Assembly: GCF_002204745.1 (NCBI RefSeq)
Contig: NZ_NIRR01000010.1
Coordinates: 62,001 to 126,000, forward strand
Length of the DNA stretch: 64,000 nt
Direction: 5' to 3'
DNA from: Hymenobacter amundsenii
GTDB taxonomy: Bacteria > Bacteroidota > Bacteroidia > Cytophagales > Hymenobacteraceae
Part shown: piece after piece, positions 1 through 64,000 of the stretch
Layout: each line of letters opens with the position of its first letter
How positions within the stretch are numbered: the stretch's first letter is position 1
The notes under the pieces: model-generated
What the model saw: the letters and a program-made list of their open reading frames with translations, nothing else
The model's database searches: none
What the model was told of the DNA's origin: nothing
Made by a program: the position numbers and the translations under genes

Positions 1-375
1 CCCGACGTGGTGAATGCCATCGGTGCCCACCACGACGAGATGGAGATGACGGCCATGATTTCGCCGCTCGTGCAGGCCTGCGACGCCATTTCGGGCTCGC
101 GCCCCGGTGCCCGCCGCGAGATGATGGAGAGCTACATCAAGCGCCTCAAGCAGCTTGAAGAAACCGCCAACGGCTTCAAAGGCGTGAACCAGTGCTTCGC
201 TATTCAGGCCGGCCGCGAGCTGCGCGTAATGGTGGACGCCGAGAACGTGACCGACGAACGCGCCGCCGAGCTGAGCTACGAGATTTCCCAGAAAATCGAG
301 AAGGAAATGCAGTACCCCGGCCAGATTAAAATCACGGTTATCCGGGAGATGCGCGCCGTGGCCTACGCCAAATAG
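1..375 (+). CDS. rny: Ribonuclease Y, C-terminal part (5' end outside window)
   Basis: This is the last 124 codons of ribonuclease Y, the membrane-anchored endoribonuclease that starts mRNA decay in many bacteria. The reading frame is open from base 1, so the N-terminal membrane helix, KH domain and most of the HD domain lie outside the window. Visible are the end of the HD region ([10 protein letters not shown] near residue 5), a helical stretch with [10 protein letters not shown], and the family's C-terminal domain ending [18 protein letters not shown]. The stop codon is followed directly by a strong terminator. Identification is from the conserved C-terminal sequence. Confidence 0.93.
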
Positions 376-397
376 CACATCGTCGTACCTGAAGCTG

Positions 398-432
398 AAA
401 AGCCCGCCGGTTGCACTTCCGGCGGGCTTTTT
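398..432 (+). terminator. Rho-independent terminator after rny
   Basis: A 13-bp perfect stem (AAAAGCCCGCCGG with its complement) closes an 8-base loop and runs into a T tract. It lies 22 bases after the rny stop codon. Confidence 0.9.
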
Positions 433-523
433 CGTGCGCGATGCAACCAGCCGCAAGTTCGCGGGCTCCCCGGAGTACAACACCATTCAAAAGGCTACTG
501 CTAAAACCTATACGCGCCGGCTC

Positions 524-1294
524 ATGCGACCAAGAATCTGCGGAAAAACTGTGCTGGCAGGTCTTAGTGCCGGCTTGCTGGCGAGCTGCTCGGTGTATGT
601 CCCTTTGCAGCCCGCCACGCCGTTGCTACGGGCCAAAGGCGAGGCAGAAGTAACGGCCAGCGCCTACCTGTCGGGCCGGCTGGAGGGCTCGGCGGCCTAC
701 TCGCCCCTCAACCACCTAGTAGTGCGCGCCGCCGGGGGGCTGACCACCACCCAAAAGGATTCGGCTGTGTTTAGCAACCGCCAGTTCGAGCTGAGCCTGG
801 GCACGTACCGTCAACTCGGCCCCGAGTGGCTGGTGGGCGGCTCCGGGGGCTACGGGCGCGGCGAAGGCCACCGCAACTTTCGGTTGGGCAGAGCTGAGCT
901 GCTCTCGGATACCACGACATATCGGCGCTACGCCGCCCGCTACCACACGTTGTTCACCGATATATTTTTGGCTCACGAAGGCAACTGGAGCACCTGGGGC
1001 GTGGCCTATCGCTTGTCGCAGGTGCGCTTCGGTTTCCTGACTAACAACGGCCAGCCCGTGCCGCTGCGGCGCATGACGCGCAACGAGCCGATGGTGTTTG
1101 TGCGCCTGAGTAACCGGCAGGGAATTATGCGCTGGGGCCAACTCCAGCTGGCCAGCAGCTTCTCGTGGTCGTCCGATTACATCGGGTCGAGCCTGAATTC
1201 GCCGGAGCGGGCCGACCTCAAGGAAGGCCGAATTTTTACCTCCGTCGGGCTCGTTATCTACCCGCATCGGTTCGGCCGGGCAGCCGACAAATAA
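524..1294 (+). CDS. Lipoprotein of a window-specific paralogous family (copy 1)
   Basis: This is a predicted lipoprotein of 256 residues and unknown function. The frame is open upstream, but the ATG at 524 gives a clean lipoprotein signal (basic N-terminus, hydrophobic core, lipobox LLASC with Cys22). The mature protein begins SVYVPLQPATPLL and then AKGEAEVTA, a signature shared with the genes at 4292, 5213 and 6007. The remainder alternates polar and aromatic residues with frequent Gly and Tyr, as expected for a small beta-barrel or beta-sandwich envelope protein. No known domain is recognised. It lies alone between the rny terminator and a convergent acetyltransferase gene. Confidence 0.75.
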   Translation: MRPRICGKTVLAGLSAGLLASCSVYVPLQPATPLLRAKGEAEVTASAYLSGRLEGSAAYSPLNHLVVRAAGGLTTTQKDSAVFSNRQFELSLGTYRQLGPEWLVGGSGGYGRGEGHRNFRLGRAELLSDTTTYRRYAARYHTLFTDIFLAHEGNWSTWGVAYRLSQVRFGFLTNNGQPVPLRRMTRNEPMVFVRLSNRQGIMRWGQLQLASSFSWSSDYIGSSLNSPERADLKEGRIFTSVGLVIYPHRFGRAADK

Positions 1295-1312
1295 GCGGCC
1301 ACACCAGCTGTA

Positions 1313-1846
1313 TCAGCCCTGTTGGTGAGGCGAGCGGGCTTCCAGCCACGCCGTCGGAACGCCTTTGTAGTCGAACTCGCCTGCATGGCGTAATCCGGCC
1401 TTGACCAAGACCGCTCGCGAGGCCAGGTTGCGCATGTCGGCCGTGGCGTAAAGTGCGGGCAAGCGCAGCACGTCGAAGCCGTAGGCCACGCTGGCCCGGG
1501 CGGCTTCCGTGGCGAAACCCTGCCCCCAGAACTGCCGGATGAGCCGGTAGCCAACGTCGTGAAACCCCACGTGCCCATTGAGAGGCTCCTGAATTAGTTT
1601 CAGGCCGGCCCAGCCCACAAATTCCCCGGTAGCCCGCAGTTCCACCGCCCACCGCCCAATGCCGTTGGCGCGGTACTGCTCCCGGACGAATTCAATGATG
1701 GCCTGGCTTTGCGCCAGCGTCTGTACCGGCTGGTTGCCCAGAAACCGGTGTACCTCTGGGTCGGAGTCTAGCGCAAACATGCCTGCGGCATCGGTGTGAG
1801 TCAATTCCCGCAACAGCAGCCGGTCTGTTTCAACAACCACTTTCAT
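1313..1846 (-). CDS. GNAT family N-acetyltransferase (RimJ/RimL type)
   Basis: This 177-residue protein matches the RimJ/RimL-like branch of the GNAT superfamily, which moves an acetyl group from acetyl-CoA to an amino group. It begins with the typical ETDRLLLRELTHTDAAGMF segment. The acetyl-CoA loop is seen as YRLIRQFWGQGFATEAA near residues 97-113, followed by DMRNLASRAVLVKAGL, the usual helix before the last strand. The start codon is the only suitable ATG. The substrate cannot be told from sequence; it could be a ribosomal protein N-terminus, a small amine or an antibiotic. It is monocistronic and convergent with the upstream lipoprotein gene. Confidence 0.88.
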   Translation of the reverse strand: MKVVVETDRLLLRELTHTDAAGMFALDSDPEVHRFLGNQPVQTLAQSQAIIEFVREQYRANGIGRWAVELRATGEFVGWAGLKLIQEPLNGHVGFHDVGYRLIRQFWGQGFATEAARASVAYGFDVLRLPALYATADMRNLASRAVLVKAGLRHAGEFDYKGVPTAWLEARSPHQQG

Positions 1847-1852
1847 CTCGCA

Positions 1853-1888
1853 AAGAAAGGCGGCCGCTCAGTAGCAACGGCCTTTCTT
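1853..1888 (-). terminator. Weak hairpin between two minus-strand genes
   Basis: Short inverted arms (AAGAAAGGC and its complement) flank a 17-base loop, and on the minus strand the second arm is T-rich. It lies after the hypothetical gene that stops at 1949 and before the acetyltransferase start at 1846. It may be a weak terminator. Confidence 0.4.
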
Positions 1889-1948
1889 ATGTGCTGCCGC
1901 GCTTGTTCAGCCCGGGTGGCCGGTCAGACACGTTGTTCGACCCGGCAA

Positions 1949-2641
1949 CTATTCCTCTGTTTCGGGCAGCGTGATTTCACCCTCAAATTCGCCTGAATCG
2001 GCCAGATCATGCAGCCAATACTCCGACGAAACCAAGCGCACGGCGAAAGTCGCGGGGGCATCGGCGGGCGTGGCGGTCAGCTCCCAAAGGATGTTGTCGG
2101 CCGCCGTGAAGGGCGTGGCGGCCGCCAGGTCGGCGGCGTATAGGCGCTTGACGAGCGAGCGGTCGGAGAGGGCCGGGGCCAGGGCCCGGAGCACGAGGCC
2201 GGCCGTGAGTTCGGCCGGGGCGGTGCTGGCCTCGGGGAAGCTGACGGTGGCCTGCACCAGCACGGCCTCGCCGTTGGGGAATTTGCCGTTGTAGGCCCGG
2301 CGCAACAGCTGGTTGGCATCAAAAAGGTGTCGATGCAGGCTGATTTCGGGGTATTCCTCGAAAATCTTGTCGTTCTGCATGTCGTGCGAAATCTGGTCGA
2401 TCTGGCCTTCGTTCAGCTCCTCGCTAAGGCGGTAGTTGAGCAGCACGCTGGCCGCTTCGGCCGGATCGAGGTCGGCTAGGGCCATCAGCGTCATTTCCTG
2501 GGTTTCGGGGTCGGAAAGGGCGTCGCCATCAGCAAAGCCGGCCGCGCTCAGAATGGCGCGGTAGTCGGCGGTTTGCCAGGTGCCGGGAATTTCGGCCAGC
2601 GTTTCTTTGCTCGTAATGGTCGTCAGGCAGGATATGGTCAT
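1949..2641 (-). CDS. Hypothetical cytoplasmic protein
   Basis: This is an acidic protein of 230 residues that I do not recognise. The ATG at 2641 (MTISCLTTITSKETL) is preferred over a possible start 13 codons upstream, because it begins just before the conserved-looking body. There is no signal peptide or membrane segment. The first third is helical and rich in Asp and Glu; the last third alternates Ala, Thr and Val as in a beta-rich domain, and the tail is very acidic. It is the first gene after the disulfide reductase on the same strand, about 100 bases downstream, so co-transcription is possible. No function is proposed. Confidence 0.6.
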   Translation of the reverse strand: MTISCLTTITSKETLAEIPGTWQTADYRAILSAAGFADGDALSDPETQEMTLMALADLDPAEAASVLLNYRLSEELNEGQIDQISHDMQNDKIFEEYPEISLHRHLFDANQLLRRAYNGKFPNGEAVLVQATVSFPEASTAPAELTAGLVLRALAPALSDRSLVKRLYAADLAAATPFTAADNILWELTATPADAPATFAVRLVSSEYWLHDLADSGEFEGEITLPETEE

Positions 2642-2749
2642 GGGTTGAGAATTAGTCAGAAGGAAAAAGGGGGCGCGCAACGTCTGCTGCCCACCATGTT
2701 CTACTGGTTCGGTGTGGACATTAAAAAGAGAGGGTCAGAAAATGACGGC

Positions 2750-4150
2750 TTAGCCGCGTTCCAGCCGCTGAAAGGCATTATTGAGTACTTCGGCCCAGGT
2801 GGGATGGGCAATTACCATGTCTACCAGCTGTTGGTAGGGCAGTTTGCCGGCGATGGCCAGCTGGAACATCGTCATGATTTCGCCACCCTGCTCGCAAAGC
2901 ACGGCCGCCCCCAGCAGCTGGTCGTCGTCGCCGACGAGTACCTCCACGAAGCCGTCAGTCAGGCCCGTTTCGGTGGCCCGGCCGATGGAGCTGGCCGGTA
3001 CCCGGCTTACCCGAAAAGGCACCTTTTTCTCCCGGGCCTGCTCCTTCGAGAGCCCGATGCGGCCCAGCTGGGGCTCGGTGAACACCACGTAGGGCAGGGG
3101 CCGGTTGTGGTAGCTGCGCGACCGGCCGTGCAGTACAAAGTCGCGCACGATTCGGTAGTCGTCGTAGCTGATGTGGGTAAACTGGGGGCCTCCTTTCACG
3201 TCGCCGAGGGCATACACGCCTTTCGCTGGTGTGCGCAGGTGCTCATCTACTACCACGTATCCTTTCTCATCGGTGCTGATACCGGCTGCTTTCAGGCCCA
3301 TGTCCTGGGTGTTCGGCATCCGGCCGGTGGCTATCAGCAAGTGGGAGCCCCGAATGCGCCGCTCGCCGCCGGGCGTGTCGGCGGTGAGGGTAAGTATGCC
3401 CTCGGCGTTGCGCGACACCTGCCGGGTTTCGGCTTCCAGCACGAACTCGACGCCTTCCTGCTCCAGCAGTTTTTGCAGCGGCTCGCTCACGTCGGCGTCC
3501 TCGTGGTCCATGATGCTGGCCGACGTTTCGATGACGGTCACGCGGGAACCCAGGCGACGGAACATCTGCCCGAATTCGACGCCGATGTAGCTGCCCCCCA
3601 GAATAATAAGGTGCTCGGGCAACTCCTGCAGGCCCAGCAGCAGCGTGTCGTTGGTGAGGTAACCGGCGACTTCGAGGCCCGGCAGCAATGGTATGGCGGC
3701 CCGGGTACCGGTATTGATGAAAATGAGTGGGGCCGTGAGCGTCGTCGTTCCCACCCCATCGGCCAGGTCGACGTGCAGGGTATTGGGGGCCGTGAACCGG
3801 GCCCAGCCGCGCACGAGTGTAATGTTGGAGTGCACCTGCGTGAGCTTGTGCTCGATGCCGGCCCGGGCCTGCTGGGTCAGGCGGTCTTTGCGGCCCACTA
3901 CGGCTGCGAAATCGACCTCCGGCTCGGGAGCCCGGATGCCTAGCTCGTTGGCCGTGCGAACGAGGTGAGCCCGCTGAGCCGAAGCTAACATCATTTTAGT
4001 AGGTGCGCAGCCGTAATTAACGCAGGAACCACCCAGGTGCCCCCCCTCGATAACGCCTACGCGGCGGCCGGCATCGGCCAGGGCGTAGGCCAAAGGGGTG
4101 CCAGCCTGGCCGGAGCCAATAATAAGAACATCGTAGGAAGTGGCAGACAT
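2750..4150 (-). CDS. FAD-dependent pyridine nucleotide-disulfide oxidoreductase (mercuric reductase / lipoamide dehydrogenase-like)
   Basis: This 466-residue class I flavin disulfide reductase starts at the ATG at 4150; 21 upstream in-frame codons are not family-like. The FAD-binding GSGQAG motif is at residues 12-17. The redox-active disulfide lies in GGSCVNYGCAPTK, giving Cys43 and Cys48. The NAD(P)-binding GGSYIGVEFGQ and the second FAD motif VYALGDVKGG are present, and the C-terminal dimerisation domain keeps HPTWAE, the His-Glu pair used for acid-base chemistry. The Tyr, Ala and Thr in the disulfide motif (usually CVN.GC.PSK) resemble proteins annotated as mercuric reductase-like. No metal-binding N-terminal domain, paired C-terminal Cys or mer genes are present, so mercury reduction is not supported. 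The electron acceptor is unknown. Confidence 0.87.
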   Translation of the reverse strand: MSATSYDVLIIGSGQAGTPLAYALADAGRRVGVIEGGHLGGSCVNYGCAPTKMMLASAQRAHLVRTANELGIRAPEPEVDFAAVVGRKDRLTQQARAGIEHKLTQVHSNITLVRGWARFTAPNTLHVDLADGVGTTTLTAPLIFINTGTRAAIPLLPGLEVAGYLTNDTLLLGLQELPEHLIILGGSYIGVEFGQMFRRLGSRVTVIETSASIMDHEDADVSEPLQKLLEQEGVEFVLEAETRQVSRNAEGILTLTADTPGGERRIRGSHLLIATGRMPNTQDMGLKAAGISTDEKGYVVVDEHLRTPAKGVYALGDVKGGPQFTHISYDDYRIVRDFVLHGRSRSYHNRPLPYVVFTEPQLGRIGLSKEQAREKKVPFRVSRVPASSIGRATETGLTDGFVEVLVGDDDQLLGAAVLCEQGGEIMTMFQLAIAGKLPYQQLVDMVIAHPTWAEVLNNAFQRLERG

Positions 4151-4291
4151 AAATGCGAAGTTTGAAGTAACCGGGGAAGCAGCCTGCGGCCGGCTCCCGC
4201 CCTCAGTACGCAACTGCCGGGCTTCCGGCCGGGCAACGAAACCCGATGTCGTTCGTTTGGCCCTCAGTCGACAGTTCCTTTTGCCTGCCCC

Positions 4292-5026
4292 ATGCCCCTT
4301 TCACCGCGCGCGGTTTCTGCTTTCCTGCTACTGCCTTTGCTGGCCGGGTGCTCCTCGCTTTATTTCCCGCCCCCGCCCCAAGTGCCGCTGCTCACCCAGA
4401 AGGGCGAATGGAGCGCCAGTATGCACACCAACCTGAGCCAGAACACGGCCATACAGGGCGCCTACGCCGTGTCTGACCACCTGGGCGTGATGGGCTCGGC
4501 CTCGTTTCTGCACACCAACAAGAAAAAGGAGGCCGTCGACCACGATTTTGCAGAGCTGGGCCTGGGTTATTTCACCCGCATCGCCGACCACCGGGTGCTG
4601 GAGGTGTACGGCGGCTACGGCGGCGGGCGCACCAAGCGCGTCGAGCGCACGCCAACCGAGGGCATTACCCGTACTTTAGAGGGGGGACTCAACAAGTACT
4701 TCGTGCAAGTCAATTACACGAGCAAGGAGAAGAAAAGCTACCACGTGCTGGGCCGCGACTGGCCCCTGACCTACGGCACGGCCATGCGGGCGAGCTACGT
4801 CACGCTCACCGATTTCCACCTCAACCGCCAGCCCGCCTTCAACGAAGACAACATTTTCTTCGAGCCCATCACCTACGCCCGCGTCAAGCTCGTCGGCCCG
4901 CTCGATGCCCAGTTCATCAGCGGCAGCAACTTCGGCCTCAAGCACCGCAAGTTCCTCAAGGCCTCCAACTCGGTGTTCCAGTTCGGAATAATTGTGAATT
5001 TGGGCGGGCAGGAAGGGGAGAAGTAG
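4292..5026 (+). CDS. Lipoprotein of the paralogous YVP family (copy 2)
   Basis: This 244-residue predicted lipoprotein has a signal ending in LLAGC (Cys20). The mature N-terminus, SSLYFPPPPQVPLLTQKGEW, is a divergent version of the YVPxxPxxPLLxxKGE signature of the copies at 524, 5213 and 6007. The rest carries aromatic and charged residues in a beta-like alternation (LGLGYFTRIADHRVLEVYGG, then FFEPITYARVKL). FEPITYARVK also resembles FLEPTCFLRYG of copy 4. A tcCTTTTG sequence, one mismatch from the Bacteroidota -7 box, lies shortly before the start. The gene is divergent from the oxidoreductase. Function unknown. Confidence 0.75.
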   Translation: MPLSPRAVSAFLLLPLLAGCSSLYFPPPPQVPLLTQKGEWSASMHTNLSQNTAIQGAYAVSDHLGVMGSASFLHTNKKKEAVDHDFAELGLGYFTRIADHRVLEVYGGYGGGRTKRVERTPTEGITRTLEGGLNKYFVQVNYTSKEKKSYHVLGRDWPLTYGTAMRASYVTLTDFHLNRQPAFNEDNIFFEPITYARVKLVGPLDAQFISGSNFGLKHRKFLKASNSVFQFGIIVNLGGQEGEK

Positions 5027-5212
5027 CAGCGCCCGGGCCGTTTAAAAAGTCGGATGGCAACAGATGCTTTACTTGGTTTTTGGGGGTTATAGGTGGTTAT
5101 TGGGCCGCTTGACCAGGATCTGGGCCTGCTAGTAAAGTCTGAACGGTGGCAATGATGGGGTGGCAGGGCCAGTTAATCTGGGTTTCTTGGGACGGTTATT
5201 AATCTCCCGCCC

Positions 5213-5947
5213 ATGAAACACCTGTTACTCGTTGGACTGAGCCTGCTGGGGCTCTCCGGTTGCGCTCTGTACGTGCCCACCACGGCCGTTATGCCGCTGG
5301 TAAAAGCGCGGCAGGAAGCCGAGCTCACGGCCCTTGCCCACCCGTCGGGCCGGCTCGAAGTCAAGGCGGCTTACTCCCCGTCGTCTCACATAGCGGTGAG
5401 TGGCACGGGTATGGTTGGGCTCTGGACCCGCGGCGAGCAGTACCTGCGCACCGGCCAGGGCGAGCTGGGGCTGGGCGGCTACTGGCTGCTGGGCCGCCAC
5501 GAGAACTGGCTCCTGAACACCACCGCCGGAGCGGGGCTGGCCCGCGTCCGGCGGCGCGACTGCCTCATTGGCTGCGACGAGTTGCGGGGCCGCTACGGCA
5601 AGGGCTTCGGGCAGGTGGGGCTGGCCTACGTGGGCGGGCAGGTCAGCACGAGCCTTACTTACCGGTTGTCGCGGGTGCAGTTTTCGCAGGTGCTCGACGA
5701 AGTGCGTCCGATAGCCGATTTCGGCCTTTTCCGGCACGACCTGACGCTGGCCGTGCGCTATCCGCTGAGCGTGGACAATGCTTGGTATACGCAGTTTGCG
5801 ATGGGGAGCTCCTCTAGCGGCCGCCAGCCACCCAACGATTCTCAACCCGCTACTTCTCCGCCCTACCAACAGTGGTATGCTGGTGGGCTGCCGGCGCTGG
5901 TGATGAGCTTTGGCGTTGGCTGGCAGCCTCGCCCGCGGCCGCAGTAG
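5213..5947 (+). CDS. Lipoprotein of the paralogous YVP family (copy 3)
   Basis: This 244-residue predicted lipoprotein has lipobox GLSGC (Cys17), followed by ALYVPTTAVMPLVKARQEAE. It is the closest relative of copy 1: both continue with a TALAHPSGRLEVKAAYSP / TASAYLSGRLEGSAAYSP block and later share an LTYRLSRVQF / VAYRLSQVRF segment. The middle holds Gly-rich hairpin-like segments (GELGLGGYWLLGRHENW), also found in copy 4 (LGLGTFWLLGRNQTG). This suggests one fold, probably an outer-membrane-associated beta structure, but no known domain is recognised. It precedes copy 4 with a 59-base gap and may be co-transcribed with it. Confidence 0.75.
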   Translation: MKHLLLVGLSLLGLSGCALYVPTTAVMPLVKARQEAELTALAHPSGRLEVKAAYSPSSHIAVSGTGMVGLWTRGEQYLRTGQGELGLGGYWLLGRHENWLLNTTAGAGLARVRRRDCLIGCDELRGRYGKGFGQVGLAYVGGQVSTSLTYRLSRVQFSQVLDEVRPIADFGLFRHDLTLAVRYPLSVDNAWYTQFAMGSSSSGRQPPNDSQPATSPPYQQWYAGGLPALVMSFGVGWQPRPRPQ

Positions 5948-6006
5948 CGGACAGTATATGGCGGGCCGCCATGCCGTTAGTTTACCAGCAAATAAGTTAC
6001 TGCATC

Positions 6007-6798
6007 ATGAAGACACGTTTATTCTCCATTATCCCGGCCATACTGCTATCCGGTTGCGCCGTGTACGTGCCTACCGTGCCTACTACACCGTTGTTACGCC
6101 AGAAGGGTGAAACAGAAGTTACGGCCGGTGTTCGGAGTTTCAGTAGCCTTGAGGCGGGCGCTGCCTGGGTGCCGGTTGGCCGGCTGCTGGTGGCCGGCGA
6201 AGCGGCTTTTAAACCGACAAGTGACAGCAAAACGAACAGCAGCACTATCAAAAACCGCGACTACCACCGTCAAGTTGGGCTGGGGCTGGGTACTTTCTGG
6301 CTGCTGGGCCGTAACCAGACCGGCTATCTGGCTGCTATCGGGGGCATAGGACTGGCCGCTACCCAAGTATATGACCCGTCAGTGGATATTGCGGTGTTGC
6401 TTTTACCCTTTCCGCCACTTGGCACTCCTAAACAGGGCAATTTATATCAGGCCCACTATCGGCGCTACTATGGGCAACTGTACTGGGCGGCCCAACAGAA
6501 ACGTAGCAGTTACGGCTTTTCGGTACGGGGCACGCTGGTCGATTACTATAAACTGCACCGCGACCAGTTGCCCCTCGTTACCTCAAACCGCTTTTTCCTA
6601 GAGCCCACTTGCTTTCTGCGCTATGGTCGGGGACCAATTCAGGGCCAAGTCACGCTGGGCATTTCCGTGTCTCCTGGTGCCGATTCCAGCAGCCCCTATA
6701 GGAATAACCTAACGCCGGTTTCTACGCTTATCGGGATAGGAGTTGTGGTTCGGCCATCCATGCTGTTTCAGCGCTCCACCGAAACCAGTGTGCTTTAA
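6007..6798 (+). CDS. Lipoprotein of the paralogous YVP family (copy 4)
   Basis: This 263-residue predicted lipoprotein starts at the ATG at 6007, which gives a good signal with lipobox LLSGC (Cys17), then AVYVPTVPTTPLLRQKGETE, the clearest form of the family signature. Forty-five in-frame codons upstream overlap copy 3 and are not signal-like. It shares the FWLLGRN motif and the strand pattern of copy 3 but has an extra insertion around residues 115-140 (VDIAVLLLPFPPLGTPKQG). Its GC content is visibly lower than that of the neighbours. A strong bidirectional terminator follows. Function unknown. Confidence 0.75.
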   Translation: MKTRLFSIIPAILLSGCAVYVPTVPTTPLLRQKGETEVTAGVRSFSSLEAGAAWVPVGRLLVAGEAAFKPTSDSKTNSSTIKNRDYHRQVGLGLGTFWLLGRNQTGYLAAIGGIGLAATQVYDPSVDIAVLLLPFPPLGTPKQGNLYQAHYRRYYGQLYWAAQQKRSSYGFSVRGTLVDYYKLHRDQLPLVTSNRFFLEPTCFLRYGRGPIQGQVTLGISVSPGADSSSPYRNNLTPVSTLIGIGVVVRPSMLFQRSTETSVL

Positions 6799-6850
6799 GC
6801 AGCCCCGCAGTAGTGTCGAGCGGCGCTAGTATCAGTCAGTAGAGCCAATA

Positions 6851-6886
6851 GAAAGGGGTTGTTCTCTATGAAGAACAACCCCTTTC
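6851..6886. terminator. Bidirectional terminator between copy 4 lipoprotein and sucD
   Basis: Two perfect 15-base arms (GAAAGGGGTTGTTCT and its complement) surround a 6-base loop between convergent genes, with A/T-rich flanks on both sides. Confidence 0.85.
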
Positions 6887-6912
6887 TAAAATGCGGAAAA
6901 TTAATGCGTGAC

Positions 6913-7794
6913 CTACTTGCCGCCCAGTACGCGCAGCATCGTTTCACCGATTTCGGCGGGCGAGTCCACGACGTGGATGCCGCACTCGCGCATGATGGCC
7001 ATTTTAGCGGCGGCCGTGTCGTCGGCTCCGCCTACGATGGCGCCGGCGTGACCCATGCGGCGGCCGGGAGGGGCCGTCTGGCCGGCAATGAAGCCCACGA
7101 CGGGCTTCTTGTTGCCGTTTTCTTTGATCCAGCGAGCGGCTTCGGCTTCCATGCCGCCCCCGATTTCGCCAATCATCACGATGCCCTCGGTTTCGGGGTC
7201 GTTCATGAGCATTTCCACGGCTTCCTTGGTGGTGGTCCCGATGATGGGGTCGCCGCCGATGCCGATGGCCGTGGTCTGGCCCAGGCCGGCCTTGGTGAGC
7301 TGGTCAACGGCTTCGTAGGTCAGGGTGCCCGATTTCGACACGATGCCCACGCGGCCTTTCTGGAAGATGAAGCCGGGCATGATGCCCACTTTGCACTCGC
7401 CGGCGGTCATCACGCCGGGGCAGTTTGGCCCGATCATGCGCAGACCCTCGCGGCCCTTCAGATACTCCTTCACCGCAATCATATCCTTGGTCGGAATGCC
7501 TTCGGTGATAGTGATGATAACTTTGATGCCGGCATCGGCAGCTTCCATAATAGCGTCGGCGGCGAAAGCCGGGGGCACGAAGATGATGCTGGTATTGGCA
7601 CCGGTTTCGGCTACGGCATCGGCCATGGTGTTGAACACGGGACGCTCCAGGTGCTGGGTGCCACCCTTGCCGGGCGTTACGCCGCCCACCACATTGGTGC
7701 CGTACTCAATCATCTGCTGGGCGTGGAACGAGCCTTCGGAGCCGGTGAAGCCCTGGACTAGCACTTTGGAATCCTTGTTTACCAGAACACTCAT
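6913..7794 (-). CDS. sucD: Succinate-CoA ligase (ADP/GDP-forming), alpha subunit
   Basis: SucD forms the TCA-cycle enzyme that converts succinyl-CoA to succinate with substrate-level phosphorylation, together with the beta subunit SucC. The 293 residues match the family's length. Visible are the CoA-binding Rossmann start ([19 protein letters not shown]), the IGPNCPGV loop, and the phosphohistidine loop [13 protein letters not shown] with the catalytic His near residue 249. sucC is not next to it; the two subunits are often unlinked in Bacteroidota. It is monocistronic, with a hairpin terminator 27 bases beyond the stop codon. Confidence 0.97.
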
Positions 7795-7887
7795 AGAGGT
7801 GGGGTTAGCGAAAGGGGTTGCGTTGAGGGTGGGATACTATTCGCGGGCCCGAGGCCGGCGGTAGGGCAAAAGTAGGGTTTTCTACTT

Positions 7888-8020
7888 TAGCTATTAGCTG
7901 AAAGCCATTAGCTGGTAGCTTTTCGTTTCTGCCTGGCAGGCTACCAGCTGTTCTTTAATTGATGGTGAATGGTTTTTGGCTGAACAAAAGCTAACAGCTC
8001 TCAGCTAGTAGCTAACAGCT
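7888..8020. repeat. Degenerate AGCT-type short-period repeat with inverted arrangement
   Basis: The intergenic region between sucD and the PLP enzyme gene is built from variants of AGCTAACAGCT and TAGCTGGTAGCT. The left block (7888-7922) and the right block (7986-8020) are partly complementary (..AGCTTTT versus AAAAGCT..). It has the character of a simple-sequence-derived palindrome rather than a gene. Confidence 0.6.
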
Positions 8021-8030
8021 AAGGATAAGT

Positions 8031-8038
8031 TACCTTTG
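8031..8038 (+). promoter_or_regulatory. Bacteroidota -7 promoter box (TACCTTTG)
   Basis: TACCTTTG matches the TAnnTTTG consensus exactly and lies 25 bases before the ATG at 8064. No convincing -33 TTG was found at the usual spacing, so the start site is approximate. Confidence 0.55.
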
Positions 8039-8063
8039 TGGGCTCAAAACCACTCACCCGAAT

Positions 8064-9041
8064 ATGTACTTCAATAACATCGTGGAAACCATCGGCCACA
8101 CACCGCTGGTGAAGCTTAATAAGGTCACCGACGGCATCAAAGGCACGGTGCTGGTGAAGGTAGAATACTTCAACCCCGGCAACTCGGTGAAAGACCGGAT
8201 GGCCGTGAAGATGATTGACGACGCCGAAAAAGCTGGTTTGCTGAAGCCCGGCGGCACTATCATCGAGGGCACGAGCGGCAACACCGGCATGGGCCTGGCC
8301 CTTACCGCTATTGCCCGCGGCTACAAGTGCATCTTCACGATGAGCGACAAGCAGAGCAAGGAGAAGCAGGATATTCTGAAGGCTGTAGGGGCCGAGGTTA
8401 TCGTGTGCCCCACCAACGTGGCGGCCGACGACCCGCGCAGCTACTACTCCATCGCCCGCAAGCTCAACGCCGAAATCGAGAACTCGTACTACCCCAACCA
8501 GTACGACAACCCCTCGAATGCCCAGGCGCACTACGAAACCACAGGCCCGGAAATCTGGGCCCAGACGGACGGGAAAATCACGCATTTCGCGGCCGGCGTG
8601 GGCACGGGCGGAACCATCTGCGGCACCGGCAAGTACCTGAAGGAGCAAAACCCGGCCATCGTGTCGGTGGGCCTCGATACCTACGGCTCGGTGTTCAAGA
8701 AGTACAAGGAAACCGGCATCTTCGACGAGGACGAGATTTACTCGTACAAAACCGAAGGCATCGGCGAAGATATTCTGCCTAAGAATGTTAACTTCGACCT
8801 CATCGACCTCTTCATCAAAGTAACCGATAAGGATGCGGCCCTGATGACGCGCCGGCTGGCCAAAGAAGAAGGCCTGTTCGTGGGCTGGTCGTGCGGCTCG
8901 GCCGTATTCGGCGCGCTCGAATATGCCAAGGAACACCTCCAGGCCGACGACACCATGGTCATTATTTTGCCCGACCACGGCACGCGCTACCTGGGTAAAA
9001 TTTACAACGACGACTGGATGCGGGAGCAGGGCTGGCTCTAG
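8064..9041 (+). CDS. PLP-dependent cystathionine beta-synthase / cysteine synthase family protein
   Basis: This fold-type II PLP enzyme joins serine or O-acetylserine with homocysteine or sulfide. The Schiff-base lysine is Lys43 in NPGNSVKDRMA, the substrate-carboxylate loop is EGTSGNTGMG (residues 68-77), and the phosphate loop is GVGTGGTICGTGKYL. The 325 residues cover only the catalytic domain; regulatory CBS domains are absent. Features such as FTMSDKQSKEKQDILKAVGAEVIV and IYSYKTEGIGEDILP recall Bacteroidota proteins annotated as cystathionine beta-synthase rather than CysK, but the choice between the two activities is not secure. A -7 box lies just upstream. The receiver gene follows 41 bases later. 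Confidence 0.88.
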   Translation: MYFNNIVETIGHTPLVKLNKVTDGIKGTVLVKVEYFNPGNSVKDRMAVKMIDDAEKAGLLKPGGTIIEGTSGNTGMGLALTAIARGYKCIFTMSDKQSKEKQDILKAVGAEVIVCPTNVAADDPRSYYSIARKLNAEIENSYYPNQYDNPSNAQAHYETTGPEIWAQTDGKITHFAAGVGTGGTICGTGKYLKEQNPAIVSVGLDTYGSVFKKYKETGIFDEDEIYSYKTEGIGEDILPKNVNFDLIDLFIKVTDKDAALMTRRLAKEEGLFVGWSCGSAVFGALEYAKEHLQADDTMVIILPDHGTRYLGKIYNDDWMREQGWL

Positions 9042-9082
9042 GCCACTCATTCTTCTTCTCCGGTCACTACTTAGCTCCCGGC

Positions 9083-9493
9083 ATGGCCTCCAAGCTCCGC
9101 AACATCGTTCTGGTCGACGACAACGAAACCACCAGCTTCCTCAACAACCGCTTGCTCAGCCGCCTGGAGGTGGCCGAGCAGGTCCAGACGTTCCATAAGG
9201 CGGAGCAGGCCTACCAGCAAATCTGGGGGGGCGACAAGGGCCAGCAGCCAACCGGCGACGCACCCGACCTCGTGTTCGTAGACCTGAAAATGCCCGGCAT
9301 GGATGGCTTCGAGTTTCTCAAGCTCTACAGCGCCCTGCCCGCCGAGGTGCGGGAGAAAACGGTCATGGCCGTGCTCACCACCTCCATGCACGCCGCCGAC
9401 ACGGCCCGCGTGGCCCAATACGCCGATGTGGAGTATCTGGCCAAGCCCCTGACGGAGGAGAAAATGAGCAAACTGCTGGAAAAGCGCTTCTAA
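9083..9493 (+). CDS. Single-domain response regulator (receiver protein)
   Basis: This 136-residue stand-alone CheY-like receiver has acidic residues VDDNE near position 11-15, the phosphoacceptor Asp67 in VFVDLKMPGMDG, the TTS switch near residue 100, and the Lys of YLAKPLT. No output domain follows, so it probably acts by protein contact. A loop insertion (IWGGDKGQQPTGDA) between helix 2 and strand 3 is typical of this subfamily in Bacteroidota. The cognate kinase is not in the window. It closes a short transcription unit ended by a 39-bp hairpin. Confidence 0.9.
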   Translation: MASKLRNIVLVDDNETTSFLNNRLLSRLEVAEQVQTFHKAEQAYQQIWGGDKGQQPTGDAPDLVFVDLKMPGMDGFEFLKLYSALPAEVREKTVMAVLTTSMHAADTARVAQYADVEYLAKPLTEEKMSKLLEKRF

Positions 9494-9505
9494 GGTTAGA
9501 AGAGA

Positions 9506-9599
9506 GAAGTCAGTATAAAGAAGTGAGAGGCGAGACTTTCGTTCTGGCTACGCGCCATGTGAACGAAAGTCTCACCTCTCACTTCTTTATACTGATTTC
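9506..9599. terminator. 39-bp-arm hairpin between convergent genes
   Basis: The arms 9506-9544 and 9561-9599 are complementary over 39 positions with only two mismatches, both compatible with G:U pairing in RNA. The loop is 16 bases. The right arm ends inside the stop codon of the adenine deaminase gene. It is far longer than a normal terminator and is rich in GAAGTGAGA-type short repeats. Confidence 0.8.
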
Positions 9600-11284
9600 T
9601 AATTTACTGCCACAGCCTCCACGAACCGGAAGGCCTCGCCGTCGAACAACCCTTTATCACTCAGCTTGAGGCTGGGAATAACGAGCAGGGCCATGAATGA
9701 AAGTGTCATGAATGGGGCCTGCAACGGCGAACCGAGGGCTTTAGCTGCCGCGTCGAGGGCAGTGTAGGCGGCCGCTACGGCCGGGCCAGGCTGGTCCGAC
9801 ATGAGGCCGGCCACCGGTAGGGGTAGCACCAACTCCTCGCCGGCGGGCGTTACCACGGCCAGGCCACCGCGGGCTTCCATCACCAGCTGTACGGCCCGGG
9901 CCAGGCTCGCATCGTCGGTGCCCACGGCCGTGATGTTGTGCGAATCGTGGCCCACGCTGCTGGCCAGCGCGCCACCTTGCAGGCCAAAGCCCCGGATGAA
10001 AGCCACCGCCGGCGGGGCGGCGTGGTAACGGTTAACGACGGTGAGCTTGAGGATGTCGCGGCTCAGATCGGGCACCACCAGCCCGTTTTCCACTAGTGCC
10101 GGCTCGTCGTGCCGGGCCGTAATCAGCTGGCCGTCGAAGCACTCGATGAGGCGGATGGTTGGCTGCTGGTTGTTAGCTGAAGCCGAATCTGCCGCTGGTA
10201 TAGGAACCTGGAAATCCCCGGCCTGCACCTCGTGGGCAGTGAAGTTGTTGACGACTTCCACGGGCACGGCCGGAATCAGGGTTTCGCCGTTTTCGGCCAC
10301 CAGCTTGCCATCGAGGTAGGTTTGGCGGACGCGGAAGTTCACCAGGTCATCGACCACGATGAAGTCGGCCGGGTCGCCCTCGCGGAGAAGGCCCACCGGC
10401 AGGCGGTAATGCTCGACGGGGTTGCGGCAGGCCACGCGCAATACCTGCAGTACGTTCTGGCCCCGGGCCACGGCCCGCTGCACCAGCTGGTTGACGTGGC
10501 CCAGCACCAGCGTATCGGGGTGCTTGTCGTCGGAGCAGAACATGAGGTGCTCGTAGTGCTCAGGCAGCAAATCGATCAGGGCCTCGAAGTTGCGGGCCGC
10601 CGAGCCCTCCCGGATCAGGATTTTCATGCCCGCTGCCAGCTTATCAAGCGCCTCGCCGGCCATAAAACACTCATGGTCGGTACTGATGCCGGCCTCGGCG
10701 TAACGAAGGGCGTCGGCCCCGGTCAGGCCGGGGGCGTGGCCGTCCACGGGCCGGTCGTAGCGCTGGGCCAGCCGGATTTTCTCCATCACCACTTCGTCGC
10801 GGTTGAGTACGCCGGGCCAGTTCATCATCTCGGCCAAGTAGCCGATTTCGGGGTGGTCGCGGAACAGCAGCTCAATATCGGCGGCGGTTATTTCGGCCCC
10901 GGCCGTTTCGAAAGGCGTGGCCGGCACGCAGGAGGGCGCCCCGAAACAGAACTTGAACGGCACCTGAGCCGCGTTGGCCAGCATGTACTTTACCCCGGCC
11001 ACGCCCAGCACGTTGCCGATTTCGTGGGGGTCGGAAACGGTGGCCACAGTGCCGTGCACCACGGCCAGCCGGGCAAACTCGGAGGGCACCAGCAGCGAGC
11101 TTTCCACGTGCACGTGGGCATCAACGAAGCCGGGCAGCGCGTAGGGCAGGGCCGGGTTGGGAGCGGTGGCCCCCAGGGGCTCGATTTGGCGAATGCGCCC
11201 ATTGGTTACGTGCACGGTGGCGGGGGTTATCGTGTTGTTAAACAAGTCGATAACGTTGGCCTCAAGGGAGAAAGCGGTGGACAT
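9599..11284 (-). CDS. ade: Adenine deaminase
   Basis: This 561-residue amidohydrolase of the Ade family converts adenine to hypoxanthine and ammonia in purine salvage. The metal-binding HVH is in GFVDAHVHVESS (His57 and His59). Downstream are SDPHEIGNVLGV, the GHAPGLTG loop, STDHECF, CSDDKHPD, and the C-terminal GHDSHNI and MTLSFMALLVIPSLKLSDKG blocks, all specific to this family. The segment near residue 375 (ADSASANNQQPT) looks like a short linker insertion. The start at 11284 is the natural ATG. It is divergent from a small lipoprotein gene. Confidence 0.95.
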   Translation of the reverse strand: MSTAFSLEANVIDLFNNTITPATVHVTNGRIRQIEPLGATAPNPALPYALPGFVDAHVHVESSLLVPSEFARLAVVHGTVATVSDPHEIGNVLGVAGVKYMLANAAQVPFKFCFGAPSCVPATPFETAGAEITAADIELLFRDHPEIGYLAEMMNWPGVLNRDEVVMEKIRLAQRYDRPVDGHAPGLTGADALRYAEAGISTDHECFMAGEALDKLAAGMKILIREGSAARNFEALIDLLPEHYEHLMFCSDDKHPDTLVLGHVNQLVQRAVARGQNVLQVLRVACRNPVEHYRLPVGLLREGDPADFIVVDDLVNFRVRQTYLDGKLVAENGETLIPAVPVEVVNNFTAHEVQAGDFQVPIPAADSASANNQQPTIRLIECFDGQLITARHDEPALVENGLVVPDLSRDILKLTVVNRYHAAPPAVAFIRGFGLQGGALASSVGHDSHNITAVGTDDASLARAVQLVMEARGGLAVVTPAGEELVLPLPVAGLMSDQPGPAVAAAYTALDAAAKALGSPLQAPFMTLSFMALLVIPSLKLSDKGLFDGEAFRFVEAVAVN

Positions 11285-11345
11285 AAGCGGATGAAAAAGC
11301 GCGGGGAAAAACGGAGCCGGGGGGCGGCAGCCGGGTAAAGAACCG

Positions 11346-11353
11346 TATATTTG
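11346..11353 (+). promoter_or_regulatory. Bacteroidota -7 promoter box (TATATTTG)
   Basis: TATATTTG is an exact TAnnTTTG match 15 bases before the GTG start of the small lipoprotein gene at 11369, predicting a very short leader. No clear -33 element was seen. Confidence 0.55.
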
Positions 11354-11368
11354 TCGAAAATCTGCGCC

Positions 11369-11527
11369 GTGAGAAAGATTGTGACTGTGCTCTTAGCTGC
11401 CCTGATCGGGGCTTCTGGCCTGACGACGGCGGGCTGCGCCTCCCGCTCGCCTCAGCAGAAAAAAACGGCCTCCTTCAAGCGGAAAGCCAAATCGGGCAAA
11501 GTGCCCTGCCCCTGCGAAAGTCACTAG
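11369..11527 (+). CDS. Small lipoprotein, 52 residues
   Basis: This short gene starts with GTG (MRKIVTVLLAALIGASG). It has a basic N-terminus, a hydrophobic core and a lipobox-like TTAGC with Cys23, followed by a lysine-rich tail (KKTASFKRKAKSGK) and a VPCPCESH end. The mature peptide would be only 30 residues. Exported Lys-rich CPC-ending mini-lipoproteins are a recurrent type in Bacteroidota genomes, but I cannot name a family. Support comes from the promoter box at the right distance, the coherent lipoprotein signal, and an open gap that would otherwise be unexplained. Its TAG stop shares the G with a possible GTG of the next frame. Confidence 0.62.
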   Translation: MRKIVTVLLAALIGASGLTTAGCASRSPQQKKTASFKRKAKSGKVPCPCESH

Positions 11528-11568
11528 TGTTACAGTTTGCCGCCAGCATTCTATCTGCTGCTTCATTT

Positions 11569-12225
11569 ATGAAATTCGTTACGCGAATCAGTGCGCTGCT
11601 GCCGTTGCTCTTATGGGGGCTTGGAAATACTACGGTGCGGGCGCAAACCTATAGCTCCGGCACGGTGGGGCTGCCACGCATTGTTAATTTTAAACCGGGC
11701 TTTTACCGATTGACTGGCGGCGACTGGCAGGCCGCGGAGCTGTACCTCGAAACATCGGGGGAATTGCGGGTGCGTACTGCCGGAGCCCGGGAGGCTACCT
11801 ATTACCGGCCCGGCCAGGTAGAGGTGTTCGTGCTAAAAGCCGATACCTTTGGGGTAGTGCGAAGGCTGAATGCCTCGTCGCGGTGGCTGGAGGCGGTTTT
11901 CGCCCAGCGGCTCTACCGCTACGGCCAGTTCACTGCATTCAAGCTCGACCACAGCTACACCGGCGAGGGCGATTATTCACTCACCCGCAACCCCGTAGTG
12001 GCAGCCGGCATTGCCGAGTTGGTGTTGCAACCCCCAACCGGCGACCCGGTAATCGTACCCACCACGCGTGGGGCCTTCACCCGGGTTATGCTGCCACTGT
12101 TCGACGACTGCCCGGAATTGGCCGATCAGATTCGCAGAGGCAAAGTAGGCCGCCAGCACACCCGCCAAATTCTTCAGACTTACGCCCGCTGGCAGCAGGC
12201 CAACCCCCGGCCCGCCACTCCCTAA
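11569..12225 (+). CDS. Exported hypothetical protein
   Basis: This 218-residue protein has a cleavable signal peptide (MKFVTRISALLPLLLWGLGN, cleavage likely near VRAQ). The ATG at 11569 is preferred over an upstream GTG because it places the signal at the N-terminus. The mature part begins TYSSGTVGLPRIVNFKPGFY and contains a predicted beta-rich first half (YYRPGQVEVFVLKADTFGVVRRL) and a helical C-terminus (LFDDCPELADQIRRGKVGRQHTRQILQTY). Its final helix resembles peptides that end many uncharacterised Bacteroidota periplasmic proteins. No domain name can be given. The next gene starts 10 bases after its stop. Confidence 0.65.
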   Translation: MKFVTRISALLPLLLWGLGNTTVRAQTYSSGTVGLPRIVNFKPGFYRLTGGDWQAAELYLETSGELRVRTAGAREATYYRPGQVEVFVLKADTFGVVRRLNASSRWLEAVFAQRLYRYGQFTAFKLDHSYTGEGDYSLTRNPVVAAGIAELVLQPPTGDPVIVPTTRGAFTRVMLPLFDDCPELADQIRRGKVGRQHTRQILQTYARWQQANPRPATP

Positions 12226-12235
12226 CCGCTCTTCT

Positions 12236-12628
12236 ATGCCCGACGAATCGCCCTTAGTCGCCCTGCAAACCGCTGCCGAAGCCGTCCGCCACCAGTTGCG
12301 GGTGAATGCCTACGATGCCGATGCCGTGCAGCGCCTCGACGAGTTTATCGAGGTACAGCGGCCCATCATCAAGGAAGCCGACCGCCAGGGCGTGATTACG
12401 GCGCTGGGCTGCTTTCTGGGCCAGTGCCTGGTGCAGACCTATGGCGGCACCTGGGCCCAGGACCCCCAAGGCAATACCGGTGTGGGCGTTAACAAGAATT
12501 CTTTTTTCAACCCCTTCTACCGCGTGAGCGAGCAGCTGACCCAGGGCCCGGCCCAGTCGGTAGCCGCTTTTTTTGCGGCTGTACCCGAGCGCCTGGCGGC
12601 CAAGCCGGGCCGTAAAACCTGGATTTAG
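12236..12628 (+). CDS. Hypothetical protein (possibly DUF3806-like)
   Basis: This is a 130-residue cytoplasmic protein with no signal peptide. It has a helical first half (LQTAAEAVRHQLRVNAYDADAVQRLDEFI) and a central GVITALGCFLGQCLVQTYGGTW segment. An ALG.FLG.....GG.W arrangement followed by a PF-type motif recalls DUF3806-like proteins, but this is a weak impression. It probably forms an operon with the exported protein upstream (10-base gap) and cytidylate kinase downstream (53-base gap). Confidence 0.55.
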   Translation: MPDESPLVALQTAAEAVRHQLRVNAYDADAVQRLDEFIEVQRPIIKEADRQGVITALGCFLGQCLVQTYGGTWAQDPQGNTGVGVNKNSFFNPFYRVSEQLTQGPAQSVAAFFAAVPERLAAKPGRKTWI

Positions 12629-12681
12629 TGAGTTCTTCGAGTAAGTCTGACCCCGACCACGGCCGCCGCCCCGACCTCACC

Positions 12682-13383
12682 ATGCAAAAAATCGTTATTG
12701 CCATCGACGGCTACTCCTCTTGCGGTAAAAGCACCACGGCCAAAGCCGTGGCCGCCGAGCTGGGCTACGCTTATATTGATACCGGGGCCATGTACCGGGG
12801 CGTAACGCTGTACCTGCTGGAGCACGCTATTGCCTTCCACGACCTGCCCAAAGTGGAGGAGGCGCTCCACGACATGCAGATTACCTTCCGGCGCAACCGC
12901 CAGACCGGCCGCAACGAGCTATGCCTCGACGGCCGGATTCGGGAAGATGAAATCCGGCAGATGCGCATTTCCAACTCCGTGAGCGAGGTATCGGGCATTC
13001 CGGCCGTGCGCCACGCGCTGGTGCGCCAGCAGCAGCGCATGGGACGCCACCGCGGCATCGTGATGGACGGCCGCGATATTGGCACAACTGTGTTCCCGGA
13101 TGCTGAAGTGAAGGTGTTCATGACGGCCGACGTGGTAACGCGGGCCCTGCGCCGCCAGGAGGAGCTGGCCATCAAGAACGAGCACGTAACGGTGGAGGAA
13201 ATCGTGGAGAACCTGCAAAAGCGCGACCACCTCGACTCGACCCGCTCCGAAAGCCCCCTGCGCCGTGCCCCCGACGCCGTGCTGCTCGATACCACCCACA
13301 TGATGATTGACGAGCAAGTAGATTTCGTGCTCGAACGGGTTTCGGCGGCCCTTTTTTCGCGGGCGGCAGGAGCGGCTGGCTAA
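12682..13383 (+). CDS. cmk: Cytidylate kinase
   Basis: This enzyme phosphorylates CMP and dCMP with ATP. The start at 12682 places the P-loop GYSSCGKST at residues 10-18, as in the family; the 18 in-frame codons upstream are not conserved-looking. Further marks are YIDTGAMYRGVT, RISNSVSEVSGIPAVR, the GRDIGTTVFPDAEVKVFMTA block, and RDHLDSTRSESPLRRAPDA near the C-terminus. It has 233 residues, normal for this family. It is followed by ispH, a common neighbour of cmk in Bacteroidota. Confidence 0.96.
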   Translation: MQKIVIAIDGYSSCGKSTTAKAVAAELGYAYIDTGAMYRGVTLYLLEHAIAFHDLPKVEEALHDMQITFRRNRQTGRNELCLDGRIREDEIRQMRISNSVSEVSGIPAVRHALVRQQQRMGRHRGIVMDGRDIGTTVFPDAEVKVFMTADVVTRALRRQEELAIKNEHVTVEEIVENLQKRDHLDSTRSESPLRRAPDAVLLDTTHMMIDEQVDFVLERVSAALFSRAAGAAG

Positions 13384-13557
13384 GTGGGCGTTACCGCAGC
13401 AGCGGAGCCAAAACCCGGCCGCAATTGTTGTACTGTCGGAGTCCGGCCCGAAATTCGCTGGGCCTGGAGCCGCCTCCGGCAACGGGAGCAGTCGGCCCCT
13501 GCGAATAGAAATCGGGGCCGCCTGTCGGGTCCCCCCCGGCCTAACCAAGCAAAGCCC

Positions 13558-14448
13558 ATGAACGTCCTCATTGATAAGAATTCCGGTTACTGCTTCGGCG
13601 TCGAGTTCGCCATTCAGATGGCCGAAGACGAGTTGGCCCACGAGAAAAACCTGTACTGCCTGGGCGACATCGTGCACAACCGTATGGAAGTGGAGCGCCT
13701 GCACGAGCTGGGCCTGCGCATCATCGACCGCGAGCAGCTGGAGCAAATCCATGATGCCAAGGTGCTGATACGGGCCCACGGCGAGCCGCCGGCCACTTAC
13801 GAGCTGGCCCTGCGCAACAACCTGGAGCTGATCGATGCTTCCTGCCCAGTGGTGCTCAAGCTCCAGAACCGCGTGAAGCACGCCTTCGATGCCTCGAACC
13901 GCCAGCAGGGCCAGATCGTGATTTACGGCCAGCCCGGCCACGCCGAAGTAGCCGGCCTCACGGGCCAGACCCGCAACCAGGCCATCATCGTCATGAACGA
14001 GGCCGACCTTGACCAGGTGGACTTCGCCCGGCCCGTGACCCTGTTCAGCCAGACCACCAAGAGCACCGCCGGTTTCTACCGTATGAAGGCCCTGATGGAG
14101 GACCGCATAAAAGCGGCAGGTGGCTCGCTCGACTCCTTCGACGCCAACGACAGCATCTGCCGGCAGGTGAGCAACCGTGAGCCCGCCCTGCGCATTTTTG
14201 CCCAGCAGCACGACGTGGTGATATTCGTGAGCGGCCGCAAAAGCTCCAACGGCAAGGCCCTGTTCTCCGTCGTGCACCAAACCAACGCGCGCAGCTACTT
14301 CGTCGAGAACGAGCAGGAGCTGGAAGAAGCCTGGTTCCAGGGCGCCGAATCGGTGGGTATCTGCGGGGCCACCAGCACCCCCATGTGGCTGATGGAGCGC
14401 GTGAAGGCAAGCATTGAAGAAGTGGGAGAGGTGGCGGTTAGTTCTTAA
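13558..14448 (+). CDS. ispH: 4-hydroxy-3-methylbut-2-enyl diphosphate reductase
   Basis: IspH is the last enzyme of the MEP isoprenoid pathway and makes IPP and DMAPP from HMBPP using an Fe-S cluster. The three cluster cysteines are at residues 12 (GYCFGVEFA), 96 (DASCPVVLKLQ) and 201 (NDSICRQVSNRE). Substrate-binding blocks HNRMEVERL, IRAHGEPP, GQPGHAEVAGLTGQT, FSQTTKST, GRKSSNGKALF and GATSTPMW are all present. The start at 13558 is chosen because the preceding 58 codons of open frame are not conserved and the GYCFGV motif then begins at the usual position. It has 296 residues. Confidence 0.97.
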   Translation: MNVLIDKNSGYCFGVEFAIQMAEDELAHEKNLYCLGDIVHNRMEVERLHELGLRIIDREQLEQIHDAKVLIRAHGEPPATYELALRNNLELIDASCPVVLKLQNRVKHAFDASNRQQGQIVIYGQPGHAEVAGLTGQTRNQAIIVMNEADLDQVDFARPVTLFSQTTKSTAGFYRMKALMEDRIKAAGGSLDSFDANDSICRQVSNREPALRIFAQQHDVVIFVSGRKSSNGKALFSVVHQTNARSYFVENEQELEEAWFQGAESVGICGATSTPMWLMERVKASIEEVGEVAVSS

Positions 14449-14480
14449 ATAACCCAAGTTGCGAACTAGAAACTAAAGCT

Positions 14481-14598
14481 AGCTCCCCTCCTTGGAAAGG
14501 AGGGGCTGGGGGTGGTTGACAATCGTTGAATAACCCCTGTCACGAATATTCTGGCGTCATCAACCACCCCCAACCCCTCCTCATCTGAGGAGGGGAGC
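14481..14598. repeat. Paired-hairpin palindromic repeat, family B
   Basis: Each arm (14481-14519 and 14560-14598) is a small CTCCTT-type hairpin of the form CCCCTCC...GGAGGGG, followed by CTGGGGGTGGTTGA. The arms face each other across about 40 bases. A second copy lies at 49639-49804. Confidence 0.8.
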
Positions 14599-14630
14599 CA
14601 ACTGCTAAATCTAGTTTTAGCTCTCCGCAA

Positions 14631-14691
14631 CTGGGGTGCAAAAGAACGTCATTCAGCGCGAAGCGAAGAATGACGTTCTTTTGCACCCCAG
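14631..14691. repeat. Palindromic repeat, family A (copy 1)
   Basis: Perfect 24-base arms (14631-14654 and 14668-14691) surround a 13-base loop, AGCGCGAAGCGAA. The core AAGAACGTCAT...ATGACGTTCTT recurs at 17574 and 19125. Confidence 0.85.
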
Positions 14692-14715
14692 TTTCTCCAA
14701 CCGTTCACAACCAAA

Positions 14716-15270
14716 ATGCGGCAATACCTCAATTACTTCCTCAGCGGCTTTCTGATTGTGGCGCCCATCGGGCTCACGATTTACATTCTGTTCGCGCTGT
14801 TGCGCTGGCTCAATGACTTATTCGCGGGGCTGAGTTTCGATGTGCCGGGGTTGGGGCTGGTGGTGGCCGTGGTGCTGATTACGGCCGTGGGCTTCGTGGC
14901 CAAGTCGTTTCTGGTGCGGCCGTTCCTGATCATTACCGAGCGGTTGCTGCACCGCACGCCGCTGGTGAGCATCATCTATTCGAGCCTTAAAGACCTGTTC
15001 GACGCTTTCGTCGGCGACAACCAGAAGTTCAACCGCCCCGTGCTGGTCCGCATGAGCAGTTCCGAGCAGCTCTTCAAGATGGGCTTCGTGACCCAACCCA
15101 GCATGGCCGCTATTCTGCGCGACGACCTGCTGGCCGTATACTTTCCGCACTCCTACAACTTCTCGGGCGAGCTGGTGCTGGTACCCGTCGAGAACGTGAC
15201 CTACCTGGAACTGCCCAGCAGCGAAATCATGAAGTTCATCGTTTCGGGCGGTGTTTCGCGGTTGGGGTAG
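14716..15270 (+). CDS. DUF502 family membrane protein
   Basis: This 184-residue protein carries two N-terminal transmembrane helices (about residues 6-28 and 45-65), followed by a conserved cytoplasmic part with LLHRTPLVSIIYSSLKDLFDAF, the hallmark of DUF502 proteins. The remainder (FVTQPSMAAILRDDLLAVYFPHSYNFSGELVLVP) is the usual GFVT/YxP.P.SG block with a Phe-His variation. Function is unknown; plant homologues have been linked to trafficking, but this does not carry over. It is separated from ispH by two palindromic repeats. Confidence 0.88.
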   Translation: MRQYLNYFLSGFLIVAPIGLTIYILFALLRWLNDLFAGLSFDVPGLGLVVAVVLITAVGFVAKSFLVRPFLIITERLLHRTPLVSIIYSSLKDLFDAFVGDNQKFNRPVLVRMSSSEQLFKMGFVTQPSMAAILRDDLLAVYFPHSYNFSGELVLVPVENVTYLELPSSEIMKFIVSGGVSRLG

Positions 15271-15288
15271 GGTGCATACTAGTTCGGC

Positions 15289-15869
15289 TCACGCATCCGC
15301 CGAGGCACTCAATTCCTTCTTATACAACTCTTCATTCTCTTCATCAAAGACTACGAATACTATTTGCTGTGGCAACTCGTGCTGTGCCAGCCACTGCCTT
15401 GCTTCGCGCACGGCAATGGCCGTAGCCTCGGGCTTGGGGTAGCCATAGATGCCGGTGCTGATTCCAGGAAAGGCTATGCTAATTAGCTCGCGCTGGGTGG
15501 CCAATTCCAGGCTATGCCGGTAGCAGTTGGCCAGCAGCTCCGGCTCCCGCTTGTGGCCGCCGTTCCAGACCGGCCCTACCGTATGGATAACATGTTGAGT
15601 TGGCAGGCGGCGGCCGGGGTGATGACAGCTTGGCCAGTGGCTAGCCCCTTGCCGTAATGCCCGGCCCGTAGTTTGCGGCAGGCGGCCAGCAACTCGGGCC
15701 CCGCTGCCCGGTGGATGGCTCCATCGACGCCGCCCCCACCAAGCAGGCTGGAGTTGGCTGCATTAACGATGGCGGCCGTATCGAGATGAATAATATTACC
15801 GCGGTAGAGTAGGATGGAGCCGAAGCGTTGGGCGGTCGTGCGCCAGTTGGGGGTGAGAGAAGCAGGCAT
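15289..15869 (-). pseudogene. Macro-domain protein (O-acetyl-ADP-ribose deacetylase-like), frameshifted
   Basis: Two frames together encode a complete macro domain. Residues 1-90 (frame 1, from 15869) give [20 protein letters not shown] and [17 protein letters not shown], the ADP-ribose-binding loop. The second frame gives [18 protein letters not shown] and then AFPGISTGIYGYPKPEA, the second binding loop. The break lies near 15610-15625, where restoring one G in the run CCGGCCGCCGCCTG gives an uninterrupted [20 protein letters not shown]. The intact protein would be about 193 residues and would remove ADP-ribose or O-acetyl-ADP-ribose groups. It is either a recent pseudogene or a sequencing undercall; no other damage is visible. 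Confidence 0.82.
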
Positions 15870-16058
15870 AAGCTAAAGGAAGTTAAAAATTGGCGTATAA
15901 CGCCCCATAAGCTCCGATTCTACTCACGTATGCTTACACTTCAACCGGCCGCAGCAACGCTTCGGCCCTGGCTCCCGACGGTTGGGTAGATACCGGTTGG
16001 AGCAGGGCTGTAAGAGGGGTATGTTTGAAGCAGCTAATCACTCAAACGCCTCTGTATC

Positions 16059-16346
16059 ATGGAAACTCCCGACCGCGACCCCCAACTCTGGCACCTGGCC
16101 CGCCAACGTGCGAAATTTCAGGCTGGTCTGTTCACGTTCCTGTTCGTAAACGCGATTCTCTGGGCCGTGTGGGCGTTTACGGGCCGCGAGTCAAACCCCA
16201 TTCCCTGGCCGCTGTGGGTGACGTTCTTCTGGGGTATTGGCGTAGTGGCCCGAGGCCTGCGGGCGTACACCAGTTTCGGCTGCGCCAACCTCTCGGAGCG
16301 CGAGTACGAAAAGCTCGTGCGCCAGCAGCGCACCGAGCTGCGCTAA
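16059..16346 (+). CDS. 2TM domain-containing protein
   Basis: This 95-residue protein has two hydrophobic helices: LFTFLFVNAILWAVWAF near residues 24-40 and WPLWVTFFWGIGVVARGL near 50-67. They are flanked by an N-terminal LWHLARQRAKFQ helix and a C-terminal YEKLVRQQR helix, the layout of the 2TM domain found in Bacteroidota. In some species it is fused to LytTR regulators or histidine kinases; here it stands alone. Its role is unknown. Confidence 0.83.
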   Translation: METPDRDPQLWHLARQRAKFQAGLFTFLFVNAILWAVWAFTGRESNPIPWPLWVTFFWGIGVVARGLRAYTSFGCANLSEREYEKLVRQQRTELR

Positions 16347-16437
16347 CAGCGCTGCCCGAACGTGGCCGGGGGCTGGAAACCCGGACCCGGCCGCCCACCA
16401 CGGCAACCTTCCCGGCTTGGCGTGGGTTGTAGGCACT

Positions 16438-17562
16438 ATGAAAACGCGCTTCTTCCTGCCCCTGCTGCTGGCCCCGCTGGCCCTGTCTTCTTCTGTCGGA
16501 CCCGGCCCCGCGTCGGCTGCCGATGCTAACCTGAGCAAAATCAAGCTGCCCGCCGGCTTCACCATCAGCTATTTCGCCCGGGGCGTGAAGAGTGCCCGTG
16601 AGCTGGCCGTGGGGTCCGACGGCACGGTGTACGTGGGTACCAAGGACGATAAAGTGTACGCCCTGCCCGACCGCAATAAGGATGGCCGGGCTGACGAGGT
16701 GATAACGCTGGCCACCGGCCTGAATGCGCCCAATGGCGTGGCCGTGCGCAACGGCGACCTCTACGTGGCCGAAATCAACCGGGTGCTGCGCTATGATAAT
16801 GTGGCCGCCCGCCTCAAGCAGAAACCCAAACCGGCCGTGGTGTACGGTAGCCTGCCCGATAAGGAGTGGCACGGCTACCGCTACATTGCCTTCGGGCCCG
16901 ACGACAAGCTCTACGTGCCGGTGGGTGCACCCTGCAACAGCTGCCCGCCCGAAGCGCCCATCTTTGCCACCATCAACCGCATGAACCCCGACGGCTCGGG
17001 CCTCGAAACCTACGCCTACGGCGTGCGCAACACGGTTGGCTTCGATTGGAGCCCCCAGGACAAGGCGCTGTGGTTTACCGATAACGGCCGCGACATGCTC
17101 GGCGACAACCTGCCAGCCGACGAGCTGAACCGCGCGGCTACCCCGGGCCAGCACTTCGGCTTTCCGTATTTCTTTGCTGGCGATGTGCCCGACCCCAAGC
17201 TCAGCAAGGGCAAGTCAATGGATACGTACGCGAAGCCGGCCCGGAAGCTGGGCCCCCACGTGGCCGCACTGGGTATGAAGTTTTACACCGGCCAGCAGTT
17301 CCCGGCCAAGTACCGTAACCAGATTCTCATTCCCGAGCACGGCTCCTGGAACCGCAGCAACAAACTCGGCTACCGCATCACGCTGGTCACGCTCGATGCG
17401 GCTGGTAAGCAGGCCGTCGGCTACCAGATCTTTGCCGAAGGCTGGCTCCAGGGCCAGCAGTCGTGGGGCCGGCCAGTGTGCCTGCTCGTGCTGCCCGACG
17501 GCTCTGTGCTCGTGAGCGATGACCAGAACGACGCCGTGTACCGGATCAGCTACAAGGGGTAG
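16438..17562 (+). CDS. PQQ-dependent sugar dehydrogenase (sorbosone dehydrogenase-like)
   Basis: This 374-residue exported beta-propeller protein starts at the ATG at 16438 with signal peptide MKTRFFLPLLLAPLALSSSV, ending near ASAAD. The body has the glucose/sorbosone dehydrogenase pattern: ISYFARGVKSARELAVG, GTVYVGTKDDKVYAL, LNAPNGVAVRNGDLYVAEINRVLRYD, YRYIAFGPDDKLYVPVGAPCNSC, AYGVRNTVGFDW, LWFTDNGRDMLGDNLPADELN, IPEHGSWNRS and GSVLVSDDQNDAVYRI. These are the PQQ and calcium-binding elements of soluble glucose dehydrogenase-type enzymes. It likely oxidises an aldose or related carbonyl in the periplasm. No cytochrome domain is attached; the substrate is unknown. Confidence 0.9.
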   Translation: MKTRFFLPLLLAPLALSSSVGPGPASAADANLSKIKLPAGFTISYFARGVKSARELAVGSDGTVYVGTKDDKVYALPDRNKDGRADEVITLATGLNAPNGVAVRNGDLYVAEINRVLRYDNVAARLKQKPKPAVVYGSLPDKEWHGYRYIAFGPDDKLYVPVGAPCNSCPPEAPIFATINRMNPDGSGLETYAYGVRNTVGFDWSPQDKALWFTDNGRDMLGDNLPADELNRAATPGQHFGFPYFFAGDVPDPKLSKGKSMDTYAKPARKLGPHVAALGMKFYTGQQFPAKYRNQILIPEHGSWNRSNKLGYRITLVTLDAAGKQAVGYQIFAEGWLQGQQSWGRPVCLLVLPDGSVLVSDDQNDAVYRISYKG

Positions 17563-17573
17563 GGGTGAGAGCG

Positions 17574-17616
17574 AAAAAGAACGAGATTCTTCGCTCCGCT
17601 CTGAATGACGTTCTTT
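17574..17616. repeat. Palindromic repeat, family A (copy 2, degenerate)
   Basis: AAAGAACG..ATTCTTCGCT is followed by GAATGACGTTCTTT. It matches the reverse complement of the 14631 copy, with a few substitutions in the left arm. It lies in the 77-base gap before the protease gene. Confidence 0.65.
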
Positions 17617-17639
17617 CTGACCTCCTTATCTTGCCCCCT

Positions 17640-18113
17640 ATGAAAAAGCAACGTGAACCCAAACGCACCGTGGGGCGGCGGGAGCTGGTTGATTTTCCGG
17701 AGTTTCAGCTCTGGGGCGTAGAGGCCAAGGTAGATACCGGCGCCTTTACCGGAGCGCTGCACTGCTCCAACATCCACCAGGAAACCGACGCCCAGGGCAT
17801 TACCCGCCTCCATGTGCAGCTGCTCGACCCCTCTCATCCCGATTTCGATGGCAAGCCCATGCGCTTCGAGAAGTTTGGGGTGCGCGACATCCGCAGCTCC
17901 AACGGCGAGGTACAGCAGCGCTTCGTTATTCAGACCACCATCCGGCTATTCGGGGAAGATTTCGTGACCGATTTCTCGCTTTCCGACCGTTCAGATATGA
18001 AATATCCCGTTCTTGTGGGGCGGGTTCTGCTGCGCCAGGCCCGGCTGGTAGTTGATGTGGCGCGGCGTAACGTATCATACAAACAGCAGCTGGCCGTTTC
18101 CTCTTCTTCCTGA
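17640..18113 (+). CDS. RimK-associated retropepsin-like protease (ATP-dependent zinc protease family, RimB-like)
   Basis: This 157-residue protein belongs to the RimK-linked 'ATP-dependent zinc protease' family (Zn_protease, PF05618), whose fold is retropepsin-like. It starts at the ATG at 17640; an earlier in-frame GTG would put repeat sequence in the protein. The key DTG triad is VDTGAFTGALHC (Asp32). Later KYPVLVGRVLLRQARLVVDVAR is the family's second conserved half (usually PVLLGR..L). The family consensus after DTGA is R-T-S; the Phe-Thr-Gly here is a variation next to the active site. It is followed by rimK. In pseudomonads RimB is reported to act with RimK on the poly-glutamate tail of ribosomal protein S6; that role here is inference. 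Confidence 0.85.
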   Translation: MKKQREPKRTVGRRELVDFPEFQLWGVEAKVDTGAFTGALHCSNIHQETDAQGITRLHVQLLDPSHPDFDGKPMRFEKFGVRDIRSSNGEVQQRFVIQTTIRLFGEDFVTDFSLSDRSDMKYPVLVGRVLLRQARLVVDVARRNVSYKQQLAVSSSS

Positions 18114-18197
18114 ACTCATTACCGGGTTCTTACCTGCTCCCAACCCCTACGCAGCCCCTGCGGCTGCCCAACCATTCGCCTTCAATCCCCGCATCTG

Positions 18198-19103
18198 ATG
18201 AAATTAGCGATTCTGTCGCGTGAGCCGAAGCTCTATTCGACCCGCCGCCTGGTGGAAGCCGCCGAACTGCGCGGCCACGAGGCCGTGGTGCTCGACCATT
18301 TACATTGCAACCTGGTGCTGGAGCAAGGCCAGCCCGGCATTATTTACCAGGGCCAGAAGCTGGAAGGCTTCGATGCCATTATTCCGCGCATCGGCGCCTC
18401 GGTAACGTTTTACGGCTGCGCCGTGGTGCGCCAGTTCGAGATGATGAAGGTGCGCACGGCCATCGACAGCCAGTCGATTGTGCGTAGCCGCGACAAGCTG
18501 CGCTCGATGCAGATTCTGAGTCGGGCCGGCGTGGGCATGCCCAAAACGGCCTTCACCAACTACTCCGACGATGTGCCCGCCATGATTGAGCAGGTGGGCG
18601 GCGCGCCGGTCATCATCAAGCTGCTCGAAGGGACCCAGGGACTGGGCGTAGTGCTGGCCGAGTCGGCCAAAGCGGCCCAGTCGGTAATTGAGGCTTTCCA
18701 TAACCTCAAGGCCCGCATTATTGTGCAGGAGTTTATTGCCGAAAGCAAGGGCGCCGATTTGCGGGCTTTCATTGTGAACGGCGAAGTAGTAGGGGCCATG
18801 AAGCGCCAGGGCAAGGAGGGCGAGTTCCGCTCGAACCTGCACCGGGGCGGCTCGGGCAAGCTCGTGAAGCTAAGTCGGGCCGAGAAAGCTGCCGCTTTGT
18901 TGGCCGCCAAATCGTTGGGTTTGGGCATTGCCGGCGTTGATATGCTGCAAAGCACACGCGGCCCGCTGGTGCTGGAAGTAAATTCGTCGCCCGGCCTCGA
19001 AGGCATCGAGCGCGCCACTGGCCTCGATATTGCCGGCAAGGTTATCGAGTACACCGAGCAACTGGCCCAGAAGCGCAAGCCCACGACCACGGTAAAGCAG
19101 TAG
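18198..19103 (+). CDS. rimK: RimK family ATP-grasp glutamate ligase (ribosomal protein S6 modification)
   Basis: RimK adds glutamate residues to the C-terminus of ribosomal protein S6, using ATP. The 301 residues match the family length. It has the N-terminal [22 protein letters not shown] domain, then [40 protein letters not shown] at the start of the ATP-grasp fold, [17 protein letters not shown] as the glycine-rich loop, VQEFI and ADLRAFIV, and the Mg-binding VDMLQS...[15 protein letters not shown]. The last block is diagnostic. It follows the protease gene and precedes the M14 peptidase gene, a conserved three-gene set. A hairpin with a T run lies directly after it. Confidence 0.95.
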
Positions 19104-19124
19104 GTAATCTGAATAAATAGAGAA

Positions 19125-19176
19125 CCGCAAGAAGTCATGCAGAGCGCAGCGAAGCATGACGTTCTTGCGGCTTTTT
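19125..19176. repeat. Palindromic repeat, family A (copy 3), with T run
   Basis: The arms CCGCAAGAAGTCATGC (19125-19140) and its complement at 19154-19170 pair with a one-base bulge and are followed by six T. It may end some rimK transcripts before the peptidase gene. Confidence 0.75.
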
Positions 19177-19222
19177 TCTTGGCTGATTTGCACAGTTTCA
19201 CGTCTAAACTTCCTTCCCGCCC

Positions 19223-20332
19223 TTGCCCGATTCTGCCGCCTACTCCGCCGATAATCTGCTCCACATCAACGGCCTGACCATTAAGCCCGGCGAGCAGGTG
19301 CTTACCCGGCTCGTGATTTCGCGCCTGCCTTCGGGCACCGTGATTGACATTCCGGTGCACGTATTTCGGGCCACGGAGCCGGGGCCGACGGTGCTGCTGA
19401 TGGCGGGCATGCACGGCGACGAGGTAAACGGCATCGAGACCATTCGCCGCCTTATTCGCCGCGATTTGCTGGAGCCTTTACGTGGCACCATCATCGCCAT
19501 TCCCATCCTTAACATTTACGGCTTTCTCAACTTCTCGCGCGAAGTGCCCGATGGTAAGGACGTGAACCGCAGCTTCCCCGGTAACCCCCGGGGCTCGTTG
19601 GCCAGCCGGGTGGCCCACCGCTTCATGCGCGAAATCATGCCGCTCATCGACTACGGCATCGACTTCCATACCGGCGGCGCGGTGCGGGCCAACACGCCCC
19701 AAATCCGGTGTCTGCTGCACCAAGATGCCCAGACCGATGCGCTGGCTGAGGCCTTCGGGGCGCCTTTTACGCTGCACGCCAGCCTGCGGCCCGGCTCGCT
19801 ACGCGAGACGGCTATGCAGGACAACCGCCGCATTATCGTGTACGAAACCGGCGAATCGATGCGGCTTGATGAGGAGGGCATCGACCTAGGCATTGCCGGT
19901 ACGTTGCGGGTACTGCATCATCTGGGCATGGCGCCCGCGGCCCCGCTGCCGGCCAAACCCACCATCGTGTGTTTGCGTTCGACGTGGCTGCGGGCCAAGT
20001 ACGCGGGTATTTTCCGGAGCCATGTACAATTAGGGCAGCACGTGGAGGAAGGCCAGGTGTACGGCTCGGTGGCCGACCCCTACGGCGAACGGTCGGTGCG
20101 GCTCGAATCGCCCGTGACGGGCTACATCATCGGCCTCAACCACATGCCCGTCGTGAACCAGGGCGATGCGCTGGTGCACGTAGCCCGCCTCGATGCCGCG
20201 CCCAGCCGCGCCGATGCCGTGGTGCCCTTCGACGAAAAACCCGCCAAACGCACCGAGCAGGAATCTTTGGAAGAAGACCAGGCCGAAGACCACCCGCTGG
20301 AAGACGACTCGCGGGGCGAGGAAATCTGGTAG
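19223..20332 (+). CDS. Succinylglutamate desuccinylase / aspartoacylase family protein (M14-like), RimK-associated
   Basis: This 369-residue zinc hydrolase has AGMHGDEVNGIE (zinc ligands His64 and Glu67), DVNRSFPGNPRG (substrate-binding Asn-Arg near 115), GIDFHTGG (third ligand His149) and VYETGE near residue 210 with the catalytic Glu. The C-terminal half has the small beta-sandwich (LRSTWLRAKYAGIFRSHVQLGQHV, then VTGYIIGLNHMPVVNQGDALVHV). The tail of about 35 residues is strongly acidic (EESLEEDQAEDHP-like). The start is TTG; no ATG occurs before the catalytic core, so TTG is probably the true initiator. Proteins of this type beside rimK may trim amide-linked glutamate, an inference from family chemistry. 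Confidence 0.87.
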   Translation: MPDSAAYSADNLLHINGLTIKPGEQVLTRLVISRLPSGTVIDIPVHVFRATEPGPTVLLMAGMHGDEVNGIETIRRLIRRDLLEPLRGTIIAIPILNIYGFLNFSREVPDGKDVNRSFPGNPRGSLASRVAHRFMREIMPLIDYGIDFHTGGAVRANTPQIRCLLHQDAQTDALAEAFGAPFTLHASLRPGSLRETAMQDNRRIIVYETGESMRLDEEGIDLGIAGTLRVLHHLGMAPAAPLPAKPTIVCLRSTWLRAKYAGIFRSHVQLGQHVEEGQVYGSVADPYGERSVRLESPVTGYIIGLNHMPVVNQGDALVHVARLDAAPSRADAVVPFDEKPAKRTEQESLEEDQAEDHPLEDDSRGEEIW

Positions 20333-20379
20333 AACCCTGCATCGGCTGCCGTCCTATTCTGGTTCTGGTACATTCCCCT

Positions 20380-20387
20380 TACTTTTG
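20380..20387 (+). promoter_or_regulatory. Bacteroidota -7 promoter box (TACTTTTG)
   Basis: TACTTTTG exactly matches TAnnTTTG and lies 43 bases before the ATG of the OmpH-like gene. No clean -33 motif was found. Confidence 0.5.
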
Positions 20388-20430
20388 CCCACTTTCCAGC
20401 ACTCCTTTTCGCTCCTCTCGCATCTTTTGA

Positions 20431-21102
20431 ATGAAAAATTCGCTTCAACTTATTATCAACGCGGCGCTGGTGGTGGCCGTGGCCGTATTGTTTTACCTGC
20501 ATTTTGCCGGCCAGCCGCCTAAAAAGCCCACCCGCAAGCCGGTGGCCGTGGTAACTACCACCGACTCGACGGGTGCGGTTGCCGCCGCGGAGCTGCCTGA
20601 GGAAACCGAGGAGAAAAACGACCTCACGGCCGTGGCTGACACCAATAAGGTGGGCTACGTGGAGTCGGGTAAGCTGCTCGACGGCTACCAGGGCATGAAG
20701 GACGCCCGCAAGAAGTTCGAGGGCAAGGCCCGCGGTTGGGAAGCCCAGAACAAGAAGCTCGTGACGGGCTTCCAGGCGGCGGTGCAGCAGTACCAGCAGA
20801 AGGCAGAAGGCATGAGCGCCGAGCAGCGGGCCGCCACCGAGCAGCAGCTCCAGGCCCAGCAGATGAAAGTAGCCCAGGAGCAGGAGAAACTCCAGCGCCA
20901 GGCCCAGGAAGAGGAAGCCAAAATGACCGAGCAGGTGCTGGCCCGCATCAACAAGCAGGTAGAAAAATACGGCAAAGCCAACGGCTACCGCCTTATTCTG
21001 GTGGCCTCGCCCAGCGGCACCATCGCCTACGGCCGCAAAGACCTCGACATCACCACACCCGTGCTGCGCCACCTCAACAACGAGTACGGAGGCAAGAAAT
21101 AG
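20431..21102 (+). CDS. OmpH/Skp family periplasmic chaperone
   Basis: This 223-residue protein has one N-terminal membrane/signal segment (INAALVVAVAVLFYLHFAG) followed by a Thr/Pro-rich linker. The Skp-like body follows: KVGYVESGKLLDGYQGMKDARKKFEGK, a long charged coiled coil rich in Gln and Glu (about residues 100-180), and a small C-terminal strand-helix part (VEKYGKANGYRLILVASPSGTIAYG). Skp/OmpH proteins hold unfolded outer-membrane proteins during periplasmic transit. The uncleaved-looking N-terminal helix suggests it may stay anchored in the inner membrane, unlike E. coli Skp. A -7 promoter box is present and a 27-bp hairpin follows. Confidence 0.86.
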   Translation: MKNSLQLIINAALVVAVAVLFYLHFAGQPPKKPTRKPVAVVTTTDSTGAVAAAELPEETEEKNDLTAVADTNKVGYVESGKLLDGYQGMKDARKKFEGKARGWEAQNKKLVTGFQAAVQQYQQKAEGMSAEQRAATEQQLQAQQMKVAQEQEKLQRQAQEEEAKMTEQVLARINKQVEKYGKANGYRLILVASPSGTIAYGRKDLDITTPVLRHLNNEYGGKK

Positions 21103-21129
21103 CCCTTGCGCTACGCCCCTGGCCGGGGC

Positions 21130-21194
21130 GCCCGCTGGGCAACGCAACGCCCCCGCTGACCAGGTCGGCGGGGGCGTTGCGTTGCCCAGCGGGC
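21130..21194. terminator. 27-bp perfect hairpin between convergent genes
   Basis: The arms 21130-21156 and 21168-21194 are perfectly complementary (GCCCGCTGGGCAACGCAACG and onward) with an 11-base loop. It probably ends both the OmpH gene and the convergent barrel gene, though T runs are lacking. Confidence 0.75.
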
Positions 21195-21202
21195 GGGCTG
21201 GG

Positions 21203-21766
21203 TTAGAAAACGAAGCGCAGGCTCAGGGCCGCATCGTTGTAAAAACCCGTGTAACCACGGAATACTTCAAAAAATGGTTTGTAGTCGACGGCCGCTACGA
21301 AGGGCAGGTCGGGGAATTTGTACTCGAGGCCCAGGATGAAGTCGGCCCCGCCCACTACGTGGTTGCTTTCGTCGTAGGCATACTGGCGGTAGTAGTACTT
21401 GTCTTTGCCGCGGCGAAAGCGCACATCATCGAAGTAGTAACGGCCCTGGTAAACGCCCAGGTGGGCACCCGCGCCGTAATAAAACTGCAGGCCCCTAATA
21501 TCGGCCAGGGGCAGGTGTTTTTCCAGTAGCAGCGTCAGCCGGCCCCCGCGGGCATCGTATTCGCGGGTAAGCAGGCCCTCGAAGGCCACATTATTCTTGC
21601 CGCTCAGAAAGTGCTTTACCGTGAGGCCCGTCGACCAGCCGCCGCCCCGCAGGCCGATGCCGGTGTTGTAGCCGGCTCCGCCGCCACTGCTTTTTTTCTG
21701 GGCCTGCGCCCCCGTACTTACTGTAAGTAGCGCCAGGAGCGCCGCACAAACCAACCAGAATTTCAT
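21203..21766 (-). CDS. Outer-membrane beta-barrel protein, hypothetical
   Basis: This 187-residue protein has a signal peptide (MKFWLVCAALLALLTVSTGA, cleavage after AQAQ). The upstream 21 codons of open frame are ignored because the signal should be terminal. The mature protein begins KKSSGGGAGYNTGIGLRGGG. Alternating strands such as STGLTVKHFLSGKNNVAFEG, LQFYYGAGAHLGVYQG and FILGLEYKFP, with a C-terminal Phe (LSLRFVF), fit a small barrel of the OmpW/PorT-like type common in Bacteroidota. No more precise family is claimed. It is convergent with the chaperone gene. Confidence 0.75.
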   Translation of the reverse strand: MKFWLVCAALLALLTVSTGAQAQKKSSGGGAGYNTGIGLRGGGWSTGLTVKHFLSGKNNVAFEGLLTREYDARGGRLTLLLEKHLPLADIRGLQFYYGAGAHLGVYQGRYYFDDVRFRRGKDKYYYRQYAYDESNHVVGGADFILGLEYKFPDLPFVAAVDYKPFFEVFRGYTGFYNDAALSLRFVF

Positions 21767-21825
21767 GGGAAGGAGAATTGAATAAAAAGAGACTTCCCGC
21801 AAAAGTACCATAGTGGCGTTGTTAA

Positions 21826-22494
21826 TCAACCTGCCGCCACACCTTTAGCTGCAATAGCATCGGAAAGGTGAATGCGGGTGCCACCGCCGTCCTCTTCAGC
21901 GGCGCGGAGCATAGCCCGGGCCACCGTATCGGCCCCGATGGCGCGGTAGGGGCGGAGTGGGCCGCGCAGCACCGGGTGCAGCAGGCCCAGCAAAGCGCCG
22001 GCTACCCGTTCGCCGAATCGGGGGTCGGCTCGGTGGCCGAGCAGCAGCGAGGGCCGGAAAATGTGGATGGCCCGGAACGAGGTTTGCTGCACGGCCGCCT
22101 CCATCTCGCCCTTCACCCGGGCATAGTAGCTGCGGGCGTGAAGGTGGGCCCCAAGCGAGGATACGACCAGCAGCTGGCCACCGAAGTTCGCGGCGGCCAG
22201 TCGGGCCAGCTCCGTTACGTAGGTGAAATCGACCTGGTAAAACGCCTCGCGGGAGCCCGCCTGCCGCATGGTGGTGCCGAGGCAGCAAAATACGTCGTCG
22301 GCCACCAACTGGGTCTGATAATCGGCAAGGCGGTCAAACGCCACGACTCGCTGCTCCAGCTTCTCGTGCACCAGCGGCAGGGGCGTGCGAACCAGGGCAA
22401 TTACGCGGCTGTACCGCTCGGAGGCCAACAGCAGCGGCAGTAGCTGGTGGCCAATCAGGCCGCTGGCCCCGGCAATAAGAGCGGTTTTGCGCAT
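21826..22494 (-). CDS. NAD(P)H-binding short-chain dehydrogenase-like protein (atypical SDR)
   Basis: This 222-residue protein has the glycine-rich nucleotide motif GASGLIGHQL (residues 9-18). It continues with FCCLGTTMRQAGSREAFYQVDFTYVTELARLA and the SSLGA...SYYARVKGEMEAAV block, where the Tyr-x3-Lys pair is Y-ARV-K. IHIFRPSLLLGHRADPRFGE follows. This matches the HTATIP2/TIP30-like atypical SDR group, often annotated as oxidoreductase or NAD-dependent epimerase. The substrate is unknown. It is upstream of the barrel gene on the same strand and could be transcribed with it. Confidence 0.87.
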   Translation of the reverse strand: MRKTALIAGASGLIGHQLLPLLLASERYSRVIALVRTPLPLVHEKLEQRVVAFDRLADYQTQLVADDVFCCLGTTMRQAGSREAFYQVDFTYVTELARLAAANFGGQLLVVSSLGAHLHARSYYARVKGEMEAAVQQTSFRAIHIFRPSLLLGHRADPRFGERVAGALLGLLHPVLRGPLRPYRAIGADTVARAMLRAAEEDGGGTRIHLSDAIAAKGVAAG

Positions 22495-22530
22495 CTGGGT
22501 TAGGTGATGGTGATTGGTTGCAGTAGGCGT

Positions 22531-22644
22531 GCCCGGGGTAGGGGCGGGGCTTGTCCCCGCCCGCCGTTTAACGGTTGTCGTGGGCCGGAATCGTTGAGAT
22601 GGTGCGAACGGCGGGCGGGGGCAAGCCCCGCCCCTACCCCGGGC
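22531..22644. repeat. GC-rich palindrome with 38-bp arms
   Basis: The arms 22531-22568 and 22607-22644 match over 38 positions with one mismatch (T/C), around a 38-base loop. It lies between cvfB and the SDR gene, both on the minus strand, so it sits after cvfB in the direction of transcription. Confidence 0.85.
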
Positions 22645-22664
22645 AAACCAGCTAAAGTCTAGCG

Positions 22665-23495
22665 CTACTTCCGCAACTGGGTGTGTTCGGGGGCTAGGTC
22701 GACTAACCCCTGCTTGTAGAGGGCCCCGAGGGCTTTTTTGAACACTTTCTTGCTCATGCCCAGGCGGCGGTACACGTCGTCGGCCAGGCTTTTGTCGCCG
22801 AGGGGCAGGCGGCCGTCGGGGGCCTGGCGCAGGGCTTCGAGGAGCGGATCGGTCTGGGCTAGCGCCTCATCGTAGCCGGGGCGCTGCAGGGTCAGGTCGA
22901 GCTTGCCATCGGGGCGGATGGCGCGCACGTAGCCGGTGTGCACGTCGCCGAGGCGCAGGGGCTTGAACACGTCGTTGTGGTAGATGAGGCCCTGGTGGGT
23001 GCCATCGACCAGCATCTTGAAGCCCAGGTCGGTTTCTTCGGCCACGAACAAGTTGGCCGTGTCGCCCACTTTGCCCGGAAACGGGTCGGGGCTCAGAAAC
23101 CACTCCCACTTGGCCGAGGCCACGATACGGTCCGACGTTTCGTCGAGGTAGACGAACACCGTTACCCGTTCGCCGGGGCGCAGGTCGCGGCGCTGGTTGT
23201 TATAAGGGAGCAGCAGGTCCTTTTCGAGGCCCCAGTCCAGAAACGCGCCGGTCGTCGTCACGTCGCGCACGCTCATGGTCGCGAACTGGCCCACCCGGGC
23301 GTGAGGCTCCAGGTTGGTGGCGATGAGGCGGTCTTCGGAGTCGCGGTACACGAACACGTGCACGATGTCGCCGATTTGGGTGCCCGGCTCCACGTACTTG
23401 CGCGGCAGCAGCAGGTCGCCGTCGTCGGAAGTCAGGTAGAGGCCGAAATCCACCTCCCGCACCACTTCCAGGTCGTTAAAGTCACCGAGGTTCAT
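22665..23495 (-). CDS. cvfB: S1-like RNA-binding protein, CvfB family
   Basis: This 276-residue protein of the CvfB family has repeated S1-type RNA-binding domains and a C-terminal winged helix. The start at 23495 (MNLGDFNDLEVVREVDFG) is chosen because the upstream open frame covers a repeat tract. Visible are DDGDLLLPRKYVEPGTQIGDIVHVFVYRDSEDRLIAT (S1 domain 1), GAFLDWGLEKDLLLPYNNQR (domain 2), GYVRAIRPDGKLDLTLQRPGYD (domain 3), and DKSLADDVYRRLGMSKKVFKKALGALYKQGLV, the winged helix. In Staphylococcus the homologue affects virulence gene expression; here a general RNA role is likely. Confidence 0.92.
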   Translation of the reverse strand: MNLGDFNDLEVVREVDFGLYLTSDDGDLLLPRKYVEPGTQIGDIVHVFVYRDSEDRLIATNLEPHARVGQFATMSVRDVTTTGAFLDWGLEKDLLLPYNNQRRDLRPGERVTVFVYLDETSDRIVASAKWEWFLSPDPFPGKVGDTANLFVAEETDLGFKMLVDGTHQGLIYHNDVFKPLRLGDVHTGYVRAIRPDGKLDLTLQRPGYDEALAQTDPLLEALRQAPDGRLPLGDKSLADDVYRRLGMSKKVFKKALGALYKQGLVDLAPEHTQLRK

Positions 23496-23500
23496 GCTGA

Positions 23501-23533
23501 GAATTATGAAGTATGAATTATGAGTTATGAATG
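23501..23533. repeat. Degenerate TTATGAAT short-period repeat
   Basis: Variants of (A)TTATGAAT repeat four times immediately upstream of the cvfB start (minus strand). It is a simple-sequence tract that could carry part of the cvfB leader. Confidence 0.6.
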
Positions 23534-23657
23534 GCCGGTGAGTGGGCCGTGCCGGGGAGCCGGGCAAAGTTACGCAAACGGGGGCGGGGGTTGCCGGGCC
23601 ATTTTCGAGGCCAGTTGGAGTGGAGTGGTTAGGGGCCCGCGCCCGGTGCGGCCGGCC

Positions 23658-23700
23658 AAAAAAACGGGTTCCGACTGCCTGGCAGCCGGAACCCGTTTTT
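23658..23700 (-). terminator. Terminator after the T9SS type A cargo gene
   Basis: The arms AAAAACGGGTTCCG and CGGAACCCGTTTTT (23660-23673 and 23687-23700), with an inner CTGCC/GGCAG pairing, form a strong hairpin that ends in a T run on the minus strand, 24 bases beyond the stop at 23724. Confidence 0.88.
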
Positions 23701-23723
23701 GATAATAGGGTGCCGCGTAGGAG

Positions 23724-25583
23724 CTAGTGCTTTATTTGGAGTTGCTGCCGCTCGATGGTGTTGCCCTGGCGGCGCTGCACGAAATACAGGCCGGCGGGCC
23801 AGGCGCGGGTGTCGATGCGCACGGCCTCCTTGTTGGCCTTGCCCTCGTACATGGGCTGGCCCTGGCTGTTGAAGATGGTGATGGTCGCGCCCGGGGCCTG
23901 CTCCAGCGTAACCGTGGCATCGGCCGGGTTGGGGTAGGCCAGCGACGTGCTCTGCCGGTACATGCTGAACTCGGCGCAGTACTCGCCGCTGCTCAGGCGC
24001 GACACCGATTGCAGGCCCACGGCGTCGAAAGTGGACCGGCTACAGCCGCCATCCTCCACGTCTACCCGGATGGAGGTCTGTTGGCCGGGTGGGGGCGAGA
24101 GCACCGAAATACGTGCCTCGGTGGGCCCCTGGGCAACTATTACGCCGTCCACGGTCCAGGTGTACACGAGTTGGGGCAGATTAGGCAGGTTGGGCCGGTC
24201 CGATACGTTGGCTTCGTAGGTAACCTCCGTATCGCGGCATACTTCGCTGGGCAAGCCGTAGGGCGTACTGATGCGGACGCTCATGCCGCCGTAGTTGAGC
24301 GGCGCGCTGGCTACCCCGGCCGGGCAGCCGTTGGCATTGGCGGCCACCTGCACGAAGCAGAAGTTGCAGCCGCCCGTGGTGGGGGCCGTTGCCAGCAGCC
24401 GCGGCTCGGTGGTCGTGACGGTGGTGGGGCCGACGAAGTTGGCCGGCAGCGTCCAGGTGTAGGAGGTAGCACCCGGGACCGGCGCAACGGCAAACGTACG
24501 GCTCGTGCCCAGGCACATATCGCCGTACTCGGTGAATTCCGGCGTAGCAGTTTGGGAAGCAACAGTAACGGTAATCGGATTGGCTGTGATAGTGGTGCTC
24601 GCGCCGTTGCGGGTATAGGTGGTGGTCAATCCGATAGTACCGGTGCCGGTGCCACTCAGATAAAGTCCTGGAGTCGCTGTATTCAGACAACAAGAGGAGC
24701 GAACCACCCCACTAACAGAGAAAGTATAGTTGCTGAATGTTCCACCAGCTGGCAAATTGCTGGTTGCGGCTCTTACTTGCTCATTCTCTAAGGGTTGGCC
24801 GCAAAACAAGTTGATGTTACCCCCTTGCGGTGTCTTGTTGCTGATGATCGTGAGGGTAGGCAGAGTACGGGTAATAGTAGTGCTGACGGCTAAGCTCCGG
24901 CTGGATACTGTATTGGGGTCGCATAGAGTACTGGCTGCCTGAACTATAACGGCGCCACCCCCATCTGCCGAAGGCGTAACCCGGATACTGTTAGCGGATG
25001 ACCCTTTGATTAGTTGTGGCGTTCCGCCATCGGATAGTGCCCCATTAGGAAATCGCCAGCCCGCAGGAATGGTCCATAGATAAGCGGAAGCGTAAATAGT
25101 AGCGGTATTAGGTGGAGAAGGCAGCGCGACCAGTGGGACAGTAAGCGTAACGGAGCCGCTGCCATTATTACCAAACGTAATATCTCCGCTTACGGCAATT
25201 GGGCCAGGTTGAGCCTGACTCAATGAGAGAACAAAGACAGGAGTGACAGGTGAGGATTGAATAGACGAAGGGTTGCTGCACCCGGAAGTTGTAACCCCAA
25301 TTGATGTTCGATTATTAGAAGTGGTAGGAACATCAGCCCAGACAACGGTAATAATGGGAGAGTTAGTGTTTCCTTTAATAGTGCCTCCTACTACATTCCA
25401 GCTATACCCGCATCCCCCCGAATTTGCAAGGTTTGCCGAGTAAACATACTCTTTACCAGGGCAAACGGGACGACTATCGCCGGTTTCACCGATTATACTG
25501 ATCGATTGAGCATCAACCAAATTGCTTATAAGCAGTAGCAGCAATAGAATTAATCGGCTGCTCAAAGTGGAAAGTGTTTTCAT
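23724..25583 (-). CDS. T9SS type A sorting domain-containing surface protein
   Basis: This 619-residue secreted protein has a signal peptide (MKTLSTLSSRLILLLLLLIS) and a series of Ig/PKD-like domains with paired Cys and Trp-Thr motifs (YSWNVVGGTI, YLWTIPAGWRFPNG, YTWTLPANFVG, YTWTVDGVIVAQGP). The C-terminal sorting domain begins SLAYPNPADATVTLEQAPGA and ends GLYFVQRRQGNTIERQQLQI followed by KH, the type A signal for the type IX secretion system. It is thus exported and attached to the cell surface. The first third of the coding sequence is clearly poorer in GC than the last third. It precedes two barrel paralogs upstream on the same strand. Ligand unknown. Confidence 0.9.
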   Translation of the reverse strand: MKTLSTLSSRLILLLLLLISNLVDAQSISIIGETGDSRPVCPGKEYVYSANLANSGGCGYSWNVVGGTIKGNTNSPIITVVWADVPTTSNNRTSIGVTTSGCSNPSSIQSSPVTPVFVLSLSQAQPGPIAVSGDITFGNNGSGSVTLTVPLVALPSPPNTATIYASAYLWTIPAGWRFPNGALSDGGTPQLIKGSSANSIRVTPSADGGGAVIVQAASTLCDPNTVSSRSLAVSTTITRTLPTLTIISNKTPQGGNINLFCGQPLENEQVRAATSNLPAGGTFSNYTFSVSGVVRSSCCLNTATPGLYLSGTGTGTIGLTTTYTRNGASTTITANPITVTVASQTATPEFTEYGDMCLGTSRTFAVAPVPGATSYTWTLPANFVGPTTVTTTEPRLLATAPTTGGCNFCFVQVAANANGCPAGVASAPLNYGGMSVRISTPYGLPSEVCRDTEVTYEANVSDRPNLPNLPQLVYTWTVDGVIVAQGPTEARISVLSPPPGQQTSIRVDVEDGGCSRSTFDAVGLQSVSRLSSGEYCAEFSMYRQSTSLAYPNPADATVTLEQAPGATITIFNSQGQPMYEGKANKEAVRIDTRAWPAGLYFVQRRQGNTIERQQLQIKH

Positions 25584-25615
25584 AAGAGTAATTGAAAGAA
25601 AGGTGAAGAAATGAG

Positions 25616-26323
25616 TTAAAATAGGTAAGAAACGCCCACCAGCTGAACGGGGCGTAACTGCATCTGAAAAGTATTACCCGTGTAAAAGGCATAGCCGTTG
25701 ACCAGTGTGCCGTCGGTGTTCTGCCGCAATACCGTGTTGGTCAGATTGTAGCGGCGGCGCTCGTAGCGCGCCACCAGGGCCGCCTCGGCAAACACCCGAA
25801 CCCGGGCGGATGCGTGCAGCATGAGGCCAACGAATGGGCGGGCTTGCACCTGCCAGCGGTTGATCACGTAGCGGCTCTCATAGGCATACTTGCCCGGCCC
25901 AAACTGATTCGGTACCTCCCGCACATCGCGTGATTTTGCCTGGCCCCAGCCGCTGCCCAGCTCCGCGCCATAGTACCAGCTGGTGTGCCGGCCCAGCGAC
26001 TGCTGCCACTCGTAGCCCCCAAACAGCATCGCCGACCATTCGTAGGTGACGGACCCGGGCAGGGTACCCAGAAAGTCGGTGCTGTCGCGACGGCTATATT
26101 GCCCAACCAAGCGTGCCCGCAACGCTTGGTTGGGCTTGGTCTGGCGCTTATAGAGCAGGCCCACGGGCAGGGCGCGGTTGTTTCTGAAGAAGCCGTCGAG
26201 TACGGGGCTGGCCGTCAGGCCCAACTGATGCTTATAAATGGCCGCCGAGTCGGGCGGGACGGTTTGAGCGGCGGCGGCCAGGGGCAGGGCGGTGGCCAAG
26301 AGCAGGCAGGCAAAGGATTTCAT
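25616..26323 (-). CDS. Outer-membrane protein paralog A (mosaic pair)
   Basis: This 235-residue protein has a signal peptide (MKSFACLLLATALPLAAAAQ). Residues 22-70 (PPDSAAIYKHQLGLTASPVL, then FFRNNRALPVGLLYKRQTKP) are almost identical to the gene at 26374. The rest is unrelated at the sequence level to that copy but has the same strand periodicity (WSAMLFGGYEWQQSLGRHTS, QARPFVGLMLHASARVRVFAEAAL) and ends VQLVGVSYLF, a typical barrel terminus. It probably forms an 8- to 10-stranded outer-membrane barrel. Function unknown. It is 32 bases upstream of the T9SS cargo gene, so the two are likely co-transcribed. Confidence 0.75.
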   Translation of the reverse strand: MKSFACLLLATALPLAAAAQTVPPDSAAIYKHQLGLTASPVLDGFFRNNRALPVGLLYKRQTKPNQALRARLVGQYSRRDSTDFLGTLPGSVTYEWSAMLFGGYEWQQSLGRHTSWYYGAELGSGWGQAKSRDVREVPNQFGPGKYAYESRYVINRWQVQARPFVGLMLHASARVRVFAEAALVARYERRRYNLTNTVLRQNTDGTLVNGYAFYTGNTFQMQLRPVQLVGVSYLF

Positions 26324-26373
26324 AGCAGCAGAAAGAAGGGGAAAGAGTGAAAATAAATTGCGAAAAAAATATT

Positions 26374-27120
26374 TCAGCGTTCAGTAGATCCGAAGCAGTA
26401 GTGCAACGCGACTTGACTCACTGGATTTAAAAATATGCTAATAGCATTGTTTTGGGTATTCGTATTAGCGCCATCAGTGGAATTGCTATCAACGCGATTA
26501 ATTGAGTTTTTATCCTGAAATGACCTATGCGAATACCGAACGGATATTACTGATTCAGCACTGAGATACAAGTAGGGTTTCACCTGATAACGTACTGCTA
26601 TTAGCGGACGTAGAAAAGTAGAATAAGTAGTAATGGCATAGTCTGATTTACGTAGGAATAAAGCAGAACCTCCATCTACATTAATCGCAGTAATTGCTTC
26701 GTCGCGGCGACGAAACCGGTCATATCCGGCCCCCACATCCAGGCCTGCATAAGCCACCCAGCGGCGGGCAATACTTCGCTGCCATTCCCGGCCGATATAA
26801 GCTTGCAGGCCAAAGCTGTTTTCGTAGAAGGTGGGGTTGGCGGCTAAATCACTGCTCTTATTGCGCCGCTCGTTTCGCAGGTCGAGCACCAGCCCCAGCC
26901 GCAACGCCTGGTTCGGCTTGGTCTGGCGCTTGTACAGCAAGCCCACGGGCAGGGCGCGGTTATTCTTGAAAAAGCCGTCGAGCACGGGGCTGGCCGTCAG
27001 GCCCAGCTGGTGCTTGTAAGTGGCGGCCGAGTCGGGCGGGGTGTTTTGGGCCGTGGCGGCCAGGGGCAGGGCGGTGGCAGCCAGCAGCCACAGCGGCAGC
27101 AGGGTAGGGGGGGCTTTCAT
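26374..27120 (-). CDS. Outer-membrane protein paralog B (mosaic pair)
   Basis: This 248-residue protein starts at the ATG at 27120, giving a signal peptide (MKAPPTLLPLWLLAATALPL, then AATAQ). It shares the N-terminal cassette of paralog A (PPDSAATYKHQLGLTASPVL, then FFKNNRALPVGLLYKRQTKP). The C-terminal two-thirds differ and carry beta-barrel-type strands (FGLQAYIGREWQRSIARRWV, FLRPLIAVRYQVKPYLYLSA). Base composition changes sharply: the signal and cassette are GC-rich, while 26374-26700 is AT-rich, unlike the window. A G12 tract sits in a putative promoter about 240 bases upstream. Function unknown; a variable surface barrel is a reasonable guess. Confidence 0.75.
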   Translation of the reverse strand: MKAPPTLLPLWLLAATALPLAATAQNTPPDSAATYKHQLGLTASPVLDGFFKNNRALPVGLLYKRQTKPNQALRLGLVLDLRNERRNKSSDLAANPTFYENSFGLQAYIGREWQRSIARRWVAYAGLDVGAGYDRFRRRDEAITAINVDGGSALFLRKSDYAITTYSTFLRPLIAVRYQVKPYLYLSAESVISVRYSHRSFQDKNSINRVDSNSTDGANTNTQNNAISIFLNPVSQVALHYCFGSTER

Positions 27121-27365
27121 AGCGGAACAGGAAGAAAGGGGAAGGGGACAGAACAGCCCACCGTGGCGGTGGAACGGGTAGCGAAAGTCGGCGCAAGGCC
27201 ACCAGCCCAACCGGAGCCTGGGGAGCGGAGCAACAGGACGAGGTGTGGGAGGGGGCGCCACCCAGCGCGGGGTAACAGGATAGGTGCGGGCGGCGATAAG
27301 ATAGGGCGGTGCCTGAGCGGGTTGGGCTAAGCCGCTGCGATACTACTGAGTATCACCGTAGAATA

Positions 27366-27396
27366 CAAAAATAGCGTACCCCCCCCCCCCATGAAA
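27366..27396 (-). promoter_or_regulatory. Putative promoter with a G12 tract in its spacer
   Basis: On the minus strand TTTC (27393-27396) is followed by 19 bases (AT, twelve G, TACGC) and TATTTTTG (27366-27373). TATTTTTG is an exact TAnnTTTG -7 box, and TTTC is one base from the -33 TTTG. The spacing is inside the usual 19-21 range only while the tract is about this length. It faces paralog B with a leader of about 240 bases. Slippage in the tract would change promoter strength. Confidence 0.5.
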
Positions 27397-27675
27397 TAAT
27401 TTACAATACTTTGATTTGCAATTATTTGAGATATTCTATGTTCCGCCATATTGATGCCGACGGTGGGCCAAAGCTGAAGTCAGAGAAGCCGTGGTAGGGG
27501 TATAGTGATCGAACAGGCCAGATGCCGTTGGGTGCGTCGAGGACCTGAGGATGGAGGCCCGGCGGGAGGTGCAAGGAGCAGCGGGCAGGGTTGCGCAACC
27601 GGCAACGGGGCAGCCGCGCCGTTGCCTAACCCGCACGAGCCGGGCCACGACGCGGCTGCCCCATATACCTGCTCC

Positions 27676-27716
27676 CAAAAAAAGCGGGACCCAGACGCCA
27701 AGCATCCGGGCCCCGC
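27676..27716 (-). terminator. Terminator after porP/sprF-like gene
   Basis: On the minus strand GCGGGGCCCGGA pairs with TCTGGGTCCCGC (two G:U pairs) and is followed by seven T, 36 bases after the stop at 27752. Confidence 0.85.
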
Positions 27717-27751
27717 CTGCTTGAGGGGAACTGGTACTGCGCAGCCTCGTG

Positions 27752-28720
27752 CTACCAGAAGCGGTTGGTGCACACTACCTGGGCTTTCTTTTTGATGCGC
27801 AACCCTATGAGTATTTCGTGGCTGCCGGCGTGGTGGTCGGCCAGCCGCGAAAGACCGGTATCGTAGGAGTAGCCCACCTGAAACTGCTCGTAGCTGAAGC
27901 CGACCATGGCCACGGCCGAGTCGAAGGCCCGCCACGACACGCCCGCCCACAGCAAATCCTGGTACTTGAGCTTGGCATTGACATCGACCGAAACCGGGGC
28001 CGGGCTCACGGCCTTCACCAGCACCGACGGCACCAGCGACCAGTCGTCGGTGAGCGGCAGCCGCACCCCGCCCGTGAGGTAGTAGTGGCGGCTAAGCGAG
28101 TTGCCCGCGCCCGCGCCCAATTGGTTGTCGCTATAAGAGAAGTCGAGCTTGTTGGCCAGCAGCTGGGTGCTCGACACCCCGGCGTAGAAGCTGGGGCCGT
28201 ACACCCACAGGCCCACCGCGCCGTCGAGCACCCGCGAGGCGTCGCTGGCCGCTACGGTGGTGGGGTCGAAGAACTGCAATTGGCTGCCATCGACGGCAAA
28301 CTGCTGCACGCCGGCCGACACGCCCAGCGAGGCCCGGATTTTGGGCGTCAGTACCACGTTGTAGGCGTAGGAAACGTAGGCGGTAGTCCGGCTCAAGGGG
28401 CCCGTCACGTCGCGGTACACGAGGCCGCCCACCGCGTGAAACGGCCGGCGCAGGTCGTGAATGGTGCGCTTGTTGGTGGTGAGCCACTTGCCCAGCGAGG
28501 AGTTGACGCTGGCGTAGTAGGTGCGGGGGGCGCCCTCCAGCCCCACCCACTGGGTACGGTAACTGAACTTGACGTCGATGTAGTCCTCCACGCCCGTCGC
28601 GCCGGGGTTGAGCAGGTAGTTGTTGTTCATGTACTGGCTGTACTGCGCCTCCTGTTGGGCCAGGACCGGCGCGGCCGCCAGCAGCAGGAGCGGCAGCAGG
28701 AGTAGGAAAGCTCTTTTCAT
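27752..28720 (-). CDS. PorP/SprF family type IX secretion system membrane protein
   Basis: This 322-residue outer-membrane protein has a signal peptide (MKRAFLLLLPLLLLAAAPVL) followed by QQEAQYSQYMNNNYLLNPGATG, the unmistakable start of PorP/SprF proteins. Barrel strands follow (VKFSYRTQWVGLEGAPRTYY, KWLTTNKRTIHDLRRPFHAV), then ASLGVSAGVQQFAVDGSQLQ and the C-terminal VGYSYDTGLSRLADHHAGSH, ILIGLRI block. These proteins assist secretion or surface attachment of type B sorting-domain cargo and are usually encoded next to it. That fits the adhesin gene directly upstream (105 bases), with a 24-bp hairpin between them. Confidence 0.95.
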   Translation of the reverse strand: MKRAFLLLLPLLLLAAAPVLAQQEAQYSQYMNNNYLLNPGATGVEDYIDVKFSYRTQWVGLEGAPRTYYASVNSSLGKWLTTNKRTIHDLRRPFHAVGGLVYRDVTGPLSRTTAYVSYAYNVVLTPKIRASLGVSAGVQQFAVDGSQLQFFDPTTVAASDASRVLDGAVGLWVYGPSFYAGVSSTQLLANKLDFSYSDNQLGAGAGNSLSRHYYLTGGVRLPLTDDWSLVPSVLVKAVSPAPVSVDVNAKLKYQDLLWAGVSWRAFDSAVAMVGFSYEQFQVGYSYDTGLSRLADHHAGSHEILIGLRIKKKAQVVCTNRFW

Positions 28721-28766
28721 AACAGCAAATGCGTTAGCGTCTGAGGAAATAGGGCTGGGCTGGATC

Positions 28767-28820
28767 GGTCAGCTACTGGTGGTCAGTTCTTGATTCAGAA
28801 CTGACCACCAGTAGCTGACC
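28767..28820. terminator. 24-bp perfect hairpin between adhesin gene and porP
   Basis: Perfect arms at 28767-28790 and 28797-28820 (GGTCAGCTACTGGTGGTCAG and onward) with loop TGATTC. It begins 5 bases beyond the adhesin stop at 28826. It could end or weaken transcription into porP. Confidence 0.75.
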
Positions 28821-28825
28821 ACGCA

Positions 28826-31800
28826 TCAATAAAGGACCGTAATCGAGCCACTGTAGGATTTGCCCAAGGGACCCTTCGTGACGACCACGTAGTAGTAGGT
28901 GCCCACCGGTGCGGGCTGGCCGTTGATGTCGCCGCGCCACTCGTTGGCCCGGCTGTAGTTTTCGGCCGAGAAAATCTTGTTGCCCCAGCGGTTGAACACC
29001 GTGACGGTGGTGTTGGGGAATTGCTCGATGTTCTCGATTTGCCAGGTGTCGTCGCGGCCGTCGCCGTTGGGCGTGAAGGCGTTGGGAATCCGGATGGGCG
29101 GCAGCACGGTTACCGTCACCTCATCGAAGGCAGCGCAACCGCCTGCCCCAGCCGAAAGCCGGTAGGTAGTCGTGACGGTAGGTGCAGCCACGGGCCGCAG
29201 CGGGTCGTTGCCCGGGAACGTGAGCCCCGTCGCTGGGGTCCACGTCACGGGGTAGGTGCCATCAGCAGTGCCTTCCAGCACTACCGATGAGCCCAGGAAA
29301 ATCTGCTTGTCAGGGCCGGCACTGATTTTTACCGGGGGCTGAACGCGTACCGCCACGGCATTGGAAACGGCCGTCACGGTCTGGCCGCAACTGTTGACCG
29401 TGCTCAGGCGCAGCGTCACGATCTGGCCGTCGCGCAGGGTGCTGCTGGTGAAAACCGGCCCCGTCGCACCGGCCACGGCCGTACCATCGACCAGCCACTG
29501 GTACATCGGGTTCGGTCCGGCATTCGTCACGCTGGTCGCGCTAAAGGTTAGTGGTTCGCCCGGGCATACCGGTGGGCCCGTTTGGGCGGCAATAGCCAGG
29601 GTGGGCGTGGGCGTGGGGGTGCGCGTTACCGTCACCGTTGCCGTAGCGGGGCCGGTGCTGCACAGGCCTGCTGTGGCGGTTACTTCCACCCGGACCTGGT
29701 CGCCGGTAACCAGCGTGCTGCTGGTAAAGGTCGGCCCACTGGCCACGGGAATGTTGTTGACGAACCACCGAAAAGTCGGGGCGGGGCCCGCGTTGGTGGT
29801 GGCGGCCGCGAAGGTCAGCGGCGTACCGGGGCACAGCGTGGGCGGGGTCGTCAGGGTCACGGTAGGCGTCACGACGGGCGAAACGCGCACCGTCACGACG
29901 TTGGAAATGCTGGTGGAGCAGGTGCCGGTGCCCGAGCTCACCCGGCGGCGGAAGTAAGTGGTAGCCGTAAGGGCCCCGGGGGCGAAGGTTTCGCCCGTAG
30001 CGCCGCCAATGGCCGCAAAGGATACGTTATCCAGGGAAGATTCCCACTGATAAGCAAACGTACCGGTGCCGCCACCAGCCGGGCCGGTGCTGGTTAGCGG
30101 GTTGGGCGCTGTGCCCGCACAAATATCCTGATCCGCCGCAATGGTCCCGGCCGTCAGCGTCGGCAGCACCGTGATGGTGACGACGTTGGAGGGCAGGTTG
30201 GAGCAGGGGCCCGAGCTTACCTGGCGGCGGAAGTAGGTGGTAACCGTGAGCGGACCGGGCGCGAAAGTGGCCTCGGTAGCCCCGGCAACGGCCGTAAAGT
30301 TGGTGTTGTCAACCGACGATTCCCACTGGTAGGTAAATGTGCCTGTACCGCCACTGGCGCCGGCTGTGCTGGTCAGCAGGGCAGGGGTAGCGCCCGCGCA
30401 CAGGGCCTGGTCGGTGCCGATGGTGCCAGCCACCAGGGCCGGCGTCACCGTAATGGTTACCACATTGGAAACCACCGGCCCGCACGGCCCCGACGTTGCG
30501 CGGCGGCGGAAGTAGGTCGTAGCCGTCAATGGGCCGGGCAGGTACGTCGGCCCGGTAGCCCCACCGATGGCGGTAAAGGTGGTGTTGTCAGAGGAGGATT
30601 CCCACTGGTAGGTAATGGTGCCATTGCCGCCCGCGGCCGCTACAGTGCTGGTCAGCAACGCGGGTGCGGTACCGGCGCACAGCGTCTGGTTGGCCGCGAT
30701 GGTGCCGGCCGTCAGGGCGGGCGTTACCGTGATGGTCACCACGTTGGAAGGCACGTTGGCGCAGGTGCCGGAGCTTACCTGCCGGCGGAAGTAGGTGGTA
30801 ACCGTGAGTGGACCGGGGGCATATTCGGCCGTGGTAGCCCCGGCAATAGCGGTAAAGGTTACGTTGTCAACCGAGGATTCCCACTGGTAAGCGAAGGTGC
30901 TAGTGCCGCCCATCGGGGCCGCGCTGTTCGTGAGCGGGGCCACGGGGCTACCGGCGCACACGGCCTGGTCGGCCGCGATGGTGCCGGCCGTCAGGGCCGG
31001 CGTTACCGTGATGGTTACCACGTTGGAAGGTACGTTTGCGCAAGCTCCCGAAATTGCCTGGCGGCGGAAGTAGGTGGTAACGGCGAGGGCTCCGGGCGCG
31101 AACGTGGGCCCGGTAGCCCCGGCAATAGCAGTAAAGGTCGCGTTGTCAAGAGATGTTTCCCACTGATAAGCAACCGTACCGGTGCCGCCCGTAGCCGGGG
31201 TTACGCTCGTTAGTGGGGCTGGTGTAGTGCCGGCGCACAGGGCCTGGTCGGCGGCAATGGTGCCAGCCACAACCGCCGGCGTCACGGTAATAGTTACCAC
31301 GTTGGAGAGCACCGGCGCGCAGGATCCGGAAGTTGTGCGGAGGCGGTAATAAGTAGTGACCGTCAGTGGGCCGGGTGCGTAGCCGGCACTGGTCGCGCCG
31401 CCGATGGCGGTAAAAGTCGTGTTGTCAACGGACGATTCCCACTGATACGTAAAGGTGCCGGTGCCGCCCGTGGGGGCCGTTGTGCTAGTGAGCGGAGCCG
31501 GGGTGGCACCGGCGCACAGCGCCTGATCGGCGGCAATGGTGCCGGCCACAACTTTCGGGGTCACCGTAATCTTAACTGAGGCCGAGGGCGTGCGCGGCGC
31601 GCAGAAGCCCGAGGTAACCAGCCGCCGGAAGTAGGTCGTGACACTCAGCACGCCCGGCGCATAGGTTTCAGCCGTAGCCCCGCTGATGTCGGCCCAGGTA
31701 GTGTTATCAATTGATGACTGCCACTGGTAGTTGAACTGCCCGGTGCCTTCGCCCGCGGGCGTTGCGCTGGTGAGCACGGCCGCCGAATCGCCGGCACAGA

Positions 31801-33441
31801 TGGTCTGGTCGGCCGCAATAGTGCCTGGGGTAGGCGGTCCGAAAATGCGCACCATACTCTTCGTTTCCCGGCAAAAACAGTCAGTCGTGATGCGCAGCGT
31901 CACCACGTAATCGCCCGGGCGGGGGTAGGTATGCTTTACCGAGTCAGGCTGAGTGGAGGTCGTGCCGTCGCCGAAATCCCAGGCGTATTGCTTCTTGTCG
32001 AAATCAACGGGCGGGGCCGTGAACGTGTATTCGAGGCACGCCGTAGGCCGGCCCCCGAAGCCAAAGCGCAGCAAAGAGCTTTGGTTGAAGTTGACGAGCC
32101 CGAGGCCGCTGCGGCGCCCGCCCAGCGTCAGGCTGTCGTCGGCGTAGGCAATGGCGGCCCCCAGCGAATCGGGGTAGGGGATAAAGCCCAGCGCCGGCTG
32201 CCCTCGCGGGCCACGTAAATCTTGCCATCGGGGGCTGCCTGCATGGAGCCCAGGTTGACGGGCGTGGTCTGCTTGAGCGGAATAACCGCTTTGGCAGCCA
32301 TACCGGTTCCGGGGCCGCTGATATCAAACTGCAACAGCTGGGGCAATCGGGGCGCCGCGCCCAGCACGGTGGCATAAAGGCGGCTGCGGCCCGGCGAAAA
32401 CTCGACGCCATAATAGCCACCTTCCTTGCTGTCAATGATTCGGGGGCTGCCGACCATGCCCGTGGAGGTGTCGAAACTAAACAGCTCCACACTACTGCTG
32501 CTGTCGCCGGCCACCGCACTGTAGCGCGACAACGCCAGCTGCTGGCCGTCGGGCGTCACTTTCATCTGCCCCCGGTAGCCTTCCGGCGACACGCTCGGGG
32601 CGTGTAAAGAGCCCACAGCAGAAATTACCGGCGGATCGATGAGCACCGGCCCTACGCCCCCGGCTACCAGCCGTACGCGGTATGCCAGGAAAGCGTCGCC
32701 CCGGTTGGCGGTGCCGGTTGTAGCATTGCCCCAGCCGTGCACGATAATCCAGATGTCGCAGCCGTTTTTGTGAAACACCCCCGTCATTTTTTCGGTGGTG
32801 CCCTGAGTGAGCGGCGTGTTTTTAGTGGCCGCTACCACCGTACCCGCCCCGCCTCCGGCGGGAATAATAATTTCCGAGTAGCTCAGGCCCTTGGGGCCGC
32901 CCTTGGCGTCTTGCGTGAAAATCAGGTAGCGCGTTTCGCCTCCCGGCATCGTGGGGGGCGGGCTGCCGGGCAACCGGATGGGCAGGGGGCCGTCGGTGGT
33001 CAGGCGGTTGCCGCCCATGCCCGTACCGTTGGTCATGATGGTGCCGTTGCCGTTCCAGATGGTGTCGCCGTTGCTGTAGAACAGAATCTTGCCGCTGCCA
33101 TCCGACATTACGCCAGCGCCGGCGGGCGCCGTCATCGCGCCATCGGTTAGCACAACAGGCTTAATGGAGTCGGTGGCTTGGTTGAAGTCGAGCCCCGCCT
33201 TGGAGCCGAAATACCAGGTGTTAGCAAACTTCTCATCCTCGCTGCACGTCGGGGGCGCGGTTTGGGCGCGAGCCGTGGTGGTTGTGCCGCCCAGCAACCC
33301 CATCAGCAGCAGCATCAGGGGCAGCAGCCACCCAAGGCGCAGCAGCCCCGCGCCGCTAGGGCCGGCCGGCCGACGGCGGCGGCGAATAGGGCGGGTGGAA
33401 ATCGGGGCAGTAGCTAAGGTAAGAAGGAGCTCTACGGGCAT
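28826..33441 (-). pseudogene. Large T9SS type B surface protein (gliding motility-associated C-terminal domain), frameshifted
   Basis: Two frames form one protein of about 1,540 residues. The N-terminal frame (33441-32128) has a signal-like segment (LLPLMLLLMGLLGG, cut near ARAQ) and a propeller-like domain (GKILFYSNGDTIWNGNGTIM, SVSPEGYRGQMKVTPDGQQL). The second frame (to 28826) has a PKD domain (YAWDFGDGTTSTQPDSVKHT), seven Ig-like repeats, two further Ig-like domains, and the CHU_C-type C-terminus (IPNAFTPNGDGRDDTWQIEN ... VTVFNRWGNKIFS ... GTYYYVV), the type B sorting signal. The frames join near 32200, where adding one C restores AREGQPALGFIPYPDSLGAA. SprB-like adhesins of this build act in gliding or attachment. 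PorP/SprF is the next gene. It is either a pseudogene or an undercall. Confidence 0.87.
29864..31825 (-). repeat. Seven tandem in-frame repeats of about 93 codons (Ig-like)
   Basis: Each unit starts GTIAADQxxCAG, holds YQWESSxDNxxFTAIxGAT and xxTTYFRRxxxSGxC, and ends SNVVTITVTP. Unit lengths are 94, 93 (five times) and 95 residues. Units 2-6 are the most alike, pointing to unequal crossing-over or gene conversion. Confidence 0.9.
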
Positions 33442-33905
33442 ATGGGAGCGGGCAAGTAGGCGAATAGGCAGACGGGCGAGCTAAACAGGCGGGCAAGCGG
33501 CTTGGAAAGCAGGGAGCAAAGCTTCCTTGCGCTTTTATGAAACGCAGCCTGATAGGCAGTTATTTGAAAAACACACCTCCCGTCTTTAGTAAAGCTACGC
33601 ACTGCTGGCCAGGTTTGCACCGAACCCAGTTCATATTGTAAAAAAGCGCCTGGCCACCGCCGTTGTCGTATTCACCCGGCAGACGAAACAGCTACTCAGG
33701 CGCCACTATCAATAATGCCCCAGCACCCACCTGATAAGCTAATCAAGCGGTTAGGTGAGTTGTTATTGGAGTTGGTACGTTGCGCTTGGCCAGCTTCCGC
33801 ACTCAATGGTGCTCAGTTGCCATGGTTCCTGATAGAGTGCCTCATTGGTGATAGGCTGGTCCCAGGCAGCAGCAGCAGTCAGCTAAATAGAATTCGTCAG
33901 CCACG
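33442..33905. other. Intergenic region between adhesin and BamA-like gene
   Basis: I see no supported gene here. A 65-codon plus-strand open frame (33715-33912) lacks recognisable features and overlaps the end of the BamA-like gene. The region must hold the adhesin promoter on the minus strand. TAGCTTTA near 33590-33597 is one base off the -7 consensus but has no clear -33 partner. Confidence 0.5.
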
Positions 33906-35819
33906 CTACTGATACCGCGTAATGCCGGGCTGGCCGAAGCTAAAATCGGAAAAGCCGTAGTAGGGGCGCGAGTTCTCGAACAGGCGGACGCCATTGGGCG
34001 CGTCGAGGCCCCGGGGATAGAAGCCGAGCGTAATCTGGATGGTGCGGATGGCCGTGTACTCGTTGCGGAAACGCAGGCCCATGCCGAAGCCGGAGTAGGG
34101 CTTCTCGAAGAACGGCAGCAGCCGGTCGGGCTTGCGGGCGTTGAGCCAAGCCACATCGGCAAAGCCCACTACCGCCATCCGGAAGCCCAGAAACGACAGC
34201 GGCGTGTACATGGTGGTTTCGTAGTTGAGCGTGACGCGGCTGGTTCCCGAGAGGAAGTTCGCGGGCCGGAACCCGCGCAGGCCCCGCTCGCCCTCGATGG
34301 TCAGGTATTCGTCGGGGCGGCGGTGGAGGCCCAGGCTGGTGCGCTGCCACAGAAAGTGCCGCCACTGCAGGTTGCCGGTGTGGTAGAGGCGGGTGAAATA
34401 CAACACTTCCCCACTCAACAGGCCCTGCTGCCAGTCGTTGCCGCGTCCGCGCACGAAGCCGCCAAACTCCCCGCTCAGGTACAAGTAGCCCCGCTGGGGC
34501 CGGTAGGTGGCCGACGATACCCGCAGCCCGTAGTAGCGGCGGTTACCGGCCGGGTTGAACTCGTAGCCCGTCGTAAAGCTCACTAGCGAGCCGGTCGGGA
34601 TGTCCTCGGTGCGGCCGAAGCCGAACAGGTACTTATCCTTATAATAGCGCCGCACGCTGTAGCCCACCGTGCCCAGCATCAGGTTGGCGCTCTGGTAGTA
34701 GTCAAAGGGCTTTTCCTGGTAGTTGGTGCGGATAACCCGAGCGGCCCCGATAATGCGGCCGGGGCTTTCGTAACCCAGATCGTAGCTCTTGGGCTGAAAC
34801 GCGCGACCCAGCCACACATCCTGCACGTTGAAGCGCAACGCCTGGTAATTGTAGGGCCTCTCGGCCGAGCCGTCGCCTCCAATAGGAAAAAGCCGGTCGT
34901 AGAAACTGTAATTAACTGCCCCGGCGTAGCGGGTATTGATGGAGTAAAAGTCGCGCGAGAACCCGATGTTGCCCTCGCGGTGGCGGGTTTCGTTGAGGTA
35001 GCGGGCCCGGCCGTAAATAAACTCGCGGAACGGCACCTGGTAGCTTCCTTCGTAGGCCCAGGGCTGGGCCTGGGGGCCGTCGTCGCGGCGGCCGTACGCG
35101 AACTTGTTGCGGAACTGGTGGCCCAAGCCCAGGAAATTTACGTCGCGCAGGCCCACGATGCCCGCGCCCACGTCGCGTAGCTGGTACGAGCCGTTGAGGC
35201 TGAACAGGTCCTTGGTAATCACGATAACATCGACGCTGTCGGCCGTGCTGGTGCGCTCGTCCACGAATACCCGGGCGTCCAGAATCTCAGACGTCTGGCG
35301 CAGCAGGCGTTCCGATTCGGCCAGGGCCTGGGGTTCGAGCTCGCGGCCCTCGCGCAGCAGCAGCACCTGCCGCACCCGTGAGCGGCTGGTTTTCATGTGA
35401 AACGTGTTGCCGGTTTTCTCCAGAATGTTGCGCGGCGCCCGTAACGAGTCGGTGATGCTGTAGCCGAACGCGTCGAGAGTGCGGATATCGACGCGGCGCA
35501 CGATTTTATAGTTGTGCTGCTCGAACTGCCGGTCGAGTAGCGCGGCATCGAGGCCGGCTTGGTCTTCGCGCCGCTCCCGGAACGTGAACAGCGCCGCCGC
35601 CGCCTTGCCCATAATGGTTTTGCGGCGGGTGTACGCCTTCAGGCCATTGAGCATCCGCTCCTCATCGAAGCGGCGGCGCAGCGAGTCGGGGCGGGCGGGC
35701 GGCTGCGGGCGGGTGGTATCGGCGGCTAGCCCGGGCGTGGCCGTTTGGGCGGCGGCGGGCCCGAGGCCGGCCCCCAGCCAGAACAGTAATCCGCCAAGCC
35801 ACCACAGGTAGTTTCTCAT
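33906..35819 (-). CDS. BamA/TamA-like outer-membrane protein
   Basis: This 637-residue protein starts at the ATG at 35819 with signal peptide MRNYLWWLGGLLFWLGAGLG, cleavage near AAAQ. A helical/charged stretch follows (residues 40-100). It is followed by a POTRA-like region, with NILEKTGNTFHMKTSRSRVR, QVLLLREGRELEPQALAESE and DARVFVDERTSTADSVDVIV, the beta-alpha-alpha-beta-beta pattern of surface-antigen proteins. The last 400 residues form a 16-strand-type barrel (YQLRDVGAGIVGLRDVNFLG, then GERGLRGFRPANFLSGTSRV, matching the barrel motif xRGF). It differs from BamA in having only one clear POTRA. It may help insert proteins in the outer membrane or export a partner. Its cargo is unknown. Confidence 0.8.
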   Translation of the reverse strand: MRNYLWWLGGLLFWLGAGLGPAAAQTATPGLAADTTRPQPPARPDSLRRRFDEERMLNGLKAYTRRKTIMGKAAAALFTFRERREDQAGLDAALLDRQFEQHNYKIVRRVDIRTLDAFGYSITDSLRAPRNILEKTGNTFHMKTSRSRVRQVLLLREGRELEPQALAESERLLRQTSEILDARVFVDERTSTADSVDVIVITKDLFSLNGSYQLRDVGAGIVGLRDVNFLGLGHQFRNKFAYGRRDDGPQAQPWAYEGSYQVPFREFIYGRARYLNETRHREGNIGFSRDFYSINTRYAGAVNYSFYDRLFPIGGDGSAERPYNYQALRFNVQDVWLGRAFQPKSYDLGYESPGRIIGAARVIRTNYQEKPFDYYQSANLMLGTVGYSVRRYYKDKYLFGFGRTEDIPTGSLVSFTTGYEFNPAGNRRYYGLRVSSATYRPQRGYLYLSGEFGGFVRGRGNDWQQGLLSGEVLYFTRLYHTGNLQWRHFLWQRTSLGLHRRPDEYLTIEGERGLRGFRPANFLSGTSRVTLNYETTMYTPLSFLGFRMAVVGFADVAWLNARKPDRLLPFFEKPYSGFGMGLRFRNEYTAIRTIQITLGFYPRGLDAPNGVRLFENSRPYYGFSDFSFGQPGITRYQ

Positions 35820-36038
35820 TTGCGCACGCCGAGTAAGCAAGGTACAACGCGGGCGGGGCTTTCCGCCGTTCCAGCCGCCGGTTTTTGGCGGTGCGGCCAT
35901 CCTAGTGGGCGGCGGCGAATAAGCCTAAGCCCAACACCTTTTTTACTGGCTCGCGGCGGAACGATTCCAATGAAATTAGTCTTTTAAAGATTGCGTATTT
36001 GCGCACAAGGTTCTATTTTTAAGCCAGCAAACTGCCTC

Positions 36039-37307
36039 ATGAACGAACAGCGCATTCAGGAAAAGCTAAGTATATTGGCAGACGCCGCTAAGTACGACGT
36101 TTCGTGCTCCAGCAGCGGCGGCAAGCGCAAAAACGTCGACAAGGGCCTGGGCAACGCCGAGGGCATGGGCATCTGCCACAGCTACACCGAGGACGGCCGT
36201 TGCGTGAGTTTGCTCAAGATTCTGCTCACCAACCACTGTATTTTCGACTGCGCCTACTGCGTTTCGCGCAAGAGCAACAACGTGAAGCGCGCCGCTTTCA
36301 CGGTGGACGAAGTGGTGGATCTGACCATGAACTTCTACCGCCGCAACTATATCGAGGGCCTGTTTCTGAGCAGCGGCATCTTCTCCTCGCCCGATTACAC
36401 CATGGAGCGCCTGGTGCGTATTATTAAGAAGCTGCGCACCGAGCACCGCTTCAACGGTTACATCCACGTGAAGGCCATTCCGGGCGCGTCGGAGGAGCTT
36501 ATTCAGGAGGCCGGCTTGTATGCCGACCGCCTGAGCGTGAATATTGAGCTGCCCTCGGAAATGGCCCTCCAGAACCTGGCCCCCGAGAAGAACTACGAGG
36601 AAATCCTAACCCCGATGGGCCAGATCCGGGACGGTATCCGCCAGAACAAGGAGGAAAAGGCGCTCTTCAAGAAAGTGCCCCAGTTTGCCACCGCTGGCCA
36701 GAGTACCCAGCTCATCGTGGGAGCCTCGGCCGAAAACGATTTGCAGATCATTAACCTGAGCGACTCCTTGTATAAGGGCTACGGCCTGAAGCGGGTGTAT
36801 TACTCGGGCTACATCCCGATTACCGACGACGCCCGCCTGCCCCAGGTCACGCAGCCGCCCCTGATCCGGGAGCATCGGTTGTACCAGTCCGACTGGCTCA
36901 TGCGCTTCTACGGCTTTCAGGCCGATGAAATCCTGGACCCCGAGCATCCTTTCCTCGACCTCGAAGTGGACCCCAAGCTGGCTTGGGCCCTGCGCAACCG
37001 CTACGTATTCCCAGTCGATGTGAATACGGCCGACTACGAGCTGATTTTGCGGATTCCGGGCGTGGGCTCGCGCTCGGCTAAGCGCATCGTGGCCGCCCGC
37101 CGGTTCGGGCCGCTTCACCTCGACCACCTGCACAAGTTCGGCGTGGTGCTCAAGCGGGCCAAGTTCTTCCTCACCTGCCGGGGCCAGGCCCTTTCTACCC
37201 GCGACTACGACGAACAGACCATCCGCCGCCAGATTCTGTTCGGGGCCGGTTCCGTCCGCTCCGCCCTCGTTACCCAGCAACTCGACCTTTTCGCCCAACC
37301 CAGTTGA
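36039..37307 (+). CDS. Putative DNA modification/repair radical SAM protein (TIGR03916-like)
   Basis: This 422-residue radical SAM enzyme starts at the ATG at 36039, as in relatives. The [4Fe-4S] cluster motif is CIFDCAYC (Cys67, Cys71 and Cys74). The N-terminal part holds GICHSYTEDGRCVSLLKIL, the TIM-barrel part includes IEGLFLSSGIFSSPDYTMER and NGYIHVKAIPGASEELIQEA, and the C-terminus has a helix-hairpin-helix (LRIPGVGSRSAKRIVAARRF, about residues 337-356), a DNA-binding element. This combination defines the family predicted to act in DNA modification or repair together with a DUF4130 protein, which lies 404 bases downstream here. The actual reaction is not established. Confidence 0.93.
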   Translation: MNEQRIQEKLSILADAAKYDVSCSSSGGKRKNVDKGLGNAEGMGICHSYTEDGRCVSLLKILLTNHCIFDCAYCVSRKSNNVKRAAFTVDEVVDLTMNFYRRNYIEGLFLSSGIFSSPDYTMERLVRIIKKLRTEHRFNGYIHVKAIPGASEELIQEAGLYADRLSVNIELPSEMALQNLAPEKNYEEILTPMGQIRDGIRQNKEEKALFKKVPQFATAGQSTQLIVGASAENDLQIINLSDSLYKGYGLKRVYYSGYIPITDDARLPQVTQPPLIREHRLYQSDWLMRFYGFQADEILDPEHPFLDLEVDPKLAWALRNRYVFPVDVNTADYELILRIPGVGSRSAKRIVAARRFGPLHLDHLHKFGVVLKRAKFFLTCRGQALSTRDYDEQTIRRQILFGAGSVRSALVTQQLDLFAQPS

Positions 37308-37395
37308 GGTTTTTGGTTGGTGGTTTTTGGCTTCGGCACAAGCTCCACATTCCACCGAAAACCACTAACCACCTACCAAAAACAAACTGCCAACT
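37308..37395. repeat. Degenerate TTTTTGGTTGG-type short-period repeat with inverted halves
   Basis: GTTTTTGGTTGGTGGTTTTTGG at the left pairs imperfectly with CCACTAACCACCTACCAAAAAC at the right. It may end the radical SAM transcript. Confidence 0.55.
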
Positions 37396-37398
37396 ACC

Positions 37399-37578
37399 AT
37401 GACCGTCGCCTACCGAAACGCCGCCGAAGTACCCACCGCCACGGAGGCGGCCCAACCGCTGAAAGTGGCCCGAGTGGCCTGCTGCTGCAAGCTCGCCGAC
37501 CTACTGCCGGTGGTGCAGCGTATGCACCAGGAGGCTGCCCGCAACCACGGTAAATTCCGCCAGCCGAAAGCGGCGTAA
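37399..37578 (+). CDS. Candidate 59-residue protein between the radical SAM and DUF4130 genes
   Basis: The open frame starts at ATG 37399, right after the repeat, and ends at TAA 37578. The peptide is MTVAYRNAAEVPTATEAAQP, a helix-like middle with three adjacent cysteines (VACCCKLADLLPVVQRMHQE), and a basic end (RNHGKFRQPKAA). It has no signal peptide. I do not recognise it. It fits well into the gap and its codon use is like the neighbours', but a chance frame in this GC-rich DNA is possible. The cysteine triplet could bind metal; this is speculation. Confidence 0.42.
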   Translation: MTVAYRNAAEVPTATEAAQPLKVARVACCCKLADLLPVVQRMHQEAARNHGKFRQPKAA

Positions 37579-37711
37579 CGCTGGGCAGAGTTGCCAGGGC
37601 CGAAGGCTTGGGTTGCGTAGCTTCCCTGTGGTTGCGGGTTGCCGCTTCTTTTCTTCCCACTGACTAGCCCAGGGTTTCGACCCTGGGACCCGTAGCCGTT
37701 TGTTTCTGCCC

Positions 37712-38659
37712 ATGTCCCGTTTCCCCGTTCGCCGCCGTTCCGCCGCCGAAGCGCTGTCCGCCGCTGCTACCCGGCGCCGGACCGCGCCCGAGCTGCGTAA
37801 CCCGCCGCTGGATTACGCCTACGACGGTTCTTTCGAGGGGCTGCTGACCGTGATTTTTCAGGTGTATGACCGCAAGGCAGCCCCCAACAGCATCCAGCCC
37901 CTGGGCGCGGTGCAGGCCGGGCTGTTTGCCCAGCCGGTGCAGGTAGACACCGACGAAACGGCCGCCGCCCGCGTCTGGGATGGGTTGCTGCGCTACATGG
38001 ATAAGGAGGCCCGCACGCGGCTGTTTCACGCCTTTCTGAGCGAGGTGCCTGACCGGGAGCTGCTCATTTTCCGCTACGCCGATACGGCCATGCGCGCTGG
38101 CCGTGACATTGCCGAGAACTACGCCGACGACAACGTGCGCCGCATCCAGCGCCTGGCCCAGCAGATGTACCGCGAAAAGCACCGCATGGAAGCCTTCGTG
38201 CGCTTCGAGAAGACGAGCGACGGCCTGTTCCACGCCACCATCGAGCCCGATTTCGACGTGCTGCCCCTCATCGCGGCCCACTTCACCAAGCGCTACGCCG
38301 ACCAGCGCTGGCTGATTTTCGACCGCCGCCGACACTACGGCCTCTACTACGACCTGCACCGCACCGACATCGTGCAGTTCGACGCCGACACCGCGCCCCA
38401 GCGCCGCGCGGCCGTGTCGGCCACGGTGCTGGATGAGCGGGAACCGCTGTTTCAGCTGCTCTGGCAGTCGTATTTCGACCACGTGAACATTCCGGAGCGC
38501 AAAAATATGAAGCTCCACCGCCGCCACATGCCGCTGCGCTACTGGAAGTACCTGAGCGAGAAGCAGCCCCGGGAGCAGCCCTTCCAGCCCATCAACAACA
38601 AGCGCCCCGTGCAACCCGGCGGCCCCGCTTTAGGCGCGGGAAGTGTGGCGCAAGGGTAG
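37712..38659 (+). CDS. TIGR03915-like putative DNA repair protein (DUF4130)
   Basis: This 315-residue protein begins at the ATG at 37712; a TTG four codons upstream is less likely. After a basic N-terminus the DUF4130 pattern starts at LDYAYDGSFEGLLTVIFQVY, continues through ADTAMRAGRDIAENYADDNVRRIQRLAQQM and YREKHRMEAFVRFEKTSDGL, then HFTKRYADQRWLIFDRRRHY. The C-terminus has FQLLWQSYFDHVNIPERKNM followed by KLHRRHMPLRYWKYLSEK, a family signature. In many bacteria this protein carries a fused uracil-DNA-glycosylase domain; here it ends soon after the signature, so that domain is absent. It pairs with the radical SAM gene upstream. Confidence 0.92.
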   Translation: MSRFPVRRRSAAEALSAAATRRRTAPELRNPPLDYAYDGSFEGLLTVIFQVYDRKAAPNSIQPLGAVQAGLFAQPVQVDTDETAAARVWDGLLRYMDKEARTRLFHAFLSEVPDRELLIFRYADTAMRAGRDIAENYADDNVRRIQRLAQQMYREKHRMEAFVRFEKTSDGLFHATIEPDFDVLPLIAAHFTKRYADQRWLIFDRRRHYGLYYDLHRTDIVQFDADTAPQRRAAVSATVLDEREPLFQLLWQSYFDHVNIPERKNMKLHRRHMPLRYWKYLSEKQPREQPFQPINNKRPVQPGGPALGAGSVAQG

Positions 38660-38713
38660 GAGGGAAGCGGGAAAGGCGTAATTTGCGGCCTCCCCCGTCA
38701 TCACTGCTTACCC

Positions 38714-39571
38714 ATGAACAAAACCCTCGTTTTCGGCGGCTCCGGCCAATTGGGCCAGTGCCTGCAACACGTTGCCCAACAGCGCAGCTTCACCGATATC
38801 GTGTTTCTGCCCGAGGAGCAGGCCAACATCTTGAACCCGGATATCCTGCGGACCACGTTCGAGCAGCACCGTCCGGCCTACATCATCAACTGCGCCGCCT
38901 ACACGGCCGTTGATAAGGCCGAGGACGAGGTAGAAATTGCCCGGAAAGTAAACCGCGACGGGGCCGAAAACCTGGCCCGCCTCTGCGGCGAGTTCGGCAC
39001 CACGATGTTGCACATTTCCACCGACTTCGTGTTTGCTGGCACCGGCAACGAGCCCCTGCTCGAAACCGACGAAACCGCGCCCATCAGCGTGTACGGCCTC
39101 ACCAAGCTGGAAGGCGAGCAAGTGATTCCGGCTCACACCGAGCGGTATTTCATCCTGCGCACCAGTTGGCTCTACTCCGAGTACGCTGGCAACTTCGTGA
39201 AAACGATGCTGCGCTTCGGCAAGGAGCGCGAAGAAATGCGCGTGATCTGGGACCAGCTGGGCACGCCCACCTACGCCATCGATTTGGCCGGCGCGCTGCT
39301 GCACATCATCGAATCGGGCAGCACCGCCTACGGCCTCTACCACTATAGCAACGAGGGTGTCACGTCGTGGTACGATTTCGCAGTGGCCATTTTCGAGCTG
39401 GGCGGCCTGACCACCCGCACCGTGCCCATCCGCACCGCCGAGTACCCCACCAAAGCCACCCGCCCCGCCTTCTCCGTGATGGACAAGACCAAAGCCAAAA
39501 CCGCGCTGGGCCTGGCCATTCCGCACTGGCGCACGAGTTTGGTGGAGTGCATGGGACGGTTGGGGGAGTAA
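38714..39571 (+). CDS. rfbD: dTDP-4-dehydrorhamnose reductase
   Basis: RfbD reduces dTDP-4-dehydrorhamnose to dTDP-L-rhamnose with NAD(P)H, the last step of activated rhamnose synthesis. The 285 residues start with the nucleotide motif FGGSGQLGQ (residues 7-15). Further marks are INCAAYTAVDKAE (58-70), STDFVFAGTG, and the catalytic Tyr127/Lys131 pair in YGLTKLEGE. RTSWLYSEYAGNFVKTML and the C-terminal DKTKAKTALGL..PHW are typical. rfbA, rfbB and rfbC are not in the window, so the pathway genes are scattered. It starts 54 bases after the DUF4130 gene. Confidence 0.95.
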   Translation: MNKTLVFGGSGQLGQCLQHVAQQRSFTDIVFLPEEQANILNPDILRTTFEQHRPAYIINCAAYTAVDKAEDEVEIARKVNRDGAENLARLCGEFGTTMLHISTDFVFAGTGNEPLLETDETAPISVYGLTKLEGEQVIPAHTERYFILRTSWLYSEYAGNFVKTMLRFGKEREEMRVIWDQLGTPTYAIDLAGALLHIIESGSTAYGLYHYSNEGVTSWYDFAVAIFELGGLTTRTVPIRTAEYPTKATRPAFSVMDKTKAKTALGLAIPHWRTSLVECMGRLGE

Positions 39572-39574
39572 ATC

Positions 39575-39880
39575 ATGAAATTGACCCCATTACATCAGAT
39601 TCCGGATGGTCACCTTTTCTGGTCTGGATCGGCTTTTCGCTGTACTAATGTTGGTATGATGGGTGTGTCGCTCGAAAAGGATTTTTACGACTATATGTTG
39701 GTGCGACTAAACGATGATGAACCGTACATGCTCATCGTTAATGTGACAATTGGGAATATAAAAGCGGGGTCCATTATCTGTTATGTCACCTGTGCCGCAG
39801 AGAATCATAGTACCGTTACTGCTCAGGCTCTGAGACGGTCATTTGGGGGTGAAAACGTCTACTACATATATAAGGATTAA
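39575..39880 (+). CDS. Small orphan protein, low GC
   Basis: This is a 101-residue open frame beginning 3 bases after the rfbD stop. It reads MKLTPLHQIPDGHLFWSGSA, then a beta-rich centre (YDYMLVRLNDDEPYMLIVNV) and ends ENVYYIYKD. There is no signal peptide. Codon usage and GC content are clearly lower than in neighbouring genes, as expected for an acquired gene. Its size and aromatic-rich make-up resemble small immunity-like proteins of Bacteroidota, but no toxin partner is seen, so no function is proposed. Confidence 0.55.
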   Translation: MKLTPLHQIPDGHLFWSGSAFRCTNVGMMGVSLEKDFYDYMLVRLNDDEPYMLIVNVTIGNIKAGSIICYVTCAAENHSTVTAQALRRSFGGENVYYIYKD

Positions 39881-39925
39881 CAGAGCCATAGTTGAGCAAA
39901 CTTCAATACTAATAGGGTTCAGGTT

Positions 39926-40074
39926 GCGTAGCGGCTTTCGGTTTGTAGAAAAATAATGATGAGGTAGTCGCGTCGCGCCGCGTAGCGGTGTCCGATTCAG
40001 CTGCCATTTCGGGCACCGCTACGCGGCGCGACCGTTCGGCAGGCTTACCACCTACAAACCGAAAGCCGCTACGC
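39926..40074. repeat. Nested compound palindrome
   Basis: Outer 23-base perfect arms (39926-39948 and 40052-40074, GCGTAGCGGCTTTCGGTTTG and onward) enclose inner 19-base perfect arms (39972-39990 and 40014-40032, GTCGCGCCGCGTAGCGGTG). GCGTAGCGG occurs in both arms. It fills the gap between convergent genes. Confidence 0.85.
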
Positions 40075-40105
40075 GGCCAATCCACGACTCGGGTTAGGCG
40101 TTTTT

Positions 40106-41320
40106 TTACTCGCCGGCTTCCCTCCCATAAAACCGGTTCGCGCCGTAGGCCAGTGCCACTAGCCCCAGGCCCACGGCACAGACGCCGGGCCACTGAAAAT
40201 GATCCCAGGCGAGGCCGCCGAGGAAGGAACCGACGGAGGCCCCGATGAAGCAGGCCGTCATGTACACGGTGTTGAGGCGGCTGCGGGCTTCGGGGCGGAG
40301 GCTGAACACGCGGGTCTGGTTGGAGATGTGGGCCATCTGCTGGCCCACGTCCAGGATAACCACGCCCGCAATCAGGCCCACCAAGTGGTAGCCGCCGAAG
40401 CCCAGCAGCAGGTAGCCGCCCAGAAACAGCAGAATGCCCAGCGTGAGGGCGTAGTCCGGCCCCTTGCGGTCGGCGGATTTGCCGGCAAAGGAGGCGGCAA
40501 AAGCCCCGGTGGCACCCACCAGCCCGAACAGGCCGGCCACGTCGCTGTGGTAGTGGTAGGCGTCGCTTTCCAGGAAAAAAATCAGGGTAGTCCAGAAGGC
40601 GCTGAAGCCTCCGAACAGGCAGGCCCCCACAATGGCCGAGCGGCGCAGCACCGGCAGTTCCCGGGCCAGGGTGCCCAGGGAGCGGAGCAGGCTGGCGTAG
40701 CTGCCCGCGTAGTGCGACTGGTTGCGCGGCAGCATCCGGGCCAGCACGCCCGTGAGGAGTACCATTATACCAGCACCCACCCAGTACATGGCCCGCCAGC
40801 CGAAGTGCAGGCCCACGTAGCCGCTTATGGTGCGCGAGAGCAGAATACCAATCAGCAGGCCGCTCATTACTTTGCCCACCACTTGGCCTCGCTGTTCATC
40901 ACTGGCCAAAGAGGCAGCCATCGGAATCAGGAGCTGGGGCACCGCCGAGAACAGGCCAATGAGCAGGCTGGCCCCGACCAGCAGCGCGAACGTGGGCGCG
41001 TAAGCGGCCCCGGCCATGCAGACGGCGGCGCACAGTAGAAGGATCAGCGTCAGGCTTTTCCGCTCCCGCTTGTCGCCGAGCGGGACCACCAGCAGCAGGC
41101 CCAGCGTGTACCCTATTTGCGTGATAGTAGCCACCAGACTCACCCGGCTTTCGGAAAGGCCGAACGTGCGGCCGATTTCGGCCAGCAGGGGCTGGTTATA
41201 ATACAGGTTGGCTACCACCAAGCCGCAGGTCACGGCCATCAGCCAGACTTGGGAAGAGGCCAGTGGCGGGGTGGCAGCAGGCGTTTCGGGCGGTGCCGCT
41301 ACGGCAACAGATTGGCTCAT
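40106..41320 (-). CDS. MFS transporter (drug-efflux type)
   Basis: This is a 12-helix major facilitator of 404 residues. Helix-rich segments are visible throughout, with NLYYNQPLLAEIGRTFGLSE in the first loop, and GDKRERKSLTLILLLCAAVC holding the MFS signature between helices 2 and 3. The second half repeats the pattern with GKSADRKGPDYALTLGILLF. It resembles the Bacteroidota/Proteobacteria group of MFS exporters with a YYNQPLL motif, often annotated as arabinose- or multidrug-type efflux. Substrate unknown. The ATG at 41320 is preferred over the adjacent TTG. It is near the AraC-type regulator gene on the same strand but 100 bases apart. Confidence 0.92.
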   Translation of the reverse strand: MSQSVAVAAPPETPAATPPLASSQVWLMAVTCGLVVANLYYNQPLLAEIGRTFGLSESRVSLVATITQIGYTLGLLLVVPLGDKRERKSLTLILLLCAAVCMAGAAYAPTFALLVGASLLIGLFSAVPQLLIPMAASLASDEQRGQVVGKVMSGLLIGILLSRTISGYVGLHFGWRAMYWVGAGIMVLLTGVLARMLPRNQSHYAGSYASLLRSLGTLARELPVLRRSAIVGACLFGGFSAFWTTLIFFLESDAYHYHSDVAGLFGLVGATGAFAASFAGKSADRKGPDYALTLGILLFLGGYLLLGFGGYHLVGLIAGVVILDVGQQMAHISNQTRVFSLRPEARSRLNTVYMTACFIGASVGSFLGGLAWDHFQWPGVCAVGLGLVALAYGANRFYGREAGE

Positions 41321-41420
41321 CAACTAAAAAGCCGCTGCGCGGGAGGCACAGCGACATAGGTACGGGCAGTCAAACCAGCGAACCGCCGGAAAGGTTGCGC
41401 CCCCTCAACCCCATCATGTG

Positions 41421-42350
41421 CTACCCGGCCATCTGCTGGCGCTTATAGAGGCCCGGCGTGATGCCCTCGTACTGCTTGAAGAGCTTTTGGAAGTAGGCCG
41501 GGTTGTTGAAGCCGGCCCGGAAACACACGTCGGCCACGGTAGCGGCGGGCAGGCGCAACAGGCGCTTGGCTTCCGCGAGACGCTCCTGATTCACGAACTC
41601 GACCGGCGTAAGGCCCAGCTCGCGCTTGAACACCCGGAAGAACGTGGCCTTGCTCATGCAGGCCAGTCCGGCCAATTTCTCCACCGTAATCGGCTCGCTG
41701 AGGTGCTGCTTCACGTACTGCACCACGGCCGCGAACCGGTGAGAAGTGGCGTGCTGGCGGTAGTTGTGGAACAGCAGCTGCCTGGCCTGGGTCTGCATCA
41801 GGCGCACCAGCATCTCCTGGATGGTGAAGCCCGCCAGCACATCCTTAACGCGGCCGGTGCTGCGCGAAAGCTGCACGAGGCGCTCCAGCGTACCGGTCAG
41901 CTCGGGCGGGTTGTGGAAATGGGCGTGGGCGGGCGTGCGCGTATCTAGCTGCCAAGGCTGGTGGGCCTCGGCGCGCGGGTAGTCTTCGTTGAGCAGGTCC
42001 ACCGTCTGGCGGATGGTATCGGTGGGGATGGCCACGGCCAGGCACTGGGTAGGCGTGGCGACGTCGGCCTCCGGGAAGTCGATGTGCATGGTTTCGTGCT
42101 CGCCCACCACCACCGATTCGCCGGGCAGATACTCGAAGGCGTCGCGGCCAGCCAAGTGCATCACCTTTTTGCCCCGCAACATGGTGGTAAGCACCACTTG
42201 GCCCAGGCTCAGGGGCACGTGCAAAGCCCGCTGGTGAGTTTCAAACACGCTGAGCTCAAACGCATCCAACGAGTACACGGTGCGGTTTTCCACCAGCGTA
42301 CTGAGCTGGTGGGGGGCAAGCAGCGCAATGGGAGCAGGCAGGTGGGCCAT
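41421..42350 (-). CDS. AraC family transcriptional regulator
   Basis: This 309-residue regulator has an AraC-type N-terminal ligand domain (VPLSLGQVVLTTMLRGKKVM, EYLPGESVVVGEHETMHIDF) and a C-terminal double helix-turn-helix (VVQYVKQHLSEPITVEKLAG, MSKATFFRVFKRELGLTPVE, then VADVCFRAGFNNPAYFQKLF). The N-terminal part matches the AraC_N group that contains regulators of aldehyde- and alcohol-related genes. It is divergent from the aldehyde dehydrogenase gene with a 209-base gap, which makes that gene its probable target. Signal molecule unknown. Confidence 0.92.
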   Translation of the reverse strand: MAHLPAPIALLAPHQLSTLVENRTVYSLDAFELSVFETHQRALHVPLSLGQVVLTTMLRGKKVMHLAGRDAFEYLPGESVVVGEHETMHIDFPEADVATPTQCLAVAIPTDTIRQTVDLLNEDYPRAEAHQPWQLDTRTPAHAHFHNPPELTGTLERLVQLSRSTGRVKDVLAGFTIQEMLVRLMQTQARQLLFHNYRQHATSHRFAAVVQYVKQHLSEPITVEKLAGLACMSKATFFRVFKRELGLTPVEFVNQERLAEAKRLLRLPAATVADVCFRAGFNNPAYFQKLFKQYEGITPGLYKRQQMAG

Positions 42351-42441
42351 ACGTCGGGGGCGAAAAACGGAGTGGGGTAGCTAACAACCGGCCGGGAAAC
42401 GGACACGAACAAACAAAGGCTTAACCTGAACCGTTGTCTAA

Positions 42442-42457
42442 GTGAGTATGTACTCAC
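42442..42457. promoter_or_regulatory. Candidate operator palindrome GTGAGTA-TG-TACTCAC
   Basis: A perfect 7-2-7 inverted repeat in the gap between the divergent AraC regulator and aldehyde dehydrogenase genes. AraC proteins usually bind direct repeats, so a different regulator may bind it. Confidence 0.4.
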
Positions 42458-42559
42458 AAATTGAGATGATATGCCCGGTTTGTGAGAGAATACTACACCA
42501 AATTAGGCATAAATGCGTCGTAATTTGACTCATCATCAAATCCTTAACCCTACCTATTC

Positions 42560-44086
42560 ATGGAAACGCTCGAAAAGCCCAGTACCCTCGTCGACCGGCC
42601 CAAGTTCAAAGACCACTACGATAACTTTATCGGGGGCAAGTGGGTAGCGCCGGTGAAAGGCCAGTACTTCGACAACATCTCACCCATCGACGGCAAGGTG
42701 TTCACCAAAGTAGCCCGCAGCACCAAAGAGGACATCAACCTAGCCCTCGACGCGGCCCATGAGGCATTCAAAACCTGGGGCAAAACCTCGGCTACCGAGC
42801 GCAGCAACATCCTCAACAAGGTCGCCAACATCATCGAGGAAAACTTGCCCCACCTGGCGGCCGTCGAGTGCGTGGAAAACGGCAAGCCTATCCGCGAAAC
42901 CATGCTCGCCGACCTGCCGCTGGTCGTCGACCACTTCCGCTACTTCGCCAGCGTCATCCGGGCCGAAGAAGGCTCGGCTACGGAACTCAACAGCAACACC
43001 TTGTCGCTTATTATTGAGGAGCCGCTGGGCGTGGTGGGTCAGATCATTCCCTGGAACTTCCCGTTGCTGATGGCTACCTGGAAGCTGGCCCCGGCCCTGG
43101 CCGCCGGCTGCTGCGTAGTCATGAAGCCCGCTGAGCAAACGCCCTCCAGCATTATGGTGCTCATGGAGCTGCTCCAGGATGTGCTGCCGCCCGGCGTGGT
43201 AAATGTGGTGAACGGTTTCGGGCTGGAAGCGGGCAAGCCGCTGGCTTCGTCGCCGCGCATTAACAAGGTGTCGTTTACGGGCGAAACCACCACCGGCCGC
43301 CTCATCATGCAGTATGCCGCCGAAAACCTGATTCCCGTTACGATGGAACTGGGCGGCAAGTCGCCGAACGTGTTCTTCAAGAGCGTGATGGACGCCGACG
43401 ACGACTTCCTCGACAAGGCCATTGAGGGTGCCGTGATGTTTGCGCTCAATCAGGGCGAAATCTGCACCTGCCCCTCGCGGATTCTGGTGCAGGAAGATAT
43501 CTACGATGAGTTCATGGCCCGCGTCGTGGAACGCGTGAAGGCCATCAAGCTGGGCAACCCGCTCGATATGCAGACCATGATGGGCGCCCAGGCCAGCAAC
43601 GACCAGTTCGAGAAAATCCTGAGCTACCTCGAAATTGGTAAGGACGAGGGGGCCGAGGTACTGACCGGCGGTGAGGCGTTTACCCAGGAAGACGGGGCGC
43701 TGGCCGAGGGCTACTACATCAAGCCCACCGTGTTCCGGGGCCACAACAAAATGCGCATCTTCCAGGAGGAAATCTTCGGCCCGGTGGTGTCCGTGACGAC
43801 ATTCAAGGACATGGACGAGGCCATCGAACTAGCCAACGACACGCTTTACGGCTTGGGCGCCGGCGTCTGGACCCGCGACGCCCACGAGCTTTACCAGGTG
43901 CCTCGCGCCATCCAGGCCGGCCGCGTGTGGGTAAACTGCTACCACGATTACCCCGCCGGTGCGCCGTTTGGAGGCTACAAAAACTCGGGCTTCGGCCGTG
44001 AGAACCATAAAATGATGCTTGGCCACTACCGCCAGACCAAGAATATGCTCATCAGCTACAGCCAGCAGAAGCTGGGCTTCTTTTAA
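42560..44086 (+). CDS. NAD(P)-dependent aldehyde dehydrogenase
   Basis: This 508-residue enzyme oxidises an aldehyde to its acid. The catalytic Cys is Cys302 in [11 protein letters not shown]. The general base is Glu263 in [12 protein letters not shown], the oxyanion Asn is in [19 protein letters not shown], and the cofactor loop is [13 protein letters not shown]. The tail [20 protein letters not shown] is typical. The GEICTC form and the DUF779 gene downstream point to the acetaldehyde / short-chain aldehyde dehydrogenase group (AldA/ExaC-like). It is likely controlled by the divergent AraC regulator. A palindromic repeat separates it from DUF779. Confidence 0.95.
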
Positions 44087-44108
44087 ACGTTAAGTTGATA
44101 AGGACAAC

Positions 44109-44185
44109 TGTTATCCTGAGCTTGCAAGGACCTTGTAACACCGTCGATAAAGTGCCTTAGGGTGCTTTGCAAGCTCAGGGCGACA
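44109..44185. repeat. Imperfect palindrome (CCTGAGCTTGCAAGG type)
   Basis: TTATCCTGAGCTTGCAAGGACC (left) pairs with GGTGCTTTGCAAGCTCAGGGCGACA (right). CCTGAGCTTGCAA is perfectly matched, with a few mismatches outside it. It lies between aldehyde dehydrogenase and the DUF779 gene. Confidence 0.75.
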
Positions 44186-44224
44186 AATCAATTCCCCGTT
44201 ATTCCATTCACCTAGCTACCCATC

Positions 44225-44629
44225 GTGAAAACTCCCCGCGTCCTCGTTACGACCGCCGCCGAAGCCACCATTGACCTGCTCCGCGACGAAAACGGCCCGC
44301 TCATGTTCCATCAGAGTGGGGGTTGCTGCGACGGATCTTCGCCCATGTGCTTCACGAAGGGCGAATTCCGGGTAGGAACCAACGACGTATGGCTGGGCCA
44401 GATTCACGGCTGCGACTTCTTCATGAGTGCCTCCCAGTTCGAGTATTGGCAGCACACCCAACTGACCGTGGACGTAGTGAAGGGTCGCGGAGCCAGCTTC
44501 TCGCTGGAAATTCCGTTGGGCGTCCGGTTTCTGATTCGTTCCCGCATTTTTACTGAGGAAGAATCCAAGCAGATGGCGCCGGTCTACGACGGTGAGGAGT
44601 ACCTGACCCGGCCGGAACTGGCAGGGTAG
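44225..44629 (+). CDS. DUF779 family protein (aldehyde dehydrogenase-linked)
   Basis: This 134-residue protein starts at GTG 44225. It has the DUF779 core: FHQSGGCCDGSSPMCFTKGE (Cys34, Cys35 and Cys42), then WLGQIHGCDFFMSASQFEYW and SLEIPLGVRFLIRSRIFTEE. The conserved Cys and His residues suggest metal binding. DUF779 genes are commonly next to aldehyde dehydrogenase, as here (138 bases with a palindrome between). The biochemical role is unknown; a link to aldehyde metabolism is inferred from context. Confidence 0.92.
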   Translation: MKTPRVLVTTAAEATIDLLRDENGPLMFHQSGGCCDGSSPMCFTKGEFRVGTNDVWLGQIHGCDFFMSASQFEYWQHTQLTVDVVKGRGASFSLEIPLGVRFLIRSRIFTEEESKQMAPVYDGEEYLTRPELAG

Positions 44630-44658
44630 CGCATCGTGTTGCTTTGCCCCGATAACCC

Positions 44659-44694
44659 AAAAAGCCCCGTCGGCAACTACCGACGGGGCTTTTT
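44659..44694 (+). terminator. Terminator after DUF779 gene
   Basis: Perfect 15-base arms (AAAAAGCCCCGTCGG and its complement) with a 6-base loop and a terminal T run, 30 bases beyond the stop codon. The A run on the other side means it may also serve the convergent lipoprotein gene. Confidence 0.92.
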
Positions 44695-44712
44695 ATGTCG
44701 TCTGAATGACGG

Positions 44713-45186
44713 CTATTTTACTTTTACAGGCAGTCCTTCGAGCTGTACGTAGCTGAGCTTCCAGGCGTTCTTGGCGTTCTTCTTCCAGAGCAGGATGAAG
44801 TTGCCTTCGCCTTCGCCCCGGGGCTGGTCGGGGCCTTCGGGCAGCACTTCCGTGGAGAACGTACCGGCCTCGTAGGCCATGGCCGGGCCACTGCCGGAGG
44901 TGGTGGCGTAGAGTTTCAGGTCGGCAATGGTGCCCATCGTGGCGCGTACCCACTTGTCCGATACCTCCGATTTACCGTTGAAGCGCGTGGCGCCCTGGGC
45001 ATACTGCACGTCGTCGGCCAGCAGGGAATCGAGCTGCACCGTGTTCTTGGCGTTCCAGGCCCCGATGAACTGTTGGTTGAGGCTTTGCACGTTCACGGCA
45101 TTGGCATCGGTGGCCCCGTTGGGGTTGGGAGCGGAGCAGGAAGCCAGCAGGGCGCCGCCCAGCAATAGGCCGAAAATGGATTTCAT
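44713..45186 (-). CDS. Lipoprotein with an NTF2/SnoaL-like (DUF4440-type) domain
   Basis: This 157-residue protein starts at the ATG at 45186, which gives lipobox LLASC (MKSIFGLLLGGALLASC). The open frame upstream is longer, but the extra part is not signal-like. The mature protein VNVQSLNQQFIGAWNAKNTV, LDSLLADDVQYAQGATRFNG, SEVSDKWVRATMGTIADLKL and FILLWKKNAKNAWKLSYVQL has the helix-then-sheet layout of the SnoaL/DUF4440 fold with the Trp and Asp pattern of that superfamily. Such proteins bind small ligands or have hydrolase-like pockets; the actual role is unknown. It is convergent with DUF779. Confidence 0.8.
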   Translation of the reverse strand: MKSIFGLLLGGALLASCSAPNPNGATDANAVNVQSLNQQFIGAWNAKNTVQLDSLLADDVQYAQGATRFNGKSEVSDKWVRATMGTIADLKLYATTSGSGPAMAYEAGTFSTEVLPEGPDQPRGEGEGNFILLWKKNAKNAWKLSYVQLEGLPVKVK

Positions 45187-45236
45187 GAGAACAGGGGTTA
45201 GGTTGAAGAGCAGAACTACAAAATAGCGCGGAACAA

Positions 45237-45264
45237 AAAGCCCAGACCCGAAGGCCTGGGCTTT
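45237..45264 (-). terminator. Terminator after the glycine-zipper protein gene
   Basis: On the minus strand AAAGCCCAG and CTGGGCTTT pair around a 10-base loop and are followed by a T run, 22 bases after the stop at 45287. Confidence 0.88.
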
Positions 45265-45286
45265 GAAATTACGGAAGGCAACCGGA

Positions 45287-45808
45287 TTACCAGCTCTTCC
45301 GACGAACTTCCGAGGTTGGGTAAGCGGCTTCGCGCTGACCGTAGGCCTCATTGGGCAGGTAGCCCGAGCTCATGGCAAAAGCGGCCGGGGCGGCGCCGGG
45401 AGCAGCAAAGCTGCTCATCATGGCCGGAGCCTGACGGGCAGGAGCGGCGGCCATGGCGTTGGCGTTGTTGCGAGCGGCATCCGCTTTAGCCTGGGCAACG
45501 CCCGAGCGGTAAGCTGCGCGGCGGTTAGCTTCGGCGCGGTTGGCAGCAGCTATGCGGGCGGCTTCGGCCCGACGCTTGTTGTCGGCGGTACGGCCGATGC
45601 TGTAACCGATACCGGCACCAGCAGCGCCACCCACAGCCCCGCCTACTACGCGGTTTTTCTTGTTGATAATGGCACCGGCGGCAGCGCCACCCAGGCCACC
45701 GAGCACTGCTCCTTTGGCGCTGGAGCTAACTTTGCGGTCCTGAGCGAAACCACTGAACGCAGTGGTGAGAAACAGTACAAAGGCGAGAAGCAAACTGATC
45801 TTTTTCAT
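45287..45808 (-). CDS. Glycine-zipper (YMGG-like) exported protein
   Basis: This 173-residue protein has a signal peptide (MKKISLLLAFVLFLTTAFSG, cut near FAQ). A glycine-zipper hairpin follows (AKGAVLGGLGGAAAGAIINK and VVGGAVGGAAGAGIGYSIGR), made of two GxxxGxxxG helices. The middle is Ala/Arg-rich and probably helical (RRAEAARIAAANRAEANRRA), and the rest is disordered-looking with Ala, Pro and Met. Such proteins insert or associate with outer membranes and may form pores or anchors. It resembles the YMGG-like Gly-zipper group by its VVGGAVGG pattern. It has its own terminator. Confidence 0.82.
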   Translation of the reverse strand: MKKISLLLAFVLFLTTAFSGFAQDRKVSSSAKGAVLGGLGGAAAGAIINKKNRVVGGAVGGAAGAGIGYSIGRTADNKRRAEAARIAAANRAEANRRAAYRSGVAQAKADAARNNANAMAAAPARQAPAMMSSFAAPGAAPAAFAMSSGYLPNEAYGQREAAYPTSEVRRKSW

Positions 45809-46005
45809 GGCGTGGAATCTTTAAGTGGAGAGGGCACTTGCGGCCCGGTGTTGAAGGGTAGTTTACAAGCACCATGCCAACACGTACAAATTCGGGGGGC
45901 AGTTCAGTTGCCGGATTCTGTGAAACGACGATTTTCAGTTCAGCTCAGAGAAGCGGTGAATGCGTATTTACGGCTAGTTACGGCGGTTTTTGCGTAAATG
46001 CTGCA

Positions 46006-46311
46006 ATGGATGAAAAAATAATCATGCGCGTGTTAGAAAGCCACTCGCTAACGGGCCTGGGCATGTTGTTGCATCCCGAATCAGCTGCTCCGGAACTGGC
46101 GAACTGGCCTTTGCATACTGCCCTGGCGGTCCGCCTGCGTTACCCTGATAAACAGGAGATTTCCGCCATTGCCAGCGTAGAGGAAATCGCCCGGCCAGGG
46201 CAGCCGGCCGTGCGCGCTTTGCTGCTCACGCAGCCTGATGCCGTACTGCCCCCGGCCGGAACGGAAGTCTGGGCGAGTGGCAATGAACCCAGTTGGGAGC
46301 AGCTAATCTAG
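46006..46311 (+). CDS. Hypothetical small protein
   Basis: This 101-residue frame starts at the ATG at 46006 (MDEKIIMRVLESHSLTGLGM); an ATG 6 codons later is also possible. It contains LHTALAVRLRYPDKQEISAI and VRALLLTQPDAVLPPAGTEV, with a beta-rich pattern that ends WEQLI. I do not recognise the family. No signal is present. The upstream frame is open for 44 more codons but is not convincing. It is alone between the divergent glycine-zipper gene and the end of the efflux operon. Confidence 0.6.
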   Translation: MDEKIIMRVLESHSLTGLGMLLHPESAAPELANWPLHTALAVRLRYPDKQEISAIASVEEIARPGQPAVRALLLTQPDAVLPPAGTEVWASGNEPSWEQLI

Positions 46312-46361
46312 CCCTGCAGATGCTCACGCCCGCTCAGCCCTGCACGTGGCTGCACTACTGC

Positions 46362-49300
46362 TTACGCCGGCTGCGGAGCCGGATGGTCGCCTTCACCGGC
46401 CCCAGCGGGGCCGCCGTGCTCTTCATCGGGCTGGTAGTTGGCTTCCAACTCAGCCAGCTTCTCCTTGCCGTAGGCGAAGCGCGTGATGAGCACATACAGC
46501 ACCGGCACGATGAAAATGGCCAGCAGCGTAGCCGAAAGCATGCCGCCGAGCACCGTCCAGCCTATTGTTTGGCGGCTGATGGCGCCCGCGCCCGAGGCAA
46601 ATACCAGCGGCGTTACGCCCAGAATAAAGGCTAGGGAGGTCATCACGATGGGTCGCAGGCGCAGGCGCACGGCTTCCAGGGTGGCATCCACCAGCGGCAT
46701 GCCCTTATCGACCCGCTCCTTGGCGAATTCGATGATGAGGATGGCGTTTTTGGCCGACAGGCCGATGAGCGTGATCAGGCCGATTTGGGCGTAGACGTTG
46801 TTGGTGAGCCTGGGCAGGAAGGTGAGGGCCAGAATAGCCCCGAACGCGCCCACCGGCACGGCCAGCAGCACCGAAAACGGCACCGACCAGCTTTCGTACA
46901 ATGCCGCCAGAAACAGGAATACGAACACGATGGACAAAGCGAAGATGTAAATCGTCTGGCCGCCGGCCAGCTGCTCTTCCCGGGTCAGGCCCGAGAATTC
47001 GTAGTCGTAGCCCTGGGGCAGCGACTTGGCGGCCGTTTCCTTGAGGGCCTGAATGGCGTCGCCGAAGGAATAGCCGGGGGCGGCGCTGCCGTTAATTTCG
47101 GCCGAGCGGAACAGGTTGAAGTGCGAAATCAGCGGGGCCGACTCGGTGCGCTGGTAGCTGGTGAGGGCGCTCAGGGGCACCATGCCGCCGGTGGAGTTGC
47201 GCACGAAATACTGGCCCAGGTCCTTGATGTCGCCGCGGTACATGCTGTCGGCCTGCGCCACTACGCGGAAGTTGCGGCCGTAGAGCGTAAAGTCGTTCAC
47301 GTAGGCCGAGCCTAGGTAGGTGCGCAAAGCGGTACCGATTTCTGCCACCGAAACGCCCAGCTTCTTGGCCTTTTCGCGGTTGATGGTGAGCTGGTAGCCG
47401 GGCGTGTTGGCGGTGAAGAACGAGAAGGGCCGCACGATTTCAGGGCGGGCGTTGAGGTCGGCCAGGAATTTCTGCAGGTTCTTATCGAAGGTCTGGACCT
47501 TACCGTCGCCGTCGCGTTCCTGCAGAATAAACGAGAAGCCGCCGCTGTTACCGAGGCCCGGAATAGGCGGCGGCGAAATAACCACGATGTTGGCTTCCTT
47601 GAGGCGGCTCAGGCGCTGCTGCACGGTGGCCATCAAAGCTTGCAATTGCAGCTCCTTGTCGGTGCGGTCTTCCCAGGGTTCGAGCTGGCAGAAGACGGTG
47701 CCGCTGTTCGATTTGGAGGAGAACGTCACCACGTTCAGGCCGCCCAGACCGGCGTAGTGGGCAATGCCCTTGATCTGGCTCAGCTCCTTCATTACCTCCT
47801 TGAGCGTGGCCACGGTACGCTCGGTGGAAGCGGCTTCGGGAAGGGTGAAGGTCACGAAAATCCGGCCCTCGTCCTCGGTTGGGATGAAGGACGATGGCTT
47901 CTTTACAAACAGGAAACCCGTGCCCACGATGATGCAGATCAGGATAATGACCACGAAGCGGGAGTGCTTGATGCCGCGCTGCACGCCGTTGCCATACTTG
48001 CTGGTCACTTTATCAAACCAGGTATTGAAGCGGAAAAACAGCCGGTCGATGCCCTTCGATTTCTCGTCGCGCTGGTGGGGCTTGAGCAGCAGTACGCACA
48101 GCGCCGGCGTGAGCGAGAGGGCCACGAAGGCCGAGATAACCACCGAAATGGCGATGGTGATGGCGAACTGCTGGTAGAGCCGCCCGGTGATGCCCGGAAT
48201 AAAGCCCACCGGCACGAATACTGCCGCCAGAATGAGGGCAATGGCAATTACAGGGGCCGAAATTTCGCGCATGGCCGCCAGCGTGGCTTCCAGCACGGGC
48301 ATGTTGCGGGCGTTCATGTTGTGCTCCACGGCTTCCACCACCACAATGGCGTCATCGACCACGATACCGATGGCTAGCACGAAGCCGAACATGGTGAGCG
48401 TGTTGATGGTGAAGCCCAGCGGAATGAACAGGATGAACGTGCCGATGATGGACACCGGAATGGCCAGCACCGGAATGAGCGTGGAGCGCCAGCTTTGCAG
48501 GAACAGGTACACCACAATAATCACGAGCACCAGGGCCTCGATGAGCGTGTGCAGCACCTCTTCAATCGACACTTTTACCACCGTGGCGGCCTCGAAGGGC
48601 ACAATGTAGCTCAGGTCGGTGGGGAACTTCTGCTTGAGCTGCTCCATGGTGGTCTTCACGTTCTCGAATGTTTCGAGGGCGTTGGCGCCGGGGGCCTGGT
48701 ACACCAGCAGGTAGGCGGCGCGCTTGCCATCCACGAAGGAGTTGCTGGCGTAGTTGAACTTACCCAGCTCGACCCGGGCCACGTCTTTGAGGTAGACCAG
48801 GGAGCCGTCTTCGGGCCGGGTTTTGACGATGATGTTGCCGAACTCCTCGGTATCGGTGAGGCGGCCCTGCACGAACACGATATACTCGAACGTCTGGCCC
48901 GACTGGGCCGGGGGCGCACCGATGGAGCCGGCCGCAATCTGGGCGTTCTGCTCCTGAATGGCGGCCGTTACTTCCTGGGCCGTGATGCCGAGCTGGGAGA
49001 GTTTATCGGGCTTGAGCCAGATGCGCATCGAGAAGTCGTCGGCCCGGCTCACGATGTCGCCCACGCCCTTGGTGCGCAGCAGCGCGTCCTTCACGAACAC
49101 GTTGGCGTAGTTGTCGAGGAAGGTGGTGTTGTGAGTTCCTTTGGGCGCGTAGAGGGCCACCAGCATCAGAATGCTGGGGTTCCGCTTGCGCACCGTGAGG
49201 CCCAGGCGCTGCACCTCCTGGGGCAGGGTGGGCAGGGCAATACCCACGCGGTTCTGCACGTCGAGGGCGGCAATGTTCACGTCGGTGCCGAGCTCGAAGT

Positions 49301-49580
49301 TCACCGTCATGTTCATCTGCCCGTTGCTGGTGCTGTTGCTCTGTAGGTAGGTCATGCCGGGCACGCCGTTCACCTGCACTTCCACGGGCGTGGCCACGGT
49401 CTGCTCCACCGTCTGGGCATCGGCCCCGGTATAGATACCGGAAACGGAAACAGTGGGCGGCGTGATTTCCGGGTACTGCCCCACGGGCAGGTTCAGGATG
49501 GCCAGCACGCCCACCAGCACAATCACCAGCGAGATGACAATGGCCGTAACGGGACGCCGGATAAAGGTTTCTGCAATCAT
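46362..49580 (-). CDS. Efflux RND transporter permease subunit (HAE1/AcrB family)
   Basis: This 1,072-residue inner-membrane proton-driven pump subunit starts with the classic MIAETFIRRPVTAIVISLVI. The proton-relay pair Asp409/Asp410 is in GIVVDDAIVVVEAVEHNMNA, and the Lys of the relay is in LSAKNAILIIEFAKERVDKG. Two large periplasmic loops separate helices 1-2 and 7-8. The GVGDI, EQNAQIAAGSIGAPPAQSGQ and ALYESWSVPFSVLLAVPVG motifs mark the HAE1 (hydrophobic and amphiphilic efflux) group. It is the last gene of the operon tolC-acrA-acrB. The C-terminus is short and Gln/Pro-rich. Likely substrates are drugs or detergents; specifics unknown. Confidence 0.96.
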   Translation of the reverse strand: MIAETFIRRPVTAIVISLVIVLVGVLAILNLPVGQYPEITPPTVSVSGIYTGADAQTVEQTVATPVEVQVNGVPGMTYLQSNSTSNGQMNMTVNFELGTDVNIAALDVQNRVGIALPTLPQEVQRLGLTVRKRNPSILMLVALYAPKGTHNTTFLDNYANVFVKDALLRTKGVGDIVSRADDFSMRIWLKPDKLSQLGITAQEVTAAIQEQNAQIAAGSIGAPPAQSGQTFEYIVFVQGRLTDTEEFGNIIVKTRPEDGSLVYLKDVARVELGKFNYASNSFVDGKRAAYLLVYQAPGANALETFENVKTTMEQLKQKFPTDLSYIVPFEAATVVKVSIEEVLHTLIEALVLVIIVVYLFLQSWRSTLIPVLAIPVSIIGTFILFIPLGFTINTLTMFGFVLAIGIVVDDAIVVVEAVEHNMNARNMPVLEATLAAMREISAPVIAIALILAAVFVPVGFIPGITGRLYQQFAITIAISVVISAFVALSLTPALCVLLLKPHQRDEKSKGIDRLFFRFNTWFDKVTSKYGNGVQRGIKHSRFVVIILICIIVGTGFLFVKKPSSFIPTEDEGRIFVTFTLPEAASTERTVATLKEVMKELSQIKGIAHYAGLGGLNVVTFSSKSNSGTVFCQLEPWEDRTDKELQLQALMATVQQRLSRLKEANIVVISPPPIPGLGNSGGFSFILQERDGDGKVQTFDKNLQKFLADLNARPEIVRPFSFFTANTPGYQLTINREKAKKLGVSVAEIGTALRTYLGSAYVNDFTLYGRNFRVVAQADSMYRGDIKDLGQYFVRNSTGGMVPLSALTSYQRTESAPLISHFNLFRSAEINGSAAPGYSFGDAIQALKETAAKSLPQGYDYEFSGLTREEQLAGGQTIYIFALSIVFVFLFLAALYESWSVPFSVLLAVPVGAFGAILALTFLPRLTNNVYAQIGLITLIGLSAKNAILIIEFAKERVDKGMPLVDATLEAVRLRLRPIVMTSLAFILGVTPLVFASGAGAISRQTIGWTVLGGMLSATLLAIFIVPVLYVLITRFAYGKEKLAELEANYQPDEEHGGPAGAGEGDHPAPQPA

Positions 49581-49638
49581 GTGGTTGAGCTGTTAGCTGA
49601 TGGCTATTCGCTTGATGTTCAGCGTTGTTAGGCTAAGA

Positions 49639-49804
49639 CTAGAACCTAGCTCCCCTCCTTGGAAAATGTCGCGCATAGAGCGAGTGTGGGCTGGGGGTGG
49701 TTGATGATGGGCGAACGGTTTTTAGCACTAGCTCTAGTCATCGTTCAACGGCAGGTCAACCACCCCCAACCCCTCCTCAGCTGAGGAGGGGAGCTAGGTC
49801 CTAG
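49639..49804. repeat. Paired-hairpin palindromic repeat, family B (copy 2) inside the efflux operon
   Basis: The right arm (49756-49804) matches the 14560 arm; the left arm (from 49639) starts the same but has a different stretch (ATGTCGCGCATAGAGCGAG) in place of GGAGG. It fills the acrA-acrB intercistronic gap. Confidence 0.78.
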
Positions 49805-49806
49805 CA

Positions 49807-50949
49807 CTACTTCTTAGCCGCTGGTGCTGCCGCCGCGGCCGGGGTACCGGCCTGGATGGCGCCGCCGTCGCGCAGGCGCTGGATGCCTTCGGTGATAACC
49901 TGGTCGCCGGATTTGATGCCGTCGATGATGACGACCTGGTCGCGCAGGCGGGGGCCGAGCTGCACTTTGCGCTGCTCGGCCTTGCTGCTGTCGCCGGCCA
50001 CGAACACGAAGTTTTCCCCCATCTGCTCGGTTACGGCCTTGAAGGGAATCACCACGCGCTGGCCCGACTGCCGGTTGAGCACGTGCAGCACGGTGCTCAT
50101 GCCATCCTTGAGCTCGCGCTGCGGATTCGGGAACTGCACCCGGATCTGGATGGTGGCCGTCTGCTGGTCCACGCCCCGATCAATAGCCAGAATGCGGCCC
50201 GGCTGCGGGTACATGACGCCCCCGGACAGCTCCAGCTGGAACAGCGAATCGGGGTTGCTGCCGGCGCTGCGCTGCAACTCTACGAAGCGTCCCAGGTCCG
50301 ACTGGGTCACCACGAAATCCACGCCCACCGGGTCTTCGCCACTGATGGCGTTAAGCAGCGTGGTGCCCGGGCTGACCTGAGAGCCCAACCGCACCTGGGA
50401 GATGCCGATGCGCCCGCTGAATGGGGCTTTGATGAGCGAGTAGTCGAGGTCGGTGTGGGCGGCGGCTACCTGGGCCCGGGCGGCGGCTACCTGGGCCTGG
50501 GTGGTGGCGTAGGCCGTGGCGGCATTGTCTACCACTTGCAGGGCAATGGCGTCCTGCTGGGCCAAGCGCTGGTACCGGTCGAGGTTGGTTTTGGCATTCT
50601 GGACGGTGGCCTGGGTGCTGCGCAGGCCGGCCAGCGCCTGCTGGTAGGCCGCTTCGTACTTGCGTCGGTCGATTTCGTAGAGCGTTTTGCCCTTCGCCAC
50701 CACCTCACCTTCCTTGAAGTAGATATTGGTGATAAAACCGGCCACCTGACTGCGCAGCTCCACGCTGTTGAGGGCCACCACGGTGGCGGGGTACTCGTCG
50801 TAGTACACGGCGTCGGTGGTGCGGGCCGCCACCAGCGTTACGGGTGTAGCGGGCGGCGGACCGGCCGCTTTTTCGTCTTCTTTCTTACCGCAGCCGGCCA
50901 GCAGCGCGAGGCTCAGCAGGCTGCCGGCAATTAAGTTTGGGTTCTTCAT
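49807..50949 (-). CDS. Efflux RND transporter periplasmic adaptor subunit (AcrA-like lipoprotein)
   Basis: This 380-residue membrane-fusion protein starts at the ATG at 50949 with lipobox LLAGC (Cys20). It has the lipoyl half-domains (SQVAGFITNIYFKEGEVVAK, then YSLIKAPFSGRIGISQVRLG), a helical hairpin between them with Gln/Ala heptads (about residues 90-150), the beta-barrel domain (GEDPVGVDFVVTQSDLGRFV), and the membrane-proximal end (KVQLGPRLRDQVVIIDGIKS). It joins the TolC-like channel with the AcrB-like pump. It overlaps neither neighbour; acrB follows after a 226-base gap that contains the palindromic repeat. Confidence 0.95.
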   Translation of the reverse strand: MKNPNLIAGSLLSLALLAGCGKKEDEKAAGPPPATPVTLVAARTTDAVYYDEYPATVVALNSVELRSQVAGFITNIYFKEGEVVAKGKTLYEIDRRKYEAAYQQALAGLRSTQATVQNAKTNLDRYQRLAQQDAIALQVVDNAATAYATTQAQVAAARAQVAAAHTDLDYSLIKAPFSGRIGISQVRLGSQVSPGTTLLNAISGEDPVGVDFVVTQSDLGRFVELQRSAGSNPDSLFQLELSGGVMYPQPGRILAIDRGVDQQTATIQIRVQFPNPQRELKDGMSTVLHVLNRQSGQRVVIPFKAVTEQMGENFVFVAGDSSKAEQRKVQLGPRLRDQVVIIDGIKSGDQVITEGIQRLRDGGAIQAGTPAAAAAPAAKK

Positions 50950-50972
50950 GAGGGTCAGCAAACAGCGGTAAA

Positions 50973-52331
50973 TCAGTAGTCCGTCGGCAGTTCGCCGCGG
51001 GCCCGCAGCACGTCCACTTTGCTGGCGAGTAGCTGGAACAGGGCGGTGTAGTAGTTGAGCTGGGAAGTGCGCAGGGTAGTCTGGGCCACAATCAGGTCCA
51101 CGTAGGCCCTAATGCCTTCCCGGTATTGCAGGTTGATGACGGTGTACACCTCCTTTGAGGCCTCTAGGTTGCGCTTGCCCAGCACGTACTGGGTGTAGTA
51201 GCCCTGGTAATTGGCCAAAGCGGTGGCGTACTCGGTGTTGATCTGGTTGCGGGTGTTCGTTAGGTCCTCGTCGAGGCGGGTATTCTGCAGGCGCGCCCGG
51301 CGGATGTTCTGAGTGCGCCGGAAGCCCGTAAACAACGGCAAACCCAGCTGCACACCGGCATAAGAGTTGGGGAAACGGGTGCGGTACTGGTCGCTCACCG
51401 CATTGTTCTGAAACACCGAGTTGTAGTTGGCAAACGCCGACACCGACGGGAGAAACCCGTTGCGGTAGTAGTCCACCGTCAGATCCTGCAGCGCCTTCTG
51501 GGTCTGGAGCTGCTGGATTTCGATGCGGTTGCTGAAGTTAAGGGCCGCCGTGGTGTCCAGGGTGGCGTTCAGTTCCAGCTGCAGCGTGTCGTACTGCAAA
51601 GCCAAGGGGCGCTCGGGGGGCACGCCCATCAGCTGCTTGAGGTAGGCCAGCCGCGCCCGCACGGCTTCCTGGCTCTGCTTGCGGCCCACCAACGAGTTGT
51701 TGAGCGAAACTTCGGCCTGCAGGTACTCGGTTTTGTCGGCAATGCCCACGTCGTAGCGCGATTTGGCGTCGCGGTAGTTGCGCTGGAGGCGGGCAATGTC
51801 CTGGCTGAACACGTCGAGCTGGCGCTGGGCCAGCAGCACGTCGTAGAAGCTCTTGCTCACATCCGATACCGTGGCAATTTTCACGTTCACCGTGTTTTGC
51901 TCAGCGGCCACGTTATTGAACCGCTTACTGCGGGCGGCCAGGTTCACGTCGTTGTTGTAAATCACCTGGGTGCCGCTCAGGCCTACCGTCGTTACGTTGC
52001 TCACTCCCAGCTGGCGCGGAGTGGGCACGCCGGTCGTGGGGTCAGGAAAAATGGTGAACGGCAGCTGGAAATAGTGCTGGGCCGTGCCCTGAAAACCCAC
52101 CTGCGGCAGCCAGGCGGCCAGGGCAATCTGGTTGGAGGAACGGGTGATTTCCTGGTCGATGCGCGCTTGGCGTACCAGGGGCTGGTTCACCAGGGCCACG
52201 TTCAGGCATTGGGTCAGGGTCAGGGCCGCATCGGGCGGCAGGGGCGGGGCGGTAGGCTGGGCCCGCAGGCCGGCCGGGGCCAGCCACAGCAGGCCGAGCA
52301 ACAGCCGCAGGGCCTGGTTGAGGTGTTTCAT
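50973..52331 (-). CDS. TolC family outer-membrane efflux protein
   Basis: This 452-residue protein has a signal peptide (MKHLNQALRLLLGLLWLAPA, cut near LRAQ). The TolC/OEP structure is visible as two repeats: LTLTQCLNVALVNQPLVRQA at the start of repeat 1, and ALNFSNRIEIQQLQTQKALQ at the start of repeat 2. Long helices (YRDAKSRYDVGIADKTEYLQ) and short beta segments with many Tyr/Asn alternate. The final helix (YREGIRAYVDLIVAQTTLRT) is the usual end of the channel. It is the first gene of the efflux operon; acrA starts 23 bases after its stop. Confidence 0.95.
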   Translation of the reverse strand: MKHLNQALRLLLGLLWLAPAGLRAQPTAPPLPPDAALTLTQCLNVALVNQPLVRQARIDQEITRSSNQIALAAWLPQVGFQGTAQHYFQLPFTIFPDPTTGVPTPRQLGVSNVTTVGLSGTQVIYNNDVNLAARSKRFNNVAAEQNTVNVKIATVSDVSKSFYDVLLAQRQLDVFSQDIARLQRNYRDAKSRYDVGIADKTEYLQAEVSLNNSLVGRKQSQEAVRARLAYLKQLMGVPPERPLALQYDTLQLELNATLDTTAALNFSNRIEIQQLQTQKALQDLTVDYYRNGFLPSVSAFANYNSVFQNNAVSDQYRTRFPNSYAGVQLGLPLFTGFRRTQNIRRARLQNTRLDEDLTNTRNQINTEYATALANYQGYYTQYVLGKRNLEASKEVYTVINLQYREGIRAYVDLIVAQTTLRTSQLNYYTALFQLLASKVDVLRARGELPTDY

Positions 52332-52672
52332 CACAAAAGAAAGCAGCTACCCCGCGGCAAAGCGGGGTGGTGGCGGGCTGGGCGACCCAAAAGGGGAGTG
52401 GAGCAGGAGCGGCTTGGGCAGAGACGCCTGGGCCCATTTACGGGCTGCATGGTGAATCGAAAAACCGGCTGGTGGAAGGAAGGAAGCGCGGATAAATTGG
52501 GGTCGGGTAGGAATACAGGGAGGTTAAACCGTCGAGTTTGCAAAAGGTTAGATGAACCCGATAAAATATCTCGGCAGCCAGCAGTCGGGCCGGGCGCGCG
52601 AGATAACCGAAGCATCATGTGGCCGCGGCGGGCGACGGCCGTATCTTCGGGCCGGATATTTCCCTGCTGCCC
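52332..52672. other. Divergent intergenic region between tolC and the YncE/phosphatase gene
   Basis: These 341 bases hold no recognised gene. On the plus strand TATCTTCG at 52642-52649 is one base from the -7 consensus and lies 23 bases before the ATG at 52673. On the minus strand TTCTTTTG just before the tolC start is also one base off. No regulator-binding palindrome stands out. Confidence 0.5.
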
Positions 52673-55108
52673 ATGCGTCGTTTCCTGATTTCTGCTCTGA
52701 TGGTAGCCGGCGGCGCGCTGGCCGGGTGTACGGCCTCGCAACCGGCCGGCCCCGCGCCCGGCGAACTGGCCACCGGGGCCGTGCGCCTGCCCAACGGCTG
52801 GCAGCTCACGCCCGCCGGCCGCCAGATTCCGCTCGGTGACCTGCCCCTGAACCTCGTGGTAGCGCCCGGCGGGCAGCGGGCGGCCGTCACCAACAACGGC
52901 TTCGGCCCCAACACCATTCAGCTGCTCGACGCCGCCACCGGCCGCATCCTCGACCAGCAGACCGTGCCCGCCGCCTGGGTAGGCCTGGCCTTCGGGGCCC
53001 GCAACCAAACGCTCTACGCCTCGGGCGGCGAATCGAACCGGATTCACTGCTTCCAGATCAAAAACGATAAGCTGGTGCCCGACAGCGCCCTGGTGCTGGG
53101 TCAGCCCTGGCCCCGGCAGAAAATCGGGGTGGCTGGACTGGCCTTCGATGCGCGGCGGCAGCGGCTCTATGCCGTCACCCGCGAAGACAGCACCCTCTAT
53201 ACCCTCGACGTGCGTACCCGCGCCACGCTGCGCCGCACCAAGCTGCCCGCCGAGGCCTACACCGCCGTGCTTTCGCCCGATGGCCGGCAGCTCTACGTCT
53301 CGCTCTGGGGCGGCCACGCGGTGAGCATCTACGACACCCAAACCCAGCAGCTCACGGCCCAGATTCCGGTGGAAAGCCACCCCAACGACATGGTGCTGAC
53401 CCGCAACGGGGCCCGCCTGTTCGTGGCTAACGCCAACAGCAACTCCGTATCGGTGATTGATACCCGCACCCGGCGGGTAACCGAAACGCTGAGCGCGGCC
53501 CTGTTCCCGCAAGCCCCGGCCGGCAGCACCAGCAACGGCGTGGCCCTGTCGAAGGACGAAAAGCAGCTCTTCATCGCCAACGCCGACAATAACTGCCTGG
53601 CCGTATTCGACGTGGCCCGGGCCGGGGCCAGCCGCTCGTTGGGCTTCATCCCGACGGGCTGGTACCCCACGGCGGTGCGCACGGTAGGCGGCGGGCTGCT
53701 CATCACCAACGGCAAGGGCCTCACCTCCCGGCCCAACGGCCACGACGGCCCCAACCCCACCCGGCAAAAAGACGAAAGCGGCCCCACGGAGTACATTGCC
53801 GGCCTGCTGGGCAGTACCCTGAGTTTGCTGCCGGTACCCACGGAAGCGCAGCTGAGTGCGTTTTCGCAGCAGGTGTACGCCAATACGCCCTACTCCAAGG
53901 CCCGGGAGGCCCAGCCCGATGTACCGGCCGGCAACCCCGTTCCGCGCCGGGTCGGCGACGCCTCGCCCATCAAGCACGTGTTCTACATCGTGAAGGAAAA
54001 CCGCACTTACGACCAGGTGCTGGGCGATATGCCGGAGGGCAACGGCGACCAAAGCCTGTGTCTGTTTGGCGAAGACGTGACGCCCAACCAGCACGCCCTG
54101 GCCCGAGAGTTCGTGCTGCTCGACAACTTTTACGTGGACGCCGAAGTGAGTGCCGACGGCCACAACTGGAGCATGGCCGCCTACGCCACCGACTACGTGG
54201 AGAAGACTTGGCCCAGCAACTACAGCGGCCGCGGTGGCAATTATGATTACGAAGGCGGCCGGGGCGAAGTAGCCGTGCCCAAAGATGGTTTTCTCTGGGA
54301 CTACTGCCAGCGCGCCGGCCGCAGCTTCCGCAGCTACGGAGAGTTCGTGTTCAAAGGAAAAGCCACCGTCAAGACCCTCGAAGGCCACTTCGACCCGAAC
54401 TACATCGGTTACGACCTGAGCGTCCGCGACGTGGACCGCGAAAAGGCCTGGGAGCAGGACTTCGATCGGCTGCTGACCGCTGGGCAGGTGCCGGCCCTGA
54501 GCATTATCCGGCTGCCCAGCGACCATACCGCCGGGGCTCGGCTGGGCTCCCGCACCCCCCAGGCCTACGCCGCCGACAACGACCTGGCCGTGGGCCGGCT
54601 GGTGGAGCACCTTTCCAAGAGTAAAATCTGGGCCGAATCGGTGGTGATGATTGTGGAGGACGACGCTCAAAACGGCCCCGACCACGTCGACGCTCACCGC
54701 TCCACGGCCTACCTCATCGGCCCCCACGTGAAACGGAGCACGGTAGTGCACGACATGTACTCGACCTCGGGCATGCTGCGCACCCTGGAGCTAATCCTGG
54801 GCCTGCCGCCGATGAGCCAGTACGATGCCGCCGCCACCCCGCTCTGGCGCTGCTTCACGCCACAAACCGATGCCCGCCCCTTCGCCGCCCGCCCCGCCCG
54901 CCTCAACCTCGACGCCAAAAACACCGCATTCAACCAACCCGCCCGCGACGCCCAGCACTTCAACCTGACCCGCGAAGACGCCGCCCCCGACTTGGAATTC
55001 AACCAGAACATCTGGCAAGCCGTGCGCGGTGAGCATAGCGTCATGCCCGCCCCACGCCGTAGCGCTTTTGTGAAAACGGCGGTGAAGAAGGATGATGACG
55101 ATGATTGA
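52673..55108 (+). CDS. YncE-like beta-propeller / alkaline-phosphatase-fold fusion lipoprotein
   Basis: This 811-residue lipoprotein starts at the ATG at 52673 with lipobox LAGC (MRRFLISALMVAGGALAGC). Residues about 40-380 form a YVTN-type propeller (AYTAVLSPDGRQLYVSLWGG, MVLTRNGARLFVANANSNSV, GVALSKDEKQLFIANADNNC). From about residue 430 the phosphoesterase fold begins: HVFYIVKENRTYDQVLGDMP with its metal/Thr region, then VLLDNFYVDAEVSADGHNWS, and later VVMIVEDDAQNGPDHVDAHR, where Asp and His are ligands. The C-terminus ends with a run of Asp. Such fusions likely cleave a phosphodiester in the periplasm. Substrate unknown. Confidence 0.88.
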   Translation: MRRFLISALMVAGGALAGCTASQPAGPAPGELATGAVRLPNGWQLTPAGRQIPLGDLPLNLVVAPGGQRAAVTNNGFGPNTIQLLDAATGRILDQQTVPAAWVGLAFGARNQTLYASGGESNRIHCFQIKNDKLVPDSALVLGQPWPRQKIGVAGLAFDARRQRLYAVTREDSTLYTLDVRTRATLRRTKLPAEAYTAVLSPDGRQLYVSLWGGHAVSIYDTQTQQLTAQIPVESHPNDMVLTRNGARLFVANANSNSVSVIDTRTRRVTETLSAALFPQAPAGSTSNGVALSKDEKQLFIANADNNCLAVFDVARAGASRSLGFIPTGWYPTAVRTVGGGLLITNGKGLTSRPNGHDGPNPTRQKDESGPTEYIAGLLGSTLSLLPVPTEAQLSAFSQQVYANTPYSKAREAQPDVPAGNPVPRRVGDASPIKHVFYIVKENRTYDQVLGDMPEGNGDQSLCLFGEDVTPNQHALAREFVLLDNFYVDAEVSADGHNWSMAAYATDYVEKTWPSNYSGRGGNYDYEGGRGEVAVPKDGFLWDYCQRAGRSFRSYGEFVFKGKATVKTLEGHFDPNYIGYDLSVRDVDREKAWEQDFDRLLTAGQVPALSIIRLPSDHTAGARLGSRTPQAYAADNDLAVGRLVEHLSKSKIWAESVVMIVEDDAQNGPDHVDAHRSTAYLIGPHVKRSTVVHDMYSTSGMLRTLELILGLPPMSQYDAAATPLWRCFTPQTDARPFAARPARLNLDAKNTAFNQPARDAQHFNLTREDAAPDLEFNQNIWQAVRGEHSVMPAPRRSAFVKTAVKKDDDDD

Positions 55109-55126
55109 GCCGGGGGTGGGGTGCGG

Positions 55127-57571
55127 CTACAGCTCGCTCACGGTCACCAGCACGTCGGTGTTGCGGCCGTGGTCGTCGGCGCAGGAGATTTTGAGCGGGC
55201 CGGGGCCGGGGCGGAAGAATACCCGCTCGGTGGCGGCGGCGGCGCGCAGAAACTGGTCGTTCACGTACCAGTACACTTGGCGCACTTCGCTGTCGGTGGT
55301 GCAGCTGAGCAGGAGCTGGGGCTGCTCGCGGGCGTTGAGCACGTACTCTGTGTTGGCGGTGGGCGAGGTGATGCTGGGCGCGCGCTCGGGGCCGCCGCGC
55401 ACGCGCTGGCACTGGGGGTTGTGGGGCGGCAGGCGGCGGTAGGGGAGGCCCTGACTTTCCTTGTAAGCCGCCACTTCGGGCAGCAGGTTGGGGTAGAGCT
55501 CCCGCCGGAACCCGGCCGCCGGCGCGCAGGCCCGGCAGTAGGTGAAGCTGCCGTCGGCCGATACCAGCACCTCCCGCTGGTGCTGGCAGCGCTGGCCGCT
55601 GCTCACACTAGGCAGGAAGTAGTCAATTACCTGGTTGGGGCAGTTCTCACCCGGCACCCGCCCCGATTCGGCACACACCAACCGGAAGTCCAGGGCCGCC
55701 GGGGGCGCGAACCAGTCGTTGGGCGAGTTGTAGGCCAGGGTGTTGAATAGGTCGAAGAGCAGGGGCGTGGCCACGTCGGAGCCGGTGAGGGCGGGGCTGC
55801 CCTGGCCGCTGAAGTTGCCCACCCACACCCCGATGGTATAGTCGCGGTTGTAGCCGATGCTCCAGGCGTCGCGGCGGCCGTAGCTGGTGCCGGTTTTCCA
55901 GGCAATTTTAGGCAAGCGGGTGCTGCTGGCCGCGCCCAGCGGCAAATCGGGCCGGGTAAGCTGGCTCAGGATGTCGGTGACGAGGAAGGCGGCGGCGGGG
56001 GAGACCAATGCAACTCCTAGCCCTCTGCCGGGCGCCTCACCCCCTAGCCCCCTCTCCGAAAAAGGAGAGGGGGAACTAGCTTTTAGTTTTTTAGAGCTAG
56101 ATAAACGACTAGCTTCTAGTTCCCCCTCTCCTTTTTCGGAGAGGGGGCCAGGGGGTGAGGCGCCCGCATGGATGTTAACCGTCAACCCTAACGGCCCATA
56201 CCGTCCCCCATTCGCCAGCGTTGCATACAGCCCCGTCAGTTCTTCCAGACTCGCCCCGCAGCCGCCCAGAATGCTGCTCAGGCCCAGGCGGGCGCGGTTG
56301 CGGGCCACGCTGCGGAAGCCGGCCCGCTGGAGCTGCTCAGTGAAAGTGGGCACGCCCAAATCCTGGAGCACGCGCACGGCCGGGATGTTGAGCGAGTAGG
56401 CTAGGGCTCGCTCCAGCGTCACTTCGCCGTTGCAGTTCTTGTCGAAATTTTCGGGACGGTAGCCCTGGAAGTTGGTGGGCACGTCGGGCAGCAGCAGCTT
56501 GGGCGTGACTAGGCCCCTATCCAGGGCCAAAGCGTAGAGGAAGGGCTTGAGGGTGCTGCCGGGGGAGCGCACGGCCGTGATGCCATCGTTCTGGCCCTGG
56601 CCCCGGAAGTCGCGGAAATCGGCCGAGCCCACGTAGGCTTCCACCCGCCGGGTGCGGTTGTTCACCACCAGCACGGCCGCCTGCGAAATGCCCAGCTCTC
56701 GCAGGCGGCGCACGTAGTTACGGGTCAGGTCCTCGGCTTTGCTTTGCTTGGCCCGTTGCAGGCTGCTGCGGATGATGGCCGCGTGCGGATACTGGCGCAC
56801 CAGCCGGCGCGAGAGGTGGGGGGCCAGCGTGGGGGCCGCGTGGCGCTGTACTTCCAGCGGCTCCAGCAGGGCATCGGCAATATCTTGCTTCGGAAACAGC
56901 TTGGCCGCCCTGAAGCGGCGGAGCCAGCGGTTCCGTTCCCGGCGCACGGCCGCGTTGTTCTTGCCCAGCACCAGGCCCCGGGGACGGTTCGGGATGATGG
57001 CCAGCGTCACGGTCTGGGCCAGGGAGAGGTAGTCGGGCGTTTGCTGGAAGTAGAGCAGGGCGGCCGATTTCACGCCCTCCACGTTGCCGCCGTAGGGTAC
57101 CAGATTCAGGTAGAGCTGCAGGATTTCGTCCTTGCTGTGGTGGGCTTCGAGCTGGGTGGCCCGGGCCATTTCGAGCAGCTTGTTGCCGAAGGTGCGCTCC
57201 TTGGGTTCCAGCAGCCTCGCCACCTGCATGGTAATGGTGCTGGCCCCGGTAGTGCGCCCCGTGCCGAACACGTTGCGCCCAGCCGCTTGCACCAGGGCCA
57301 GCGGGTTCACCCCGAAATGCCACCGGAACCACCGGTCTTCCTTCTCAATGATGGCCCGGCGCAGCACTGGCGTAATCTCGCGCAGCTCCGTTTTCATCCG
57401 CCACTTCTGGGTGGGGTTGAGGTAGGCGTGGAGCACCGTACCATCCTGGGCCAGCACCAGGGGCGAATACTGCGGCGCGGGCGGCACCGGAAACAGCCGG
57501 TCCAGCCCCAGCAGCAGCCCGCCCAGGATGCCCAGGACCACCAAAAGCCGAATGCCGATGCGCTGCTTCAT
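55127..57571 (-). CDS. pbpC: Penicillin-binding protein 1C (peptidoglycan glycosyltransferase/transpeptidase) with in-frame repeat insertion
   Basis: This 814-residue bifunctional PBP starts at the ATG at 57571. It has a membrane anchor (residues 6-24), a GT51 domain with the catalytic Glu in IIEKEDRWFRWHFGVNP, then GASTITMQVARLLEPKERTF. The transpeptidase domain has SxxK at Ser339-Lys342 (SPGSTLKPF), the SxN at Ser393-Asn395 and KTGTS at 559-563. The C-terminal BiPBP_C-like domain begins near residue 740. Residues about 470-514 are encoded by a 136-bp palindrome and lie between the SxN and KTG motifs, in a probable surface loop. The frame is intact, so the protein is predicted to be made with the insertion. 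Confidence 0.94.
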   Translation of the reverse strand: MKQRIGIRLLVVLGILGGLLLGLDRLFPVPPAPQYSPLVLAQDGTVLHAYLNPTQKWRMKTELREITPVLRRAIIEKEDRWFRWHFGVNPLALVQAAGRNVFGTGRTTGASTITMQVARLLEPKERTFGNKLLEMARATQLEAHHSKDEILQLYLNLVPYGGNVEGVKSAALLYFQQTPDYLSLAQTVTLAIIPNRPRGLVLGKNNAAVRRERNRWLRRFRAAKLFPKQDIADALLEPLEVQRHAAPTLAPHLSRRLVRQYPHAAIIRSSLQRAKQSKAEDLTRNYVRRLRELGISQAAVLVVNNRTRRVEAYVGSADFRDFRGQGQNDGITAVRSPGSTLKPFLYALALDRGLVTPKLLLPDVPTNFQGYRPENFDKNCNGEVTLERALAYSLNIPAVRVLQDLGVPTFTEQLQRAGFRSVARNRARLGLSSILGGCGASLEELTGLYATLANGGRYGPLGLTVNIHAGASPPGPLSEKGEGELEASRLSSSKKLKASSPSPFSERGLGGEAPGRGLGVALVSPAAAFLVTDILSQLTRPDLPLGAASSTRLPKIAWKTGTSYGRRDAWSIGYNRDYTIGVWVGNFSGQGSPALTGSDVATPLLFDLFNTLAYNSPNDWFAPPAALDFRLVCAESGRVPGENCPNQVIDYFLPSVSSGQRCQHQREVLVSADGSFTYCRACAPAAGFRRELYPNLLPEVAAYKESQGLPYRRLPPHNPQCQRVRGGPERAPSITSPTANTEYVLNAREQPQLLLSCTTDSEVRQVYWYVNDQFLRAAAATERVFFRPGPGPLKISCADDHGRNTDVLVTVSEL
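56030..56165. repeat. 136-bp palindromic repeat inserted in frame within pbpC
   Basis: The arms 56030-56079 and 56116-56165 are complementary over 50 bases with one mismatch. Each arm carries a CCCCTCTCC/GGAGAGGGG hairpin plus a GGGGGTGAGG-like outer segment. On the minus strand it encodes residues 470-514 of PbpC (PPGPLSEKGEGELEASRLSS through SPSPFSERGLGGEAP). Confidence 0.92.
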
Positions 57572-57649
57572 GGGGGCAAGATAACGGTTGATGGGCCTTC
57601 GGCGTGGTGGCTTTCCCGTATATTCGTCAACCAACTACGCTTCCCTGCT

Positions 57650-58246
57650 ATGGCCGTCATCACCGATATTTCCCAGCTCGACCTGACCAAGACTTACACC
57701 TACGCCGATTACCTGACGTGGCGACTAGATGAGTTTGTGGAACTCATTAAAGGTAGGGTACGCCAAATGAGCCCTGCGCCCAGAGTACGTCATCAGTCGG
57801 TTTCCTTTCGGCTGAATACGCTTATCGGAATAGCTTTGCAAGGGGGTAAATGCCAAGGCTTTGCCGCGCCGTTTGATGTGCGCTTACTGAAAAGCACGCC
57901 TGACGGGGATACCCGCGTCAGTACCGTCGTGCAGCCCGACCTCTGCGTTATCTGCGACCCGGCCAAATTGGATGAATTCGGCTGCGTGGGCGCGCCCGAC
58001 TGGATTATCGAAATCCTGAGCCCCGGCAATATGGCTCACGACAGCAAAACTAAGTTTGACCTCTACGAGGAAAACGGAGTCCGCGAATACTGGATGATTG
58101 ACCCCGGTCTCAAAAACATCATCATCTACACCCTCGAAAACGACCAGTATCAACTCCGGGGCGAGTTCTACCAGCCCGGCCCGGTTCCGGTGGCCACCCT
58201 GCACGGCGTGGAGCTGGAATGGGCGGAGGTGTTTGAGGGGATTTAG
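57650..58246 (+). CDS. Uma2 family endonuclease-like protein (PD-(D/E)XK fold)
   Basis: This 198-residue protein starts at the ATG at 57650; the long upstream frame is antisense to pbpC and is ignored. The Uma2 (DUF820) pattern is clear: YADYLTWRLDEFVELIKGRV at the start, then SPAPRVRHQSVSFRLNTLIG, VVQPDLCVICDPAKLDEFGC, the active-site Asp/Glu block GAPDWIIEILSPGNMAHDSK and YEENGVREYWMIDPGLKNII. The fold is that of PD-(D/E)XK nucleases. The biological target is unknown, and these genes often occur in many copies. TATATTCG, one base from the -7 box, lies at 57619-57626. Confidence 0.92.
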   Translation: MAVITDISQLDLTKTYTYADYLTWRLDEFVELIKGRVRQMSPAPRVRHQSVSFRLNTLIGIALQGGKCQGFAAPFDVRLLKSTPDGDTRVSTVVQPDLCVICDPAKLDEFGCVGAPDWIIEILSPGNMAHDSKTKFDLYEENGVREYWMIDPGLKNIIIYTLENDQYQLRGEFYQPGPVPVATLHGVELEWAEVFEGI

Positions 58247-58292
58247 GGATGCCCCTTCACCTTGAGTGCTGACCAAAGGCAAACAGCCGTTC

Positions 58293-58781
58293 TTAATGCT
58301 GACGAAGGCTGCTTTGGGCCACCTGGTTATTTTGGAATTCCAGTTCCAGCGTTTCTCCGTCGGAGAAGCCCAGGCCGGGCCTGATGCCCACGTAGTACGT
58401 CCAGGAGGTTTTATCCTGATAAGCCGGTTTGCCAAGCAGGGTTGCAACCTGCTCTGGGGCGAGGCCGATGAGCCGGCGCGATGCCCGTAGCTCATCCACC
58501 ATCTCGTAGCGCTTATCCTGGTTGAGTGCCCAGCCGTGGGGATTGAAGTCGCGGTGCGGATAATAGGAGATTGTAAACAGTGCCAGGTACACGCCCCTCC
58601 AGCACAGCAGCGGCGTGGCCAGCCCGGCCGTCAAAAGGGCCCAGCGCTTCGGGTGGGGTTCCCGGGGCCGGAAGCGGCGCAGGCTCCCGCGAACCACGAA
58701 AAAGGCCAATGCAAATACCGGAAGCGCATAAAATATGCCTACCATCAGGTAGAATAACAGGTCAGACCAGAAGTTTTTCAT
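58293..58781 (-). CDS. Membrane protein with BamE/SmpA-like tail
   Basis: This 162-residue protein has two hydrophobic segments: LLFYLMVGIFYALPVFALAF near residues 8-27 and WALLTAGLATPLLCWRGVYL near 47-66. Its C-terminus resembles the SmpA/OmlA fold: RRLIGLAPEQVATLLGKPAY, then TSWTYYVGIRPGLGFSDGET, LELEFQNNQV. In that fold the 'GxxxxxVxxLLGxP' turn is characteristic. Unlike BamE it lacks a lipobox. Function is unknown. It is alone on the minus strand, convergent with the Uma2 gene. Confidence 0.7.
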   Translation of the reverse strand: MKNFWSDLLFYLMVGIFYALPVFALAFFVVRGSLRRFRPREPHPKRWALLTAGLATPLLCWRGVYLALFTISYYPHRDFNPHGWALNQDKRYEMVDELRASRRLIGLAPEQVATLLGKPAYQDKTSWTYYVGIRPGLGFSDGETLELEFQNNQVAQSSLRQH

Positions 58782-58955
58782 AGCAGTATAGGTATCGTAT
58801 TCGGGGGCAAGATGAAGGGCAAGCGGAGTAAGTCAAGCAGCCAGCTAAGCACTTGTGGGTGACATACTATAGGGATAAGTTTGAGGAAGAAGCTGAACCA
58901 GATGACTGCCAAGGGAACGAAGCCGGGGCGCCTGCAAAACGAGTTTCGCTGCCAC

Positions 58956-59888
58956 CTATTTTCCGTCGGGGTCGGCGATGCGCCACTGCCGGCCCACGAG
59001 CTTAAGCAGCGTCCGCTGCCAGCCGGGACGGTTGCGATAGGTGAGCTCGGCCGTGTGCTGGCCGGCAATATCCAGTGCGTCGAGGTGGCGGCGGAGGGCG
59101 GGCAGGCCTTGGTTGGCCGACTGCTCAAATACCCGCATCAGGGCCGGGCGGATGGCTTTCAGGTTCCAGTAGTGAAGCACGTAGGGGGCCGCCTCGCGCA
59201 ACGGACTGTCGAGGCCCAGGCGCAGGCCGGTGGCCAGCTGCTCCATCATGTGCTTATTATAAGCGGCGTAAAGCTGATCGGCCAAGGGAGTAATATCACG
59301 CAGCAGGGCCGCGTCCTGGCTCTGGAAGCCGATGATGCCCGAGTTGTAAAGCGGCGTGTCGGGCCCGATGCGCACCCGGCTGGTACCCACCACGAACTCG
59401 CGGCCCTGTAGCCGGCGGTATACCTTGCGGCTGAGCAGGTTGCCGGTGCGCATCACGCCTTCGTTGAGGTGCATAAACCGGGTTCCCTGGGCAATCTGGG
59501 CGAAAATCGGGGTGGGGTCGCGCTGCCAGATCGTATCGGTATCGGTGAACAGCAGGTTGCCGGGATAGTGGGCCGCCGCGTGCTCGAGCACCCCGATTTT
59601 AAGCAGGTACACCATGTCGGCCGCGCCCCGCCAGGCCTGCCACTGATCAGCCGTTACGGCCGGGTAGAGTATGTCGGCCCGGTCGCCGAGCACCTGCTGG
59701 AAAACATCGGGGGTATCGGTATACACCAGCACCGTAGCCAGCGGCGCGGGGGCTACGTCGAAGTAGGTAAGCAGGCTGTACAGCGCCTCGTATTTGATAG
59801 CGGCCGGGCCGTGGGCCAGGTAGATGAGGTAGTTCACGGCGGGATTCAGCAGTTGAAAAAAAGGATGGAGACGACAGCGGCGGTCCAT
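58956..59888 (-). CDS. Glycosyltransferase-like protein (GT-A type, DxD motif)
   Basis: This 310-residue protein has a GT-A-like start (NYLIYLAHGPAAIKYEALYS, then LATVLVYTDTPDVFQQVLGD) and a putative DxD metal motif at Asp116-Thr-Asp118 in NLLFTDTDTIWQRDP. Later segments include FMHLNEGVMRTGNLLSRKVY and LYNSGIIGFQSQDAALLRDI, where Asn-Ser-Gly-Ile is typical of nucleotide-sugar transferases. The C-terminal helices (LREAAPYVLHYWNLKAIRPA) complete the fold. The donor and acceptor are unknown. It is not near other polysaccharide genes. The ATG at 59888 gives 20 residues before the first strand. Confidence 0.78.
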   Translation of the reverse strand: MDRRCRLHPFFQLLNPAVNYLIYLAHGPAAIKYEALYSLLTYFDVAPAPLATVLVYTDTPDVFQQVLGDRADILYPAVTADQWQAWRGAADMVYLLKIGVLEHAAAHYPGNLLFTDTDTIWQRDPTPIFAQIAQGTRFMHLNEGVMRTGNLLSRKVYRRLQGREFVVGTSRVRIGPDTPLYNSGIIGFQSQDAALLRDITPLADQLYAAYNKHMMEQLATGLRLGLDSPLREAAPYVLHYWNLKAIRPALMRVFEQSANQGLPALRRHLDALDIAGQHTAELTYRNRPGWQRTLLKLVGRQWRIADPDGK

Positions 59889-60016
59889 ACGGAACGACGG
59901 ACTTCTGCTAGGTGGCGTAGCCGTCCCACCGCCGGACGGAAGCTGGCGTTCAGCGGCAAGTTACGCGCGCCCGGTGGGGTTGACTGCTCACGGCCCTACC
60001 GGCGAACCAATACCCT

Positions 60017-63000
60017 TCAGCGCACCCGTACCACGCCGGCGCCGCTGTAGCTGTGGTACTCGGCGTTGTACATAGCGTCGGCGCTGACGGGGCCCAGCTT
60101 AAACGTGCCTTTGGACACGGCGCGGGCGAGGTAGTAGAATACTTTGGGCCGGGGCGTGGCGGTGGTGAACAGGTTCAGGCGGTCGTCGCGCACGTCGAGG
60201 TAGTCGGGTTGGGCGGCGTCGGTGGCCCAGGCCAGGTCGCGGACGGCCCCGATGCGCGGGTTCTCGATTTCCAGGCCCGCGGGCAGCAGGTCGGTGATGG
60301 CCACGTTCGGTACCTCCCCGGCACTTTCGGCCGACTGAATCGTGATGCGCACCACCACCAAATCGTTCTGGCGGAAAGTAGGCGCGCCCAGGGCTTTGCC
60401 GGTGCGGTCGAGGAACTGGCGGCGCACTTGCAGGTAGGCGTCTTCCTCCCGCACGCGGCCGGTGGGCGAGATGCCCTCGGTTTCCCAGAAGTAGTAGAGG
60501 CTGCCCCGGCCGCTGGTGCGCAGGGCCAGCTGGCGGTTGGCCACGTTGCTCACCGTGAGGTCCTTGCCCGAGAAAGCGCCGATGGCCTTGCCGTCGGCCA
60601 GCAGCTGGGCCACCGCGGTGCTGCCGGCGTTCTGGCGGGCCAGCTTGCCCAGGGCCAGCAGGGCGAAGGCGCGCTCCTGGGTGCTGAGCCAGCCGGCCTG
60701 CTTCACCTGGCGGCTGAGCTGGCGGCTGAGGGTGGTCACCTGCGGGTTGGCGGGGTCGGCGGCGAGCAGGGCGTTCAGGATCAGGGCCATGTCGCGGACG
60801 GGGGAGGTGAAGGAGCCGGCCAGCTCCCGGCCCGCGATGCTGGGCGCGCCCCGAAGCGGGGCGGCACAGTGCGCTGGTAGGCGCGCTGGTTGCCACTCAG
60901 GGCGAAGGCGCCGCCAGCAGGTAGCGCGAGTCCTCGGCCAGCAGGGGGCGGTTGGCGCGGTAGTAGTTCAGGCCCACGGCATCGGGGCGGCCAGCCAGGG
61001 CCAGCACGTAGAGCGAGTAGGCAATTTCCTTCTTGGCCAGGGTGGTGGGCCGAATCACGCCGCCGGTCTGGATGATGTTGTAGGTTTCGGTTTCGCGCTG
61101 GCGCACCCGGGCCTGGAGGTAGCGCAGCACCCGGTCGAGCACGTTCTTGTTCACCTCAAAGCCGGCCTGCCGGGCTTCGAGCAGGAAGTGGGCGGCGTAG
61201 GCCGTGGCCCACCAGTTGTCGTAGTCGCCGCCGGGCCAGTAGCTGAGGCTGCGTTGTACATCTGCTGGGCCTCCACTTTGCGGATGGCCTCCTGGACGTG
61301 GTAGTTGGGGTTGAATTTAGTGCTTAGTGCTTGGTGCTTAGAGCTTAGACCGTTCTTTTGGCCCAGGGTGGCGGCTAGGTCGCCGTAGTACAGCTGCGGG
61401 AAGGCGGCCGACACGGTTTGCTCCAGGCAGCCGTAGGGGTATTGCAGCAGGTAGCGCAAATCCTTGGCAAATTCCGTCATCGGGGAGCGGCTCACCACCA
61501 GTTGGCTCCGCAGCGAGGAGGGCAGGAAATCCGTCTTCAGGTTCAGTGCCTGATTCGCGCCCCCGGCCACCACACCCGCCCCCGTGCGCTTCTGCAGCGG
61601 CGAAGTAGGTCGGATGGGAATTTCGATGGTTTCGGTCCATTGTCCTGGACCTATCGGTTTGTTGTTCTCATCTACACGAAGAAACTTATCAACCAGTACT
61701 TCAATTTTAACCACAGCATTACCTATGGATTTGGCCGCCATGCGGAACAGTACTTGCTTCTCAGTGTTCGGAAGCAGTTTAATGTCTTTGCCCTCAAAAC
61801 CAGAAGGATAGTCAATAATGAGATTAGGGTCGTTGCCAGCGAAGTCTTCTCGTTTCAAGAAAACTTCAGCTACACCTCTCGACGGCTTATCTATTCCGAC
61901 TATTATATTTCCCTTTAAAATTTGGTTCGTCGTATTCGTTAGTGTCACCGGCACGTCAATCGTGTCGCCGGGGCTTAAGAAGCGGGGTAGCGCCGTGCTG
62001 ATAACTACCGGGTCGGCGACGCGCATGGTGTGCTCGGCCGAGCCGAAGGCGTCGCCCTTATAGGCTACGGCCATGATGCGGATGGCCCCGCTGAACTGGG
62101 GCACCTGGAGCTTGTAGCGCACTTTGCCGTTGGCGTCGGCGGTGAGCACGCCGCTCCATTTGGCCAGCAGGCGCACGCGGCGCGAGGGCACGGGCGTGGT
62201 GCGGCGGGCGAGGTCGTACCCGTCGCCGCCGGTGCTGCTGGTGCCCAGCTCGGGCAGCAGGAAGGGGTACACGTCGTGGGCCGCTACTTCGAGGGCACGC
62301 TTCTGGTAGAAGTAGCCGTGGGGGTCGGGCGTGCGGTAGTCCTTGAGCTGCAGAATGCCCTCGTCTACCAGCGCCAGCGTCACCTGGGCCCCGGGCGCGG
62401 TGCTTACCTCAATGGTCTGCGTGGTCTGGGAGCGGCTCAACTCGGGCGCTTTGATGGTGACGGGCAGGCGGCTGCCGGGCTTCTCCACGGCCAGCGGCAC
62501 GAAGCCCCGGGCCACGGTGAGCGGCAGGCGGTTGTCCTTGATTTCGCGGATGGCGGTGGCCGTTACGTACACGTTGGGCACGTGGCCCGCGCGAATCGGA
62601 ATGTTAACTTTGGCCGATTTCTCGTCGGTATCCACGTAAAAATGGTCGAGCACGCGGTTGCGCTCCACGGTCACGAGCACGCGGCCGGGGAAGGGCGTTT
62701 TGAGTAGCAGGTGGGCCACGTCGCCGGGCTGGTACTTGGCCTTGTCGGCCTCGATGGTCACCTCGCCCTCGTTGCTCACCTCGAAGCTGTTGCTTTGGGT
62801 GTTGCCGTAGCCGTAGGCGTACACCCGCTGGGCCACGAATGTGGCGGCCCCGGGCCGGGAAATACGGATTTCGTACTCGCCGGAGTAAGTGGGCGTGAAG
62901 CCCAGGCCGGCATCGGAGCCGCCGCGGGCCACTGTCAGGCTGCGGGTCAGCACGGTTTGCTCGCGCTTCTGGGAGTTGTAGATGTAGCGGCCGCCGCGGC

Positions 63001-64000
63001 GCTCAATCACGGTTTCCCAGAGCAGGCGCACCACCCGCACCTGGGCCGCGGCCTGGGTGGGCTGGCCGGCGGGCGTGAGCGCCACCACCCGCACCGGCAA
63101 AGGCCGGCCGGTGCTCACTAAATCATCCAGATTCTTAATCCCGAACAGTACCGGCTGGGTCTGCACCTCGAAAGTGGCCAGGCGGTTGACGGGCCGGCCG
63201 GTTTCATCGAACACGGTGGTAAAAGCCGCGCCTTCCAGCAGGCCCAGGTCGGGGTAGTCGGGCACTTCGTAGGTGGCCGTGCCCTGGCCGGCGGCGTCGG
63301 TGGTGCCTTCGCGCACGGTCTTTTCGAACCGGTCGGTGAGGGGCGTGGCCTCCTCGTTGCCGCCGTTGCCGTTGGGCCGGTCGCCGCTACGGATGGCGAA
63401 GGTGTAGTCGGGGTACTCCTTGGGGGCGAAGCGCTTTTCCTTGAGCGAAAACTCGACCTCAAACTTGCGGTCGGCGGCGGGCGGCCCGAATAAGTTCTGG
63501 GCCGTAATCAGGGCCTGCACCGGCTGGCCGGGCTTTACGATGGACCGACTGGCTTTCACCGTCACCTTCAGCCGGTCGGGAATGAATTCTTCCACCGAGA
63601 GCTGGCGCGACGTCAGCAGCACGTCGTTGCCGGTGAGGACTTCCAGGGTGTAGAGGCCGGTCATCACGCTGGGGGGCAGAATGAACTGGGCCTCGCAGGA
63701 GCCGGCCCGGGAGGTGGTTTTGCGCAGGCTGGCGTACTCCTTGCCGGTGGGCAGCAGCAGCCGCACCTTCAGGGGCAAGCCGGCGGGCGGGGTGGCCCAG
63801 CTTTCGGTGCGCAAAATGGTGTTGGTGCGCACCGTGTCGCCGGGGCGGTACAGGTCCCGGTCGCCGTAGAGGAAGGCCTGGTAGCGGGCGGCGTTGCTTT
63901 GGAGGCCGCCCACGTCGAAGCGCGAGGTTTCCACGCGGCTGCGGCTCAGGTCGAGGAAGGTGAAGTCGTTGCCCTGGCGGGCCACCACCATACCCAGCCG
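60017..64000 (-). pseudogene. Alpha-2-macroglobulin family protein, 5' end outside window, three frameshifts
   Basis: The sequence encodes over 1,300 residues of a bacterial alpha-2-macroglobulin, a periplasmic protease trap or envelope guard. The large frame (64000 to 61151) includes MG domains (LFLYGDRDLYRPGDTVRTNT-like YGDRDLYRPGDTVRTN) and the thioester CLEQ (61418-61429, in YGCLEQTVS). The end (60790-60017) holds the receptor-domain-like part. Between them, single-base losses near 61248, 60913 and 60857 shift the frame. Adding one G, one G and one C gives LSYWPGGDYDNWWATAYAAH, YLLAGAFALSGNQRAYQRTV and RPSIAGRELAGSFTSP. Net loss is three bases. pbpC lies 2.4 kb downstream. It is either a pseudogene or undercalls. 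Confidence 0.85.
61317..61349. repeat. Degenerate heptamer repeat (AGTGCTT) inside the alpha-2-macroglobulin gene
   Basis: TTAGTGCT, TAGTGCT, TGGTGCT and TAGAGCT follow each other. In the coding frame they add a polar insert (LSSKHQALSTKF) about 30 residues after the thioester motif. It keeps the frame. Confidence 0.7.

Follow-up and report, generated by a model that had tools for sequence, protein, structure and literature searches.

In-frame palindromic inserts concentrated at one loop of penicillin-binding protein 1C across the genus Hymenobacter

Palindromic inserts that keep the reading frame are known above all from the obligate intracellular Rickettsia, where they have mostly been catalogued gene by gene. 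The Rickettsia palindromic elements (RPE) were reportedly described by Ogata et al. in 2000 and 2002 and by Claverie and Ogata in 2003. According to the extracts of the literature available, these elements are about 150 bp long, fall into several families and lie in frame inside unrelated genes; the proteins that bear them apparently still work, and the identity of the repeats fades with time (PMC10969869, PMC3733652, PMC6649704). In one of these accounts, REPs are also reported inside coding regions, with flexible loops and linkers suggested as their sites, and different REPs are found at about the same recB site in two Xanthomonas species (PMC3733652). REP doublets, or REPINs, are described in similar extracts as two short hairpins in inverted orientation (PMC3116915, PMC3733652). 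The QMITE repeats of Coxiella are palindromic, are described as MITEs and in some cases yield in-frame additions (PMC5896051), and in the mitochondria of Nematomorpha inverted repeats lie within coding sequence and are gained and lost between species (PMC6649704), both as given in partial accounts.

The inserts that we describe in Hymenobacter extend the phenomenon of the Rickettsia palindromic elements to another phylum, and their recurrence is unusual. As with the RPE, multi-copy palindromes lie in frame within unrelated genes, here those of PbpC, a PD-(D/E)XK protein, an RND pump and MetH; only for pbpC do dN/dS and motifs allow us to infer that the host gene is functional. The likeness to RPE that a preliminary description had proposed for this Bacteroidota cell-wall enzyme thus stands at the level of a multi-copy in-frame palindrome in functional-looking genes, with no comparison of sequences with RPE. 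The differences are that Hymenobacter is a free-living member of the Bacteroidota, and that, throughout the genus, unrelated families have filled one loop again and again. The Hymenobacter element resembles the REPINs, being also made of two short hairpins in inverted orientation, but no RAYT linkage was found for it, its arms are longer, and it recurs genus-wide rather than in two species. It shares with QMITE the palindromic repeats and the in-frame additions, whereas a recurrent site is absent from the extract of PMC5896051 (sequences were not compared). In Nematomorpha both arms encode conserved residues, as far as the partial account goes, while the Hymenobacter inserts add extra, non-conserved ones. 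In the open-licence PMC papers searched, we found in-frame palindromes described neither for Hymenobacter nor for any penicillin-binding protein (PBP), and no case of one-site recurrence on this scale, by unrelated families, in a free-living Bacteroidota genus.

The DNA analysed, hereafter the window, is a stretch of 64,000 nucleotides from Hymenobacter amundsenii, and its features are collected in Table 1. The palindromic element inside pbpC consists of the hairpin CCCCCTCTCC-GAAAAA-GGAGAGGGGG and a mirror copy of it, with CCTCACCCCC/GGGGGTGAGG shoulders and an AT-rich centre. The preliminary description had given 50-bp arms with one mismatch around a 36-base loop, and the ungapped stem scan returned nearly the same geometry (51-nt arms, one mismatch, 36-nt centre) with a score of 48, compared with at most 10 in 100 codon shuffles of the loop and at most 11 in 27 pbpC windows of equal length. 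An inverted-repeat search gave longer and less perfect arms, of 65 nt and 89% complementarity (56029-56093 and 56102-56166). The predicted RNA fold of the element reached -125 kcal/mol, against a mean of -52.25 (sd 4.32) in 200 shuffles (z -16.84). The Rfam scan of the window returned nothing reaching the gathering score, and tblastn of the insert peptide against the plasmid collection gave no match at E<=0.01.

Related paired hairpins had also been proposed in intergenic positions elsewhere in the window. Two elements of the same build indeed lie between long ORFs, but their kinship does not extend to the sequence: BLAST with the pbpC element (E<=1e-3) matched one place in the window only, and neither of the two. 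The window also contains another palindromic sequence at 22530-22645, a 39-nt GC-rich inverted repeat (97%) with a 38-nt spacer between long ORFs, and strong inverted repeats of different sequence at 9505-9600 (40 nt, 95%) and 28767-28820 (24 nt, 100%).

Table 1. Features of the window (nucleotide positions) and in-frame copies of the element in the same genome (residue positions)
Feature	Position	Strand or frame	Remarks
pbpC (penicillin-binding protein 1C)	55127..57634	-	ORF open across insert; Pfam and NCBIfam matches
Variable segment, transpeptidase domain	56006..56188	-	61 codons in window; between ..GLYATLANGGRYGPL and VSPAAAFLVTDIL..; alignments and insertion map
Whole palindromic element, family A, in frame in pbpC	56029..56166	-	138 bp, 46 codons
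51-nt arm, pbpC-upstream	56116..56166		contains short hairpin CCCCCTCTCC-GAAAAA-GGAGAGGGGG (pbpC strand); converted from loop coordinates
AT-rich centre, 36 nt	56080..56115		between both arms
51-nt arm, pbpC-downstream	56029..56079		complementary to upstream arm, one mismatch; converted from loop coordinates
Paired-hairpin element, same architecture, other sequence	49639..49804		between ORFs >=200 aa
Paired-hairpin element, same architecture, other sequence	14480..14598 (ends approximate)		between ORFs >=200 aa
Whole element, pbpC	residues 490-536 of ORF	in frame	Pfam-supported
Whole element, PD-(D/E)XK-domain protein	residues 500-546	in frame	Pfam-supported
Whole element, RND transporter	residues 499-555	in frame	directly after ACR_tran stretch 16-493; Pfam
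Whole element, MetH	residues 365-400	in frame	between S-methyl_trans 48-354 and Pterin_bind 422-660; Pfam
Partial element, topoisomerase (L233)		in frame	linker between Topoisom_bac and Toprim_Crpt; Pfam
Partial element, DUF3686 ATPase (L215)		in frame	Pfam

The identification of the gene as that of PBP1C was confirmed: its product matches the NCBIfam model TIGR02073 (PBP_1c) with 704 bits and carries the Pfam domains Transgly, Transpeptidase and BiPBP_C. The reading frame, of 835 codons counted from TTG and 814 from the likely ATG, was also correctly described as open, with no stop in the ORF list anywhere across the palindromic insert. The element lies between the SxN and KTG motifs, and the about 45 residues first assigned to it (470-514) become about 46, at about 469-515 numbered from the likely ATG. 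It had further been suggested that the transpeptidase motifs remain and that the protein may work. Coherently, the SxxK, SxN and KTG patterns are present together in 111 of the 113 full PbpC of the genus (a set that excludes the frame-lost genes L140 and L209), and outside the loop 12 pairwise comparisons gave dN/dS values of 0.04-0.15; for the window gene against L119 and L120 the value is 0.12-0.13. The rest of PbpC is under purifying selection and, since the three motifs are also kept, sequence comparison makes it very likely that the protein is functional despite the insert.

In the predicted structure model, of modest confidence (mean pLDDT 65; model numbering is 53 lower than that of the ORF), residues 437-483, which form the insert, fall inside a stretch with pLDDT<50 (434-485) flanked by two helices. 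A Foldseek search with this model retrieved class A PBPs, as expected. In the alignment, PBP1A of P. aeruginosa (4oon) likewise has a long segment at the loop position, and the loop varies in other class A PBPs too. On the basis of this model and of the insertion map of the genus presented below, the insert appears compatible with the protein fold, i.e., it occupies a loop position.

The palindrome belongs to a multi-copy family. In the genome from which the window comes (G000, 4.58 Mb in 130 contigs), the 156-bp stretch containing the element gave 104 alignments at E<=10 and 37 merged places at E<=1e-3 (31 fetched stretches and the window), a count that leaves out a few weak matches not among the fetched stretches. 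Six of the 37 places are in frame inside Pfam-supported genes, with four whole elements and two partial ones (Table 1). The Pfam scan took in seven copy-spanning ORFs of this genome besides pbpC and found a family for five; the ORFs in L230 and L234, without a Pfam family, span a short element match. Of the 12 full-length copies that do not lie in one of the four genes, nine are interrupted in all six frames, whereas each of the four whole in-gene copies has two, which is the pattern expected from an anti-stop filter.

Among the sequences compared, those closest to the window element over its 138 bp are copies in the PD-(D/E)XK gene, with 91% identity in G085, 89% in G103 and 88% in the same genome. 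Identity to other pbpC inserts is 87% in G103 and 82% in the sister L119. As a counterweight, some pbpC inserts are near to it too, namely those of L123 (87%), L137 (84%) and L010 (83%). Within the genome, the pbpC and L002 copies are mutual nearest neighbours. A coding-competent sub-lineage of the element in this genome was considered and is not general, as the nearest copies to L221 and L232 do not lie in identified genes. As a separate observation, L221 (G000:C82:10155-17049) is likely an RND efflux operon, with family A matches between genes and a whole element inside the pump gene; ACR_tran was identified by Pfam, and the outer-membrane and membrane-fusion neighbours by eye only.

Across the genus, pbpC was found in 118/120 Hymenobacter genomes and the loop could be parsed in 115 of them (all except L187, L204 and L211). 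The variable segment is 13-71 codons long, most often 14: 23/115 loops have 13-15 codons, 31 have no more than 18 and are thus short, without the segment, and 84 are longer. All five outgroups of the same order have short loops. Two of the checks proposed with the preliminary description, on the absence of the segment from relatives and on the existence of further genomic copies, thus turned out in its favour. The long loops are in frame and stop-free in 82/84 cases, i.e., a filter on frame and stops is observed here too. The two exceptions, L140 (G132) and L209 (G096), both have palindromic inserts in a pbpC with frame loss or a stop, and are recent knock-outs or sequence errors.

A strong inverted repeat (score >=12, a value unreached by any codon shuffle or control window) is present in 46/84 long loops and in 0/31 short ones, and the palindromic loops have 15-57 extra codons. 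The 38 long loops that fail the palindrome test are interpreted here as decayed inserts, although ordinary loop growth is possible instead. On peptide motifs drawn up after the loops had been inspected, the 115 loops were labelled as family A (37), family B (18), other (29) or short (31). Family A is GC-rich and of the window type, while family B is AT-rich and reads NEELRMRNEEL..NSSFLIPHSSL. The labels and the palindrome test do not fully coincide: some loops labelled other are palindromic (L177, L194 and L201), and some with an A or B label fail the test (e.g., L192, L138, L162 and L173). Family A apparently occurs in all three codon phases, on the basis of the 30 of its 37 loops that could be scored on the left arm; a few of these may match the right arm where the left is eroded (e.g., L141). 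Family A matches are lacking altogether in 14/120 genomes, and the co-occurrence of family A genome-wide and in pbpC was not used as a test because the pbpC insert is itself a match. The 71-codon loop (L148, G119:C1:2591454-2594428) seems to consist of one and a half family A elements. Genome G119 also has the most first-look element candidates of the 120 (137).

The insertion map of the 113 PbpC shows how strongly the insertions concentrate at this loop. Indeed, at least 8 extra residues are found there in 80 proteins and in one more row just beside it. Elsewhere in the C-terminal part, one row has up to 23 residues and 12 rows have up to 11, and at the N-terminus there are eight row counts at three sites. 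Insertions of at least 8 residues outside the loop are thus rarer and shorter than those at the loop.

The distribution of these states was then read on a FastTree phylogeny of the PbpC protein without the loop, and on a DNA tree, from which L140 and L209 were left out. Filled and empty loops alternate between sister species: the filled L013 is sister to the empty L023 (support 95), and the pairs L012/L125 (support 99) and L140/L150 (support 97) also consist of one member with and one without the insert. Furthermore, family A in L171 faces family B in its near relative L185 (support 83), and the two families also differ between the near relatives L182 and L179/L186 (support 89). The minimum number of changes by parsimony on the protein and DNA trees was 29 for palindromic yes/no, 26-27 for A/B/short (29 loops labelled other excluded) and 19-21 for long/short; with the outgroups included, it was 29, 28 and 22, and 55 when all labels were kept separate. 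Shuffled labels required on average 35.7-36.3, 37.6-38.7 and 27.3-27.5 changes, respectively, with minima of 27-29, 29-31 and 22-23. Parsimony cannot separate gain from loss; however, the changes are fewer than the shuffled means and yet many, which indicates some inheritance plus much turnover. Judging from these sequences, one and the same PbpC loop has been filled repeatedly by at least two unrelated families, A and B.

The same kind of insert is found in other proteins. Among the matches listed for the MetH linker query, an unbroken match over the linker was present in 38/120 genomes and two separate matches in 79, often a few bases apart where both halves were listed; a split match could also conceal an insert that fails to align. 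In the best 30 of the 38 linker-spanning loci, the linker is palindromic in 21 (19/21 plus 2/9, the two being L256 and L264), the genome of the window included, and the palindromes belong to different families. The palindromic copy in that genome (L232, G000:C119:123299-127405, insert at 2001-2107) keeps the frame and lies in the linker that joins the homocysteine and pterin domains. Of 30 PD-(D/E)XK loci fetched, 10 were parsed and eight are palindromic, with inserts that include a third kind, ELSVDSCQLSV..TTDNQQQTTDL.

We consider it highly probable that the pbpC segment represents one copy, in frame, of a dispersed, non-autonomous palindrome, although expression data are lacking and the mobilising enzyme has not been identified. 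Under the mechanism that we propose, several unrelated families of such elements, each with a pair of short, inversely oriented hairpins on either side of an AT-rich centre that varies, would insert widely in Hymenobacter genomes. Copies landing in genes would be lost unless they keep the frame, are stop-free and fall in a flexible loop or linker, and the PBP1C loop between SxN and KTG would be one such permissive place, with many independent fills. The insert would be translated straight through as a probably disordered extension, and would then decay by point mutation and deletion until the loop is short again. Translation of the insert, its near-neutrality, mobility as its source and the order of insertion followed by decay are inferences.

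Mobilisation by RAYT, the Y1-type REP-associated transposase, which would make the element a REPIN, is suggested by the two inverted hairpins and by the presence of Y1_Tnp in 83/120 genus genomes. This reading is not supported, and we consider it quite unlikely: the Y1_Tnp profile has no match in the genome of the window or in the element-rich genome G040, and, of 20 strong Y1 genes hand-picked among the stronger matches listed, none has a family A or B copy closer than about 2 kb (86.8 kb examined). The same search recovered family A in 30/31 stretches holding copies from the window's genome. Flanks of pbpC from which the loop had been masked (267.7 kb), taken as background, were likewise empty of family A and B copies, so the result on the Y1 neighbourhoods counts only against a REPtron-like arrangement, in which copies flank the gene. 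The copies of the genome have inverted ends and no consistent target-site duplication, and no GTAG/CGTC tag stands out by eye in 16 full-length copies (no formal test). The flanks extend the palindrome in some copies (L005, L216 and L217) and not in others. In L216 and L217, the palindrome continues for 12-18 bp beyond the element, in sequence peculiar to each copy, so that the target looks palindromic itself. A composite parent transposon between clustered copies was also sought, and no transposase was recognised by eye in L221 and L215 (not all ORFs were scanned); the ORFs between copies are like an RND efflux operon in L221, and encode the DUF3686 ATPase and other products in L215.

The alternation along the tree could also be read as the divergence of a single ancient insert, inherited vertically, with arms kept complementary and swapped by gene conversion or template switching. 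Some phylogenetic signal in the states agrees with this, as do the centres of L009 and L119, which are alike by eye, with hairpin tips that differ in step on both arms. It is nevertheless unlikely, given the GC-rich and AT-rich families at the same place in near relatives, the three codon phases, the short loops interleaved on the tree and the nearest relatives of the window element, which sit in another gene. Little credence can be given to a loop selected for diversification (e.g., to evade phage, bacteriocin or antibiotic), for which palindromes would be mere raw material: the strong localisation of the insertions and the great sequence diversity of the loop would be coherent with it, but the same pattern is seen in other proteins, among them methionine synthase, a cytoplasmic enzyme, and 23/115 loops have just 13-15 codons. 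Finally, an intervening sequence, removed from the RNA or bypassed by the ribosome, would fit the very stable hairpin; however, excision would not need the frame to be kept free of stops, as it is in nearly all long loops, and the window lacks an Rfam match at the gathering score, which makes this reading very improbable.

Insertion by mobile palindromes, followed by filtering and decay, thus remains our preferred reading, and a further idea can be attached to it only tentatively. It is possible that palindromic DNA is remodelling Hymenobacter proteins genus-wide, with a few permissive loops as standing landing sites, where any available palindromic family may settle, decay and be replaced, and that in-gene stop-free copies serve as a coding-competent pool from which other genes are invaded in turn. 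The notion of such a pool comes from the window pbpC insert being closest to the nuclease-domain gene copies.

If RAYT is absent, the question arises of what moves these palindromes. The refilling of the same spot by different repeats in related species indicates that short repeated DNA appears to lengthen permissive loops of working proteins. In Hymenobacter, dozens of fills and apparent decays can be compared at a single orthologous position of an enzyme that is under purifying selection, and thus it becomes possible to measure how often such inserts arise, how well they are tolerated and what becomes of them. Together, these inserts amount to a map, made by nature, of the places where a PBP and MetH have loops that tolerate insertion.
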